Of a stretch of DNA of 64,000 bases, positions 1 through 64,000 are shown in pieces. Origin of the DNA: Bryum argenteum (lineage: Eukaryota; Streptophyta; Bryopsida; Bryales; Bryaceae); the NCBI GenBank assembly GCA_037043015.1, contig CM073331.1, positions 1,385,501 to 1,449,500 on the forward strand, in the 5' to 3' direction. The position numbers and the translations under genes were made by a program. The number at the start of each line of letters is the position of its first letter. The first letter of the stretch is position 1. The notes below the pieces were generated by a model that was given only the letters and a program-made list of their open reading frames with translations, made no database searches and was not told the DNA's origin.

Positions 1-143
1 TTGACAAGTGCCGAGGCCGTCTGAAACAACGCAGATGAAGCAATAGCCCAAGATGCACGCCCTGCTTGTATTGCAGCCCAGGCATTACGCACATGCCTCT
101 GCGCTGCTGGTCGCCATAGCCTGGCAGCGCCGGGACTCTGCAT
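1..143 (-). CDS. 5' exon of a conserved plant gene (partial, runs off window)
   Basis: Reading leftwards from an ATG at 143-141, 47 codons stay open to the window edge. The product starts MQSPGAARLWRPAAQR and is rich in Ala, Arg and Trp. The RLWRPAAQR start resembles, from memory, the N-terminus of a small uncharacterised plant protein family; I cannot verify this. A telo-box (AAACCCTAA sense) lies just upstream of the ATG at about 148-156, as in housekeeping plant genes. No function can be assigned. The amphipathic, Arg/Ala-rich start would also suit an organelle presequence. Confidence 0.5.
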   Translation of the reverse strand, partial: MQSPGAARLWRPAAQRHVRNAWAAIQAGRASWAIASSALFQTASALV

Positions 144-739
144 CTTCAAAACCCTAAAATTGCAGAATGTCATTAGAATGTCACAAATGAGAAACGAAAC
201 GATTGCACTTAATGAACTTAATGGTCTCTCAAGAGATTACCTTATTGGAACTAGAAGGCTGAATGCTCATTGCTGAATGCTCATTGCTCCAAAGAATTGA
301 AGCGCATTACTCAAGGAATTATCAGCATGATACCGCGCTGCTGCATATTCTGCTACAATCTTCATGCATCAATCACAGGCGTGATCATTCATCAGAAATT
401 TATAAATGCAAGTAATGCACGCTCCAAAATCACTCCTCACTATCATCACGACCAGTGAGCTTCATTCTCGCAGGTGACACATTACTCAATGCACACAATC
501 GAGCCCCTACTCAAAAAGATCGATCGCGAGCTCTCCGCGGAAAATTCACAACCCAATCATGAAACCCAAAATTGATAATGAAAATAGTCGAGATTTGTGT
601 ACACACCTATGAATGCTGGCCATGAGGAGCTTCATGCTCTCGGCAATCACAATTAACGCCTCGCTATCGACCAAGCTGGCGCACCGGCAAAGGCAACCGG
701 CCAGGAGCAACGCAGAGGAGCGGGTCTCGGGCGCCTTTT
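144..739. other. Intergenic, probable promoter/5' leader of the left-edge gene
   Basis: No convincing coding frame. The first 30 bases hold a telo-box in the minus-strand leader of the gene at 1-143. The rest is moderately AT-rich, with a short GC-rich stretch near 660-735 just before the 28-bp tandem array. Confidence 0.4.
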
Positions 740-907
740 ACTTTTTGAACGCCTTTTTCTTCTTCTTACTTTTTGAACGCCTTTTTCTTCTTCTTACTTT
801 TTGAACGCCTTTTTCTTCTTCTTACTTTTTGAACGCCTTTTTCTTCTTCTTACTTTTTGAACGCCTTTTTCTTCTTCTTACTTTTTGAACGCCTTTTTCT
901 TCTTCTT
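740..907. repeat. 28-bp tandem repeat, six near-perfect copies
   Basis: The unit contains GAACGCC followed by a pyrimidine tract (TTTTTCTTCTTCTTAC). The GAACGCC core starts at 747, 775, 803, 831, 859 and 887, an exact 28-bp period. The copies are almost identical, so the array is young. Confidence 0.9.
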
Positions 908-2819
908 ACTTTTTGGATTATTTTTGCCTTGGATAACATGTTCTTTATATGTACATGAATTAGAGTGAACACCTATAGGTATATCTATATCTATCACTTT
1001 TCAAATTTGTAGTTGAATATGCAGATGTTTAAAAATACTACAAATAAATATGGAAATTTTGTCTTTTCTATTTGCTATCCCCGAAAATCAGTAAATCACC
1101 TATTTGATCACTTTAAGTATAAGAGTGTACTCCTTGAAATACGAAAATAAGTGCTTCTACCTTTGGTGTTTCTGGCAGAATGTAGTATACAAGAGGGAAT
1201 GATTAGAAGGCTAAAGTCTTCCTCATCTTGAATTAGCGTGTTGAAGGGTCCTTGATGTACAATTTTCTTTATAAATTGTGCGTAAGATAAAGCATTGTTT
1301 TTAGAATAATTTTGTCTCCACTATATTTTTAGTATATTTGGAGTTGTTCTTCTTACAAATATCAACTCCAACCTTTAAAGTATCATGAGGCCCGTTTTGG
1401 CTTTGGTCAGACTATCACTTACTATTTTAAGCTCTCATGAATTTGGAACCTTTGCAGGTTGTCGAGTTTTTCCATATCTTTCCAAAAATTTATTTCGAGC
1501 CCCCAAATTCCTCATGTTTTAGGAGATATTCATGAACAAAGTTTGAAAACACTATTTGAAATCTGCCCAAACTATGGTATATGCTCATTTACTCTCAAAA
1601 TCTGCCCAAAAGCAATTAGATCGTAGAAACTTCATAAATTCACCAAAAATTGAGATTTTACTTTTTTTTCAATTTTTTTCTTTTCTACTTGTAAAGGAGG
1701 TTGTAAGGCATAATGTCACCGTTCGGGTTTTCAATCCAATAATATTTCAAGTGCCTCTATTATTATCAAAGAATGGCCTTTGATTTTGAATTTTACAATA
1801 CCTCTATGGAAATAATCAAGCATTTCTTTAGATTTCATAAGTCAAACAAGGGTAAAAATTGCATAAAAATATCCCTAACTCACCTAGGAACATGAAATTG
1901 AAATTAACTCCAATCAAATTTACTACCCAAAATGGTCTTCTTTGGCCCTCAAAACTTTGCTCAGCCTCTTTACAACAAGGGAAAAAAACTTTTTTTCAAC
2001 TTCAAACATTACGATCTCACAAATGGTAAGGAATTTAAATCTAGCATTTTATACACGATAGAAGTTAGGTACTAGATCCTACGGTTACATCACAAATCTA
2101 AAATTCTCACCTTGCATTTAAAAAGGGCAGTTTTGAGGGTAAAGCATGCAAATAGTGCCTTAAAACTTTAGAGGCTAAAATTGAACTTGTTAGATAGTGC
2201 AGTTTACATCTCACATTGTGAAGAAAACACTGAACGAGTCAAAGAAGAGAAACTCCAACCTATTCAGAAGAGGCTGGCGTGAATAGAGTATTCGATCGAC
2301 CTATTCTTGGATGTATGCCACGAGGTCATCGTATGGCAGCAGGCGCTGAAGCACAAATTAGGTGTAGGATCAAGTTTTATCTCCCACGTTGATCAAAAAC
2401 ATCACAATCAAAAATGATCAAAAACATCACAATCAAAAATTGAACAGTTGCTTCTTCTTCATTACAAGCATCAACTTTTTAAGATACAAAAGCTCCCATA
2501 ACAAACTAACAACATCGTAATAGAATGAACTTTCATTCACTCAAGAAAATGTGTAACATAGCCTTTCATCTCAAAACAAATTGGTCTCTTCTGACCAGAC
2601 TCACCAGCAATCTAACAATCCTCTTAAGCATTGCAAACTCAAAAAACAGAGACTCAACATAATCTGAAAAACTATATTTTCCATTCCGAGTGGTACTATC
2701 TACAAAAACATGCTTGTATAATCAAATTCCCTTATAAACATCTCTGCAAATCAAGCCCCCTCCCCCCCCCCTAAAAAGCCACTTACACTAATAGAAAACT
2801 TATTTATATTTGAAGAATG
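908..2819. other. AT-rich intergenic DNA with old repeat copies
   Basis: No gene seen. About 1365-2180 is a degenerate copy, same orientation, of the TTAA-flanked element at 9582-10245; both share AAAATCTGCCCAAAA and AATTGAGATTTT blocks. Around 2246-2350 is a fragment of the SINE family (AAACTCCAA, then GGCTGGCGTGAAT), minus orientation, closest to the copy at 30175. 2351-2819 is the 3' flank of EYA, with a C-run near 2762-2771. Confidence 0.6.
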
Positions 2820-5800
2820 TCAATGGTGGGGTGATGGAGGTGGTGGTCCATTGGCAGTAGCAGTAACAGAAGACGAAGAAGAAGTGGAAGAGTCCTTGTT
2901 GTAAACAGCTCTCATTTGATCCTGCACTGATTTGAGGGAAAGCCGAGTTAACTGATCCGGAGCGTCAGGATCCATGCTGATGTTCACGAACGCCCATCCC
3001 AGCAATCGTGCCGCCTCTCGCTCGTCCGGTCCATCGCCAATTGCGCAGAACTTCTGTTGGTGTGCGTATCGATCTCGAATCCACCGACAGCATTGCAGTT
3101 TGCCTACCTCCCGAGAACTGAAAACTGCACCCCACCGAACAATCAATTGCTAGTTTACAGCTTCACACTCCAAACAATCGTATACAGTAGTTTAAAATAT
3201 ACTTACATTCATAGGATTCAACATTAAAGTGACTGCAAGCAATAGTATGGGATTCATGATCATCATAAGATGAAAGCACACTCCTGCATACTGATTTTAG
3301 AAGCATAGAAAGGAGGAGTTCGTTTGTCATCAGTGATTTTAGAAGCACAGAAAGGAGGAGTTCTTTCCACTTCAAATTATCGTATACAGTAGTTTAAGAA
3401 TATACTTTACATCCATAAGATTCGATATTAAAGTGACTGCAAGCAATAGTATGGGATTCATGATTAGCACAAGGTGAAAGCGCACTCCTGCATACTGATT
3501 TTAGAAGCATAGAAAGGAGGAGTTCGTTTTGTCATCATTGATTGAGGAATTCATTGACCGTTTGCTGATCTCTCATTTCAAATGCGAGGTTTATTCACGA
3601 GAGATTCTACTTACGAATGAACGATTTCGAAAGCCAAGATAGTTTCATTTGTGCTTGAATGCATGTAGATATGCAGATTGATACAAAAGCTGAATAGGGG
3701 ATGCAAGCAGCAGTATGGAATTCAATATTATAATTGTCCGTTTAAGAGATGTACACATTCAAGAGCTGCAAGCAATGGTAAGACACTCAATATTATTATC
3801 ATTGGAAACCTAAGCACCCTCCTGAAAAGCAGTGGTTGGGATTCATTATTATTCTGTAAGCACATAAGAGCTTTGAAGAAGGGAAGAAGAAGAAGAGAGC
3901 GTACTGTTGGAGGGATGGAAGAACGGGTCGAGCTTGAACAGCAAACACTTGACAAGACTCGGAATCAGAGTGCCAGACGTGACGAGGAAATTGAATGCAG
4001 TAGAATCATGCTCATTCACCCTCTGAAGCTCCGTCACTTTCTGTCTCCCTACCAAAAACGAAACCTCAATAATTCAATAAATCCTGCATCTGTGCGCATT
4101 CAGTAGAATGAGAGGAGCAATCAAGTACCTGCAGAAAGCCAGCCATCAGTGAAGGCGTCTGTGGCGTCGTAAAGGTCACGCCATTCCTCAGCTTGTTCCG
4201 GAGTCAGAAGCTTCTCCAAACCCTAATCAACAACATCATCTTAATACCAGAATCGCAACTCACGCTGTAAAATGTTTATGATGATTCGGGAAATAGTACC
4301 TACCTGCTCGTAACGATGAGTGGCATATCGATGTACATGACTTAGTTTCCTCAAGTCGTTGGTATGCAATGGTGCTTTCACATTGTCTCCGAACGTGAAG
4401 TCAGCTAGGTCAGCTCCATCGTCGTACGCTTGCAACGATATCACATTTGGATAGTTAAAATCTTCCACCTGAAAGCAAAAAGCCAACACTTACAACGAGT
4501 TATCAGTAAATAATTTCATGAAAATTGGGTATGTACGTGTGTGGAGTGAGTTTGCCAGTAGAGGTGTCTGTAGATTGACAAACAACCTTCCTTACGGGGA
4601 AGCTACTTTTGTGTTTGGTATGAAGAGAGAGCTTCCTAAATCTTTCTTAACCCCACGTTGTAGGCTTCCCCAAGGCTTGTCCTCCATAGCTGATTTTGGG
4701 ACTTTCTCCAAATGGGTGCAAATTTCCCTCTCGAATAAGCATGAAAACTAAGTATGAAAATTGTCAAGCTCAATCTTCCTCATAGCAGCTTTGAACTCCC
4801 CCAATGTGGACATGAAGTTCCTGCAGTCTCATGCCTGTGCTCTAATCCTTGTTAGGTCTAGCTCCACAAGAGGGAAAAACTCAAGGCCAAGTGCATGAAA
4901 ATGCCCTAATTTCAGTATGTTCGGAGAGGGATCGAAAACTGGTAACCCAGAACAAGCTCAAGCTCTCAATGTGCAAATCTCATGCTTCTATTCGACAATG
5001 TCAGAAGCTTATTAGGTCTAGCTAATGAGGTCCAGAAACCTCATTTCATACAACTACCCGAAAATCAGGTGTATGTGTTTAGAGTTCGCCAACAAGCATA
5101 ATACGGTAACTCTCAGACCAAAGCGAGCTCAAGCATTTCGAAGAACCGGCAGTTTTACCTGATTGTAGAAGAAATAGTCGTCGCAAACTTCCAGAATCAG
5201 CCGCTCCCACCTCCTCCCCAGCCCCACAGCCTTGGCACTGTCCTTGAATCCGTCGAATTGCTGCACATATCGCCCATCAAGGAGCGTCTGAAAGATGATC
5301 AGGGTTTCATCCAAGTCCCACACGAAAACTGCCGCAGCAGCATCATGTCCTCCCACCATCGGCAACTCCTCTCTCTTCCCTGCAGACACAAAAACAAAAA
5401 TCAAGCCCACATCCCCAAAGAGAGAGATAGAGAGAGCCAATGTGCCCAGAGGAAGAGAAAATTCAAAACAATACGTGATGAGGATGATTTTGGCGACAAT
5501 CCAAGAGCGGCACACAACGTGGACGTCGATGAATACGTGTAGCCGCCGTCATCGTCTTCGGACGAGTCTTGTTCGAAAGCCGCGCCGATCGAAAGATTCC
5601 AAGGCGACCTGCAGAATATTGTAACTAACTGTAAATGAATATGCTCTTAAATTAGCAAGTCAGAGGTCAACTGTCAGTGCGAAAAAGAAATTTCGCACTA
5701 TGGATTTGGGGTTACGTTTACGTACACTGCAATTGCTGTTCGTTGCCTTGGTGGGTTGAGAAAGGAACCCATTGCTACTTTGTCGCCTTCAATTCCAAAC

Positions 5801-7531
5801 TCCCATCTGCCATTAAAAAGCAACTGAAGATGATGATGCAAAAAGTGGCATCAATGGAGTGATAAGTACAGAAGCTTAAACCTTCTGAGTAAGTTAGCGA
5901 CAGGTAATTGATTTGTTTGATCTACGAGATTGACCCCAATTCGATTCAAGCCCGGTGAAGATGATGATACAAAAGAAGAAGGAAAGCTTCAGAGTGTACG
6001 TACATAACTGAAAGTGCGGGAGGTCAAAACTACCGAGTAAGTTAGCAATAGGTGAATGATTCGTTTGTCACGAAATTGACCTATAATCGATTCAAACCCA
6101 ATAACCCAACAAAATTCTGTAGATGATGATACAGGAAAACAAGAAGAACTTCAGGCATTTATGAAATGTTCGTTCGAAAGATACATACAGGAGCTCAAAC
6201 CTTCCGAATAAGTTAGCAACAGGTGATAGATTATGGATCCCAAAACCATCTGCCGAAGTAGAAGCTCAGGACATTGATACCAAAGAAAAACTGGCAGGAG
6301 TAAAGTATACATACATAACTGAATGTGCAGGAGCTCAATCTTCCGAGTAAGTTAGTTTGATTCACGAGATCGACCTCAATGCGGAAACTAACCCTCAGAT
6401 CTGGCACATTCTACAGAGATTTACAAGCGCGCATTTCATTCCGGTAGGATCAGAGCTAGGGCGGCTCCTACGAGTGAGTGTAGGAGCGGTATGGAGCAAG
6501 ATCTTCACATACAATGAATCCACTGCATGTTATAATATGCGGTGGTTTTCATGTCAGCACCTACTTACGTAGGGCTCTTATCAAATGCTCTGATCAAGCA
6601 TCTACTCAGCAGTGGCCCCGAATGAAGCTCGAGCTTCGGACATCCGTCACTCCCGGATTTGTGTTCTGGGCACTCTGATTTAGATATTTCTTTCCTTTTT
6701 TTTTTTGAGGGACGATATTTTGGAGGAGCTGGTTGCTGAGTGGCATCATCGGGTCTGACACTTTGGTTCCCTTCCACACTTTGAGTCGGCGACCTGCTCG
6801 TACTACTGCTGGTGGTCCTGTCATACCTACCTACCTACCGCTGTCTGTCAATTTCAACTTGCTTATGATATTGCTTAAATTGCGCTGGGGTGCAGCCCAT
6901 CTTCGTCGATTTGACGTACAAATTAACGCAGGTGTTCACCTTGAGGTGACTCTTTAGACCGTTTATCTGGAAAACTTCGGTATGAATCAATGCTGATAAG
7001 CGTAGTGGAGAAAGTGCCAGTATCAGTTTTGTATGAAAAGTTAAGAGCAGTATTGAAGTGATGGCTATGAAAACGAAACTTCCCGAATTTCTTCATTGGA
7101 AAACTTTCAGTGCCACTCATGCTCTCGGAAAGCACAGTTACGAGAAGTACCTGATGTAAAAAGCATGGAAAAGCGAAAAGCGAGAAACAAATATGGAAGT
7201 AATTTGCTTTTTGTGCACAATAGCATCATGGGCCACAGTGAGTTCTCATTTCTGAACAAGCATGGAAGGAGAATCATGTTCCAAGGCTTTGAGTGAACAT
7301 GTTACAGATAACTTTGAGTGAACATGTTCTAGAGCAAGCATGATAACCATTAACCTGAAGCTTGCAAGTCTTCATAAAAGCCCGAAACTCCTCCATTCTG
7401 AGCATGGAGTTTCGGCAGATCGATAGTCCCTCAAGACAAGCTCTTACTGACAATGACATAATCTTGTTAGTTCTAAAACTCAAACCCAAGCTGATAGTTG
7501 AGTTAGAAAATGCATGACAAAGATTGAACAA
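2820..7531 (-). CDS. EYA: Eyes absent (EYA) homologue, HAD-type protein tyrosine phosphatase, with predicted N-terminal extension
   Basis: The core matches plant EYA phosphatase throughout. Exons on the minus strand are 5379-5159, 4468-4304, 4222-4129, 4048-3905 and 3124-2820, all GT-AG and phase-consistent. They carry the catalytic WDLDETL (D-x-D-x-T motif), LVTSGTLIPSLVKCLLFKL and the FCAIGDG motif near the C-terminus. An ATG at about 5362 (MVGGHD) would give a protein of about 300 aa, the usual plant size. However, four further phase-compatible exons lie upstream: 7531-7355, 7150-6940, 6830-6569 and 5608-5475. Together these give one 570-aa frame. The 6569 donor is a perfect GTAAGT. The added part holds KKKRKE (nuclear-signal-like), Ser/Thr-rich stretches and an acidic SSEDDD. 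The core is certain. The extension is inference: the 6831/6830 acceptor is weak, and the start could be the ATG at 7459. The gene lies about 140 bp downstream of TSR3 on the same strand. Confidence 0.88.
3178..3545. repeat. Tandem duplication inside an EYA intron
   Basis: Two units of about 170-195 bp (3178-3374 and 3375-3545) share GTATACAGTAGTTTAA, AAAGTGACTGCAAGCAATAG and GAAAGGAGGAGTTC blocks. Weaker traces (GCAAGCAG.AGTATGG.ATTC) continue to about 3850. The whole lies in the 780-bp intron between the last two EYA exons. Confidence 0.8.
5865..6400. repeat. Degenerate tandem array, about 150-bp unit, in the predicted upstream EYA intron
   Basis: The block CCGAGTAAGTTAG recurs, with small changes, near 5885, 6033, 6206 and 6341. 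Related spacers contain GATGATGATAC and ACATACATAACTGAA. Four diverged copies are visible between the exons at 5608 and 6569. Confidence 0.7.
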
Positions 7532-7669
7532 AAAGTGGAGCAGTGAACTAAAACTGCACGAGGGATGGAGTAGAGTTTCACTCTAAGCTTTTGTATTCAC
7601 AAGATTCGATTCCTCTTTACATACATTTGCAATACCTGGTGAAAGATTCCTAACTCTAAAATTCGTAGC

Positions 7670-8602
7670 TCACTCACTCAATTTCGTCTGCTTCAACGAA
7701 TTTGCAATCTTGTCACTCTCTAACTTTACACTAACATTCGATTCTACCGAATCATCCTCTTCTTCCTCCTCCTCCTCTTCCTCCTCATCATCCTCATCAT
7801 CGTCTTCCTCATCTCCAGCTTCATCATCATCGTCATCACGATGATTAAAATTCCGCTCAAGCGGCGGCAGATCGTCATCCTCACCATCAGAGTCAACCTC
7901 CTTCGAGGATTGCCGCCCCTCAGCAACATCCTTCCCCGCATTCGCAAGAAACTCATTCTGCACAGCAATAACCTCCGCGCCATCTTTACAAGCAGCATAA
8001 GCATCAAGCAAGTTCCGATTCAGAGAGAGGAAAGAATGTCCCCACTTGAAATTCCCCAGGATTTGATCCGCAACTTCGTTTTCCCCACAGATGATGAGCG
8101 CAGCAGCAAGAGCTTCCACGCAAGTGAGCTTACAGGGGCGACCATAGTTGACAGGATTGGCAGCAACAAGCCACGGTAGTAAACGAGCGGCGCCACAACG
8201 TAATTGCGCGAATGGAACTTCGGCAAGTCCTGCCCATGAGCAATCGACAACCGCAAGTCCCTTCTCTTGGATGAGAGCTTGATCTTCACGAGAAACGCAT
8301 TTCTTGCCCATGGGGCTCATCACCACGCCTCCGAAGCGTTGTTGCACTCGAAGCTCACGGAGATAGCCTAATCGGGAGAGCTTCCGGCCTGTGCAGCGCT
8401 TTGAATCGCATTGGCCGAAATCCCACATGGCTAAGTGCACTGCCAGGCGCTTCGGGGTGCCACGCTCCGTTTGATCCGATTCGCCTCGTGGTGGTGTTGT
8501 CATCGAGGGAAGGCTTTGGCTTTGATCATCGCCTGTAAAATATGATGTTCGTGCTGGTTGCGAGGTTCCTCCGCCTTTCTTCGAGTACCTGTTCCGACCC
8601 AT
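7670..8602 (-). CDS. TSR3: TSR3, 18S rRNA aminocarboxypropyltransferase
   Basis: A single uninterrupted 310-aa frame. It aligns from memory with human and yeast TSR3 over residues about 50-215: MWDFGQCDSKRCTGRKL, QRFGGVVMSP, DCSWA, LPWLVAANPVNYG and FKWGHSFLSLN are hallmark blocks. TSR3 transfers the acp group from S-adenosylmethionine to the hypermodified uridine (m1acp3-psi) of 18S rRNA in late 40S maturation. Residues about 1-48 are a low-complexity lead (KKGGGTSQPARTS). Residues about 240-290 are a very acidic D/E tail, common in this family in eukaryotes. The gene is intronless. Telo-box motifs lie upstream near 8705 and 8894. It precedes EYA on the same strand. Confidence 0.95.
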   Translation of the reverse strand: MGRNRYSKKGGGTSQPARTSYFTGDDQSQSLPSMTTPPRGESDQTERGTPKRLAVHLAMWDFGQCDSKRCTGRKLSRLGYLRELRVQQRFGGVVMSPMGKKCVSREDQALIQEKGLAVVDCSWAGLAEVPFAQLRCGAARLLPWLVAANPVNYGRPCKLTCVEALAAALIICGENEVADQILGNFKWGHSFLSLNRNLLDAYAACKDGAEVIAVQNEFLANAGKDVAEGRQSSKEVDSDGEDDDLPPLERNFNHRDDDDDEAGDEEDDDEDDEEEEEEEEEEDDSVESNVSVKLESDKIANSLKQTKLSE

Positions 8603-9072
8603 TGCTGCAAACGATCGAACTAACTTTTGGGTTCAGTTTATGTCTAGTCTAGAGAGGTGGGATTTGAATTGCGATGCGCGATCAGGGGGAATTTGCGAAC
8701 GAAGAACCCTAAACCTAGTCAGTTGCTGGGGAAGAGGAGAGTAGCGACTGGTGGCAGTTTGGGCGGTGACGGTGACGCGCGGCAGCGGCTCTGACTGCAG
8801 GGATTTTGGCTTGCGTGGAATTCCTACGTGGCAGATAAAAATGATTCTTTCTGCGGCATTATCCCAGTTGTCAAATTCATGCAGTTCCTAAGTTTTAGGG
8901 TTTCTTAGCTGGTCACTTGATTCAATTTGGGTTGGTGGAACCCACCTTTTTGGTTATTTTCTTTGATGGTCGCTTGGTATTTTCTCTTTAAACTTTTGGA
9001 TGAGGTCAAAAGCAAATTATCTTGCACTTAAAAATACCTTTCATTTGTGAAAAAAAAAAAAAAAAGCGTAAA
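8603..9072 (-). promoter_or_regulatory. TSR3 upstream region with telo-box motifs
   Basis: This 470-bp stretch is the 5' flank of TSR3. It contains AACCCTAAAC at about 8705-8714 and TTTTAGGGTTTC at about 8894-8905, both telo-box cores (AAACCCTA or complement) typical of ribosome-related plant genes. A short poly-A run ends at 9065, next to a SINE copy. No TATA box was clear. Confidence 0.5.
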
Positions 9073-9250
9073 TAGATAGATAGAAACTCCGGTCCCTTCC
9101 TAAGGGGTCGGCGTGAATGAAGTGTCCGTTAGTAATGCTGATATCCCAATGGCCACCGGACAAGGGGAAATTGAAACAATGACTACTTCCCCCTCTCTAG
9201 GGTGGACACTATAACTACGCTAGTTACTAGTGCCTTGAAAATACTTGACA
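9073..9250 (-). mobile_element. SINE copy, 5'-truncated, minus orientation
   Basis: It begins with the tail tract TAGATAGATAGAAACTCCGG and continues through GGCGTGAATGAAGTGTCC, GGCCACCGGACAAGGGGAAA and CTACTTCCCCCTCT. It matches the copies at 10584 and 55469 closely. The tRNA-like head is missing. Target duplication not resolved. Confidence 0.8.
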
Positions 9251-9581
9251 TACATATATACCTACATACATACACATAAGTGATGTTAATTCGGGATACG
9301 TGGGACATCATTTTACAAGAGTCCCCCTTAGAATATTGAGAATTATACATTTGAATCATACGGCAAGACCTAAAGGTCCTAAATAAAATAAATAATAAGT
9401 TCTCTGAAACTACCAAAAAAATTAGTTGATTCTTCAACAATAATCAATCTAACTCTTCAAAATCCATAGTCCCATTCATTGTGGGGATCTAGAGCTTAAA
9501 ATTATCATTGCCGATATGTGTATATCTTGGCAAGAGAAGTCATTTGCCGCTTATAGTTTTTTAAGGTCACATGATTATTAT

Positions 9582-10245
9582 TTAACCCCTAATGTCGAAA
9601 AGAGTCCAAAAGGGTCGTGTCTGGTTTGGTCAACCCCTCAATTACTGTATTTAGCTTGTATGAAATTTAAACATGTTGCACGTTCGTTCTGGAGTTTTTG
9701 AATACCTTTACGGAAAGTCATTTTAAGCTTAAAAATTCCTCATACTTTCGAAGATATTCGTGGTCAAAGTTTGACAACATTATTTGAAAACTACCCAAAA
9801 CTGCCCAAAACTGCCCAAACTACAGTATATGCTCGTTTATTCTCAAAATCTGCCCAAAATAAATAAGATTGTAGGAACTTCAAATATTCACCACAAATTG
9901 AGATTTTGCTTTTTATCAAGTTTTGTTACTTTTTCTTGAAAATAAGGTTTCAAGGCATGATCTCACATTTTGGATCTTTCATTCGATTATTCTTCACATG
10001 CCATTTTTATCATCAAAGAAGGACCTTTGAAGTTGAATTTCAGCATACCTCCAATGAAAATTTAAGCATTTCTACAGGATTTGAAACTAAGTTGTGGTAC
10101 ACACATACATGGACAAGTTAGGTATAAGATCTTATACTTACAAAGTTGAAATTACGTTCAAAGTTGAAAATTTTCATCTTGCATTGAAAAAGGGTGGTTT
10201 TGAAGAGTTGTGGTAGTTTTGGGGGCTTTTGACTTTAGGGGTTAC
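9582..10245. mobile_element. TTAA-flanked non-autonomous element, long subfamily (about 660 bp)
   Basis: It starts TTAACCCCTAATGTCG and ends GACTTTAGGGGTTAC, so the right target site has one change (TTAC). The interior has three direct CTGCCCAAA units near 9800 and an AT-rich body, and no coding frame. A degenerate same-orientation copy lies at about 1365-2180. It shares termini with the shorter families in this window. Confidence 0.65.
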
Positions 10246-10583
10246 AGCAAGTACTTTGTTTCATTTTGTTTTGGACATGACATTACAACCTTAGGCACCC
10301 CTAGTTGGATCAAGGTGCATGAGGTGTTGTTGTAAGCGGATTTTTTTGTAAATTTGTGATAAAATGATCAAATCACAATCCTCGTCGGAGGATCCCGAGA
10401 TATTGAATTTCCAAGATTTATGGCCTACAAATATCGCAAATATTTTCTGAGCATAGCAACTCCACAGTATTGATAAAGCAATGTGAGTTATGGGAAGCTA
10501 GGATTTGTGTGAGACCCCGAGACCCACCATGGAAGGGTAGGACTAAAGAAGTCAGAAGGTGGCAGTGTAGAGGTTGGAGAGGT

Positions 10584-10823
10584 GATAGATAGATAGATAG
10601 AAACTCCGGTCCCTTTCTAAGGGGCCGGCGTGAATGAAGTGTCCGTTCGTAATGCTAATATCCCGATGGCCACCGGACAAGGGGAAATTGGAACAATACT
10701 ACTTCCCCCTCTCGAGGGTGGACACTATAACTACGCTAGTTTCTAGCCTAGTTACTAGTGCCTTGAGGATACTTGACATAGTATCCCCCCAAAGGACTTT
10801 GAGGTACCCATACAACAAGGTCC
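10584..10823 (-). mobile_element. SINE copy with 10-12 bp target duplication
   Basis: The insert begins with (GATA)n and AGAAACTCCGG and runs through the SINE body to TACCCATACAACAAGGTCC. It is flanked by TTGGAGAGGT at 10574-10583 and 10824-10833, extendable by GA on both sides. The second copy of the surrounding repeat has a single GGTTGGAGAGGT (near 11691-11702), the empty site. The tRNA-like head is absent. Confidence 0.88.
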
Positions 10824-11189
10824 TTGGAGAGGTGACATTATACGATTCACTTGGAGGAATGAGACTATGTAACTCTGAGGGGTTAGATTATGAAAGTCAT
10901 ATACTTAGTACTATAATTACAGAGGTTGGAATTACAGATGAGTGATATGATAAAAATCATAAAAGTTAGACATGAATGGGAAAACAAGTAAAGCAAGTAG
11001 TTTGTTTTGTTTTGTTTTAAATTCATTTGTTTTGAACATGAGATTATGATATTGGTACCCGTGGTCGGATCATGGTGCATGAGGTGTTGTTGAAAGCGGG
11101 TTTTTTTCTATAGTTGTGATAAAACGAATTCTGGTGGACGTGTATCCCCAGATATTGAATTTCCGTGTATTTATGGCCTAGAAACATTG

Positions 11190-11559
11190 TTAACCCTTAA
11201 ACGCCCTTGGGCTCTGAAATGGGCAGCCCAAAATTGGATCACAGCATCTTTTGGACTTGGGCATCATGAATAGTGCACTTTTTGAACTTGGGCATCATGA
11301 ATGAACCAATCAATGATGAGCTTGCAACCTCCTACAAAGTTATGTACCACCCCAACCTACCTACCACAATCCTTTCAAAGTACAAAATCACTCATACAAT
11401 TTGTGATTTGAATTGTATAATTTCACATTTTGAATGCATCACAAGAAGGTGACCAGTTTGACATCAAAATTTAAGTGAAAAATTGAGTACAGTGAGAGCT
11501 ACCAAGGAGATTCCGTTGGAATCAAGCCCCTCGGGCTTGCTCGGGCGTTTAAGGGTTAA
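11190..11559. mobile_element. TTAA-flanked element, family B (370 bp)
   Basis: Termini are TTAACCCTTAAACGCCC and GGGCGTTTAAGGGTTAA, a near-perfect inverted repeat, with TTAA at both outer ends. It lies within the TTTATGGCCTA-GAAACATTG block of the duplicated unit. Other copies are at 45793-46145 (full) and 25431-25730 (truncated). Confidence 0.88.
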
Positions 11560-11923
11560 TATTGTATATGACCACGGCAACGCCGGGAGCGCGTATCGAT
11601 AAAGCAACGGGAAGCCGAGATTCGTATTGGACCCCGTGACCCGTGATGGAAAGGTGGGACTGTAGAAGCCGGGTGCCTGGCACTGTGGCAGGTTGGAGAG
11701 GTAACATTATATGTTTCACTTGGAGGAATGAGATTCTGTAGCTCGGATATGAAAGTCTGCTCAGTACTATTACAGAGGGCAGATGGGTGATATGATAAAA
11801 TTCATAGAAATTAGACGTGAATAAGAAAACACAGCATTCAAGTCTTACATGAATTTGAGAGGTAGCCAAACCTTTTACAATTCCGTACCACGTTACGTTT
11901 CCACCTTCCCACTCGACACCCCC

Positions 11924-11933
11924 CATATAAAAA
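11924..11933 (+). promoter_or_regulatory. TATA box of the AP2-like gene
   Basis: CATATAAAAA lies 66-75 bp before the ATG at 11999, leaving room for a leader of about 40 nt. The sequence between is C-rich and AT-poor, as in a plant core promoter. The transposon-bearing repeat ends only about 90 bp upstream. Confidence 0.65.
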
Positions 11934-11998
11934 CCCCAGAGATCACCATCCCCAGCCTCCGACACACTCATTTCTCGTTAGTAGCTCGTAATCAAAAG

Positions 11999-13491
11999 AT
12001 GGAGAGCCCCAAGCAGGGCATGATCATGCACTCTGACGAGTTCAATGACGAGATCAAACAGATCATCATGATGCCCGATGAAACTGCAGCCGCACTCTCG
12101 ATTTCAGACTTCGATATTGATCAGTTCCAGATCGGCACTGGCGAATTCTCGGTTTCAGACTTCGGTGTCGATCATCTGCTAGTTGGTCCTGCAGTCGAAA
12201 CTGTGTGGTATGATGCCCCATCGAGTTTTCAACTTGTTAGACCTTTTCCGTGGTCTAGCGAATGGTCTGGCACCGAATGTAGAGCTTCACCGGTACAGCT
12301 GCAGGAATCTGAACCGGTATGGGATCCGCCTAGACGACCGAAGCGGAAACGAACACGAGAAATCTTACCGAAGGTCGATCACCACGGCGTCGCAATGTGG
12401 GTGCACGAAACTCTGACCGGGTTGATGATTTCAAGAGGCCTGGTTTAATTGTGTGTCTATGGACGTACAGGCGATTCGATGGACTTCAGGAGCGCTTTAC
12501 GGCTTACTACCGACCTTCATATTGGACTTTCGACGACGGTGCTGTCTTCTTAGGTACCTCGATTCATTAATCATCGATGACGAAGAATGTTCAGTCACGA
12601 CAATCGAATTTTTGTGATTGCAGGGGAACATCCGACTTTCGAAGAAGCTAAAGACGCGTTTAACCTTGTGGCCCTCGTGCACGAAGGATTAGAACTACTT
12701 CCGGATCTGGACCTCTCGCCCTTCACAGTAGCTATCCTTCCATTGATCACCCAGTCTAAACTCAAATTGCTATTTCTACATGTCGATCGAAATCCTCATT
12801 TGCACTCATAATCAACATGTCGATCGCGATTCTCATTGCGGAATTACTGCAGATAGAGAAGTACACCGAAGACTTGAAAAAATGGGAAGGAAAGCATCAC
12901 ACGGATCTCCTCTGCGAGTTAAGACTCAGGCACGTCTTTCGATCGATTCTCACCATTATCGACCGAACGAACGAACTTGCATGATGAATGAACAATTAAT
13001 ATGAAAGTGGTATATGTAGGGGAAGAGGGTATTTGGAGGACGGTTCGGTGAACTACAAGAATATAGGCCGGTGAGAGATCGATCGAACATTGTGATGAGT
13101 CTTTCTTCTAAATAAAAGAGCAATGATCATGTTTCTGAAAGTTGTTACTTATACTAGGCGTGGGTCGGCGAAGAAGGTACGGTATTACTCAACAGTGCAT
13201 ACAATCGACCCCGACTGTCCATTCGAGAAATGGATCACTACTACTACTACAGGGGAAAACTCGGAGATCACGAAACAAAGCTTCGATACGCCGGAAGAGG
13301 CAGCTCGATGCGCCGATCTAGCCATGGTGAAGCAGAGAGGGATTGAAGCTTGGACCAATTTCCCTTTAAGCTCCTACATCACGGACCTCACGATACTCCC
13401 CGTGTCGTTTCTTCCTATATCGACCAACTTCAGAGAGAATCTCGAATACAAACGAGGCAGAGTCTGCTCCATCCAATTATGTGATGAGTAA
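11999..13491 (+). CDS. Divergent two-repeat AP2-like transcription factor (predicted)
   Basis: Five exons join in phase to a 335-aa frame: 11999-12420, 12471-12553, 12624-12727, 12853-12917 and 13158-13491. The N-terminus repeats an acidic motif, SISDFDIDQ and SVSDFGVDH. PPRRPKRKRTR follows as a probable nuclear signal. Repeat 1 reads, across introns, ETLTGRFDGLQERF, then FDDGAVFLG, then PTFEEAKDAFNLVALVHEG, then LDLSPF. This matches the TGR-F, YLG, EEAA-AYD-AAL and NFPLSDF landmarks of AP2 domains. The linker KYTEDLKKWEGK resembles that of ANT/AP2 proteins. Repeat 2 has FDTPEEAARCADLAMVKQRG and TNFPLSSY. The usual YRGV and W-A-I core residues are mostly replaced, so DNA binding may be altered. 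Intron 1 is only 50 bp. The domain call is good; exon 4 and the last acceptor are less sure. Family members normally activate developmental genes in the nucleus. Confidence 0.72.
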
Positions 13492-14232
13492 AAGCTAGCA
13501 CGATCGAAACGAAACGAAACGAAACGACGAAGAATCTGAAATACGACAAGCTATCACATCCAATGAAGCCAGTCGGTACAAAAAGGTAGTAATTATAACG
13601 AAACATACATATTTGAAAGGTATCACATCAACAAAAGCTAGTCGGTAGAAGAATATTGTGGTATGTGCATATTGATAGAGAAGATGATCGATTGTCGGTG
13701 GGAAAATTGATGGAATATGGTCATCGATGACCCGATTTTGGTACAAAAGAATCATGATGGAAAGGAAACTGATACTGAAAGCTATGAAAAGCGAGTCGGT
13801 GGGAAAGAAGTGGTTTGCGTTTATATGCAATTTGGTACAGAAGGTGATCGATACAACCCAATTTTCTAAAATAGCTGATTACTCGTGATCGAACCACTAT
13901 TGACGGTTCAGATGAGCACACTGACTGCAGTGAGAGGCTATGAACAAGCTCAAGGATCAGTGAGCCTATTGATTTGCAGTACTATGAGAAGCTAATTATT
14001 TCGTTCTAGTAAGAGCAGTGAAAACTTGGAACTTTACAAGATTCAGGGCTGGCTGGTGGTCAGCAGGACTCTCAAAAATTGATGACTACGAAACTGGATC
14101 TATCTAGACTCTTTAGTAGTGATCGACGGTGCAAGCAAGCAAGCATGTGGTTGTTGATTACTGTTTCTCCCTCAAAAAGGCCTCCAATTTACTCCGTGGT
14201 TGGTTTGTGTACATGGTAACTCGATCGATCGT
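13492..14232. other. Convergent intergenic DNA between AP2-like and bHLH genes
   Basis: The 3' flanks of two genes that point at each other. A loose repeat with TATCACATC and AAGCCAGTCGGTA / AGCTAGTCGGTAGA recurs between 13550 and 13830. No coding frame stands out. Confidence 0.5.
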
Positions 14233-16005
14233 TCAGTGGCAAAACTGCTCATGATCCGAGAAGCTCTGATGGCTGCACAGGGGATTTTGAGCTTGTTGAT
14301 GATGATGTTGCTGGTGGTGGGATTGTTGCATGATCATTGAGGTTGGGTATGGCGTTGTGTTGCAGTAGTTTAGATCGAATGGGTGATGCATGGCGCCGCC
14401 GGAGATGTTGTTCATCGGCATCATCATCCCTGCTGCTCCTCCTGCTCCTCCTCCGTTCATGAAGCGCGCATCGCTCATGTTCCCCAACCGCTCCAATTTC
14501 TGTCAACAAAGTCGATTGATTGATTGGATTAGTAGATGAAAATCTGAAAGTGGTTAAACCAAAATGCAAATCACTAGTGTTTGAAAAGTCTCTTTCGTGG
14601 CATTTGTGACATAATGTACAACTAGTTAGAAGTTCGAGTGCACGATGGTATCGCAAGTAATCATTAGAGAGGTAGTAAATTGCATATAATGTTCAACCTA
14701 GTCCAAAGTTAAACTTGAAGTAAGTGGTCATTCTCCTTTTTTCAAGGTACTAGAAAGTGTACCAACAACACTTTACTCTCCAATCACAAATTTCAGAAGG
14801 CCATTATCAATCTTCATGGTTCATAGTGTAAAGCAACCCTATATTGTGTATGTATTTCAAAAGACTTTAAGAATGACAAGTTTGTTTTGTCTTTTTTCTG
14901 TGACTAAATGAAGACTAGCAAAAATATGATGTTCACCATGAGAGAAGTTAGTAGTGTCTGGCCTTGAGGACATATACATTCAAGGGAAAGTCAAATGTCA
15001 TTCATACTAATCTTGCATTCGTTTGTCTTCTTCGCCTTAAGAGCCATCATCTCAAAGAACAGATGCTTAGTATTTTTCGTCTTCACCCTTCTGAATCTTT
15101 CGCAGCTAGTTTCAAAGTGATGATTGAAGTTCGAGAAGTCCTTACATTCGGAAAGGAAATCTCAAGCAAGTAGTTGGAAATTCCAGCAAAAACTTAGCTT
15201 GGGAGTAAAAAAGATGGAGGGCAGTAGTACCTGAAGTTGTTGCTGCAGGAACTTGACATAATGAATAGCTTCATCAAGCATGCTCGCAGTATCCATCTTG
15301 GTGCCTCCCGGAACGAAATGCTGCAACACGCGGACACGATCACTGATGCGCTCGCGCCGGTGGCGGGCGGCGACGCTCTGCGGGTCCGTGGAGATTTTCA
15401 CGTTGCGGCGCTTCGGGCGCGACTGCGCGATTTCTTCCATGCTCGGGACGGTGGGGAGCGTCAGCGGCGCCCCGGGGAACAGAATGCCCGCCCCGCCCGG
15501 CGGCACCATGGACACCACTCCTGCCGGAGTCACTACTGCCGCCGCCATAGCCGCTCCTGCTGCTGGTGGGACTGGACCTGCGTAGAGATCGTCGAACGGG
15601 CGCTTCCGAGTGTGGTTGCCAGGACTATCATGCGACGATGAATTTGACTCGATGCTTGAAGACGAGTCACTGCCCATCAGGCTGGACTCTTTGCAAAGCT
15701 CCAGAGCGTCGAGTTTTAAGAATGGACTACGCGCTACTACTGGCTCCGAGGAGGTGGGCGGCGCGTAGAAAAGCTCCTCAGCCACAGTTGGTGCAGCAGC
15801 ACAGAGATCGATTCCATGATGCTCCGTCCAATCGGACCCCGCATTCAACCTGGGCCACCACACACGAAACGAAACTGTCAACACCCAACATGCACACCCA
15901 ACAAGCACGAGAAAAAGAGAAGTCGTCGATCGGTCGTTACCAATTCTCCATGGACGCTGGCAGCTCGTTGCTATCATCGACGACTCTCAACCCGCTTAGA
16001 CTCAT
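14233..16005 (-). CDS. bHLH transcription factor, HECATE/INDEHISCENT type (subgroup VIIIb)
   Basis: Three exons, 16005-15941, 15849-15231 and 14499-14233, join in phase to 316 aa, starting [11 protein letters not shown]. The bHLH spans residues about 168-228. It has the signature [19 protein letters not shown], the basic-region A-R-H-R-R-E-R and helix 2 [19 protein letters not shown], which is typical of HEC/IND proteins. In this family an Ala replaces the usual basic-region Glu, so binding preference differs from canonical G-box bHLHs. The N-terminus is Ser- and Pro/Ala-rich. The C-terminal exon is Gly-, Met-, His- and Gln-rich (HHQQHHHQQ). The 731-bp second intron splits the end of helix 2 from the tail. 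In flowering plants the relatives guide gynoecium and fruit development; the role here is unknown. Confidence 0.92.
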
Positions 16006-17303
16006 TGACACTCACACCGCCGGCCCGATCGTCACCACCACCTGCAACCCCACCAAACATCAAACTACACAATCAGAACACCAACTACAGCTACCGTTCG
16101 CGAATCCCTCCCCCCCCCCCCCTCCCCCACATTTCTCCAAACTTGCAAACTGCAAGTTTGAAAAACCCACACCTTTACAAAACAACAGAAACTCGCACCT
16201 TCCAACTACCGAAAACTTGCATTTTCCAACTACGAAAAACACTCTGAGCACTGCAAAAAAAGAAAATGCCGTCTACAGCTACAGATCGCTAAATTCGCCC
16301 ACATTTCTTCCGAAACTCGCACCGTTCAAACTGCAAAAGGCACACCTCTCAAACTACGGTAACTAGCACCTTTAAACTACCGAAAACTTGCATCTTTCTC
16401 AACTTGGAACTGGATCGCAATTTCCTCCTCCATTCATCACAACCAAAAACTCGCACCTTTCAAACTACGAAGAGAAACCGTAGACACACCTTTCCAAACT
16501 ACAGAAAACTCGCACAGGCTTCGAGCTAATTAGAACCCATCTCTAAACTGCAACTTGGAACCCAAAGAAAAAGCTCCCACCTTCAGAGGTCGAAGAAGAA
16601 GAACTCGCAGGTTCCAAGAGTCGAGCAGCTTTGCTCTCGAGGAACTTCCAAGAGTTCGAACGAAGAAGTCGAAAGTTGCAAAGATCGAAATGGTGATCAA
16701 ATCACTACTGGGGTGGAATTTGTTTAGCAGATTCAAATGCGAAGGAGAGAGGATAGTGGGGAGTGGGGGCTGCTAAAGAAAGCATGCGACGGCTTCTTCC
16801 TCAATCTGAGTAAGTACTAGAGTTTCGTCAGCTGATCGAAAGCAGGTTAATGGTACTCGCAGTTGTTGCTCCTCATTTCCGAGCATTCACAACCGCCGCT
16901 CCACTGCATGCCGTATGCCGCTAAAACTACTCCATAGGTCTACTACCTAGAGCTATAACAGTGGTATCAATTGTAGAGTGGATGGGTCAATGGAGAGAGA
17001 GACGGAGTTGCTAATGTTGTAGTGCATGTGATTCGCAATGGCCGCTGCTGCTCCTTCTTCTTCTGCGGCTACAACCGGCTTTTTTTGGGCCGGGCCGAAA
17101 CTCCTCTGCATGCTCACCCTCGTCCTCGTCCTCGTCCCACTTTTGTTTGTTTTCGGTGTGGGCTCCAGTTGCAGCTATTTTTGTAGCTATGGCAGCATCA
17201 ACATTCTGCCAGAGCAGCAATGGTGAAGGAATGTCCCTAACACCGCTTTTTTAAGCCGATTGTTGGATGCCGATTCCTCTTTCTTTCTTTTTTTTTTCCT
17301 CTT

Positions 17304-17305
<2 letters not shown>
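16006..17305 (-). promoter_or_regulatory. bHLH 5' flank with degenerate ~25-45 bp repeats
   Basis: From about 16140 to 16530 the plus strand repeats (A/C)GAAAACTCGCACCTTTCAAACTAC and variants about ten times, an imperfect array directly upstream of the bHLH start. A C-run lies at about 16109-16123. At 17038-17226 a 62-codon hydrophobic frame (LTLVLVLVPLLFVFG) is open, but nothing else supports a gene. The stretch may contain the bHLH leader and promoter. Confidence 0.6.

Positions 17306-17372
<67 letters not shown>
17306..17372. repeat. Poly-T tract, 67 bases
   Basis: An uninterrupted T run, preceded by a mixed CT tract from about 17278. On the minus strand it reads as poly-A following CAATTTGTCTC. 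It could be a retroposed tail or plain simple repeat; no target duplication was found. Confidence 0.9.
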
Positions 17373-17373
<1 letters not shown>

Positions 17374-18522
17374 AGACAAATTGAGAAATCAATTGCTAGG
17401 ATTTCTTTTTCCTTTTGCTTGTGTGCATGAACGTTGCTGATAGGGAATATAGTTTGCTGATTCATTGTCTGATAAGGTTTTGTTACCTTTGTTTATTTAG
17501 TTTGCTTTTTACTTCCTTTTGTTTGAATTATCCCAACGGGTTTGAAGAGAAACTTATAAGTTTGAAGAGAAACTTATAAATTGTGTATTCCTAAAGATAT
17601 TTATATCCTAAAGATCCACGATGTTTTGGGAGCTTGAAATCCCAACACTGACCACTATGTACTAATGGGGATGCGTCCAATATTTTTGGAAATTTTTGAT
17701 AATTTCAACCGTAGGATCTTGAAGTAGACTACCATCGGTAGTAGTGTGAAAATTTTGAGATCATAACATTTGAAGTTGACTGTAAAAATAATTTTGGCCT
17801 TGACGATAAAAGCCGAATCGGTGGCCGTGGTCATTTAGGGGTTAACTCTTATGAAGCTTTGTTCAATACAAAGATTTTGATCTTTAGATTAGATTGGTAT
17901 GGTTAAATCGCCTTAGAATAGTAACTAATTAAATTTGTAATGAATTGAAGAGAGAGTGAAGCTTTGAAAATCATTGGGAATCACACTTTCTGTTTTTAGT
18001 AGTTTGATACTTGATATGTTCCGCTCAAAAGTTATAATATATGATAAAATGGAAAGAGGTCAAGAATAACGTGACGAGAATAGTGTCCATTAGTTTTCTT
18101 GAAATAGTAAGTTTTACAAGCGTACGAAAACTTTGTCATGTTTGTGTTTGAAGGCTTGGTGTGAACAATCTATGATTGCAAACAAGGTTATGCAAAATCG
18201 GATGTGGTTCCGATTGCCAATCGACTCTCACCAAGATTTTTAGATCAAGATTTTTTTTCTTGGTACCTTCTTTGTCCTTTTTTGAACCAATAGAATGAGA
18301 CATTTTTGGTGGAGAGCGTGGTGAAAGAATTGAATGAAAAATGGGCAAAAATGCCCAACTTGGAGTATTTATCACACAAAGTTCATATGACTCTTCTTTC
18401 TTTTTTCAAGTAAATTAGGTATATTTGTGAGACTCACACATGGAGTAGTGACTTCCTCTTCGTAGTAGTCTCCACATCTTTTACTACCTTGGTAAATATC
18501 AAGGATACTCTCACATTGATGG
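17373..18522. other. AT-rich intergenic DNA
   Basis: No gene seen. A lone right terminus of the TTAA family (TTTAGGGGTTAA) ends at 17843, with CAACCGTAGGATCTTGAAG upstream near 17708, so an old damaged copy lies here. A 23-bp direct duplication (TTTGAAGAGAAACTTATAA) is at about 17540-17579. Confidence 0.5.
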
Positions 18523-18524
18523 TA

Positions 18525-18742
18525 CACTAAATTTGGTAATTAGTGTTAGATACACTAATTTACATAAACATGTTATAAGTTTTTACTGTTGTTCAATAAT
18601 TTTACCGACTATATTGGTCAAGATGGGGGTCCTTATATAGTATCAGAATCAATGCTCTTGGTAAAAAAATTTTAAACAAAAGCAAAAATTTATAGCATTT
18701 TCAAATCCTATAATAATCTAACACTAATTATCAAATTTAGTG
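18525..18742. mobile_element. MITE with 26-bp inverted repeats and TA flanks
   Basis: Left end CACTAAATTTGGTAATTAGT and right end ACTAATTATCAAATTTAGTG are inverted repeats, flanked by TA at 18523-18524 and 18743-18744. The 218-bp interior is AT-rich and non-coding. The TA flank suggests a Tc1/mariner-type origin; the CACTA start leaves other origins possible. Confidence 0.75.
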
Positions 18743-18744
18743 TA

Positions 18745-20401
18745 GTTCTTAGCGACTTCAAGGATACTGATTCTAGGCTCACAAAACGAAAAAATTAAAT
18801 ATAATATCTTATAAAATTAACTCACTCAATCTAGGATAGTGATACAATGCATATAAAAATAGTAACCCACAAAAACAACTCTATCCATCCAAATTGTACT
18901 CGAACCATAAATGATTCACTATTTGACTCCTACCAAAGTATCTTAGCCTTGTGATTATTCTCCACTTGTTTGAAAAAATTTATTTTGGATGAAAGAAAAA
19001 AAATATCCTCGCCTCGGAAAGGGGGGGCTCAAATTCCTTGAAGAAGAATTCAAATAAATCCCCCAAGATGCCCTAGTAGTCAAATGGGGAGCCCTCGAAG
19101 AATGGGCCTTCAAGTTGGTGGGGTACGTACCTTGCACCTCCGCACATTCTCTCTTCTCTCATGAGGATTTTGCGTCTTTCAACTTGCTATCCCTCTTTTT
19201 TGTCGTTTTTGCTTTGCTAGCCATTCTTGGAACACTTTTACATGTTGGTGGTCGTAGTGTGTAGAATAAGGGGTGAAGAATTTGGAAGAAAAAAGGATCT
19301 AGTTGTTGTTAGAAAAGACTTTGTTTTGTCACCACCCATTTCAGCAAGAGTAACTTTTACATGATTATTTTCCATCTTGTTCATGAATATTCTAAGTTGT
19401 AACACTATGTACACAGACACATGAGTTGTTGATTAGTGTTACAACCCGCTGATTGTGAACGGTAACACTAAATCTCACACATCATCTTGGTTTTATAACA
19501 CCAATCTCTAAATGTGAGAGCGTGAAAGGGGAATAGTTTATTGGAATTGGTAGCTTCATGAGATCAAGAAGATTATACAATTGTAGTTGCAGCCAAGATT
19601 GAACTCCAGTGAAATGTTTACTTTTCAGTAAATAACACTAATCAACCAACAACTCTTATGTAGTGGAGAAGTGTAGTACTTCCACTAAGCTTGGTGGAAT
19701 AAGATAGTCATGATACAAACACTCCTCACAAAGCCTCGTAAAAAAGACTACACGTTCCTTAACCCCTAAAAGACCATGTCGTTCCAAAACCACCTCAAGT
19801 CCAAATTGCCAACCCTCATTCATTCATTCATTGCAAGGTCAAAATTTTCAATTTTAGAACTAGTTTGGCATGTACAACAATTGGATCAAGTTTCCATCAT
19901 CATTATGACCCCTTATTTGTAGGAATTCAATTGAAAAATGGACTACTCTCTAATCTTCCATTTAATGTTTTTCAAAATTAGGAAAAATAATAAATAAAAT
20001 AAAATAATAAAATCATAAGAGACCATTAGGAGAAACTATGATGATTTTGCCATGTGATGAGAATCCAAGTGGAGCCTATTAGATTGATCCCCCCTCGTGG
20101 ACCCTCATTAATTAATCCGACGTGGCAAATGGCTGGCAATGATTGGGATGAGTGTGCAGCAGGTGCCACGTGAGACGCCTTGAATTTATTTTACTGCCAA
20201 ATAATAGAAATGGGGGCTACGCAGGAATGATGGCTGCTGGAATACCTACCTACCTGGTAGGTTGGTAGGTTGGTAGGTAGTAGGTTAGTATGGAAAGTCT
20301 AGGCTAAGGCAATTGTCGGTTAGTAATGAGGATTGAATTATAGTATATACGTCATTCAATACAAACTAATCGATTGTATTTGATGATTTAAACAAGCTAC
20401 A
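18745..20401. other. AT-rich intergenic DNA with an inverted-repeat element
   Basis: No gene. About 19418-19663 is bounded by GAGTTGTTGATTAGTGTTA and TAACACTAATC...CAACAACTC, an imperfect inverted repeat; the same terminal motif recurs near 30620, 47890, 49220, 49840 and 53605. A lone TTAACCCCTAAAAGACC terminus starts at 19759. Near 20250-20290 is a (CCTA)n/(TAGG)n stretch. 20290-20401 is the 3' flank of the PLATZ gene. Confidence 0.55.
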
Positions 20402-21403
20402 CTATTTTTCATGTGTAGATTTAACTTGTACCCGTAAGGTTGTCAAGTCTTCTCTTTTGGGTTTACTATATTTTAATTCTAAGAGAATCGCGGCCGCGTA
20501 GATGACGTCAAGATCTTCTTCTTCCATGGTAGTTTCATCATCACTTTCTGAGCCTTTCGTTGTTTTTCTTCTTTTCCTTCTTTTTCTATCTTTCTTTGTT
20601 TTAGCTTCATCAACACTTTCTAAGAATTTCGTGTTTTTTCTCCTTTTTCTATTTTTTTGGCTTTTGGCTTCATCATTTACTTCCATCTTCACATCTTCGT
20701 GAGATTGTTCACCATCTTCTTCTCTAATATTTCCATCTCCAATATCATTCATGGCTTCATCGTCTTCTTCAATTTTGGCTTCATGTTGTGTTCGTGATCT
20801 CTTTTTGTTCTTCGCTTCCACAATATCTTCCTTCTTCACGGTCTCAAGTTCATTGTATTCAAAGTGTAGAGGTTCTCCATTCACGTACGACCAATGGCAC
20901 TCCAAAGAGCAAAATTCGGCTTGATTGTGAATACTTGTTTTCAGTGACGATCTACAAACTAGACATACATGATCCTTGGTACATTCTTTCTGTGGTTCCC
21001 CTTCCAGATCCGGGCGTCTTCTCGCTCGAAGTATGCAACAAGAGTCTCCGTTGAAAGCAAAGGTTTGAATGCGACTTGTGTCGTATCCAAAAGGCGCCAA
21101 ATCTTTAACGTCAATTGCATCTCGGTGAGTCACCTTTCGCACTTGTAAGAACGGATGCCCTTCATGTTCACAATCGCGACTAAAACCTCTTTTCTTGCAT
21201 AAACTCCCAACTTTGCACTTGATGCAAAACAACTTGGTACATGGCTTTACATTTGGATTTTCAATTTGACATGGACACTTTACATTAGTTGCCTTTCTTG
21301 CTCTGGCATAATCCGTTGGCTCTTCCGTGTACGGAAAATATCTACTTGTGAAAAATTCTTTCATCCATGTTTCTGCACGATAATCTATGTCCATTTTGAA
21401 CAT
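20402..21403 (-). CDS. PLATZ-family zinc-binding protein, intronless
   Basis: One 333-aa frame starting MFKMDIDYRAETW. Residues about 13-175 match the PLATZ domain: WMKEFFTSRYFPY, FCIKCK with paired cysteines, HEGHPFLQVRKVTHRDAI, RIQTFAFNG, CLVCRSSL and FCSLECHWSY. PLATZ proteins bind two zinc ions and A/T-rich DNA and repress transcription in plants. The remaining half is a charged tail with repeated basic clusters (KNRKRRKNTK, KKDRKRRKRRKTTK) between acidic stretches (EEDDEAMNDIGDG, EEEDLD). PLATZ genes are usually split by introns and shorter, about 200-260 aa, so this uninterrupted, tailed copy could be a retrocopy that stayed open. It sits alone in repeat DNA. The domain call is firm; its activity is unknown. 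Confidence 0.85.
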   Translation of the reverse strand: MFKMDIDYRAETWMKEFFTSRYFPYTEEPTDYARARKATNVKCPCQIENPNVKPCTKLFCIKCKVGSLCKKRGFSRDCEHEGHPFLQVRKVTHRDAIDVKDLAPFGYDTSRIQTFAFNGDSCCILRARRRPDLEGEPQKECTKDHVCLVCRSSLKTSIHNQAEFCSLECHWSYVNGEPLHFEYNELETVKKEDIVEAKNKKRSRTQHEAKIEEDDEAMNDIGDGNIREEDGEQSHEDVKMEVNDEAKSQKNRKRRKNTKFLESVDEAKTKKDRKRRKRRKTTKGSESDDETTMEEEDLDVIYAAAILLELKYSKPKREDLTTLRVQVKSTHEK

Positions 21404-21949
21404 TTACACAAAATGGATATATAAACTTATTGCAAAGTGTTTAGAGCAATCTCAAGAAAACCAATTACGTATATTATATGAAGATAAACAAATATATTCT
21501 TATCACAAGAATATATCTATATAAATATATACTCAAAGTGGTGCTTAAAGTAAAATCAACTTCTATAAATGTAAAAGGCTACCAAAAATACAGTCACCAT
21601 CTTCCTGAAACCATTTTGAGGTAGCTGAAAAAGTAAAAGTCAAAACTTATAGGGTTGTTGAAAAAGTAAAAGTCGACACTTACATTGGGTCGGTGATCCA
21701 TAGCCTGGGGAGCTTTGGCAAAAAGAAGCTTCGAGATTCTGATATAAATTCTGATTGGTTAAATCCTGATTTAAATTTTGATTGGTTAATCCAAAACTAT
21801 ATAATTGTTTAAGATTACTTTTGGAAGGTTTGTTGCTTTTTAATTATTTGAAAAGCACCTGAAATTATTTATGAGTTTTTTACTTACGATTTTTAATTTT
21901 AGTTAGAAAGCTTTTGAGAATGTTCTCAGTACTCAATGCAATTTGGATC
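21404..21949. other. PLATZ 5' flank
   Basis: AT-rich. TATATCC lies 14-20 bp from the ATG, too close to be the TATA box of that start. Direct repeats AAAAAGTAAAAGTC near 21627 and 21661, and AATTCTGATTGGTTAA near 21745, are visible. No other gene. Confidence 0.4.
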
Positions 21950-22218
21950 TTAACCCCTAAAGGTCCAAGAAAGCGGAAATCGCTTTTTGGAATTTCCGCA
22001 GGGAGAAAATTCAACCAACTTTGACCATTATAATCTCCAAATTGGAGAAAAATTAACGGTTCAAACTTGACATTCGAGAAAAGGGTCAAGTTAACTTCAA
22101 GATCCTATGGTTGGATCTTCTAATCAATGCTTAGATTGAGTTTCTTTGCACCTGAAGTAGAAGAAGGTTCTTTATGATAAATTTAAACAATTTTAAATCA
22201 AGGACCTTTAGGGGTTAA
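21950..22218 (+). mobile_element. TTAA-flanked element, family A1 (269 bp)
   Basis: Ends are TTAACCCCTAAAGGTCC and GGACCTTTAGGGGTTAA, perfect inverted repeats with TTAA outermost. The interior has GACCATTATAATCTC and the palindrome-like AAGATCCTATGGTTGGATCTT. No coding capacity. Confidence 0.88.
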
Positions 22219-24063
22219 TTAGTCCCGGAATCCACGAAGGGTGATTTAAAACAAAAATTTCTATCAATAGACAAGTAAATAAGATCATCAACCCATTGTG
22301 GGTTGGCGTGAATAAATTGCCCGTTTGACATGCCCTTGATGCTATGTCCACGGGACAACTTTTCAATACAAAATGGAACGAGTGCGACACAATCGTATCG
22401 TAAAATAATGCTATGTTGCCGTTGTTAAAAAACACCCTCAAATCGTGAAACAAATCATCAATCTCTTACTTTAGTATGAGTCTTTGAATTTTACTTCTTA
22501 CAACTACCCATTGACATCATGGTTGCCGGTGTACAAAAAATATGTCGTATTTGTTTTAGGAATCTTTTCCATGCATACAAATTTCTTGTATTTCTAAAGT
22601 ATTCATAAGATTTTGATGGTGGGTATTTTCAAGTACAAAAAATAATCTGTAGCTACGCATAAATCAAGCCAAAAGTACATAGTTGAAATTTGAAATGATA
22701 GGAATATTCTTGTACTCCTGTTGACATGTCCATCCATGGAACTAGTTCAAATATTTGCTCATTAATTTTGAATTTCTTTGTATAGTATTGAATTTTTATT
22801 ATGAGTCTCAGTAAGATTGCTTTATTGGGGGAGTCAAGTCGTTCATGAGGCCTAAGGAGAGCAAAAGTCCTCTTCTTCTACTTCAATGCCAACAAAATTC
22901 CATTTAGTTAAGCATAATTCTAGTTAATCCTACCACTAACATAATACTTACATGTCAATTTTGAATCGTTGATTCTTCTTTGATTTTGACACCATAATAC
23001 TCAAAGTTGGCTAACTTTTTTTTTTTTCATTCGGAAACTCCAAAAAAGCCATTTCGACTTTTTTCTTGGGTTTATTTTTTGATGCACCACCGTAAGGTTT
23101 TAAATTTTAGTCTTATAGGCAATCATTAAGACTAATTTGAACAAACATTTTATTCACGTCAACCCCAACACGAACTAGCCTTCATTTTATTTTTTTTTCA
23201 ATTGTAGCTAACTCCACATTGATCCAATTAGGGTAAACTTCGAAACATTCCATTGAATTTAAAACAAGAAAAAACATTCCACAAGGAACTTTGATTTCAA
23301 AATGTACAAAGTATCATCTAACACATTATTTTAAAAATTCAAAAAATCAAAAGTGACGCTTGGGAAACACCGCCCAGCTCATAGAAGTGTGTGTGCAAAT
23401 GGAAAGAATCTTCATGTACGTGTGGCCGAGCCGGCACAGCATTTGTTTCATTTTTTTTTTTTTTTTTTTTTTTTGGTTAATAGAAGGGAACATTCTTTCC
23501 TTTTTTTTTTTGTTTGATTTTGTTTTGTTTTGTTTTGGTTTGGTTTGGTTTTGTTTTGTTTTGTCTGACAACATCAACGACACTGTTGAGTAGTGTGGAA
23601 TTGTTTTTGGGTTTTGTCCATTGAGAATATGCGACATGGAGGTGAAGAATCATTTTCAAGGTTTGATGATGTGTGCATGCATTCGATGAATCTGGTCTTC
23701 TCTACTGTAGTGTAAATGGGTTGTGAAGATAGGTTGTTGAAAGAGAATGAAAGATATGGGAAGTACGTGGTCATCAGAGTATTTTCAAATTCAAATATTT
23801 TAATTTTCTTTCATTTGGAAATAAGAATGTGAATTTGAATCAATGAATATGGCCTTCTTCACTGTAGTGTAAAGGGGCCCTAAAGAAAGGTTGTTGAAAA
23901 TGTTGGACATACTTTTCAAGTAAAAAAGATAAAAGGACGCTTCATATGGGTAGTCACATCGCACATGGGATTGGAGGCCAAAAACCCTCTCAACGTGATT
24001 GGGTCATTTCTTGTAATTTGAAAAATGGAACAATTCTTGCCCTCCTTCAACCTCATGTACAGC
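22219..24063. other. AT-rich intergenic DNA
   Basis: No gene. About 22280-22400 holds a very diverged SINE-like stretch (GGGTTGGCGTGAATAAATTGCCC). Around 23452-23475 is a poly-T run, followed by GTTTTGTTTTGGTTTGG simple repeats to 23565. Two similar blocks with CTTCT(C/T)(C/A)ACTGTAGTGTAAA near 23700 and 23860 suggest a local duplication. Confidence 0.5.
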
Positions 24064-24595
24064 TTAACCCCTAACTCTCATTAAAACCCGAAACGGGTTT
24101 TGGAGGTTCCCGCAAGAAAAAAACTCAACCAACTTTGACCATTATAATCTCACAAATGAGGAAGAATGAACGGTTCAAATTTGGTACGTGAGAAGAATGT
24201 CAATTGAAATATGAGATCTTACGGTTGATTCTTTTAAATAATGCTTGGATTGAGATTTTTTGAGCTTAACCCCTAAAGATCCAAGAAAGCCGAAATGGCT
24301 TTTTGGGGTTTCCGCAGGAAAAAAAGTCAGTCAACTTTGACCATTATAATCTCAAAATCGGAAAAAAATTAACGGTTCAAATTTGACATATGAGTATAGG
24401 GTCAAGTTCACTTCAAGATCCTACGGTTGGATCTTCTAATTAATGCTTAGATTGAGTTTTTTCGGGCCTGAAGTAGAAGAGGGTCCTTTGTGATAATTTA
24501 GACAATTTTGTATCAAGGATCTTTAGGGGTTAATCTAAAGAAAGTTCAAATTTTGTGACTTAGACCATTTTGCAACAAGGAGAGTTAGGGGTTAA
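24064..24595 (+). mobile_element. TTAA-flanked element, family A2, split by a nested A1 copy
   Basis: Outer ends are TTAACCCCTAACTCTC and AGAGTTAGGGGTTAA. The element matches the uninterrupted A2 copy at 51094-51362 on both sides of the insertion at 24266-24533. Removing the insert plus one TTAA restores the other copy's order (GAGCTTAATCTAAAG). Confidence 0.92.
24266..24533 (+). mobile_element. Complete family A1 element nested in A2
   Basis: It starts TTAACCCCTAAAGATCC and ends GGATCTTTAGGGGTTAA. Both TTAA copies flank the insert, where the related element has one. The interior has AAGATCCTACGGTTGGATCT and matches the element at 41281-41548 in reverse. Confidence 0.93.
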
Positions 24596-25430
24596 CTCCC
24601 CATGTGATTATTCTAACTTTCTAGGACCGAAGAGGCCACTTCTTGAGTACAAACTATAACATCTTAACCTTGTGTTAGTTACTCTATATGAAAAAATTAA
24701 CTCCTAAATATCTCCAATTATATTAATGCAACATTGATGTTTTGACAATGGAATCCTATTCTTCTCAAAGTCAAATTCATCATTATTTGTATGAAAGCCC
24801 CCTATGTTTTGATTGCACAAATCGTTTTTTTACTAGATTCTACTTATTATGGCATTCTTTCTACATACACGTAAGCTAAAGGCATCTAATTCGGTGGCAA
24901 GCCTCATACAATTATCAATTACATTGCAGATGAGACTTTTAAGATCTAAAGATATAGATGAGAATTTGAAGATGTACACAAAATGAGACTCCACGGTTTC
25001 AAAAACTTACGCAAACTATATATATATATATAGATATATATTTTGGTACATTAGTATCCTCTTGCACTTCCTTACAAGAACATGTAAAATTTCCAATTAC
25101 AGTAATAGGCACACCACCAAAATTCACCAATTTAGGTACCTCTATCCTAACTTGTTGAAGTGAGCCCCTCCAAGAGCTCAAATTGCAAATGATAATAAAA
25201 ATGTCACATGACACATTTAACTACTTCTAGACCATAAGCACTCCAAAAGTAAGGCATCAGAGGCTCCCTCCAATAAGATACAATGTAAACACAAAAATGT
25301 AAATCCACATATCTTCGGAGAATATAAAGATAATCACATCCCGATTGTAAAATTTCAACCAAGGTAATCGTCACTCCACAAAATTAAAAAATTCCAAAAT
25401 TCCGCTCCAATCCATAATTCCTAAATTTAC
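24596..25430. other. AT-rich intergenic DNA
   Basis: No gene. A (TA)n/GATATA tract lies at about 25018-25040. Nothing else recognised. Confidence 0.4.
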
Positions 25431-25730
25431 TTAACCCTTAAACGCCCCATGGGGTCTGGAACGAGCAACCCAAAATTAAATCACAACACCTTTTTGGACT
25501 TGGGCATCATGAATATTGCACTTCTTGAACTTTGGCATCATGAATGAACTAAGCTTGCAACCTCCTACAAGGGTATGTACAACCCTAAACTACCTATCAC
25601 AATCCTTTCAAACCACACAATACCACTCATACAAATTGTGATCTGAATTGTAAAAATGAACGCATCATAAGAAGGTGACCAGTTTGACATCAAAATATAA
25701 GTGAAAAGTTGAGTACAATGAGAGCTACAG
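25431..25730 (+). mobile_element. TTAA family B element, truncated at its right end
   Basis: It starts TTAACCCTTAAACGCCCC and follows the family B body (GCATCATGAATGAAC, GAAGGTGACCAGTTTGACAT, GTTGAGTACAATGAGAGCTAC), then stops matching near 25730. The right terminal repeat is absent. Confidence 0.8.
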
Positions 25731-26621
25731 AGCAAAAGCTGAGGTAGGTCTTTTTGATCGCCTGGGTCCGCTAATCTATGATACTATTGTTTTTGTTGTT
25801 TATTGTTTTGGACGCTTCCTCTGTGTTTTCGTAGCTCGATCGGTGACGACACTTGCTGATGAATGCTCATTAATGAAGAAACAGTGTTATTGTGCAATGT
25901 GGGGTGGAGGAAATTTTTTTCTGAGTGTTGAATACAGTGAATGAGGGTTTAGGGTTTAAGAAATAGAGTTGCTGGTTTCTTGATTAGAGCCCGTTTGGAG
26001 TTTAAAGCTTTTCAGATGGTTTTGACAGTGTTGTTCAGGTTTTGGGTTTGAGATTGTTGATTGCTTTATCTGAGATTAATTGTTGTTGGAATGAGAGATT
26101 TGCTCTTACTGTAGCATCTCTTCTGTAGCATTGACTACAGTAATACTCAGAGTGTAAGAAAGAAACAGTATCACCGACAGACTGCTTGTTGATCTTCGGA
26201 GTCTGTTCAGGTTCAGGGTTTTTTTTTAACAGACTTGCGTTGGAATGCAATTTACGAATTGAAGCTCGAATTCAGGGTTTAGGGTTTAAGGTAAAACCTG
26301 CATCAAATTGTTGTTGGATAGAGAGAGACTTGACCCAAATTTAGCATGTCTCCCTTCCCCATTCAGGGTTTAGGGTTTAAGAACTAGATCTGCAGGTGAT
26401 ACTTCTGTTGAATCACCGACTGCTTGTTCAGGGTTTAAGAGAAAACTGCTTCTTTCGGCGATTACTTGTTGTTGCACTGATGGAGTTGCTCACGAAGGTC
26501 GAGATTTAACATGTCTCAGAGTCTTTTTAGGGTTTAAGAAACAGAGCCGCAGTTGGTACTGTTCATGATTTGGAATCACCGACTGCTTCAGGGTTTAGGA
26601 TTTTGTACCTGTAGCTAGCCA
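25731..26621 (+). promoter_or_regulatory. Leader/promoter of the RMT2-type gene with many telo-box motifs
   Basis: CAGGGTTTAGGGTTTAAG or a close variant occurs near 25945, 26272 and 26363. Shorter AGGGTTTAAG or AGGGTTTAGG forms occur near 26428, 26529 and 26589. They alternate with a loosely repeated block containing CACCGACTGCTT. The motif is the telo-box in reverse, so this is a repeat-built leader or promoter. No other gene. Confidence 0.65.
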
Positions 26622-28421
26622 ATGGAGGGAGGAGAGGGAGTAGAAGCGTTGCAGAAAGCGGCGAAGGATGGTGAGCTCGAGGAAGTGCAACGACTACTCG
26701 CCGCAGGGGTGGACGCGTGCGAGGGAAACGAACAAGGCATGACGCCATTGATGCTGGCAGCCCAGAACGGCCACGCCCAGATCGTTCGCGCTCTCCTTCA
26801 AGCAGGCGCTCCCTGGAATGCGTTGAACCCCTCTGGCCAGTGCGCCGGTGACTTCGCCATGGATGCTGGCCACCAGGAAGCTTTCGATGAACTACTCAAC
26901 GCCGGTACGTACTTGAACTCCACTCTCACCATCAACCAATTCCCCTTCAAAGAAGCAGATCTTGAATACGACTCCTCTTCTTCCAAGTGAGGCTGCATCT
27001 TTCATTGTTGGCGGCGATTCAGAAATTTATCAAAGTCAAGTGATCTGATTGCATTACGAATGAGAAGAAAACTGATCTCAAATGGATAATGCCCAATGCA
27101 AACTGCTTTTCGCCTCTCTTTGAACTTCTACGCAAAGTGCACTCATATGATTGTTTCATTCAATGGGGTACCACATTTTAATGCAACCCCTTGTCTTGAG
27201 CTCTTTCATGGGAAGGAAGAAAACAAGCTTGGGTTTTAGCAGGGGATCGAGAGTCAAATGTATAATGTTCTCAGATTAGCTCAAGTCTCAGTAATCCAAA
27301 CTGCTAATCGCCTCTCTTTTGTTACCTGCAGTTTTAATGTTGCATTTTGAAGAGAACGCTGTATCGCTTTCAGTGGATCTTGACTGTTGTTTTCATGGTT
27401 GCAGGAATTCAATCTGAGTTGATTCTCGGCGTGGTAGCTCGCCAAGAGAAGAAATCCTCGTCAGACACGAAGCCCTACTTACAGCAACGAGTAGAATACT
27501 CCGAGAGCACGCTCATAGACGAAGAGAACAAGGGCGTGATGATGGCGTGGGAGAAGCCACTGATGTCCGCCCACGCCAAGGCCATCTGCGCCAGCGGGGG
27601 GCATGTCTTGAACGTGGGCTTCGGCATGGGCTTGGTGGACACTGCGATCCAAAGCTACAATCCTGCTAGTCATACCATCATTGAGGCGCATCCGGAGGTT
27701 TATAAACGGATGCTCGAGACTGGGTGGGGTGAGAAGCCGAATGTGAGGATCTTGTTCGGGCGATGGCAGGATGTGATCGATCAGTTGGATTCTTATGATG
27801 GTGAGTAAACTACTGCATTTAAACACAATTTGTTTCCGTTTTTGGACTCCAAAGCTTGCACAGCAGAATTTCTTTAAAGTCTTCCACTCTTGCTAATCCT
27901 GATGCACTTATCAAATCCTCGAAACCCTAATTTCCAATCCTAATTGTACTCTCTCCGACAATTGCATCCTCATGGCTACTATCATACCCTAAATTTCATC
28001 GGATCGCTAGTTTCAGGATTTCATGCAGAATTGCATCACTTATTTTCAGGATTGTGCAGTTTTTAGAAATTGTGATTTGCTTTTTCGTGCAGGTATATTC
28101 TTCGACACATATGGCGAATACTACGACGACTTGAAAGAGTTCCACAACCACCTACCGAAGCTATTAAGAAAGGAAGGCGTGTACTCCTACTTCAACGGCC
28201 TATGCGCCACAAACGCCTTCTTTCACGTGGTCTACTGTCAGCTCGTGGCACTGGAGCTCGCTCAACTGGGTCTCACCACGCAGTTCATTCCTCTCCCAGT
28301 CAAAGATTGCTTCGATGAGGAGACTTGGAAGGGGATTTATCACAAGTACTGGCAGCTTGATACGTATTTCCTTCCTGTTTGCCAAGAAGAGGAAAATGCT
28401 GATCAAAATCAGGAGCAATAA
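26622..28421 (+). CDS. Ankyrin-repeat SAM methyltransferase, RMT2/guanidinoacetate-methyltransferase-like
   Basis: Three exons, 26622-26904, 27405-27800 and 28093-28421, join in phase to 335 aa. Residues about 5-95 form ankyrin repeats (GMTPLMLAAQNGHAQIVRALLQAG). Residues about 120-320 are a class I SAM-dependent methyltransferase with motif I VLNVGFGMGLVD (Gly-rich loop near 165-170), the acidic IIEAHPEVYKRM strand and IFFDTYGEYYDDL. This is the architecture of yeast Rmt2, which methylates the delta nitrogen of arginine in ribosomal protein L12, and of the single plant homologue. The C-terminus ends in an acidic/Gln tail. The ATG fits the family start. The telo-box-rich leader suits a ribosome-linked role. 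Target and activity here are inferred from the family. Confidence 0.93.
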
Positions 28422-30174
28422 AAAGTGCTACGTTCCTCGTGTAATTGGTTTTTCATGAAAATGCCCTGCTCATTTGTGGCTGTTTTTGAGATACCTATTT
28501 CCTTCCTTCCTGTTTGTCAAGATATGCATGAACCGGAAGAAGAAGAGGAAAAATGTGATGATGTTTCATGGCAATGGCTTGCTGATTCCTGCTGTTTTGA
28601 GTGGGCTCTTATTTTGAGTTTTGTTGGCTCTTGTTGGGTATGTTGTTTATAGAAAGAGTAGGTAATGACTGTCATGTTGCTATCAACTTGTGCCTAATCC
28701 GGAGAGAGTTAAGGGAGTTTGGATTTGCAAATTAGGGTTTTGTGAGTCATTCCTGGAAAATTGCAGTTTAGTTCGTTGTGAGTCACTCCTGAAAATCTGC
28801 CGTTTGCATCGATACTTACGGTCGTCGAGCCATCGTACATGCATACAGGCTGTTTTTCTTTCATGGCCATGAATAGATTGTGTAAATACTAAATTAGCAT
28901 CACGAATGGATATTTCATTCACGCCTGCCCCTTAGAAAGGGACCAGAGTTTCTATCTATGTATCTTTGAATACTAATTTTGTTTCTATTTCTGGTGAATT
29001 TTTCTAGGGCTCCATAATGCTTGTGTAGTTGGATTCGTATTTGTGTTTTTGTTCAATCTAAAATTAGGTCATTTTCTTGACTTTTGGTAACTTTCTCTCT
29101 GCAATGTGATAGAATTGGTTTGGTGAATTTCCAATCCTGATAGGCCAATCATAGGGCGCGTAGCCCCCAGAGAGATCGAAAAAATTTCGGAAAAGGTCAA
29201 GAAAGAGGTTCCCAAAAAGTGAATAGGCCCCGGCGCTGTGGAAGGGTACTCGTTGATGTAAGAGATTGGTTCCAGAAGAATTCGAGGTAGGCTTACCAAA
29301 TTGATATTTGAACGTAGTTTGTTAGTCTCTTAGTAAGATGGCCGATATCGGAATTTAAAGCTACAATTGCACAACGAATTGCTAGGCAACAAAAGTTAGG
29401 CTTCTCCTCGATTGCGACTTCGCGACGCAGGAATGAGTGCGAGGAGCAACTTTGCGTCGTAGGAGCAAGTGGAGGGATAGTTGGAGTCGTGCAACGAGGG
29501 TCAAGGCTCGAGCGGTAGAGCCCCTTTACTTTTTGGGAATCTTTTTCTTGACTTTTTAGATTATTTTTCGAATTTTGAGGGAGCTAGGGGTTGTCTGATT
29601 GGCCCATCAAGATTGGGAATTCACCAAACCAATTCTAATTTATATTGTAGATAAATACTTATAGTATATATTTTGTAAGTTTCTAAGAACATTCCAAACC
29701 CTTATTCAAATGATTTTCTTGTTTGAAATAGAATATGCAAGGCTCAATTTTTGCGTCGTCGTTTTAAGCTCTGCTAGATTTTTGATGTACTATCAAATTA
29801 CAACTTAGAAGAATCAGGAATAGTAAATTACAAGTATAGATTATTAAGGGACCCAATGGATAATGAAAACTAAAGTGTATGAGATGTGGAGAAATCTTAG
29901 TCTATTGAAATGAGATGGGGACGTTTTATGGGTTAACCTCTCAAGCTCTACGGCCAAACTCCTATGTTTTATCCTCAAAACTACCTCTTCAATTCAAAGT
30001 TACACTTGAGAACTCGAAATTTATTTGAAGTATGTTATCTTTGAATCTAGTATCTAACTATTTGTGCAATCTTAGACATCAAAAGTGAGCATGAATGATC
30101 CTATAGAAAAGATATGAGACATCTTCCTACCTAAAACAAGTTTGAGCTTCACAACCCAAAAAGTCAAATGAAGA
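28422..30174. other. 3' flank of the methyltransferase gene and repeat DNA
   Basis: No further gene. A SINE 3' end in plus orientation lies at about 28900-28966 (TTCATTCACGCC, then AGAAAGGGACC, AGAGTTTCTATCTATGTATC). Around 29100-29630 a GC-richer block has AATTGGTTTGGTGAATT near its start and AATTCACCAAACCAATT near its end, an inverted-repeat element of about 530 bp. Confidence 0.55.
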
Positions 30175-30480
30175 AGAAACTCCAATCTGTTTAGAGGCAG
30201 GCGTGAACACAATGTTTGTTTGACCTATCCTTGGATGTATGCTCCGAGGTCATTACACCAATGGCAAGACTACTAACCCCTCTTGGAGTATACACTATGA
30301 TAATCCCTACCTAGCCACTAGAGCCTTAGGGATACCCCGCATGGTATCCTCCAAAAGGGATTTTAGGTACCCATACAGCGAGGTCCAAGAACCCCCATCA
30401 TAGCTGGGTGGACTATGATGGTCAGCACCACGCCGACATGAAGAGTCGAACCCACGTACTCCCAGTGTGTTTTGCTCCTT
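30175..30480 (-). mobile_element. SINE copy retaining a Pol III B box, diverged
   Basis: It starts AGAAACTCCAATCTG (tail side) and continues through GGCAGGCGTGAACACAATG, ATACCCCGCATGGTATCC and GGTACCCATACAGCGAGGTCC to GAGTCGAACCCACG. On the minus strand the last block reads CGTGGGTTCGACTC, a good B box. It belongs to the same subfamily as the fragment at 2246. Confidence 0.75.
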
Positions 30481-32058
30481 CACATTTTTTTTCATTTTTG
30501 TTAGGTGAGTGCTTACTTCAAACACCATTTAGCAAGACATTAAATTTTTTGTATAGGGATTGCACTACGCAAAATACAATTAGGTGCATTGTAATACTCT
30601 AGATTGAATTTTTGGTACACAACTTGTTGATTAATGTTTAGTGTTAGTTATTGGAAGTCAAATTTAACAAAATTTTGAATAGTTTTGAGATTATTATTCA
30701 ATTTTAGTTGCCATATCAATCAATATCCTCCTTCTTTTCCTAATACCATCAATTCTAGATGAATTCTATTTCTTTATCTGAATTTTTAGGATTTTCTACA
30801 TTTAACGTTTTGTCTTGACCCCCAAACGTCCCCAATGTCATTTTTCTACATTTTGGATGAAGAGCACAAAGTTTAATGAGCCATATCTTCTTCATTCAAA
30901 CTTTGTTTTTGACGCAATTACTTTAGTTGGGTCCCAAATCAAGTCTAGATTGTAGATTCATTAAATTAAGTATAAATGAATAGCATGCATATTAGTGAAG
31001 GTGGTTTTTGGTTTTGGGATTTCAAACATTAGGCATGTTCCACCATTGAAAGCCAATTATGTGAAAGAAAAATAGGTTTTCATGATTTTCTTTACATGGT
31101 CATGATCTTCAACCCTGAACATGCCGAATGTGGATGAAGGGCAAAAACTTTGAAGAGTCGTAACATCTTTGTCGAGACCGTGTTTCAGATAAAATCACTT
31201 GGAATGGGTTCCAAATCAAGTCTTGTTTGTGTGATTACAATTGCAGGTCTATAAAATGAAGTATAAATAAATGGCATGCATTTTAGTGAAGGCATCTCCT
31301 TTTTTTGGGCTTTCAAACATGGGGCATGTGTACCATTGTGAGGCAATTATGGGAAATTAAAAAGATGTTTTTATGAATTTCCATTATAGAACCTGATCTT
31401 AAGGTGAAGGCTCAAAACTTTCTAATTGGAAGATTTTTCTCATAAGCTTTTGTTCAAGGGTGTTATTGAAATGAAGGTAAATATATTTGTAGTTGATGGT
31501 TTCTTCATTGCAATAAGTCTATTGGCATCATTTTTACTTCAAAGTGAATGTGATGAGATATTGTGATGTTTTCTTTGTACTAGTATGTAATGATCTCACA
31601 ATCTATGAGGCCTCATGACTCAAAATTTGAGCCCCATGATGGACAACCTGTTTACTACAAGATTTTAGAGTTGAAATTTGATCGGATAACTTACCCTGGT
31701 TTCCACTTATGGAACTTTTTCGAGAAAGTGTTTGTTTTTGTACGAATGAGTCAATTCGTGGATGGTTTCAGATGATTCCCAACAACTTTCTAGTAGGAAG
31801 CTTTTTGATCCAAATGACATTGGCATAGGATCTACAATATTGTTTCTACAATGAAAAAAGTGGAAAATTGGATGAGTTTTGAGGAGCTATATCTCCTTCA
31901 GGCACCGTTGGATTTGAACTCTATTTTTTGGGATGGGTTCCAATTAGAAAGTATGACAAGATTGAAGAATGTTTAAGATAAGGCATGGATTTAAGTGCAA
32001 AGGGTCTAATTTTGGACTATTCTTTCTTTGTAATATTTTTGGTAATTTTCATTTGAGC

Positions 32059-32095
<37 letters not shown>

Positions 32096-33306
32096 CCCTA
32101 CAATAGTGTTATTGAGATGGAGGTGAACAACTTTCTTGTTGGTAAATTTTTGATTGCAATTGGTATGTTGTTAGAATTTCCACTCTAAAGTGAAAACAAT
32201 GAAATTTCGTAATCTGCTTTTGATACTAATATATTGTGATCTAGAAATCTATAATGCCTCATCACTCAGATTTTGAACCACACAACCTACAACAAGTTTG
32301 TTACAAATTTTTATGATTGAGATCTAAAAAACTTGTCTTCTTTTTCATCTATCACACTCTTTTTAGATGTGTTTTTTTGAGAAGAATAGGCTAGAATGTC
32401 TAGGGGTTAATGATTGTTGTAGTGTTTTAACACTAAAGTGATGTGTGGCATATAATGTTTGACGTCACATTGAACGTTTACAACACTACTCAACATATCT
32501 TGTGTTGTGGCATTCACAAAGTGTTTTCAAGAATACTCCCTTGACTGCCATAAAGAACTTGGAGTTTCTTTACAAGCGATGAAGTAGGAAGGAATTTTTG
32601 TAGCTCACATCACTTGAATGTTTCATAAAGATTCATTGAAAAGTTCCCCTTGTCCAAAACAAGCAGAGTTCATCCAGAATCTTGTCTCATCCAAAACTAG
32701 TATGGCCCACGGCGTTGCCACGAAATTAGGTCATTTTGTAATTTTAGGTGATTTGGAAGAGATATATACTTCAATATCTTGGAACCTGTCGACCCGTTTT
32801 GCGATCCGATTGTATTCCAATGAGGCTCGATCCAACCGGCGGTTCCAAAGATCATGATGTCACTCGCAAAACAATGCAAAACAAATGATCGGCCTTAAAC
32901 AATATACTAGTATGGCCGGCACCATTGCCATAATAAATTAATAAATAATAAATAATTAGGTCATTTTTTTAATTTTTGGTGATTTGGGGGCCCTAAATCT
33001 CAAAATTCAATATCGCCGAATGCGTTAACCCGTTTTGCGATCCGATTGTTTTCTACAACTCTACAAAAAAACCCGCTTCCAACAACACGTCATGTGGCCC
33101 GACCCAACTGGTGATTCCCAAGATCATGATGTCACTTGCAAAATAAAACAAAACAAGACAAAACAAAACAAAGTGCTCACCTTTAATAGTATGACCACGA
33201 CGCTGCTACGGATATAGCGTCAAATTTTGTATACTTAAGTGAGTTACTATAAAAATAATAAAAGTAATAAAAATGATTAAAAGTTTTTATAATTAGGTCA
33301 CTATTG
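30481..33306. repeat. Repeat-only stretch with long tandem duplications
   Basis: No gene. About 30820-31100 and 31100-31400 are diverged tandem units (CATGCAT.TTAGTGAAGG, GGGTTCCAAATCAAGTCT). About 31430-31620 and 32100-32290 are another pair (GTGTTATTGA.ATG.AGGT, CCTCA.CACTCAGATTTTGA-like). A 37-base poly-T ends near 32095. A lone CTAGGGGTTAA terminus ends at 32410. About 32700-32880 and 32930-33140 are two copies of a unit with TGCGATCCGATTGT and GATCATGATGTCACT. Confidence 0.6.
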
Positions 33307-33308
33307 TA

Positions 33309-35090
33309 CAGTAGGGTCCAACATGGAATGGCGTTTTTGGTTTTGCAGTGGGAAAAAAATCAAGTCAACCTACTTTGGAAGCCTCTAGAGAGCTCAAAAA
33401 TTGGTATTTTATCTTGAAAATTTTACCATAGGCTTGAAATCAAGTTGTTAATATGCCTACCAAGTTTCAAAGCCAAACAATTCACCAAAAAAAAGTTATT
33501 AAAAATCTACCAAGATAGGTTGCTGTAAATTATTTTTCACTCCTGCCAACTTTGTGACCTCCCAAGAATTGAGATTATTTTTCCTTGCTTTGATATTTTT
33601 GTGGTAGAACACAATTTGTGTTATTGATATATGGTAAAAATCTGAAGTTCAAAATATTAGTGAAAAAAAAGATACTCCCAATCTACCAACATGTGTTATT
33701 TTGCGGTATGCTTGTAGAAATCAACTCCACTCCAACCAACTTTGACACCCTCCCAATGGCTAAAAAATAGCCCATTTGCCATGAAATTTTTGTCACAAGA
33801 TAAGCTACATGTTAATGACTAGTGTGCCAAAATTCAAGCTGGACAAAGAAAGTAGCACCTAATCTACCAACATGTATGTCCTCCATTTGCCTCTATCACT
33901 AATTGTAACTTAGCAGGCATGGAATGACATAGTTGAAGGAGTTTCTGACCACTAATTATCTCCCACTCTCTTGCAATAACTACTCTTAAGTCACTTGTGT
34001 TTTTAGGGCATATTGAACCATGTTGAACGGCATCTTTCAATATCTTTCAGAGATTATGAATTGGATTGACATCAGGAGTTTGCGGGCCAATCAAGCTTCT
34101 CTAAACAGTGTGCGTGCCTCCATTATTTACTTAGTTTGCTTCTATGGACAGGAGCACCATCTTCCATGAGTAATTCTTGTGGTTTTTTCTTCACAAAATG
34201 AAGTAACTCCCCATTGTAAACCACTTCAACAAAATCCTTTGCAGAGCGCCGATCCTTAGGCATAAAAACAAGTCGTGACTTCTGCCCTCCAGAACATGCA
34301 CCCCAAATCATCAATGAAGTCCTGCCACTCTTGAAAGATGGAACTATACAACTTGAAGCAAAGCACTCATGCACAGTTCTCCAAACATGAATTTGTCTAT
34401 AGTTTTTACCAACTTCAAACGTGGACTCATCCGTCCAAACAACTTACTCCCACTCTTCTGCACTCCATCCACGATACTTTTTAGCAAAAGCTAATCGTTG
34501 AGATATGTGATGAGGTGTCAAAAAAGGTTGGTAGATTAGGTGCTACTTTCTTTGTCCAGCTTGAATTTTGGCACACTAGTCATTAACATGTAGCTTATCT
34601 TGTGACAAAAATTTCATGGCAAATGGGCTATTTTTTAGCCATTGGGAGGGTGTCAAAGTTGGTTGGAGTGGAGTTGATTTCTACAAGCATACCGCAAAAT
34701 AACACATGTTGGTAGATTGGGAGTATCTTTTTTTTCACTAATATTTTGAACTTCAGATTTTTACCATATATCAATAACACAAATTGTGTTCTACCACAAA
34801 AATATCAAAGCAAGGAAAAATAATCTCAATTCTTGGGAGGCTGTCAAAGTTGGCAGGAGTGAAAAATAATTTACAGCAACCTATCTTGGTAGATTTTTAA
34901 TAACTTTTTTTTGGTGAATTGTTTGGCTTTGAAACTTGGTAGGCATATTAACAACTTGATTTCAAGCCTATGGTAAAATTTTCAAGATAAAATACCAATT
35001 TTTGAGCTCTCTAGAGGCTTCCAAAGTAGGTTGACTTGATTTTTTTCCCACTGCAAAACCAAAAACGCCATTCCATGTTGGACCCTACTG
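33309..35090 (-). mobile_element. Tc1/mariner-type transposon with 563-bp inverted repeats and decayed transposase
   Basis: Ends are CAGTAGGGTCCAACATGG and its complement CCATGTTGGACCCTACTG, flanked by TA at 33307-33308 and 35091-35092. The inverted repeats (33309-33871 and 34527-35090) are nearly identical over about 563 bp. The 655-bp centre reads on the minus strand as Tc1-like transposase. VVWTDESTF carries the first catalytic Asp, IWGACSGGQKSRLVFM follows, LLMEDGAPVHRSKLSK holds the second Asp, and TPDVNPIHNL and CHSMPAKLQLVIEANGGHT mark the end. At least three stops (after SAEEWE, after LSK and within the third-Asp block) and a missing N-terminal half make it inactive. The centre appears to have lost the DNA-binding region. 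Confidence 0.92.
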
Positions 35091-35092
35091 TA

Positions 35093-35799
35093 CATTATGG
35101 TGATTTGAGGGCAAAAAATACTTCAAATTTCAATATCTTGGAAACCATAGACCCATTGTGCAATCCGATTGTTTTTCACAACTCTACATAAAAAACCCCC
35201 TTCCAACGACACCTCATACAGCCTCATCCCACCAACGGTTCCCCAAATCATAATATCACAAAATAAAACCCTAGAAGTAGTACGGTTGGACTACCTAAAA
35301 GCGCCAGGGGACCTAAAAGCGCACTGTACCTCATTTGTAGATTGTGAAAATACAGATGTACCTCATTTGTATATAACGCAATTGGGTCAAATCTTACTTA
35401 GCACTTTGGAATTTTGTATAAAATTCACAAATGCGAATTACATGCTGCAAATTTTTGCAGTCCTCCTGAAAACCTATTTCGAATGTGGTCATAATTTTAT
35501 TTTGAATTTACTAGTGCTAAAAATAGGTCAGATCTCTTAAGTTGGTGCTTTTAGGACACTCAACCTTAGCTGCCTTAAATAATAGACGAGCCAACACAGA
35601 TCATCCAAAACAAGCACGTTTCATCCAAAACATACTTCTCATCCAAAACACCCCCGCGCTACATCCAAAGCGTACTTCTCATCCAAAACACCCCCGCGCT
35701 CATCGATGGATTTGGGGGCGAGAGACCACGAGAGTACGAGCCGCGGCGAGTATTTCAACCAATCTGACCGATGCGTACTAGACAATGAGAGTATCTGGT
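35093..35799. other. Repeat DNA upstream of pyruvate kinase
   Basis: About 35280-35560 is an inverted-repeat element: left TACGGTTGGACTACCTAAAAG, shortened in the right end CTTTTAGGACACTCAACCTT. Related ends occur at 48355-49145. About 35600-35705 is a short tandem repeat (CATCCAAAACACCCCCGCGCT twice, with TACTTCTCATCCAAA between). No gene. Confidence 0.55.
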
Positions 35800-37044
35800 C
35801 AAACAAATCTGAAACCTAGATGCTCGGCACCAAAGCCTTCATCAAGGAAAAAGTAGATTCCATCACCACTCTCGTGCCCAGCTCCTCTCTTTCTTCACAA
35901 CAAAACAAACCAACAAAAAGAACCAGCCAAGCTTCCAGACGACAAAAATCGATCCGCAGCGGATCGACCCAGTCGCCTCTCCTCTCCTCAATCGGTGATC
36001 TATCATACCCTTCCCCCACAACCTAATTTCTGTTGGGTTGCTTCCGCCTTGTAACTGCTGGTTGGATCCACTTTCTCTTCAGGCTTTGTTGGTGATTAGT
36101 ACTTTTCTAGCTTGATCGCTGGGTTTTGCTTGATTTGGCTCCGATCGCTTCGAGGATCGAGTTAGGGTTTAGTTTCTCCTCTTTTTTTATCGGAGTCCTA
36201 CTTTGGTTGTGCGAATTGGGTAATCGATTTCGTCATACCGGCGGTTTGTTTGATTGCAATCGGACCCGATGTAGAGGTGGTTAGTTTCAGCATTTCTAGT
36301 TTGGACTGATCACAAAAGTGGTTCGATGCGCACCATGATCTAGTGCTTTTTTCTCTTTTTTATCGTTTGTTTAGAAGTCTTACTTTGATTGTTAGGAAAG
36401 TGGCGGTTGATTTCTCCATACCAGCGGTTCGTTTGATGAAATTATACTGAATGAGGTTCTATCAATCGGACCCGTCGAAGAGGCGTTAGTTTCAAAATTG
36501 CTAGTTTGGACTGCAGTAGTTGTTTGTATCACGATATTCGTTGCATGCCCTTTTAGGAGGGTGGTGTTTCAAGCATTGTTACTTTGGCCTGTACCAATTG
36601 TTTTCCTTTTGTCTCCTTCTATGGATCACCGATTGCGAGCAATTGGCTTAGATGTACAGTACGATCAGTGTGGCCTTTTAGGTTTGATATGCTTACTGCA
36701 TGTGGATCTGCTAAGTGTTTCGAGCATTGCTAGTCTAGAAAGCACATACTTCCGATTCGTTCTAGAATCTACTGCTAGAAGGAGAGAACACCAATATACA
36801 GCATGAATCCGCCCTTTTAGGTTTTGAGTTCGTTAGTGCGCATGGCGATGAGGAGATGGTGTCTAAATATTCTGAGTTTGGGCAGTACTGCTTCTCTTCA
36901 ATTTTTGTTTCATTCTACGTTTTACTGAGTCACGAATCGGTTCAAATTTGTGGTCTTTTAGTTATGGTATACTGATATGCTGAGTTTGTTTGTTGTTCTT
37001 TTTGTGGTGGCAGACGGCGGTGATCGGTAAAAGGAAGTTGAGCA
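35800..37044 (+). promoter_or_regulatory. Pyruvate kinase leader with probable 5'-UTR intron
   Basis: A pyrimidine-rich first exon is likely around 35870-35993, ending TCAATCG before GTGATC. The acceptor GTGGCAG at 37007-37013 precedes the last 31 leader bases. The roughly 1-kb stretch between would be a leader intron. It contains a telo-box complement, GTTAGGGTTTAG, at 36161-36172. No coding frame in it is convincing. Confidence 0.5.
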
Positions 37045-40036
37045 ATGGCCACGAAGGTAGACATAGCCCACATTTTGGGCCACACACAAGACGATGGGCG
37101 ACTCAAGATCGCCAAGACGAAGATCGTCTGCACCCTGGGCCCCAAGTCCCGCGAGGTGCCCATTCTGGAGAAGCTGCTCAGGGCGGGTATGAACGTTGCC
37201 CGCTTCAACTTCTCCCACGGATCGCACGAGTACCAGCAGTACACTCTTGATAACTTGCGCCAGGCCATGCATAACACCCAAATCCTGTGCGCTGTTCTCC
37301 TCGACACCAAGGTACCATTCTCTTGTTCGAGACCCCCCTCTTTACTTTACGCATTTTGTGTGCATTTTGTGTGCATTTTTCGTGCATTTTGGGCAATGGT
37401 TGATGTGGAAATGGTTCATCTTTCGTGGTTCTCGTGTGTGCTGTTGGGAACATCTGATCTTGTGCATTCATGTGGTGGCCAATGTTAGAACACTTCACCT
37501 TCTGTGGTTTTGTATGGATTTTTTATTGGTGTCCAATTCGTGTGCATTCTGTGTGTGACCTCCAGAAAGCCATATCTGATATCCGTGAACACTTCTTTTT
37601 TCAAATTCGTTTCTTGGAGATCCAACCTTAGGATCTTGTTTATAACTGTTTGATTAGTCTACCCACCAATTTTTATCAAATTTCACTGTACGGATTTTGA
37701 GCTTTCAGCTTAATGCATGACCTGATTGTGTGCATTTTATGTGGTGGCAATGTTGAAATGCCTCACCTATAGTGGTTTTCGCAATTGCTGTTGGGATTAA
37801 GGTCAATGCATCTTCTGTTCTGTGTGCTTTTTGTGTGGTGGCCAATATTGAGATCGTCCATCTTTTGTAGTTCTCTCATATGCTGTTGGAATTAAGCTGA
37901 ATGGGATCTTTTGTGAACATTCCGTTTGCATAGTGTTTACATTCAGTGTCCATTTAGTGTGGTGGTCAAAGTTGAAATGTTTCATCTTTTGTAGTTCTTT
38001 CATCAAATGCTGAATGCGATCTTTTGTGTACATTTTGTGTGGTTGCCAACGATTCATGTTCTGTGATTCTCGCAAACACTAAATGCATCATTCGATCATG
38101 TGACAGGGGCCGGAGATTCGAACGGGGAATCTGGCAGCAGGGAAGCCGATCAAGCTGGAGCGCAACAAAGAGCTCCTGATCACCACCGACTACACTCATT
38201 TAGGCGACGAGCACATGATCGCCATGAGCTACCCGAAACTGGCGGTGGACTTGGCGCCCGGTAACACCATCTTGTGCTCGGACGGCTCCATCACATTGAC
38301 AGTACTGGAATGTGACACAGACAAAGGCATCGTAAAATGCAGGTACAGTAATATACATTCCTGGTACTATAATACCTCATTTTCCATTCTCCACTTTATT
38401 CACATTCCAGGGACTTCATACGCTTAGTGCAATAACCAGTTCGTTTTTTCTTACTCAAGCTCATGTTGCTATCGAAAACCAGCAACCTTTGATATCATAG
38501 TACCAGTTTCAGCTGTAACATATATTTGCTTGAGTCATTTACGTCTGACAGAATGTAGATATAACCTAGAATCTGGTCTCTGCTGTGAAGGTGTGAGAAC
38601 ACAGCCATGTTGGGCGAGAAGAAGAACGTGAACTTGCCAGGAGTGGTGGTAGACTTACCAACCATCACACAGAAGGACATCGACGACATCATGTTGTGGG
38701 GAGTGCCGAACAAGATCGACTTCATTGCAGCATCGTTCGTGCGCAAGGGATCAGACGTGTTGGCCATCAAGAAGCTCCTCGGTGAAAACTCCCACAAGAT
38801 CCATATCATCTCCAAGGTAAAGCTTTCTCTGCAATAATAGTTATAATAAGAAAACATCACAAAAGGAGAGGTTGAGCTTTTCTATGTGGAAAGCTTGTCG
38901 TGACTTGTGGTTCATGGCAGGTGGAGAACCAGGAAGGATTGGTGAACTTCGATGACATTCTAAAAGAAACAGACGGGGTGATGGTGGCGAGAGGCGATCT
39001 TGGAATGGAGATTCCCACAGAGAAGATCTTTTTGGCACAGAAGATGATGATTTACAAGTGCAACTCAGCAGGAAAACCTGTTGTGACGGCCACTCAAATG
39101 CTGGAGTCTATGATCAAGTCACCAAGACCTACGAGGGCGGAAGCCACGGATGTGGCGAATGCCGTTTTGGATGGAACAGATGCTGTTATGCTTAGTGGGG
39201 AGACTGCTAATGGCTCGTACCCAGAACTAGCTGTAAGCCCATTCTCACTTCACTTCATTTTGAACACTATTTCTTCTTTCACGGAACTTGGTGTAAGCTC
39301 ATCCTTTCTCACTACACTCCATTCTCGTTATAAACACGTCATTTTGGACACTATTTTCATTGATGCACTATTTTAAGTATGAGCTGAAAGTGAGTGGGGA
39401 TGGCAGGTAGCGGTGATGTCCCGGATTTGTCAGGAGGCAGAGGCTTCCTTAGACTACCCGGCGATATTCAAGGAGATAATGAAGTCGGTGCCGTTGCCCA
39501 TGAGCCCCCTGGAGAGTCTGGCATCCTCAGCGGTGAGGACGGCAAACAAAGTGCGAGCTTCCCTGATCATTGTCCTCACTCGAGGAGGCACCACCGCAGG
39601 CTTGGTGGCCAAGTACCGTCCATATGTGCCGATCCTTTCCGTGGCCGTGCCGGTCATGACCACTGATAGCTTGGAGTGGCAGTGTAGCGAGGAGTCCCCT
39701 GCTTTTCACAGCCTTGTCTGCAGGTAAAAATCCATCTCTCTCATTCTCTTGTCATCTAAAATCTATCTATCTATTTGTGGCTCTAAGCAAAGTATGAGTT
39801 TGTGCAGAGGGATGATACCGATCCTGGCAGAAGGCTCAGCAAGGTCCACGGACTCCGAATCAACAGACGCAATCTTGAACGCCGCGATCAAGTACGCATT
39901 GAAGCGGAAGCTTGTTTTGGGAGGGGATTCGGTTGTTGCACTTCACCGAATTGGGGTAGCCTCTATCATCAAGATCATGGAAGTGCACAATGAGAAGTAT
40001 TATGCACGTATGTCCACATTCCATCAAAATAGGTAA
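37045..40036 (+). CDS. Pyruvate kinase, cytosolic type
   Basis: Six exons join in phase to 528 aa: 37045-37311, 38107-38342, 38591-38816, 38921-39232, 39407-39723 and 39808-40036. The enzyme turns phosphoenolpyruvate and ADP into pyruvate and ATP, the last step of glycolysis. Landmarks are [12 protein letters not shown] at the start, [18 protein letters not shown] across intron 1, ISKVENQEG (the [19 protein letters not shown] block holds the metal-binding acids), [26 protein letters not shown], and [17 protein letters not shown] near the end. No transit peptide precedes the catalytic domain, so it is cytosolic. Plant cytosolic forms usually end about at IKIMEV or a residue or two later. Here the frame runs on for about 17 residues ([16 protein letters not shown]), so the last coding bases may instead be spliced. 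Length otherwise fits the family. Confidence 0.95.
37340..38095 (+). repeat. Degenerate tandem array in pyruvate kinase intron 1
   Basis: Blocks TTTGTGTG(C/A)ATTT, GTGGTGGCCAATGTTGA and TTTCATCTTTTGTAGTTCT recur about five times with a period near 100-130 bp. Around 37620 a separate remnant, GATCCAACCTTAGGATCTT, resembles the internal palindrome of the TTAA family A elements. Confidence 0.65.
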
Positions 40037-40668
40037 ACTAAGCCCTATTGCCAATGGATGGGGGACATTCTTCTTAGTATTGAGAGTCCCTGGCTTTTTT
40101 GTAAGAGACTTCTTTAGTAGAGGGGACCCTATTTCTGAAGGGACTTTGTTATTGTTTATATCTGAGGTGGTTTCTCCAAGCAGTACGGTAATGTTATGAA
40201 AAGCTTTACCTAAGTCGAATAAAGGCTCTGTAGTTAGTTAAAGAAGTGAAGTTAACATCAAAGATTGGTTATTCACGATTGCCTAATCACTCATATTATG
40301 TTACAAGAATACAACAAACATTTTTTCCAAGGATTGCTCATTACTTAGATAGTCACTTTTCTTCCTGCCTCTTGTTTCCAGGAAGTAAACTTCGCAGACG
40401 TATAAATTCAGGAGTGACAGATCGAAAACACAATAAAATCCAAGGTTTCTTATGAATGAACACAAATATCAATAGTTTCACGTCATGAAAACTTCTAAAA
40501 TCTGCTTTCGAATGAATATTCTTATTCCTGTAAAAACTCTTTTCATGTTTATGGAGTGTCAGTACATTAAAATTTTCTATATTTAGAAAGTCACTAGTAT
40601 TTTCCTGTTACCTGAGCTCATCTTTTTACTATATAATGCAAAGGGGACTCTCCCCAGACATCAACAGT
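40037..40668. other. Pyruvate kinase 3' flank
   Basis: No gene. It likely holds the 3' UTR of pyruvate kinase. TATATAATGCAA just upstream of the tRNA (about 40631) may be its upstream element. Confidence 0.4.
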
Positions 40669-40742
40669 GTCTGGTTGGTGTAGTCGGTTATCACGCTAGT
40701 CTCACACACTAGAGGTCCCCAGTTCGAACCTGGGATCAGACA
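40669..40742 (+). tRNA. tRNA-Val (anticodon CAC)
   Basis: A full cloverleaf can be drawn. Acceptor arms GTCTGGT and ATCAGAC pair with one G-T. The D-arm region is TGGTGTAGTCGGTTATCA, the anticodon stem-loop is CTAGT-CTCACAC-ACTAG, and the T-arm is CCCAGTTCGAACCTGGG. The CAC anticodon reads the Val codon GUG. A TCTTTTTT terminator follows directly at 40743. No intron, and CCA is not encoded, as in plant nuclear genes. Confidence 0.95.
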
Positions 40743-41280
40743 TCTTTTTTTCATTTCTCTATTTTCGTAAAGATGATACCTCTTTTAACAGTGCTCCACT
40801 TCAAATAAAATATCACCATATTTTGGTTCCATTATCCTATTTCAAGATCAGAGTTTCATTGTATCTCATTTTGGTACTTTGGTCCGAGGAGTTCAAAAGT
40901 GCTATAAATCACATCCTTTTGGCAAGGACACTACGGCACATCCCTCTCAATCAGGGTTGTCTTATTAGACGAAGTTCCTATTCATTTGTCAGACACAATT
41001 TAAATGAGATGTACATCTAAGACGTTTTCAATGTATCAAATGTGCATCTCATCTAAATTTTGTCTGACAAATGAATAGGAATTTTGTCTGATAAGACAAC
41101 ACTGCTCTCAATACCTCTTTTCCTTTGCTTTGGGATATAAAGACATGAATATAGCCACTGCACTGCTGTGCCCACATTACTTAAACTAAAGTGCAACTCT
41201 CTCTCTAGTAGGAGTTTCTAAAGAAAAAAAGTTCAACTTTATGAAAGGAGCTCATCTGGAAAGCAAGAAAGAGGGATGGT
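40743..41280. other. Spacer with a 40-bp inverted repeat
   Basis: No gene. GTTGTCTTATTAGACGAA, then TTCCTATTCATTTGTCAGAC and AGATG near 40957-41015 are mirrored at 41045-41100 (GTCTGACAAATGAATAGGAA, then TCTGATAAGACAAC). They form a hairpin of about 60 bp per arm with a short loop. Confidence 0.6.
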
Positions 41281-41548
41281 TTAACCCCTAAAGGCCCTTG
41301 ATACAAAATTGTCTAAATTATCACAAAGGACCCTCTTCTACTTCAGGCCCAAAAAAACTCAATCTAAGCATTCATTAGAAGATCCAACCGTAGGATCTTG
41401 AAGTGAACTTGACCCTATACTCATATGTCAAATTTGAGCCGTTAATTTTTTTCCAATTTTGAGATTATAAAGGTCAAAGTTAGCTGACTTTTTTTCCTGC
41501 GGAAACCCCAAAAAGCCATTTCGGCTTTCTTGGGCCTTTAGGGGTTAA
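41281..41548 (-). mobile_element. TTAA-flanked element, family A1, reverse orientation
   Basis: Ends are TTAACCCCTAAAGGCCC and GGGCCTTTAGGGGTTAA with TTAA outermost. The interior is the reverse complement of the nested copy at 24266-24533, with GATCCAACCGTAGGATCTTG in the middle. Confidence 0.92.
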
Positions 41549-42879
41549 AGAGGAGTGATCAAGAGTGCCAAGAATGCTTCGTTCAAATTCTAGGACCACA
41601 AATTGTAAGTTGAAAAATCGTTACGATGTAAGCTTAGCATTCTTCTTTTGCAAAGGAGTCATTATTCACCACATGCAAATACATGGGATGTTTTAGAATC
41701 CAACCTTTTGGTAGTAAGGTAACCTGCTCAATAATGGTGTAAAGTTCAGTCTGGCAAATGTGTAGTGAAGTTTGGATTGGTTAGGTAAGTAGAAGAAATT
41801 ATACAATATAATCATCATTTATGAACCCTTCTTAGTTTTTGTTATGAAATATTGAAGTTGGACTCATGAATGTTCCCAGCATGGTGTAACTTAGAATGTT
41901 CTCAGTGGGTAAGAGCATGCCCAGCCCGCAGTGTGGACCGGAGAGTGGAGCCATAGCTGGGTCTCCTAAATTCTCGAACAACATGATTCCAAGTTATCCC
42001 GTGCTTTCAATCACATTTTAGCATCCCTATTAACCAATGGAAGAGTGACACGTGGCAGAGATCTTATTGGCAAAAAATAATTCCTATGATAATTTGCCTG
42101 TCATCAAATTTGATTGCTGAGAGGTCTTTTCTTGTGGCATGTGTTCTAGCCCAACCGAGCAACGCCTGCAAGGTTTTCTTGCAGCACAGCAGCCCGGCCT
42201 GATGCACAGGGCCGAGCATGCTCTAAGTAGTCTTGTGCCAATGGCCTTTGTCCTATGGACACCGGTTCATTGCAAAGACGAACATGCACTTTTTTCACGC
42301 CGGCCTGGGTGAGCCATATTTTGTACATCTTTCCCAAAGTTCACCTGGGTGAGCCATTATTCTTTGTATCTCAGTGGGTACGTTCTTCTGATATTATTCT
42401 GGATCTTTCGCAAAGTTCACCTGGGTGAGCCATTTTTTGTATCGTGCCATTAATGAGCATGCTACCTTTACTACATGCGGTGACACTTTTTTATTACATG
42501 CAACAACCTCATGTCTTCTAAGACTCCATCTACACTCTTTTACAGCTCAGTGGCAGGTACCATACTTCCCATAAAGTCATCAAGCCAATCCACACTTTTA
42601 ACATACCATACCTAACAACTCGAAGTACAGTGCTTGTTGGATTGGGTGGGTACCGTACGGTGTACCTTACCTTACTTGCCATGGAGGACATCACCACAAC
42701 AAAATGGTTTGCAAGGACGTGTATTTCTATTAAAGACATGTCAGAAGTGCATTGACAAATGATGCAGCCACTGAAAGCATGACAAAATTTTGATTCTAAA
42801 AGCCTCCACATCTACTCAGCTCTCTGCGCACACCCCATGAATAGGATATGCAGGTTACATGTACAAGTTTACCTTACCT
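41549..42879. other. Intergenic DNA with short direct repeats
   Basis: No gene. GTTCACCTGGGTGAGCCAT or a shortened form recurs three times between 42305 and 42435. Around 41925-42215 a pair of inverted blocks (GAGCATGCCCAGCCCGC, later GGCCGAGCATGCTC) bound a GC-richer segment of about 300 bp that may be another MITE. Confidence 0.45.
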
Positions 42880-43179
42880 AGTGTACAAATCACCAAAGAG
42901 ATTCGAACCCGCACCGGCCAGGATTCCTAGTGTACAACCACCAAAGGATTGCGAACCCGCACCAGATTCGCAGCGATTCGATCCCGCGCCGGACTGGAAT
43001 GTCCTACCCGCACCCCGCTAGTGTACAGCCACCAACAAGATTTGAACCCGCGCCGGGCAGGCTAGTGTACACCATCAAAGAAAATGGAACTCGTGTACAG
43101 CCACCATAGGGGTTCGAACCTGCGACGGGCTAGGATCGGCTAGTGTACAGGCGCCAACGGGATTCGAACCCGCGTTACG
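42880..43179 (-). repeat. Array of tRNA T-arm/B-box-like units in the 3' flank of the F-box gene
   Basis: Six irregular units of 28-91 bp each begin CTAGTGTACA and mostly contain GATTCGAACCCGC or a variant (near 42900, 42944, 42970, 43039, 43110, 43160). On the minus strand this reads GCGGGTTCGAATC, the tRNA T-arm/B-box sequence, followed by TTGGTGGCTGTACACTAG. The array touches the F-box stop codon, so it probably forms the 3' UTR. Confidence 0.75.
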
Positions 43180-44239
43180 GCGAGCAGTGGACGTCGGGGC
43201 GAAACGAGACGGGCGCGAGGAGGCGCTCGTCGTCGCGACGGCGGGTAACCTTCACACGTTCACGGCGCTCGCTCCAGGTCCCTCGCGACAAGTCGTAGGA
43301 CACGACGCAGCACGCGACGGCGGTGTCGCTAACCACAACGACGTGCTCCCCGCTCACGACGCACGCGCCCCAGTTGCGGACGCGCCGGTGGAGCGACTCC
43401 GGCATGGAGGTCACCAGCTCCCAGCGCCTCTCGCGCAGCTCGTAGAGACACCCGACGGGACCATCGTCGTCGACAGGCGCCACGGCCATGAGCACCCTCC
43501 CAGCACTCGTCACGAGGGGCGACTGCCGCGCCGCATCGTTCGGGAGGTCGGACGCTACCTCCGCCCACACGCCCCGACGCACGTCGAACGCCACCAGAGA
43601 ATCCCCACTACTCTCCTGCGCCGTGCAGAGAATCCTCCCCTCCCTATCCACCGCCGCGTCCTGCGTGTCCAAAAACACCTCGTCCCGCAATCCCCCCATC
43701 ACGCTCCACTTCCTCGTCACGGAATCGTAAACCTCCGTCGCTTGCGATTTTCGTCGCGAGTACGCTTTCGTGCCCGCGATGATGATCTTATAATGCCCCC
43801 ATTCCGCTACCATGTGCAGTACGTCGGGACACAACCACTTCTGATTGGGCAAAGGAAGCTCCCGTCGTTGGTTTGTGACCGGATTGATCACCACTACTGT
43901 GCCACCCGGGCGATAGATTGCGAGCAATCCGGCTGCGCCTGTGAGCAGTATCCCCTTCCCCGTTATTGGAATCTCCGGCATGGGTTGCCACTTGTTGCTA
44001 TCAATGGCGAATCCACTCCATCGGAGATGACCATCGGGCGTGTGAGTGTAGCGGATTGGGGAGTAGGTTGGCCACGCGCCCGTGAGACCTATACGTGAGC
44101 TTCGACAAAGCGCGGAGAATTGATGGGAGACTGTGGCGCAGCGGAAGACGTTTGGGAATGGCAGGAAGCCCAAAATGTGCTCGAGAAGGTCGTCGGGGAG
44201 CTTTCTCCAGATTGCGGGGTCGAGCTTTCCGTCACGCAT
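43175..44239 (-). CDS. F-box/kelch-type protein, intronless
   Basis: One 354-aa frame starting MRDGKLDPAIW. Residues about 10-50 form the F-box (WRKLPDDLLEHILGFLPF, then VFRCATVSHQFSALC), which would bind SKP1 in an SCF ubiquitin ligase. The remainder has repeated kelch/F-box-associated beta strands: GAAGLLAIYRPGGTVVVINP, ATEVYDSVTRKWSVMGGL, SLVAFDVRRGVWAEVASDLP, CLYELRERRWELVTSMP and VVSYDLSRGTWSERR. This C-terminal propeller would select the target protein. The family is large in plants and the target is unknown. The gene is GC-rich against an AT-rich setting, and open frames on the opposite strand are shadows. The stop lies at the edge of the B-box array. Confidence 0.92.
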   Translation of the reverse strand: MRDGKLDPAIWRKLPDDLLEHILGFLPFPNVFRCATVSHQFSALCRSSRIGLTGAWPTYSPIRYTHTPDGHLRWSGFAIDSNKWQPMPEIPITGKGILLTGAAGLLAIYRPGGTVVVINPVTNQRRELPLPNQKWLCPDVLHMVAEWGHYKIIIAGTKAYSRRKSQATEVYDSVTRKWSVMGGLRDEVFLDTQDAAVDREGRILCTAQESSGDSLVAFDVRRGVWAEVASDLPNDAARQSPLVTSAGRVLMAVAPVDDDGPVGCLYELRERRWELVTSMPESLHRRVRNWGACVVSGEHVVVVSDTAVACCVVSYDLSRGTWSERRERVKVTRRRDDERLLAPVSFRPDVHCSP

Positions 44240-45792
44240 CCACGCCGGCCGAGCATCGTTCCTGGCAAACCCACAAAACTCTCAGCCGAAAGCGAATACT
44301 CACACCCTGCCCAGAAAACGTGCTTCTACTCGACTAATTGCGTGATTGCAAGTAATATGGCCCGTGAACAATTGCGTGATTGTCATTACAGGATCATTAT
44401 TCCTCGAATCATTTTTGTTCATCATCAACTCGCACCTCAATAAAATTTAGCTTCCGCTGCAGCGAAGCTAGCACTGCCTCGGGGCGGAAGATTGTTGATT
44501 AACCAATTCTGATAGCACGCGCAGAAAGACATACACGTCAGTCTTACTAGCACCACTCCGGGTGAATGCAAGGCAAGTTAAATGCAAACCACTTCGCTAC
44601 ACTACCGATCAAAGCATCAAATGACAAGCCTTCTTCCCCGCTCATCGCTCTCGCGGTACAAGAGACGATCAATCGTTGCTAAGAGCTGAGTGTGCGGCGA
44701 AAATGCGAAGAGCGCGTACCCGACGGGTGAGGGAATGGCAAGAGCTACAGCGGGGGGCGACGAGCGCGAGCATTTGTGAAAAGACCGCAGCTTCGACAAG
44801 AGTGATGTGAAGGGCGGCTTCGTCACCACGCCGGCGGAATGCGGTGGCCGAGAAGGCGAAGGCAACGACTTGTGCTTCGGCGCTATCGACGACGACCAGC
44901 TCGCGCTCGACGCGCTCGACGCGCTCCCAGTAGCGTTTGTATAGAACTTCCTGCCCATCGTGTTGATGCAATTCGCAAAAATTCCGCAAGCACCTCAATC
45001 ATCTCCACCACCTCTGCTGCTGCTGCGAAGGCGAAGACAACTGCTGCTGTTTTCCTCTGCCTTCTCCCATTTGGGTTCGTCACCACCGGCACGCCCAACG
45101 CCCCGCTCGCACCCGGAAAAGCGCCGCGCTGGCGCGAGGAACATTCCGTCCCGGATGATATTCACCCCCAGAATACTGTTTCTCATCCATTACTGGATTA
45201 TATTCATCTCAAATAGATGTATCTGAGCGCTTATGGATGATTCAGGGATGAGAATTGCTATTAAATGGGTACTGTTCACACATGCATGGGAATTCGACGG
45301 CTGGGTGGTTTGCCTTCATTATCATTCATGTCAGCTCTGAGGGGCATTATATAAATTTTAAAAAGGCCTAACTATAAAAATACTTTAAAAGTACAAAAAT
45401 AATCATCGCTGAGGACAAATTTGATGATTCATGTGGTGCGAGTTGATTGGTTGTGCACCAACTTCAAGGTTTTCTTATTTTCTTCAAAAATAGCCAACTG
45501 ATGAAAGTGATAACCTTTGTGGCTTGAAAGGGTGGTATACTAATGTATGTTTCCTTTTCTTGGCTTTTGTTTTTGGAGTTTTTACTAGCCATGTATTTCC
45601 TATTCCATGGGCTTATGAGCTTCTAGCTTGTCAAAACAACATGTCCCCGTCTCATTTATGAAGGTTGAAAACAACATGTCCCCGTCTCATTTATGAAGGT
45701 TGAAAACAACATGTCTCCGTCTCATTCATGAAGGTTGAAGAGTTGACATATCAACTAAGTGATTGTGGGCATGGGTGACCCTTGATTATCAA
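44240..45792. other. F-box gene 5' flank, GC-rich island and tandem repeat
   Basis: 44240-44616 is the leader/promoter side of the F-box gene. 44617-45190 is GC-rich with several overlapping frames. On the minus strand the 113-codon frame 44958-44617 (MGRKFYTNATGS) is open, but I recognise no family and codon signals do not single it out. It may be an unknown small gene or only a GC-rich leader. The rest is AT-rich. Confidence 0.4.
45633..45737. repeat. 35-bp tandem repeat, three copies
   Basis: Units beginning AAAACAACATGTCCCCGTCT start at 45633, 45668 and 45703, an exact 35-bp period. Only the third has small changes. Confidence 0.9.
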
Positions 45793-46145
45793 TTAACCCT
45801 TGAACGCCCATATAGAGCCAGCCCAAAATTGGATCACAACATCTTTTGGACTTGATCGTCATGCATGAACAGTGCTCTTTTTGAACTTCAACATCACTAA
45901 CAAATGAATCAATCAATGATGAGCTTGCAACGTCCTACAAGGTTATGTACAACCCCAACCAGCATACCACAATCCTTTCATAGCACAAAATCACTTGTAC
46001 AAATCGTGAATCGAATTGCAAAATGCATCATTATGAGAAGGTGACCAATTTGACATCAAAATATAAGTGAAAAGTTGAGTACAGTGAGAACTACAACGCA
46101 GTTGGAAACAAGCCCCTCGTGCTTGCTTGGGCGTTTAAAGGTTAA
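45793..46145 (+). mobile_element. TTAA-flanked element, family B
   Basis: Starts TTAACCCTTGAACGCCC and ends GGGCGTTTAAAGGTTAA. The body follows the copy at 11190-11559 (GGATCACAACATCTTTTGGA, GAAGGTGACCAATTTGACAT, CAAGCCCCTCGTGCTTGC). TTAA is present at both ends. Confidence 0.88.
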
Positions 46146-48354
46146 TAACAACTTGACCACAACCTCCAATTTAGCCCAAGATGCTACGAACATCGTAGCT
46201 TACGAATTAGACCACATGCACACAAGGAGCAGCCACTACGGAGGCGCATTCTAAATGAAAAGCAACCCTCTCTTCACTCTCCCGGCTCACTTATCAAAAG
46301 TGGGAGCCACCGCGGCTCCTCAGGAACATCCAAAGCCAAGTCACCAAGTGTCAGCAAAATTTTCCCGAAATCTGAATATTCTCACTTGTAAGCAACCCCA
46401 CCACTGCCCCAAATTAGTAATCCGGAGATTCAGCGTCAAAGATACACCTCTCTCTCCTCTCCACTAAACCCGCACAGTATCTTCTCCTCTCATTCTGCTC
46501 CTGATGAATATGAAAGCATGATAGCAATAACTGAAGTTACTGTAAGTTGACTTTCCATTTCCCGGCTCTGGAGGAGGACCGGAGCTCCGGAAGCAAGCAA
46601 TGGTGACGGAACTGTTGTGGGGTCCCTTGCGCAGTTGCAAGTTGCAAGCCTGGTGATGGCTGCATCTGCTGCATTTGATGGTGCACGCTCTTTCGCTCCT
46701 TTTTGGCCGATGGTGCATGCTCTTTCACTCGTGAAGTGCATTCCTTTTCCTTTTCCGGTGGATGGTGCACACTTGGACTCGTGTTTCATCGCTCCGGCTT
46801 CCGCTTCTTCGGTTCGATATCAGCTGCAGACGGAAGCATCGATGCTACGTTTTCTGGTTTATCTCGGGATCGGGGTGGGGGAAGACGACGAAGAAGAAAC
46901 GTCGGTTCTTTTCGACGAGTAATAAATTGTTCCTTTGACCATATGTGCACGATAGAAGGAAATGAACAACTTGAAGGGAAAACTACTTCATACTTAGGGT
47001 GCGCCCAAGTCTAGAGGTTGTCACCCAAGCTTCTCTTATTCTTGGGCGAGAGGTGGGTGAGATAAGTCCATTGAAAATTATTATTAGTGACCTTTTGAGT
47101 GTTTCGTTGAAACAAGGTTTGGCCTCTTAATCAAAATTTGAGTTTCTATTTTAATCGTGCCCAAACTAATGTTGCTGGAGACGCCGAACTCTTGGCGCAC
47201 CTATGCTATCAGAAAGTGTTGTCATGTAGGCACTTTTGGCATCTTTCACGTTTAGGCTCTAGTATGAAGGTCAAGAGGCCAAACTTTCGCACTAGATGAT
47301 TGGATTTCCTTGACTTCTCGACCCATGGGTATAGTGTGAATTTCCCCTTATTTTGAGGCTAGTATGAATGGAGTGTTCATTTGACCTACAACATCAAAAA
47401 TATAATAGTGATGGAACTACTACCCACTTTTTTGGGTGAATAGTATGCTAGTTTCATTACATGCACTACACAAGAGTTCTTCTTTAGTGTTACTCCCTTT
47501 GTGTCTTTGAAAAAAACCGTGATTTGCTTAAAATGGTTGAACTTTCTTCTATGTTTGGATGGTCTAGATTCCTCATTAATGTCAAATCTTTGATTCTTTG
47601 TCACACGAGAGTTTTATCCATAATATCTTGGTTTTTCCTAGGATTCAAGGAGTATATCTTGAAAGTCAATCATTACACTTCAGAATTTGTGAGTTTAGTG
47701 TTCATTTTTGACCACCACAACAATCAATGCACTTTATCTTTTCTTGAGGTCACCAATTGGGTCAACTCCAATAAATTATTCTTTTTCCAAGGAAATCAAT
47801 TCATGATTTCACATTTAGTTTTCTATCTTGAAGATTAGTAATATAACACGAAGGTGAAATCTGATTGAGTTAATGCCCCAATTCTCAATCAACATTAACA
47901 ACTCATGTGTAGTAGAAAGAAGTGCAATTTCGACTCGCTCTTCACCAAGAATGACTTACTCCACCACATCCTAGTGAAAGAAAGTCACCTTCAATTGGTG
48001 ACAAAAGCACACCTTTCCCCTACAACAGTGATCTAAGATATTTATTTGTTGGCCGTGATTGCTCCCTTCATCGAGAAAAAATGTAAAATAAAGAGCACCT
48101 CGTCACCTAGTGAGCATCGCCGTACACAAAACATTTATACAATTAATGTATTTCTGTATCAATCAATTCAAATCACTACACTCTTGGATCGAGGCAAGTT
48201 CAGTTTGGTGATCTTTAAATGTAACGATGATGGAGGCGTGAGCAACAGTGTGGCTTCCGAGCATCCCCGGAGACGTACCGACAACGCTACTACAGTTATG
48301 ATTGTGATATTTAAATTACTGATAAGTACATTACCTCAACTGTAGTAGTAACAG
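46146..48354. other. Intergenic DNA
   Basis: No gene I can defend. Around 46600-46925 the composition is more balanced and a 101-codon plus frame (46617-46922) is open, with GGTGCA(C/T)GCTCTTTC repeats inside; no family recognised. A SINE-like trace (TATGAATGGAGTGTTCATTTGACCTAC) lies near 47360. AACACATCATGTGT-type and GTTAACAACTCATGTGTAG blocks near 47890 resemble the terminal motif seen at 19418. Confidence 0.4.
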
Positions 48355-48655
48355 TAAGGTAGACAGACCTAAAACCGACAACTTAAGGATTTTAGCACAT
48401 GATAATATTAAGGTATATATATTTTTTAGAATTTTTCATGTGTGCAAACATAAGGTTCTTGTTGAATGCAAAAAGTTTCGTGATTTTATTTGCATTTTTC
48501 AAATAGTTATAATTGTTTGAAGTGAAAAGTTGCTTGGAACCTAAAACCGACACCATGCTCAAATATACAAATGAGGTACATCTGTCCTTTCAAAATCTAG
48601 GAATTGGGCTTGATCGGTTATTGGTCGCCTGTCGGTTTTGGGTCTGTCTACCTTA
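48355..48655. mobile_element. MITE with 26-bp inverted repeats
   Basis: Left end AAGGTAGACAGACCTAAAAC and right end GTTTTGGGTCTGTCTACCTT are nearly perfect inverted repeats, flanked by AGTA on both sides. The 300-bp interior is AT-rich and non-coding. Confidence 0.82.
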
Positions 48656-48706
48656 GTATCACTTGTATGTAGCGTGAGGTTTTGTTTGTGTACTGATCAG
48701 CTATGG

Positions 48707-49145
48707 TAGAAGTACCTAAAACCACCACCATCCCCAGTATCAACCAACCTGTAGGTCTCCCCATATGTTTGAATTGAGTGTTCTGACAATGCTAGTTCAG
48801 GATTTTAGCACACTTAGCCTGAACTAGCATTGTCAGAACACTCAATTCAAACTGACCAATCAAAACAATAAAAAAGCTGGTGGTTTTGGGTCGAATCATG
48901 AATGAAAATTTGTACCAGCTAGGTGTGACAATGGGAAAGTCTACAGATTAGTTTAGGGTCACCAAGTACTTTTGCCTTTGAAATTTTTTATTTATTTATG
49001 TAATGGGAGTTAAATTTTGAAAAAAATTTGCATCCTATGAGAAAATTTCTTTCCTAGTACATGGGAAAAATATACCCCAAAAATAACCATTCTAAAAAAA
49101 ACCTCAAAAAGCTTAAGTTGGTGGTTTTAGGGCATTCGACCTTAC
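48707..49145. mobile_element. Related inverted-repeat element containing a 35-bp perfect hairpin
   Basis: Outer blocks GTACCTAAAACCACCACCA and GTTGGTGGTTTTAGGGC are inverted. Inside, 48767-48801 and 48818-48852 are perfect 35-bp inverted arms (GTTTGAATTGAGTGTTCTG outward) around a 16-base loop with GATTTTAGCAC, a phrase also present in the element at 48355. A further inner inverted pair is GGTGGTTTTGGGT near 48880. Confidence 0.65.
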
Positions 49146-51093
49146 CAGCATTTGATTGCATTGACCTGTTTCACAGCTCATGCCTTGCTCATTCTGTTGA
49201 ATTGGACTGGAAGCTCAAGCCTAGCTACACAACAGTTGTTGATTAGAGTTACAGACGTGTCACACATCACCATAGAGTTACAACATCAATAGTCAAGCTA
49301 TAACACTATGGACGTGTTTACACAAGGAGTGGAGGCTGGATTTTAAGTTGGGGCCATTGAAATAGAGCTCCCTCATTGGTGTAGAAGATAAAGCTAGCCC
49401 CATTGGGAGTGGTGGCCAATAATGTTCAAAGATGTTCGCCTTCCACCAAATTAGTTTTTTATGAGCAAATAAATTTCACTAACATGGCCCAAAGAGAGCT
49501 CCCAAATGGTGGGTTCCTTTCATCTTCTTGGAGGCTATGTTAGGACAATAAATGCATTTGAGTTGCTTTTTTATTCATGGCAGGAAGGGCCCATTTGCAT
49601 GCGGCATGGGACGAATTGGTCTTCGTTCTCAAATCGTCGTGGCTCTAGTGTAAACGCACCCTAATTGTGAGAGCATACATGTAGACTTTCTTGCAAGTGG
49701 CAGATTTTACAAGAAGTGGTGCAATTGGTGGTGTGGATGAAAGCATTGGTCGCAATGACGGCCCAGTGTGAACACTTATCTTATGAGAGTTGAGATATAG
49801 TGTTCTTAACCCAAAGTTACCCAATTCGCTAATCTCCACGTAACACTAATTAACAACTCTTATGTATTGAATCCTACAAATGAGAAACAAAAGACAAATG
49901 AGGAATTTCCATACTGAGAAACACTTTTGCGGAATATTTTCAAATAAGAGAACAATTGCAAAGAGGAGAACTAAGTTATTTTGTGATTTTATTTCACATC
50001 ATTGGTAAACATCTTGAAGTTAATGCAAAGAAGCTTGACATCTCAATAAATTGAAGCTAATATGCAGCTTCTCCTTCATGCTTTTTGAAGCAACAATGGG
50101 ACGTCTTTTGTTCCCTTCTTTGCAAATATTTTGGGATCATTCCCTTAGTTGAAGATATTTCATAAAATTATTCCCCTATATGAAATTTCTCCTAAAAAAT
50201 ATGAGCTTAGAAGGCGGTTTTGTGCAACTGAGACTTGGTATACTTTGTGCACAATGATGATGTGCCTAAACACTCATTGGCACTATGTGATGGCTTGCTC
50301 TTAGAGTACCCGAATTGGTGCCCTAAAACAAAAGAATTGTGTCCACCGATGCTTGTAAGTGGTCCATCATTTGCTACTAGAATGGAATTTATCTTTCAAG
50401 CTCGCTCAAATTAGTCTCTCACTCACAATCCTAGTGTGCACAAATTACACTTATTCCTTTGGCCTTTAGAGCTCCTCAAAAAGTGACATGCCGCACTCGT
50501 GTAGATGGAAGAGTGCAACAACATTGCCATGCATGAAAACGTTGCTCTTAATAAGCCATGTCGGATGCTTTTTGAGAGAGAAAAAGCAAAGCACTTAAAA
50601 ATCATCAAAACTTCAAATAGGCAAGTTCAATTGTAAAGTGGCAAAGAAAATAATCCTCCAAAAATGTGCAAAGCTTGTGAGAGAGCGGAATCAAGTTTTT
50701 TGTTCTTTTTATTTTTTTATTGTACGTTTCTTAATCCTAACTTTGAACTATGGAGCCCAAAAGTATATCCAACCTTTCTAAAAGAACACATTGTACAAAC
50801 TTATCAACCTACATGGTCCACGGGTTTGAATGTGAGATTAGTGCATTAGTTACAACTTTGGTCAATTGATGATATGTTCAAGGACTTGGAAAAAATGAAT
50901 GTAAAATGTTGATGTGAAAACCCATGGAAATAACTTCATATGCGGATTTTCATAAAAAGTTGGTACAAGTTAGTCATTTTTATCTATGCATATTTCTTCA
51001 CTCTAAAATCTACTTTTCAAAAGAAAGTATATACCTCGTGTAACTATATGCATTTTCACATATCATGAGAAAATTTAAATAGATTTATATGGT
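49146..51093. other. Intergenic DNA with a composite repeat
   Basis: No gene. About 49216-49870 is bounded by CAGTTGTTGATTAGAGTTA and TAACACTAATTAACAACTC. Inside is GTGTTTACACAAGGAG mirrored by CTAGTGTAAACGCACCC (about 49313-49665), a hAT-like inverted pair. 49870-51093 is AT-rich without recognised features. Confidence 0.5.
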
Positions 51094-51362
51094 TTAACCC
51101 CTAACTTTTCTTAAAACCCAAAATGGGTTGCGGAGGTTCCCACATGAGAAAAACTAAGCCAACTTTGACTATTATAATCTCACAAATGAGGAAGAATGAA
51201 CGGTTCAAATTTGATATGCGAGAAGAATGTCAAGTGAACTTTGAGATCTTATGGTTGAATCTTTTAAATAATTCTTAGATTGAGATTTTTTTTAGCTTAA
51301 TCTAAAGGAAGGTCAAATTTTGTGACTTAGACCGTTTTGCAACAAGGAAATTTAGGGGTTAA
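51094..51362 (+). mobile_element. TTAA-flanked element, family A2, uninterrupted
   Basis: Ends TTAACCCCTAACTTTTC and AAATTTAGGGGTTAA. At 51297-51300 a single TTAA sits in GCTTAATCTAAAGG, exactly where the copy at 24064-24595 carries a nested A1 element. This is the empty site. Confidence 0.93.
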
Positions 51363-51952
51363 AGTCCTATACATTCTTTAGGACTTAAGTTGATTGAATT
51401 CAATATAAAATTTCTCTCTACGTCTAAACCACATACATTACAATGTTCACAAATTGGTACCTAATATGGTGCTACTAACTAGTGTAAGAACATGGAACTA
51501 GAAAGAACAAGTACTCATTGAGAGGTTTAGAATTCACTGACTCTAAATTGAAAATTGTATACTATCCCAATGATCGGGAAAAGTCGACGGCTAGTTCATT
51601 ATCAACAGATGAAAATAACCCATTAGCCAGTCGATTCTTGAAAACACCGGCTAAAAGTCGATGAAAATTACAAGAATTTTTCTATTCTCAGTATGAAATG
51701 AGACGATTGCCGAGATGGTTTCTACTAAAACCGATTGTACAAGGGAACTATAGGATACTAGCCAAATTATTTTGCGTACTAGCCTATAGCCCCATTTCTT
51801 CATGGAATCTTCGATGACATGAACCATTACAAAAATGGGAGACGACCTTGTGATGTAGGACCCACAAAATTTCCATTCTAAGAAGTCATTTTCAATTATT
51901 CCTCTCGCAAACACAATCAAACTCACTTCCCAAGTCAATTCACCCTAGTATC
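51363..51952. other. AT-rich intergenic DNA
   Basis: No gene. A 95-codon minus frame (51651-51938) has no family match and is probably chance. Confidence 0.4.
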
Positions 51953-51954
51953 TA

Positions 51955-52056
51955 CTCCCTCTGTCCCATTATAATTGTACAATAGGTTTTCTCAAATCTA
52001 CCTCTCAAGATAGATTTGAAAGTACCTTCTGGACATTTATAATGGGACAAAGGGAG
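51955..52056. mobile_element. Stowaway-type MITE (102 bp)
   Basis: Ends CTCCCTCTGTCCCATTATAA and TTATAATGGGACAAAGGGAG are the hallmark Stowaway inverted repeats, flanked by TA at 51953-51954 and 52057-52058. The inner part has a second inverted pair (CAAATCTACCT.TC / GATAGATTTG). Confidence 0.92.
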
Positions 52057-52058
52057 TA

Positions 52059-53123
52059 TAAGCAAACGTAACACTTGCCATACTCCTATTTATACACTAT
52101 TGTTGTTGAGAATCTCAATAGTGCTATTATAGTGCTTTCTACAAGCACTTTTTTATAAACACATCTTCCAAGGTACGTACTTTTTATCCTTTTTTTCGGG
52201 GGTGATCTTCCAATGTAAGCACAATTCAATTCTATTTGTTGAATAGAATCTTTTTTGGTGTTCCATGTTTAAAGCAATATGGTACTCTAAAGCCCCATCT
52301 CATAGTCACATTCTTGGAAGCTTGAAAATGGGTGCATCGGAAAGGGTGACACATGTGATCACAAGCTTAAAACCATGTCACTTTTTTTAAAAAGAAATTC
52401 TGACAATTTTATCATGTTGCAGATGCTGAGTATGGTCCCCCTTACCAAATTGGTTGATCAACCATTCTTTAGTTGACAAGGATGACACTTGCAAACAAAC
52501 TTGCAAATTATGGATGATCACGTTTATCTTAGGGCCGCTTTACACGAGGGGCCAAGTCATTGATGGGGCCAATTCATGGTCAAATCCTCTCTTGTGATTG
52601 GTCCAGTTCTTGAAATTGGCCCAAAGGGCTTTACATGGGGAGTCAAGGCCAATTTTCTGAAATTATATCATAATGTATGGGGAACAAGTTATGACACGGC
52701 CCGCGCTCCAAAAGTTGGGAGATACAAGAATGGAAGGCCAATTCATGGCCTAAAGGCCGTCTCTTTATTTCAATTAAAAAATACTATCTCACTAAAATAC
52801 TTTAATGTGAACAAATCGAAAGCATGGAATGTAGCTAATAATACGAATTGGCCCCATGGCCTTGTTTTTCCTTCTAGAAATCGGCCCCAATGGCTTTACA
52901 CATAGGGGAATTGGCCCCCAATTTATTAATTGTTTAATGTGTTCTCCAAGTGGTCCATGGAGCCAATTGGGCTCAAAATGTAAGTGATTTGGCTTGAAGA
53001 TTAGTTGGCCTTGACTCCCATGTTAAGCGTCCCTTATATTTTTGACTTTGAAATCAAATGAAGTCAAATTTTATTAGCCCAACCATAATACTACATGTGA
53101 AAGCATGCAAATTTTCTTGTAAG
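52059..53123. other. Intergenic DNA with an inverted-repeat element
   Basis: No gene. About 52508-53035 is bounded by TAGGGCCGCTTTACACGAGG and an imperfect mirror (CCATGTTAAGCGTCCCTTA). It has GGCTTTACA(C/T) and GGCC(A/C)CAATT phrases inside, a possible hAT-like non-autonomous element. Confidence 0.45.
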
Positions 53124-53128
53124 TGGTG

Positions 53129-53463
53129 GGCCTTGCCTTGGTGGTTGGGGCTCATGGCCCCCAAAGAAGAGGTCGTGGGTTCTATTCCCCATGCAGATGT
53201 GGTGCTCACCACCATAGTCCACCCAACTATGGGTGGGGTCCTTGGACCTTGTTGTATGGGTACCTCAAAGCTCTTTGGGGGGTTACTATGCCAAGTATCT
53301 TAAAGGCACTAGAAACTAACGTAGTTATAGTGTCCACCCTCAAGAGGAGGAAGTAGTAATGTTCCAATTTCCCCTTGTCTGGTTGCCACCTAGATATTAG
53401 CATTACGAAGAGACGCTTCATTCACCTCGGCCCCTTCAAAAGGGACCGGATTTTCTATCTATC
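53129..53463 (+). mobile_element. SINE, near full length, tRNA-derived head and TATC tail
   Basis: It begins with a tRNA-like head: GCCTTGGTGGTTGGGG (A-box-like), then GTGGGTTCTATTCCCC (B-box-like, one change from GGTTCRANTCC). The body carries GGACCTTGTTGTATGGGTACC and GTTATAGTGTCCACCCTC. It ends GGGACCGGATTTTCTATCTATC. TGGTG flanks both sides (53124-53128 and 53464-53468). A similar host repeat near 49700 has one uninterrupted AGTGGTG at that spot. This is the best copy for defining the family. Confidence 0.88.
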
Positions 53464-53873
53464 TGGTGCCATTGGTGGCTTGAAGAAAAGACAAGGAACA
53501 TCGATTGCAATGGTGGCTGAAAATGAACATTAATCTTAAGAGAGTTGAGTTGAGTGTTCTCGAACAAAAGTTACTTCTTACACTAATCTCAAGGTAACAC
53601 TAATTAACAACTCTTGTGTAATGAAACTTTGTTGTTGATTGGTTGCATGATTGCATGTTCAATTTGTTAATTTAGACTCTTGTCAAGTTCACATTGAAAA
53701 TTTCTTTACTAGTAAAATACTTGTCGTCATGGTGGGTAAAGATTCCTTCCATAAAGTACTAGGTGTATGTACATATACCTTCCTCTTTCATCTGTAATGT
53801 CACACCTATGTAATGTTGATGATAAACAACATGAAATAATCTTCAATTTGTTTTTCCTGGGTGATAGGGTCCC

Positions 53874-54122
53874 TTAACCCCTAAAGGTTCTTGATGCAAA
53901 ATTGTAAAAATGGACATTTCCTTACTTCAGGCCTAAAACCTCTCAATCTAAGAATTATTTGGAAGATCTAACCGTAGGATCTTGAAGTTAACTTAACCTT
54001 CCAGTGACTTGCCAAAATTGAACCGTTGATTCTTCTTCATTTGTGAGATTATAATGGTCAAAGTTGGCTGAATTTTGGACTCCAAAAAGCAGTTTTCGCT
54101 TTCCTGGACCTTTGGGGGTTAA
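53874..54122 (-). mobile_element. TTAA-flanked element, family A3, reverse orientation
   Basis: Ends TTAACCCCTAAAGGTTC and GGACCTTTGGGGGTTAA. Its reverse complement matches 56043-56292 almost throughout, including GATCTAACCGTAGGATCTTG. Confidence 0.9.
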
Positions 54123-55455
54123 TGTCTGTCCCCTGTATCCTGCCCTCGTCCCCGTGCCCGTCCCTCGTCCCCTTATTCCCCTCTCCCCTCCCCATTTCTT
54201 GGCCCTCATTCCCTTGTTTTCGGTTTCCATCATTTGTTTTCTATCCCAAGTTTCCGATTCTTTGTCCTATATTCCCTTTCTCAAAGAGGAGAATCTCAAA
54301 GATGAAGCAATAAATTGAGGCATAGAAACTTTTGAGGTCAAGTGAAGATCAACTTTGATTACAACCCATTCTACCATGAACCTCCAATTTCCTAGCAACC
54401 TCATGCATCATAAAAGGACCGCTTAGATACATAACTTGCCAAGTCTCTAACCAAAAAGAGACTTCCAACTTGGAAATTGTGCTTTCCAAGGCAAGGCCAT
54501 CATTCCTTAAAGATAAAGCAAAAGCCCATATGCATGTGTAATAGCACCGCCCATTGCAAGCAATTGTTTTGTTTTGTTGTGGAGATGCGGGACACTTCAA
54601 ATCATGTGGGAATGTGAAGTAGTCATCATTCTCTTACTTGTCCCTTGTGATGGAGTGCTTCCCAACACTCAAAAAGTACTTCCTATTCGCATTTGAAGAC
54701 CCTTTCTTCTTGAGATTCTTCATGATGAATTAGAAGTATATTATAAAAAGTTTAGAGCATGGCCAACCCTCCCCTGGGGCCGGAGGCTGGAGTCGCTTTT
54801 GCCGTAGGGAGAACCCCAACCCATGCAACAAGCAGCCAAGGGATCACTGTAAATCAGTGCTACGAGCGTTTCTGAGGGGGGAGGGGTAATGAGCTCCCTA
54901 AATTTTTAATGTGTAGGCTTAAAATGCCAAGGAGTAGGCCTCCCAAGGTAATTTGGAGTCTTAAGCTCCACTTTTGAATTCAAAATTATCAAAAACGGCA
55001 GATGGGGGTCCGAAATTGAAGATTCCAGGGATTCTGAAGAAAATATCCCATTGAGTGATGGGGGCTCCGAGAAACGCTGGTAGCACTCTTTTTCAGGCGC
55101 CCATAGCCAAGAAGTAGCTTTAGGTCATGGAAAATTTGTAATTCACATAGTTTATTGAAGCCTAGAAATTTTGAATTTTCCTTGTCTTCAATCTTAGATA
55201 TGCACAAAGCAAAAAAAAAACTTGGGAGGAAAAAAACTAGAGTAGCAACAATTATAGGGTTGATTGAGGAATCATCATGTGATTGAAGTGAAATATAACT
55301 TACATAAACATGAGTAGTAAATGTATGGTACATGTCCCCTTTCTAGCCACTCATCTTCGCTATGCACAAAGCAAAAAAAAAAAAAAAAAACCATTTTTGA
55401 AGGTGATAATAAGCAACCTTTAATAAAATAATGTACTATCATTCTACATGTACTA
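54123..55455. other. Intergenic DNA
   Basis: No gene. C-rich simple sequence (CCCTCGTCCCCGTGCCCGTCC) lies at about 54140-54190. About 54755-55100 has GCTGGAGTCGC / GGGGGCTCCGAGAAACGCTGGTAGCAC blocks mirrored (TGCTACGAGCGTTTCTGAGG), an inverted-repeat element. Poly-A runs near 55209 and 55373. Confidence 0.45.
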
Positions 55456-55468
55456 TGTCTTATAAACA

Positions 55469-55576
55469 GATAGATAGATAGATAGAAACTCAGGTCCCTT
55501 TCTAAGGGGCCGGCGTGAATGAAGTGTCCGTTCGTAATGCTAATATCCCGATGGCCACCGGACAAGGGGAAATTGG
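55469..55576 (-). mobile_element. 5'-truncated SINE with perfect 13-bp target duplication
   Basis: Begins (GATA)n then AGAAACTCAGGTCCC and ends ACAAGGGGAAATTGG. Flanked by TGTCTTATAAACA at 55456-55468 and 55577-55589. The truncation, tail and duplication are signs of target-primed reverse transcription. Confidence 0.95.
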
Positions 55577-56042
55577 TGTCTTATAAACAATCAAATATCT
55601 AAATGGACAAGTAGGAGTTCAAGTGAGAAGCGCGGTCCACTTACTATAGTTGGAGTCTTTTGATAAAAGAGAAGCTTTGATGATCCAAAGCTTGCATCAT
55701 ACCTCAATATAAAAGATGGCACTTGATAAAGAGCTCTATTTTCAAGTGTTCTTTTCTAGTGAGTCGATATTCATATCCACCCACCGACAAAATCACTCAA
55801 ACATAAATCATCAAAATATTATATGTTGATTCCTTTACAAACATGGAATGTACTTGGCGGATCACAACTTACTATTCAAAAAGAAGCCAAAGTCAATAGA
55901 GTACAAGGTTTATTCCATCTAAAAGTTGTTCCTTCAAGTGATTTTTTATCTTTCCGAATGAACCCATGTTTGAATCATTATTACTAAAGTACAAGGAAAA
56001 CCTTAATTGTTATGTCAAGGATCTTCCACATACATGTGTAAT

Positions 56043-56292
56043 TTAACCCCTAAAGGTCCAAGAAAGCAAAAACTGCTTTTTGGAGTCCAAAATTCAGCCA
56101 ACTTTGACCATTATAATCTCACAAATGAAGAAGAATCAACGGTTCAATTTTGGCAAGTGAGTGGAAGGTTAAGTTAACTTCAAGATCCTACGGTTGGATC
56201 TTCCAAATAATTCTTAGATTGAGAGTTTTTAGGCCTGAAGTAAGGGAATGTCCATTTTTTACAATTTTGCATCAAGAACCTTTAGGGGTTAA
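56043..56292 (+). mobile_element. TTAA-flanked element, family A3
   Basis: Ends TTAACCCCTAAAGGTCC and GAACCTTTAGGGGTTAA. Contains GACCATTATAATCTCAC and AAGATCCTACGGTTGGATCT. Close partner of the copy at 53874. Confidence 0.92.
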
Positions 56293-58665
56293 ATGTTCAT
56301 GGAATATTCATATTATGGGTATTTATAGTACCAAAATAATCCAAGGGTGAATATTGTAGGATTGTCATTTTAAGACACCATTTTGGTAACATCTATGATC
56401 ACATCTTGAAAAAATCCATGGCACATTGTAGAAGAACCCAGAAATGATGATTCCACTTGGTCTATCCTTCCATTCACTTTCTGCATACACAAAAATTGCT
56501 TTCAGTGTAAACTTCACTAGGCATTTGCCAATGTGGACTATGGTTGCAATTAATTGGATATTGTTCAACTTTGCTTGATTAGATTAGTTGATCAACACAA
56601 ACAATTTAACATTTTCGGAACAAGTTATAATTTGCAACTTGGTAGCAAATGATTCGAGTTTATTAATTTATTTGAGTTTGCATAATTTTGTAGATCATTT
56701 GTTGTAATACCTATTTGTAACCTTAGACTTACCCATAAGTAACAAGAAACGAGCATGCACAAAACAAAAACAAATTTATGCCACACATATAAGATATGAG
56801 GATTGATATTTTAAATTGCCAAACTCATTGAGAAGTAGTCAAGGGAATCAACTTTTGCAAATTTGCAAAGTATGTATTTATCCGGACTAACTGGAATCAT
56901 TACTACTATTTTTTTAACCAATGAATTTCCTTGTTGTTTTGGGAGAAAGAAGTCTCAAAACTGCCTATTTTAAGTCATGTGCACCTCCCGATCATTGAAG
57001 TCAAGTTCTTTACTCTATTTTTAGACTTACAACCGTAGGATCTCCTATCTTACTTGTTTAAGAGCTATTGCTGAAATTTTTAACCGTTGGATCTTCTCCA
57101 TTTGTGAGATCATGACGTTCAGAGTTTTTTTATATTTTTATATTTTTATATTTTTATTTTTTAAAAAATTTCTTTTTTCTTTTTGTCATTGCAGGGGACA
57201 CATAGTGTAAATGGTGCCAAGGCCAAGTTAAAGTTTGTTACCCCAAACATTTTGGGCATATGTATATTTTTTTTCATGGAGGTAATTAAGTTGGGTACCC
57301 TCATGCAAAACTTTAAAGACTCATTCCATTTAGTTAACCTTCATGCAATTTATTTTTATTTTTTTATTTTATTTTTTTATTTTTTAAAATTTTTTCTCCT
57401 AGAAGAGGGTCTAAAAACAACAATATTAAAAAACATGCACGCATGTAAGTATACTAATCTACAAAAAAACTCAAACAATGAGTAGGTGTCTTAATGAGTT
57501 TGTGAATTATCAAAAAAAGAATTTGGAAAAATTCCAAGATCCCAATTTCAATAATTTTGAAAGAAATAATCCATAAATTATTAGAAATTGTGAAGATTGT
57601 TTCCATGATCTTTGGAGGCTACCCTTGTGAGATTGACAAACTTTTCGACTTCGGTACCTTTGAAACTTGAATAATGATTTTATTATGAAAAAATTTATTA
57701 AAAATATACATTTTTGAATGACTAAATTTAAATTGCCCATTTTAAACTTGAAACCTAAAATTTATAGATGTAGGTTTAAAAATTGAAATTCAGCTTTGCA
57801 AATTTTACCACATACACTTTGTAGTACAAGGAGCACCCTATAAAAATCTTAGGCAAAAATGTTGTTACTTTTAATCCCTTGAAAATAGTTGTAGTCATAA
57901 AAATAATTCATAATTTCAAAAACAGTTCAAACGTCCTCTACATACATAACTCAATGCGCTACCATGCCACTTCTTTATACATCGATAGCTCTAAAACACC
58001 ACACTAAACAACAATATTAGCAAAACATTAAACTTCCATATATAAAATATAACCCCTTTCATGATTGTACAATATCTGCAAGTTAATGATACGTATATGT
58101 CCACGACCAAGCATTGCTAATCATGATTTTGTACGTTCACTACAAGGAGAAAACCAACTCACGTCTTGGCTTGCGTTCAAGGAGCACCGTCATTGAAAAG
58201 AGATCATCGACATGTTTCATCAACTATAGAAACCATACGTCAACATATTTCATCAACTGTTTCAAGACATATTTCATATATGTCTCTATGATGGTGTCTA
58301 CAAAATAACTGTTTCACGACAATGTGACATATTTCATCAACTATAGAAAGCATACATCAACATAAGTTGTTCATATACATCTCTATGATGGTGTCTCTGA
58401 AGTAACTTTTAGTTACTTTGGATCACGACAAACTCTACATCCTCCATGCGACGCGTTACATCCTCCAATCAAACAAGTTTAACTTTGAGTGCAACAATTG
58501 AAAATGCTAGAAAAGTGCACCTGAGGGTCATGAAGTTCTTCACATTCTCTAATCACTTTTCCAAATTTGGTGGATCACCTACAGTCAAGTCAAATTCAAA
58601 AAGGGTAACACATTGAAGCGAAAGACATCAATGGATTAGCTAGAAGAGAAGTCATGTTCGGAGTC
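56293..58665. other. AT-rich intergenic DNA
   Basis: No gene. Near 57030-57115 are ACAACCGTAGGATCTCC and TTAACCGTTGGATCTTC, remnants of family A-like sequence. A (TATTTTTA)n tract lies at about 57127-57165. About 58211-58400 is a tandem pair sharing ATTTCATCAACTATAGAAA and TCTCTATGATGGTGTCT. The final 100 bp is the IBA57 3' flank. Confidence 0.5.
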
Positions 58666-61530
58666 TCAATTGCTGGCAGCAGCTAGAGGCTCATCTTCAC
58701 GGCCAAAGCTGCTCGGCCACCACTTGGGCCGCTCAGCTTTCACACGCACATCTTGATTGTCGTCGATGTGAAGCTCATCGCCATTGACAGAGTCCAGGCG
58801 CATCAAGCCCATGCCTCTTGGACCCAGCACTGTTGTTACTTTTCCCACTTTCTTGCCGCTTTTCTTGTCCACCACTTCCGCTCCTGGCGTCACAGACTGT
58901 TGCGCTTCTGCATCACAGATCCCCACATATATTGATTAGCATTTGAAATGCATCACATAATCAAGCAATTTGGCATGCTCTGACTGAGCTGTAAAACAGG
59001 AACTAGGATTTACTTCACTTCTGATGCAAGGTAGGCACTCGCGTCACAATTTGACATAAAGTTTGAATATTCGATGTAAGTTCATTGTTACTGATTTTGT
59101 AGGATATACTCTGGATCAACAGTATCTATTTGCATAGCATACTCGATTGATGTGTACCATTTTTATTTAAGAGACTTGTGATGTGTAAACAATCGATAAG
59201 AGCGAACCTTCTCCATTGGGGTGCAAAAACTGTAGTGGCACAAGTCGCTTCCTGATGACGCCTCGATGGTGAGTACGAGCAACAAGCTCCTGACCCACGT
59301 AACATCCTTTCTCGAAGCTAATTGCATTCAATCCTGCCAGATTATACTCCAGCGGTATTGCCTCCCCTACGAATCACCTCACACCCATCAGTATACAAGT
59401 TTAGAGGACCTCGAAGAAACTGCATTGCATTGCAGCCAACCAACCTTTAGGAATCTCAACAGAGCCTTCGGCAACCCCTTGCTCCAATCTCCAGAGAAGG
59501 TAGTAGTCCTCATCGACCTCCATGCCGCTCTCAATCAATGGCGCTGCAAATACTCAGTCGGTATATGTTAAGTACAAAATCTCGGTTCTGGCACTTTATG
59601 CTGGAAGATAGCTTAGTCGAGAACGAAAGATGGTAAATTCCAAAGTAGAAAGTGATGTAGGAAGCAAAGGTGAAGTAAGACAAAAGTGATTGAATGGTTG
59701 AGACCCAACATGAAGATATATAATCACTTGCACTCTAGCAAGATATCTACTCAAAATGGTATATAGAATAATTCCATATGAATGGTCACATGTAATACAC
59801 TAAGAATGTGTTCATAGTACTATTGAGTGTCTGGAAGGATTGGGAAGTTCTTACGGCGATCAGAGAAGAGGCCTCGGAGTCCGAGGGTGCTGAGTCGGGG
59901 ATCCTTGAACCATCGTGCTTGATCGGAGCCGCTTGTCTGAATGGAACTCTGGGCGGACTCGTCTTTCCCAGCTCCCCACCCGATCGGACCTGATTCTGAT
60001 TCAACCGTGCTACTTGGCTCCCTGGCCGACACTCCTCCGTAGTACTGCCACACTGCATGCGTCTCTGAAATGTCGTGCACTGAAACTTTCTTTCGTAAAA
60101 TGTGCCTGCAAGAAACATACATATAGCTCCAATTACACTGCATTTGTTCATTGTCCCTAACAACTAAGTAGTGTGTTCACCCTGAAAAGGACAAGTTATC
60201 CCACACCAATGAGTGTAATGCTCACATCAAGGATAGGTAAACACGTACACTATTCATGTCAACCTCAAAACAGTAAGAATAATTAACCCAAACCAACCTC
60301 AAAACAAGACCTAGGCATACACATCAAAGGATCTGATAAGGAAATCCTCTCTATCTAAACCAACCTTTATACTAGATGCACACCAACCCCAAGATAGACT
60401 TAGTATTCATTGTGAGTATAAACATCAAAGGGTCAAAGAATTCTCAATCCACACAGACCTCAAAATAGAATACTCCCTACTCATAATAATCCCTGTAAAC
60501 ATCAACGTCAAGGATAGATTGAATGATTACTCTATTCATGCCAACCTCAATAAGAAGTACAAAAATCCCACAAACCCTAGCATTTACTCCATCCTCAATA
60601 CCGTACCACCATAACAGGTTCGTTCATAAATAGTTTTATTTTAAGAAAACATAAATAATTAAATATTACAAGCCAAGAAGAACAAAAAGTTGGGAAATTA
60701 TGAGTTGACGAGTTACTGCATCAGAGCCTCTGGTTCATCTCTCTCCTTTGCATAGGATTTTCCAAAAACAAAAAACGAATTTCAATAAATCTATTTCTGG
60801 CATACCAACCTTATTTTTTCATGAAAAGAATAAATATTTCTTTCGTTGAGGACCGAACCTGCTGTGATACGGTACATGCCTTATTCTAGATAGCCTCAGA
60901 AACAGGCATAGAGTTCTTTTTTGAAATGCACTGGATGAAAGAATATTGCTTTAAACCTTTGTACCCTGATTTCGACCTAAAAGAGGAATTTGGGAGGTGA
61001 GAGGAACACCATGCCCTCAGTTTGATTGGAAAGAAGCATGTGGACTAAAACCCTAAACCCTGATTTTGAACAGGAAGAAGCATGAGGGTGTGCACTTACT
61101 TCTTCAGGTAAGCGACGAGTTCGTCCGCAACGCCAGCGTCGACATCCGCGAACAAGACAGGTGCATCTTCCTCGTCCTTCCCAGGACCAGACCCCGAGCG
61201 ATCCAGCTTCTCGGCCTCCACATTCGGTTTATACAAGAACAAATCATACAGGAAACGACCTTGGGCATTCAGCATAGCGGCGTACAAGGGCGCATGGTAC
61301 ATCATTGCCGCATTCACCGTCGGAGTCGCTGTAAGCTCTCTCTTGAAGTTCCTCACGTCGTTCGTGATCAAGCCCTGCAGGAAATTGAGTACGTCTGGCC
61401 CATCGAACTGGAGCACTCTCCGAGTCTCCAGCTTCGACGCATACGGCCCTTTCGTTGCCAATGGTGTGTCCCCATGAATTCCGCGCAATGCACGAAGACT
61501 TGCTGCAATTGTGCGTCTACCCGCAGGCAT
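58666..61530 (-). CDS. IBA57: IBA57, mitochondrial iron-sulfur cluster assembly factor (GcvT/YgfZ family)
   Basis: Five exons, 61530-61100, 60105-59855, 59543-59445, 59366-59208 and 58907-58666, join in phase to 393 aa. Starting at [17 protein letters not shown] gives a basic, Ser/Ala-rich mitochondrial presequence; the frame is open further upstream but without family match. The folate-binding-like fold begins at [22 protein letters not shown]. The diagnostic motif KGCYVGQEL, with its conserved Cys near residue 282, lies in [19 protein letters not shown], followed by [16 protein letters not shown]. The C-terminal barrel has [25 protein letters not shown]57 works with ISCA proteins to build 4Fe-4S clusters for aconitase and lipoate synthase. 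Telo-box AAACCCTAAACC lies at about 61718-61728 upstream and again in intron 1 near 61049. Confidence 0.95.
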
Positions 61531-62510
61531 TTTGCTCGTTGCTGGATACCAAACCACAATGGCGTCAATCCCTTGCTCGCAATCTACAACTGGGCCTCCC
61601 CCCCGACAACTCAGAGGTGCGACAGGACACAGATGGCGCACGAAATCGCCTGCCACTTGGATTGTTTAGGATTACACATGCTCATGCAACGAAGTGAATA
61701 GAGTCGAGTGATGTCAAAAACCCTAAACCTTCATGCAAATTCCAAAAAGTCATAGCCGCATGCAACTCGTAGTTCTTCACCTCCTCGCTTATTTGAGCTC
61801 GATACACACATTCTCTTGGCAATTGCCACCAACAGAAGGCTATTTAAGATTAAATCACCTCCCCTCCAAAAAACTTCTGGACGCAAATGCAGCTCGAAGC
61901 AAAGAGCAGAAGTTGAGCTCAACCTCTAGAGACCGGAACTCATAGCCTTATGCAACTCGAGGCGCTTCCGACCCTCGCTTCTTTGATGCTCAACAAAAGG
62001 CGCACGTTCTTTTGTCAATTGCCTCCAGCAACAGCAGAGCGAAAGGCTCCTCGCGAAAGAATCACCTCCGCTCCTACAACACAAAAATGACTAAGCAAAG
62101 AGTACAATATGTGCTCATTCTCATGCAATACGCACGAAACTCATGTCAAATAAACTGTGCGATATACATGTCAATGATCCTCCGAACTCTCATCTAGTAG
62201 TCCTCTAGCAACTCACTTATTCGAGATTGAATCACGAAGCTCCTGAACAACATGCAACACAGAATTGACTAAGCAAACATGCAAATATCCCCATTCTCAG
62301 ACAATGAGCACTAAGCTCATGGATGCAACAACAATGCTTTATAAATGGCAATGATCAGCTAACCTCTTGCTATCTCTCATCTAATGGTACACTTCGCCTG
62401 CCGTTGGTGCAGCATCGCTTCAACATGATGCTCGACCTATAAAAAGGCTGTATCAAGATCGACCTCAACTAAAGGGCCTGGGCAATTCTGTGTTCTAGCA
62501 CCGTCTTCCA
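61531..62510. other. IBA57 5' flank and NPF 3' flank
   Basis: Contains the telo-box near 61720. A loose repeat with ATGCAACTCG(A/T)(A/G)G, CTCGCTT(A/C)TTTGA and TTGCC(A/T)CCA recurs at about 61755-61850 and 61950-62040, with traces near 62220. No gene. Confidence 0.5.
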
Positions 62511-64000
62511 TCATTCTGATGGCTTCGGAGCCGGGCGCCAAGTCTGCATAGTGGTGTACCATCTGGCGCAAACAACGAACAAAGCGAGGTTCACAGTGCT
62601 CATGGCGGCCAACAGCCAGAAGAAGTAATCGAGATGCCCTTCATTGATATTATCAGCGATCCAACCGGGGCCGCCATCCTGTGTGGTGATGCGAGTAACA
62701 ATCGTAAGCAGCGCGCTACTCAAGAAGCTCCCCAAGGCAACAGTGAACAACGCAAACGCAGTCCCCAAGCCTCGCATGGCATCGGGGCTCTCGCCATAGA
62801 AAAACTCATAGATCCCCACGTAAGCGAACACCTCCGAGGCTCCAACAAAGCAAAACTGCGGCACCTGCCAAAACACGCTCATCAGCTCGCCTTCGGGCAC
62901 CTTCAGTCGCGCGATCTCCACCAGGGCCGCTGCTATCATCGCAAATATCGAAATGAATAGGCCTATTCCGATGCGCTGCAGCGTTGTGAACCCCCGTGGA
63001 TTCTTTGTCAATTTGGCCACCACTGGCACCAGCACGAAATCGTACAGTGGTATCCATACTACCACGGCCAGAAGCTCGATCACTGTGAGCGACGCCGCTG
63101 GGATCTTGAAGCTGCCCATTTGCAGATCCATTGACGCTCCCTGGATTATGAATAGCGTTGATATCTGCGTGTAGACTGTCGAAAACATCGCGCTCGATAC
63201 TATGATGGGTATCATCCTCAAGAGCACTTTCACCTTCACACAAGAACAAAAAGCTTGAGACATTGATTACCACATAAATGTATCGTTCATCGAAGTGGTT
63301 TCAGAACTACCTCTTCAACTTGCGTTATTGTGCAGAGCCTCCAGGGACTCTCATTACTTGTATCCGCATCCACCTTCACAGCTGCCTTGTCAAGAAATCT
63401 GCAGTAATATCAAAATGCCTATCAGAATAGAAACCAGAGCTGACAAGAGAGTAGGAAATCAGAGTAGAAACAGAAATCAGAGTTTCATGGGACCTTTTAC
63501 TCAACAGCATAGAGACCTTTCGCATTATTTCATAAGAAGACCTCGTCAACAAACAATTGTGTGTCGTGGAGAAGATGCTGGTCAAGATTTTCGGTAACAC
63601 TCCATTAATGATTGTGGTTGCATTGAAGAGAATCACTACCTGAACTGTTTAGTGTGTCGAATTTTGCGGCTCCCTTGGATGATCGACTCGGCATCTTCAG
63701 GAACCTCAAAGAGATCAACACTGTTGCCAGTGGTTTTAAGATGCCATTTGCGAGCGGTAGCAACGGCCACTTGACCGATTCGAGAGAGGGGGTTGCCACC
63801 GGGTCTATGGTGTCGGTAGAAGGGAGTGCCAGCAAGAAAGCAAACGGTCCCCACCACGACAGAGATGAGGGCTGCGCCGAACCCCAGGCCCCAGCTGACG
63901 TTGTCCTGGATGTACACGAAAAACGTGGAAGCTAACAGCCCTCCAAAGTTGATAGACTGGTAGTACCAATTGAAGAAAGAGGTTTTCTGCACTTTCTCCT
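62511..64000 (-). CDS. NPF (NRT1/PTR) proton-coupled transporter, C-terminal part (5' end outside window)
   Basis: Three exons seen: 64000-63640 (enters the window in frame), 63398-63311 and 63233-62511, all GT-AG and in phase, together about 390 residues. It aligns with plant NPF proteins: EKVQKTSFFNWYYQSINFG, FLAGTPFYRHHRPGGNPL, then DADTSNESPWRLCTITQVEEVK and LLRMIPI at the loop-to-TM7 turn, YTQISTLFIIQGASMD, IPLYDFVLVPVVAKLT, RIGIGLFIS, VPQFCFVGASEVFAYVGIYEFFYGESPDAMRGLGTA, and a final WLLAAMSTVNLALFVVCARWY. Six to seven membrane segments are visible in the C-terminal half. The family moves nitrate, peptides, hormones or secondary metabolites with protons across the plasma membrane or tonoplast. 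Substrate cannot be told. The N-terminal ExxER motif lies outside the window. Confidence 0.93.

Follow-up and report, generated by a model that had tools for sequence, protein, structure and literature searches.

Transposons of the piggyBac superfamily are best known from animals and are widely used in the engineering of animal genomes. The catalytic triad of the T. ni piggyBac transposase is D268, D346 and D447 (PMC7351741), and variant target duplications, such as CTAA, GTAA, TCAA and TTAG among others, are known for animal piggyBac elements (PMC10813416). As to plants, a 2008 paper stated that piggyBac was not yet described in them (PMC2528002), a 2015 survey found PiggyBac in all taxonomic groups that it studied (PMC4438587), a fern repeat table contains 1230 PiggyBac matches (PMC6890710), and plants are named among the sources of piggyBac elements in PMC10813416. 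In a literature search that covered mostly papers available without subscription, no work was found that links piggyBac elements of plants to MITEs.

Here we describe a stretch of 64,000 nucleotides from a plant-like genome, referred to as the window, in which one short TTAA-flanked element, termed A1, sits within another, termed A2. Both are almost certainly MITEs that arose by internal deletion of piggyBac elements and that would be mobilised by piggyBac transposases acting in trans from other loci, because long elements with the same ends in this genome encode a piggyBac transposase. The relevant features of the window are the following.

24064 to 24595, plus strand: the nest, in which an A1 MITE splits an A2 MITE (direct reading and alignment)
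24064 to 24067, no strand: left copy of the outer TTAA target duplication of A2 (direct reading)
24068 to 24079, plus strand: left terminal inverted repeat of A2, CCCCTAACTCTC (direct reading)
24266 to 24269, no strand: TTAA copy on the left side of A1 (reading and alignment)
24270 to 24529, plus strand: the A1 MITE proper, 260 bp (comparison with long piggyBac elements)
24270 to 24282, plus strand: left terminal inverted repeat of A1, CCCCTAAAGATCC (direct reading)
24517 to 24529, minus strand: right terminal inverted repeat of A1, GGATCTTTAGGGG (direct reading)
24530 to 24533, no strand: TTAA copy on the right side of A1 (reading and alignment)
24580 to 24591, minus strand: right terminal inverted repeat of A2, GAGAGTTAGGGG (direct reading)
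24592 to 24595, no strand: right copy of the outer TTAA target duplication of A2 (direct reading)
51094 to 51362, plus strand: intact A2 MITE, the unoccupied counterpart of the nest (reading and alignment)
51297 to 51300, no strand: single TTAA of the intact A2 at the site that is occupied in the nest (reading and alignment)
21950 to 22218, plus strand: MITE of the A1 group, 88% identical to A1, flanked by TTAA/TTAA (comparison)
41281 to 41548, minus strand: MITE of the A1 group, 96% identical to A1, TTAA/TTAA (comparison)
53874 to 54122, minus strand: MITE of the A1 group, 75% identical to A1, TTAA/TTAA (comparison)
56043 to 56292, plus strand: MITE of the A1 group, 96% identical to the copy at 53874, TTAA/TTAA (comparison)
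11190 to 11559, plus strand: MITE of a second piggyBac lineage with TTAACCCTTAAACGCCC ends (end comparison)

Direct reading places A1 (24266-24533; 268 bp with both TTAAs and 260 bp without them) within an A2 copy, the nest spanning 24064-24595. The outer A2 has its own TTAA at 24064-24067 and at 24592-24595, and its ends read TTAA-CCCCTAACTCTC...GAGAGTTAGGGG-TTAA. At the occupied site the letters are GAGC-TTAA-CCCCTAAAGATCC...GGATCTTTAGGGG-TTAA-TCTAAAG, and at the matching site of the intact A2 (51094-51362) they are AGC-TTAA-TCTAAAG, with one TTAA. In BLAST the left half of the nested A2 corresponds to positions 1-207 of the intact copy and the right half to positions 204-269, such that the two halves overlap by exactly four bases, the TTAA at A2 positions 204-207 (locus L001). 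This overlap bears out what an earlier note on this DNA had described, namely A1 inside A2, with a single TTAA in the intact copy and a TTAA on both sides of the insert when the site is occupied. The earlier note also held that the nest proves a TTAA duplication, and here the duplication stands and the proof by the nest alone does not. A single nest can be read in three ways: as a duplication of TTAA by an element with symmetric ends, as one of 3 bp by an element whose ends are asymmetric and, because TTAA is palindromic, as one of TA by an element that begins with A and finishes with T. Since the nest is ambiguous among duplications of two, three and four bases, genome-wide sites other than TTAA were needed to decide.

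A second nest (L002, C6:10818316-10818852) consists of an A2 within an A2, again at the TTAA at position 204, and there another A2-like end abuts the nested A2, with one TTAA common to both. Inside the intact A2, TTAA also occurs at positions 18 and 171, and both nests used position 204 despite these.

The genome searched comprises 258.8 Mb in 25 contigs. It contains 2086 exact copies of the 13-base A1 end CCCCTAAAGATCC, of which 1746 (84%) directly follow a TTAA, while the other 340 (16%) have no exact TTAA before them and pool mutated sites with other targets. For a tally of both flanks, 38 loci were taken (the eight best matches plus the first 30 of 293 pattern matches in contig order), and from these were omitted six repeats of a counted insertion (L010, L012, L013, L014, L015 and L017, the last with flanks CTAA/TTAA), two loci with an unreadable far end (L027 and L037), and L002, in which A1 is absent. 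The 29 distinct insertions readable on both sides comprise 23 with TTAA/TTAA (one of them, L030, with a mutated inner end), one with ATAA/ATAA, one with CTAG/CTAG, and four mixed ones in which TTAA is paired with some other tetramer. A tally of copies with their flanks was one of the checks that the earlier note had proposed, and its outcome agrees with the note.

Insertions at other targets were sought with the longer end CCCCTAAAGATCCAAG, which has 70 copies in which the base four positions upstream is not T. Twenty of these were fetched, a sample picked for being unusual, in which five copies repeat the ATAA insertion of locus L009 and four lack a readable far end. Among the 11 that remain, six have the same tetramer left and right (three ATAA, two CTAG and one CTAA) and five do not (ATAA/TTAA, CTAA/TTAA, GTAA/TTAA, GTAA/TTAG and CTGG/CTAG). 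Besides L009, ATAA insertions that lie in other flanking sequence and are readable at the far end occur at L052, L053 (TTAA on the right), L056 and L058, and there is a further ATAA insertion, with an unreadable far end, at L061. Hence duplications other than TTAA, which the earlier note had named as evidence against its reading, do exist in matched form (ATAA, CTAG and CTAA), and this qualifies the note; they are a minority, all keep the length of 4 bp, and the targets of animal piggyBac elements vary too.

Empty counterparts were found for two independent insertions. When the flanks of the ATAA insertion at L009 were joined and used as a query, three uninterrupted copies (L072-L074) were obtained at 98-99% identity, all three reading CTCTA-ATAA-TGAAG with a single ATAA, along with 27 occupied left flanks and diverged relatives at 70-79%. 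The second insertion, at TTAA, lies in a repeat found mostly on contig C1 and is occupied in L011, L013 and L015. Its joined flanks gave 110 candidates, the best 40 of which were scored and all cross the junction (84-92% identity), and four empty copies that were fetched show a single TTAA (three copies) or TTAT (one copy). Among empty paralogues, sites left by excision and sites that were never occupied look alike. The duplication is four bases long, copies the target and prefers TTAA: the empty paralogues of the two insertions, one at TTAA and one at ATAA, carry a single site, and the ATAA empty sites together with the matched CTAG and CTAA pairs rule out duplications of two or three bases with fixed ends. 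The earlier claim that TTAA is duplicated on insertion is thus upheld by the genome-wide count of A1 ends and by empty sites with a single copy.

The same left flank of the ATAA insertion recurs at 27 places (L009 and 26 others), apparently amplified inside a host repeat. ATAA as a common independent target was therefore partly rejected, as the 27 occupied left flanks represent one insertion copied in an amplified repeat. Of the scored unoccupied copies of the repeat with the TTAA insertion, 38 of 40 lie on contig C1, which suggests that this contig is a distinctive chromosome, perhaps heterochromatic or sex-linked.

The transposase was sought through the family DDE_Tnp_1_7 (PF13843), as the earlier note had advised. 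The genome has at least 116 matches above the family cut-off, the best 116 of 775 candidates having been scored, and by hand count 93 of these 116 have no internal stop, a share that applies to these best-scoring matches and not to all 775. The A1 end also opens three elements of 6.5-6.9 kb (L047, L048 and L051) that code for a DDE_Tnp_1_7 transposase. Two of the three (L048 and L051) have matched TTAA flanks, so that the piggyBac-type identity put forward in the earlier note is supported. In L047 (contig C3) the first 46 bases agree with A1 at 44 of 46 positions, counted from the left TTAA of A1, and are followed by an open stretch of 716 codons (P0001), a 3′ region and the end AAATTTAGGGG. 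The 3′ subterminal region is ∼69% identical to nt 54-166 of A1 in the same numbering, and because L047 matches A1 at both parts, A1 resembles a long element that kept a 5′ end and a 3′ portion and lost what lay between. L047 is flanked by TTAA on the left and CTAG on the right, and its tandem duplicates L049 and L050, of which the right end alone was fetched, also have CTAG there. The region C3:9246115-9272902 holds three tandem copies of the L047-type transposase stretch, ∼12-13 kb apart and stop-free in one only. L048 (contig C5; TTAA/TTAA) has a broken transposase frame and, in the longest stretch that aligns, shares 94% identity with L047. Each terminus of L051 (contig C2; 6.46 kb; TTAA/TTAA) carries a 17-bp A1-type end, the TTAA being counted in, and the open frame of L051 stops before the cysteine-rich tail present in P0001. 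Over its final 21 bases A2 agrees perfectly with the end of L048. Among the long elements compared, none fits A1 at both ends and in the interior well enough to be its direct parent; the right end of A1 is closest to that of L051 and the right end of A2 to that of L048.

P0001 matches DDE_Tnp_1_7 with E = 2.6e-78. Its best match in the PDB is piggyBat (E = 8.8e-27), T. ni piggyBac giving E = 8.2e-25, and in an alignment counted by hand its residues D357, D452 and D571 align with D268, D346 and D447 of 6X67. The cysteine-rich C-terminal tail (CVVCKTC...CHKCG...CLNKGCFERWH) aligns to the tail of piggyBat. A search of the same genome with P0001 gave at least 65 matches, 62 of 961 candidates having been scored.

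Eight piggyBac loci were inspected with 1500-base flanks, and the exact A1 end is present in none of the eight; in L047 the A1 end lies more than 1500 bases away from the transposase. Four of the eight show a TTAACCC(C/T)T end, of the CCCTTAAA type in three and CCCCTCAA in one, and since these ends near transposases differ from the A1 end, TTAACCC ends probably belong to more than one piggyBac lineage. The end of the MITE at 11190-11559 resembles the CCCTTAAA-type ends, its first 40-43 nt being 82-88% identical, in alignments of 42-45 bases, to the end beside the transposase loci L039, L040 and L043.

It remains to weigh other superfamilies against piggyBac. If A1 and A2 were Tourist-like MITEs of the PIF/Harbinger type, a 3-bp TTA or TAA duplication would fit the letters of the nest given asymmetric ends, and Harbinger transposases (PF13359) are plentiful in the genome (at least 150, the best 150 of 420 candidates having been scored). 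The earlier note was right that this duplication fits with asymmetric ends, but the nest alone does not exclude it. What does so are the ATAA empty paralogues, which carry one ATAA, and the outer bases at the ATAA, CTAG and CTAA sites also vary jointly on both sides of the element. In addition, the transposases downstream of A1-type ends are piggyBac, and a Harbinger transposase with the same ends, the other finding that the earlier note had set against itself, did not turn up, as none of eight Harbinger loci examined of the 150 scored (1500-bp flanks) carries an A1-type end as its own. L076, the sole one of the eight with an TTAACCCC end, is read as having a neighboring piggyBac MITE because the sequence concerned shares 66-68% identity with the final ∼200 bp of the piggyBac elements. 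With no A1-type end of their own in the eight loci and no 3-bp TWA duplication encountered, a Harbinger origin was rejected and is extremely improbable.

A TA duplication of the Tc1/mariner type, with a fixed T-TA-A preference and element ends A...T, fits all of the TTAA/TTAA copies letter for letter, TTAA being palindromic. However, the element ends would then have to be A...A at ATAA/ATAA and G...C at CTAG/CTAG, meaning that the base tracks the target and not the element; the matched ATAA and CTAG pairs led us to reject it, the ATAA empty sites contradict it, and the transposase is DDE_Tnp_1_7, such that this explanation can hardly be credited. Kolobok and Sola3 are superfamilies said to duplicate TTAA, and TTAA by itself does not single out piggyBac. 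That one of these or another TTAA-duplicating superfamily moves A1 and A2 is nevertheless very unlikely, as the ends and subterminal sequence of the MITEs tie them to elements encoding a piggyBac transposase.

A piggyBac origin is consistent with the following course of events. Internal deletion of a piggyBac transposon would have given rise to A1 and A2, and piggyBac transposases from elsewhere in the genome would, by analogy, mobilise them in trans, presumably by binding their CCCCTAA... ends and cutting them out at the TTAA borders via hairpin chemistry. Reinsertion at a new TTAA would place the four target bases on each side, which for A1 would have happened within an A2 copy, at its TTAA at position 204. 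The sequence itself shows that four bases are duplicated, that empty sites exist, that the ends recur in long elements, to which family the transposase belongs and which catalytic residues it has. The hairpin cut-and-paste route, mobilisation in trans, precise excision and present activity would be expected from established piggyBac biochemistry.

In the manner of a MITE, A1 is 260 bp long with inverted repeats of 13 bp, exists in many similar copies and shares its ends with a transposase-bearing relative. Genome-wide there are 17,696 exact TTAACCCCTAA ends vs. 317 for the pattern read backwards, and a 22-mer pattern has 293 exact copies. Mean pairwise identity is 0.91 among 32 distinct A1 copies, five of them from the unusual-flank sample, and 0.90 among 20 copies from the end-pattern search. 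The nested A1 recurs at 37 other places with 97-100% identity among the 43 matches listed (best candidates scored), and this similarity points to fairly recent movement of its subgroup. By eye, among the first 100 places listed, TTAACCCCTAA ends face each other ∼257, 539, 920-970 and 1300 bases apart, hinting at further non-autonomous families.

Within the window, the end motif with at most one mismatch has 28 matches vs. 1.12 expected. An autonomous copy there was rejected, as none of the 20 ORFs of at least 130 aa is transposase-like by eye and the six of them compared with Pfam matched no transposase family. The window also has a PLATZ gene at 20402-21403, identified with Pfam. PLATZ is known as a plant-specific family, and on this ground the host is called plant-like. 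A 664-bp element at 9582-10245, with ends CCCCTAATGTC and CCCCTAAAGTC, has TTAA on its left and TTAC on its right, and gave no match to 11 piggyBac loci at E 1e-4.

The duplication mechanism is already known, and what is unusual is the abundance of piggyBac in a plant-like host. We propose tentatively, and with some doubt, that piggyBac is a leading cut-and-paste superfamily here, with well over 100 transposase copies of more than one lineage, many of them stop-free, feeding thousands of MITEs, and that a relaxed 4-bp NTAN code (ATAA, CTAG and CTAA besides TTAA) may reflect a changed target pocket. Native piggyBac transposases from a plant-like genome (more than 100 domains, with matching MITEs) are on offer for testing, and the natural ATAA, CTAG and CTAA insertions make piggyBac target choice testable.

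Compared with known systems, A1 and A2 resemble the Tourist MITEs of PIF/Harbinger in being short, present in high copy number and bounded by terminal inverted repeats at an A+T-rich target, but those have a 3-bp TAA/TTA duplication, according to a passage in PMC10004981, and a DDE_Tnp_4 transposase, neither of which applies here. T. ni piggyBac (PDB 6X67/6X68) shares the TTAA target and a DDE_Tnp_1_7 domain with an aligned D-D-D triad, whereas the host here is plant-like and the N-terminal region is seemingly longer, its start codon being putative. The T. ni element starts with CCCTAGAAAGATA, as given by oligonucleotides in PMC7351741, vs. CCCCTAAAGATCC for A1, and the long elements are 6.5-6.9 kb vs. 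the 2472 bp stated in PMC10813416 for a well-defined PB transposon. PiggyBat of Myotis lucifugus (PDB 9C0F) is the best PDB match, with an alignment that reaches the C-terminal cysteine-rich region, although its host is an animal and its sequence is distant. PiggyBac is one of the seven MITE superfamilies of angiosperms in PMC10004981, which in the passage concerned gives the superfamily name only, whereas here the MITEs are linked to transposase-bearing elements in the same genome.
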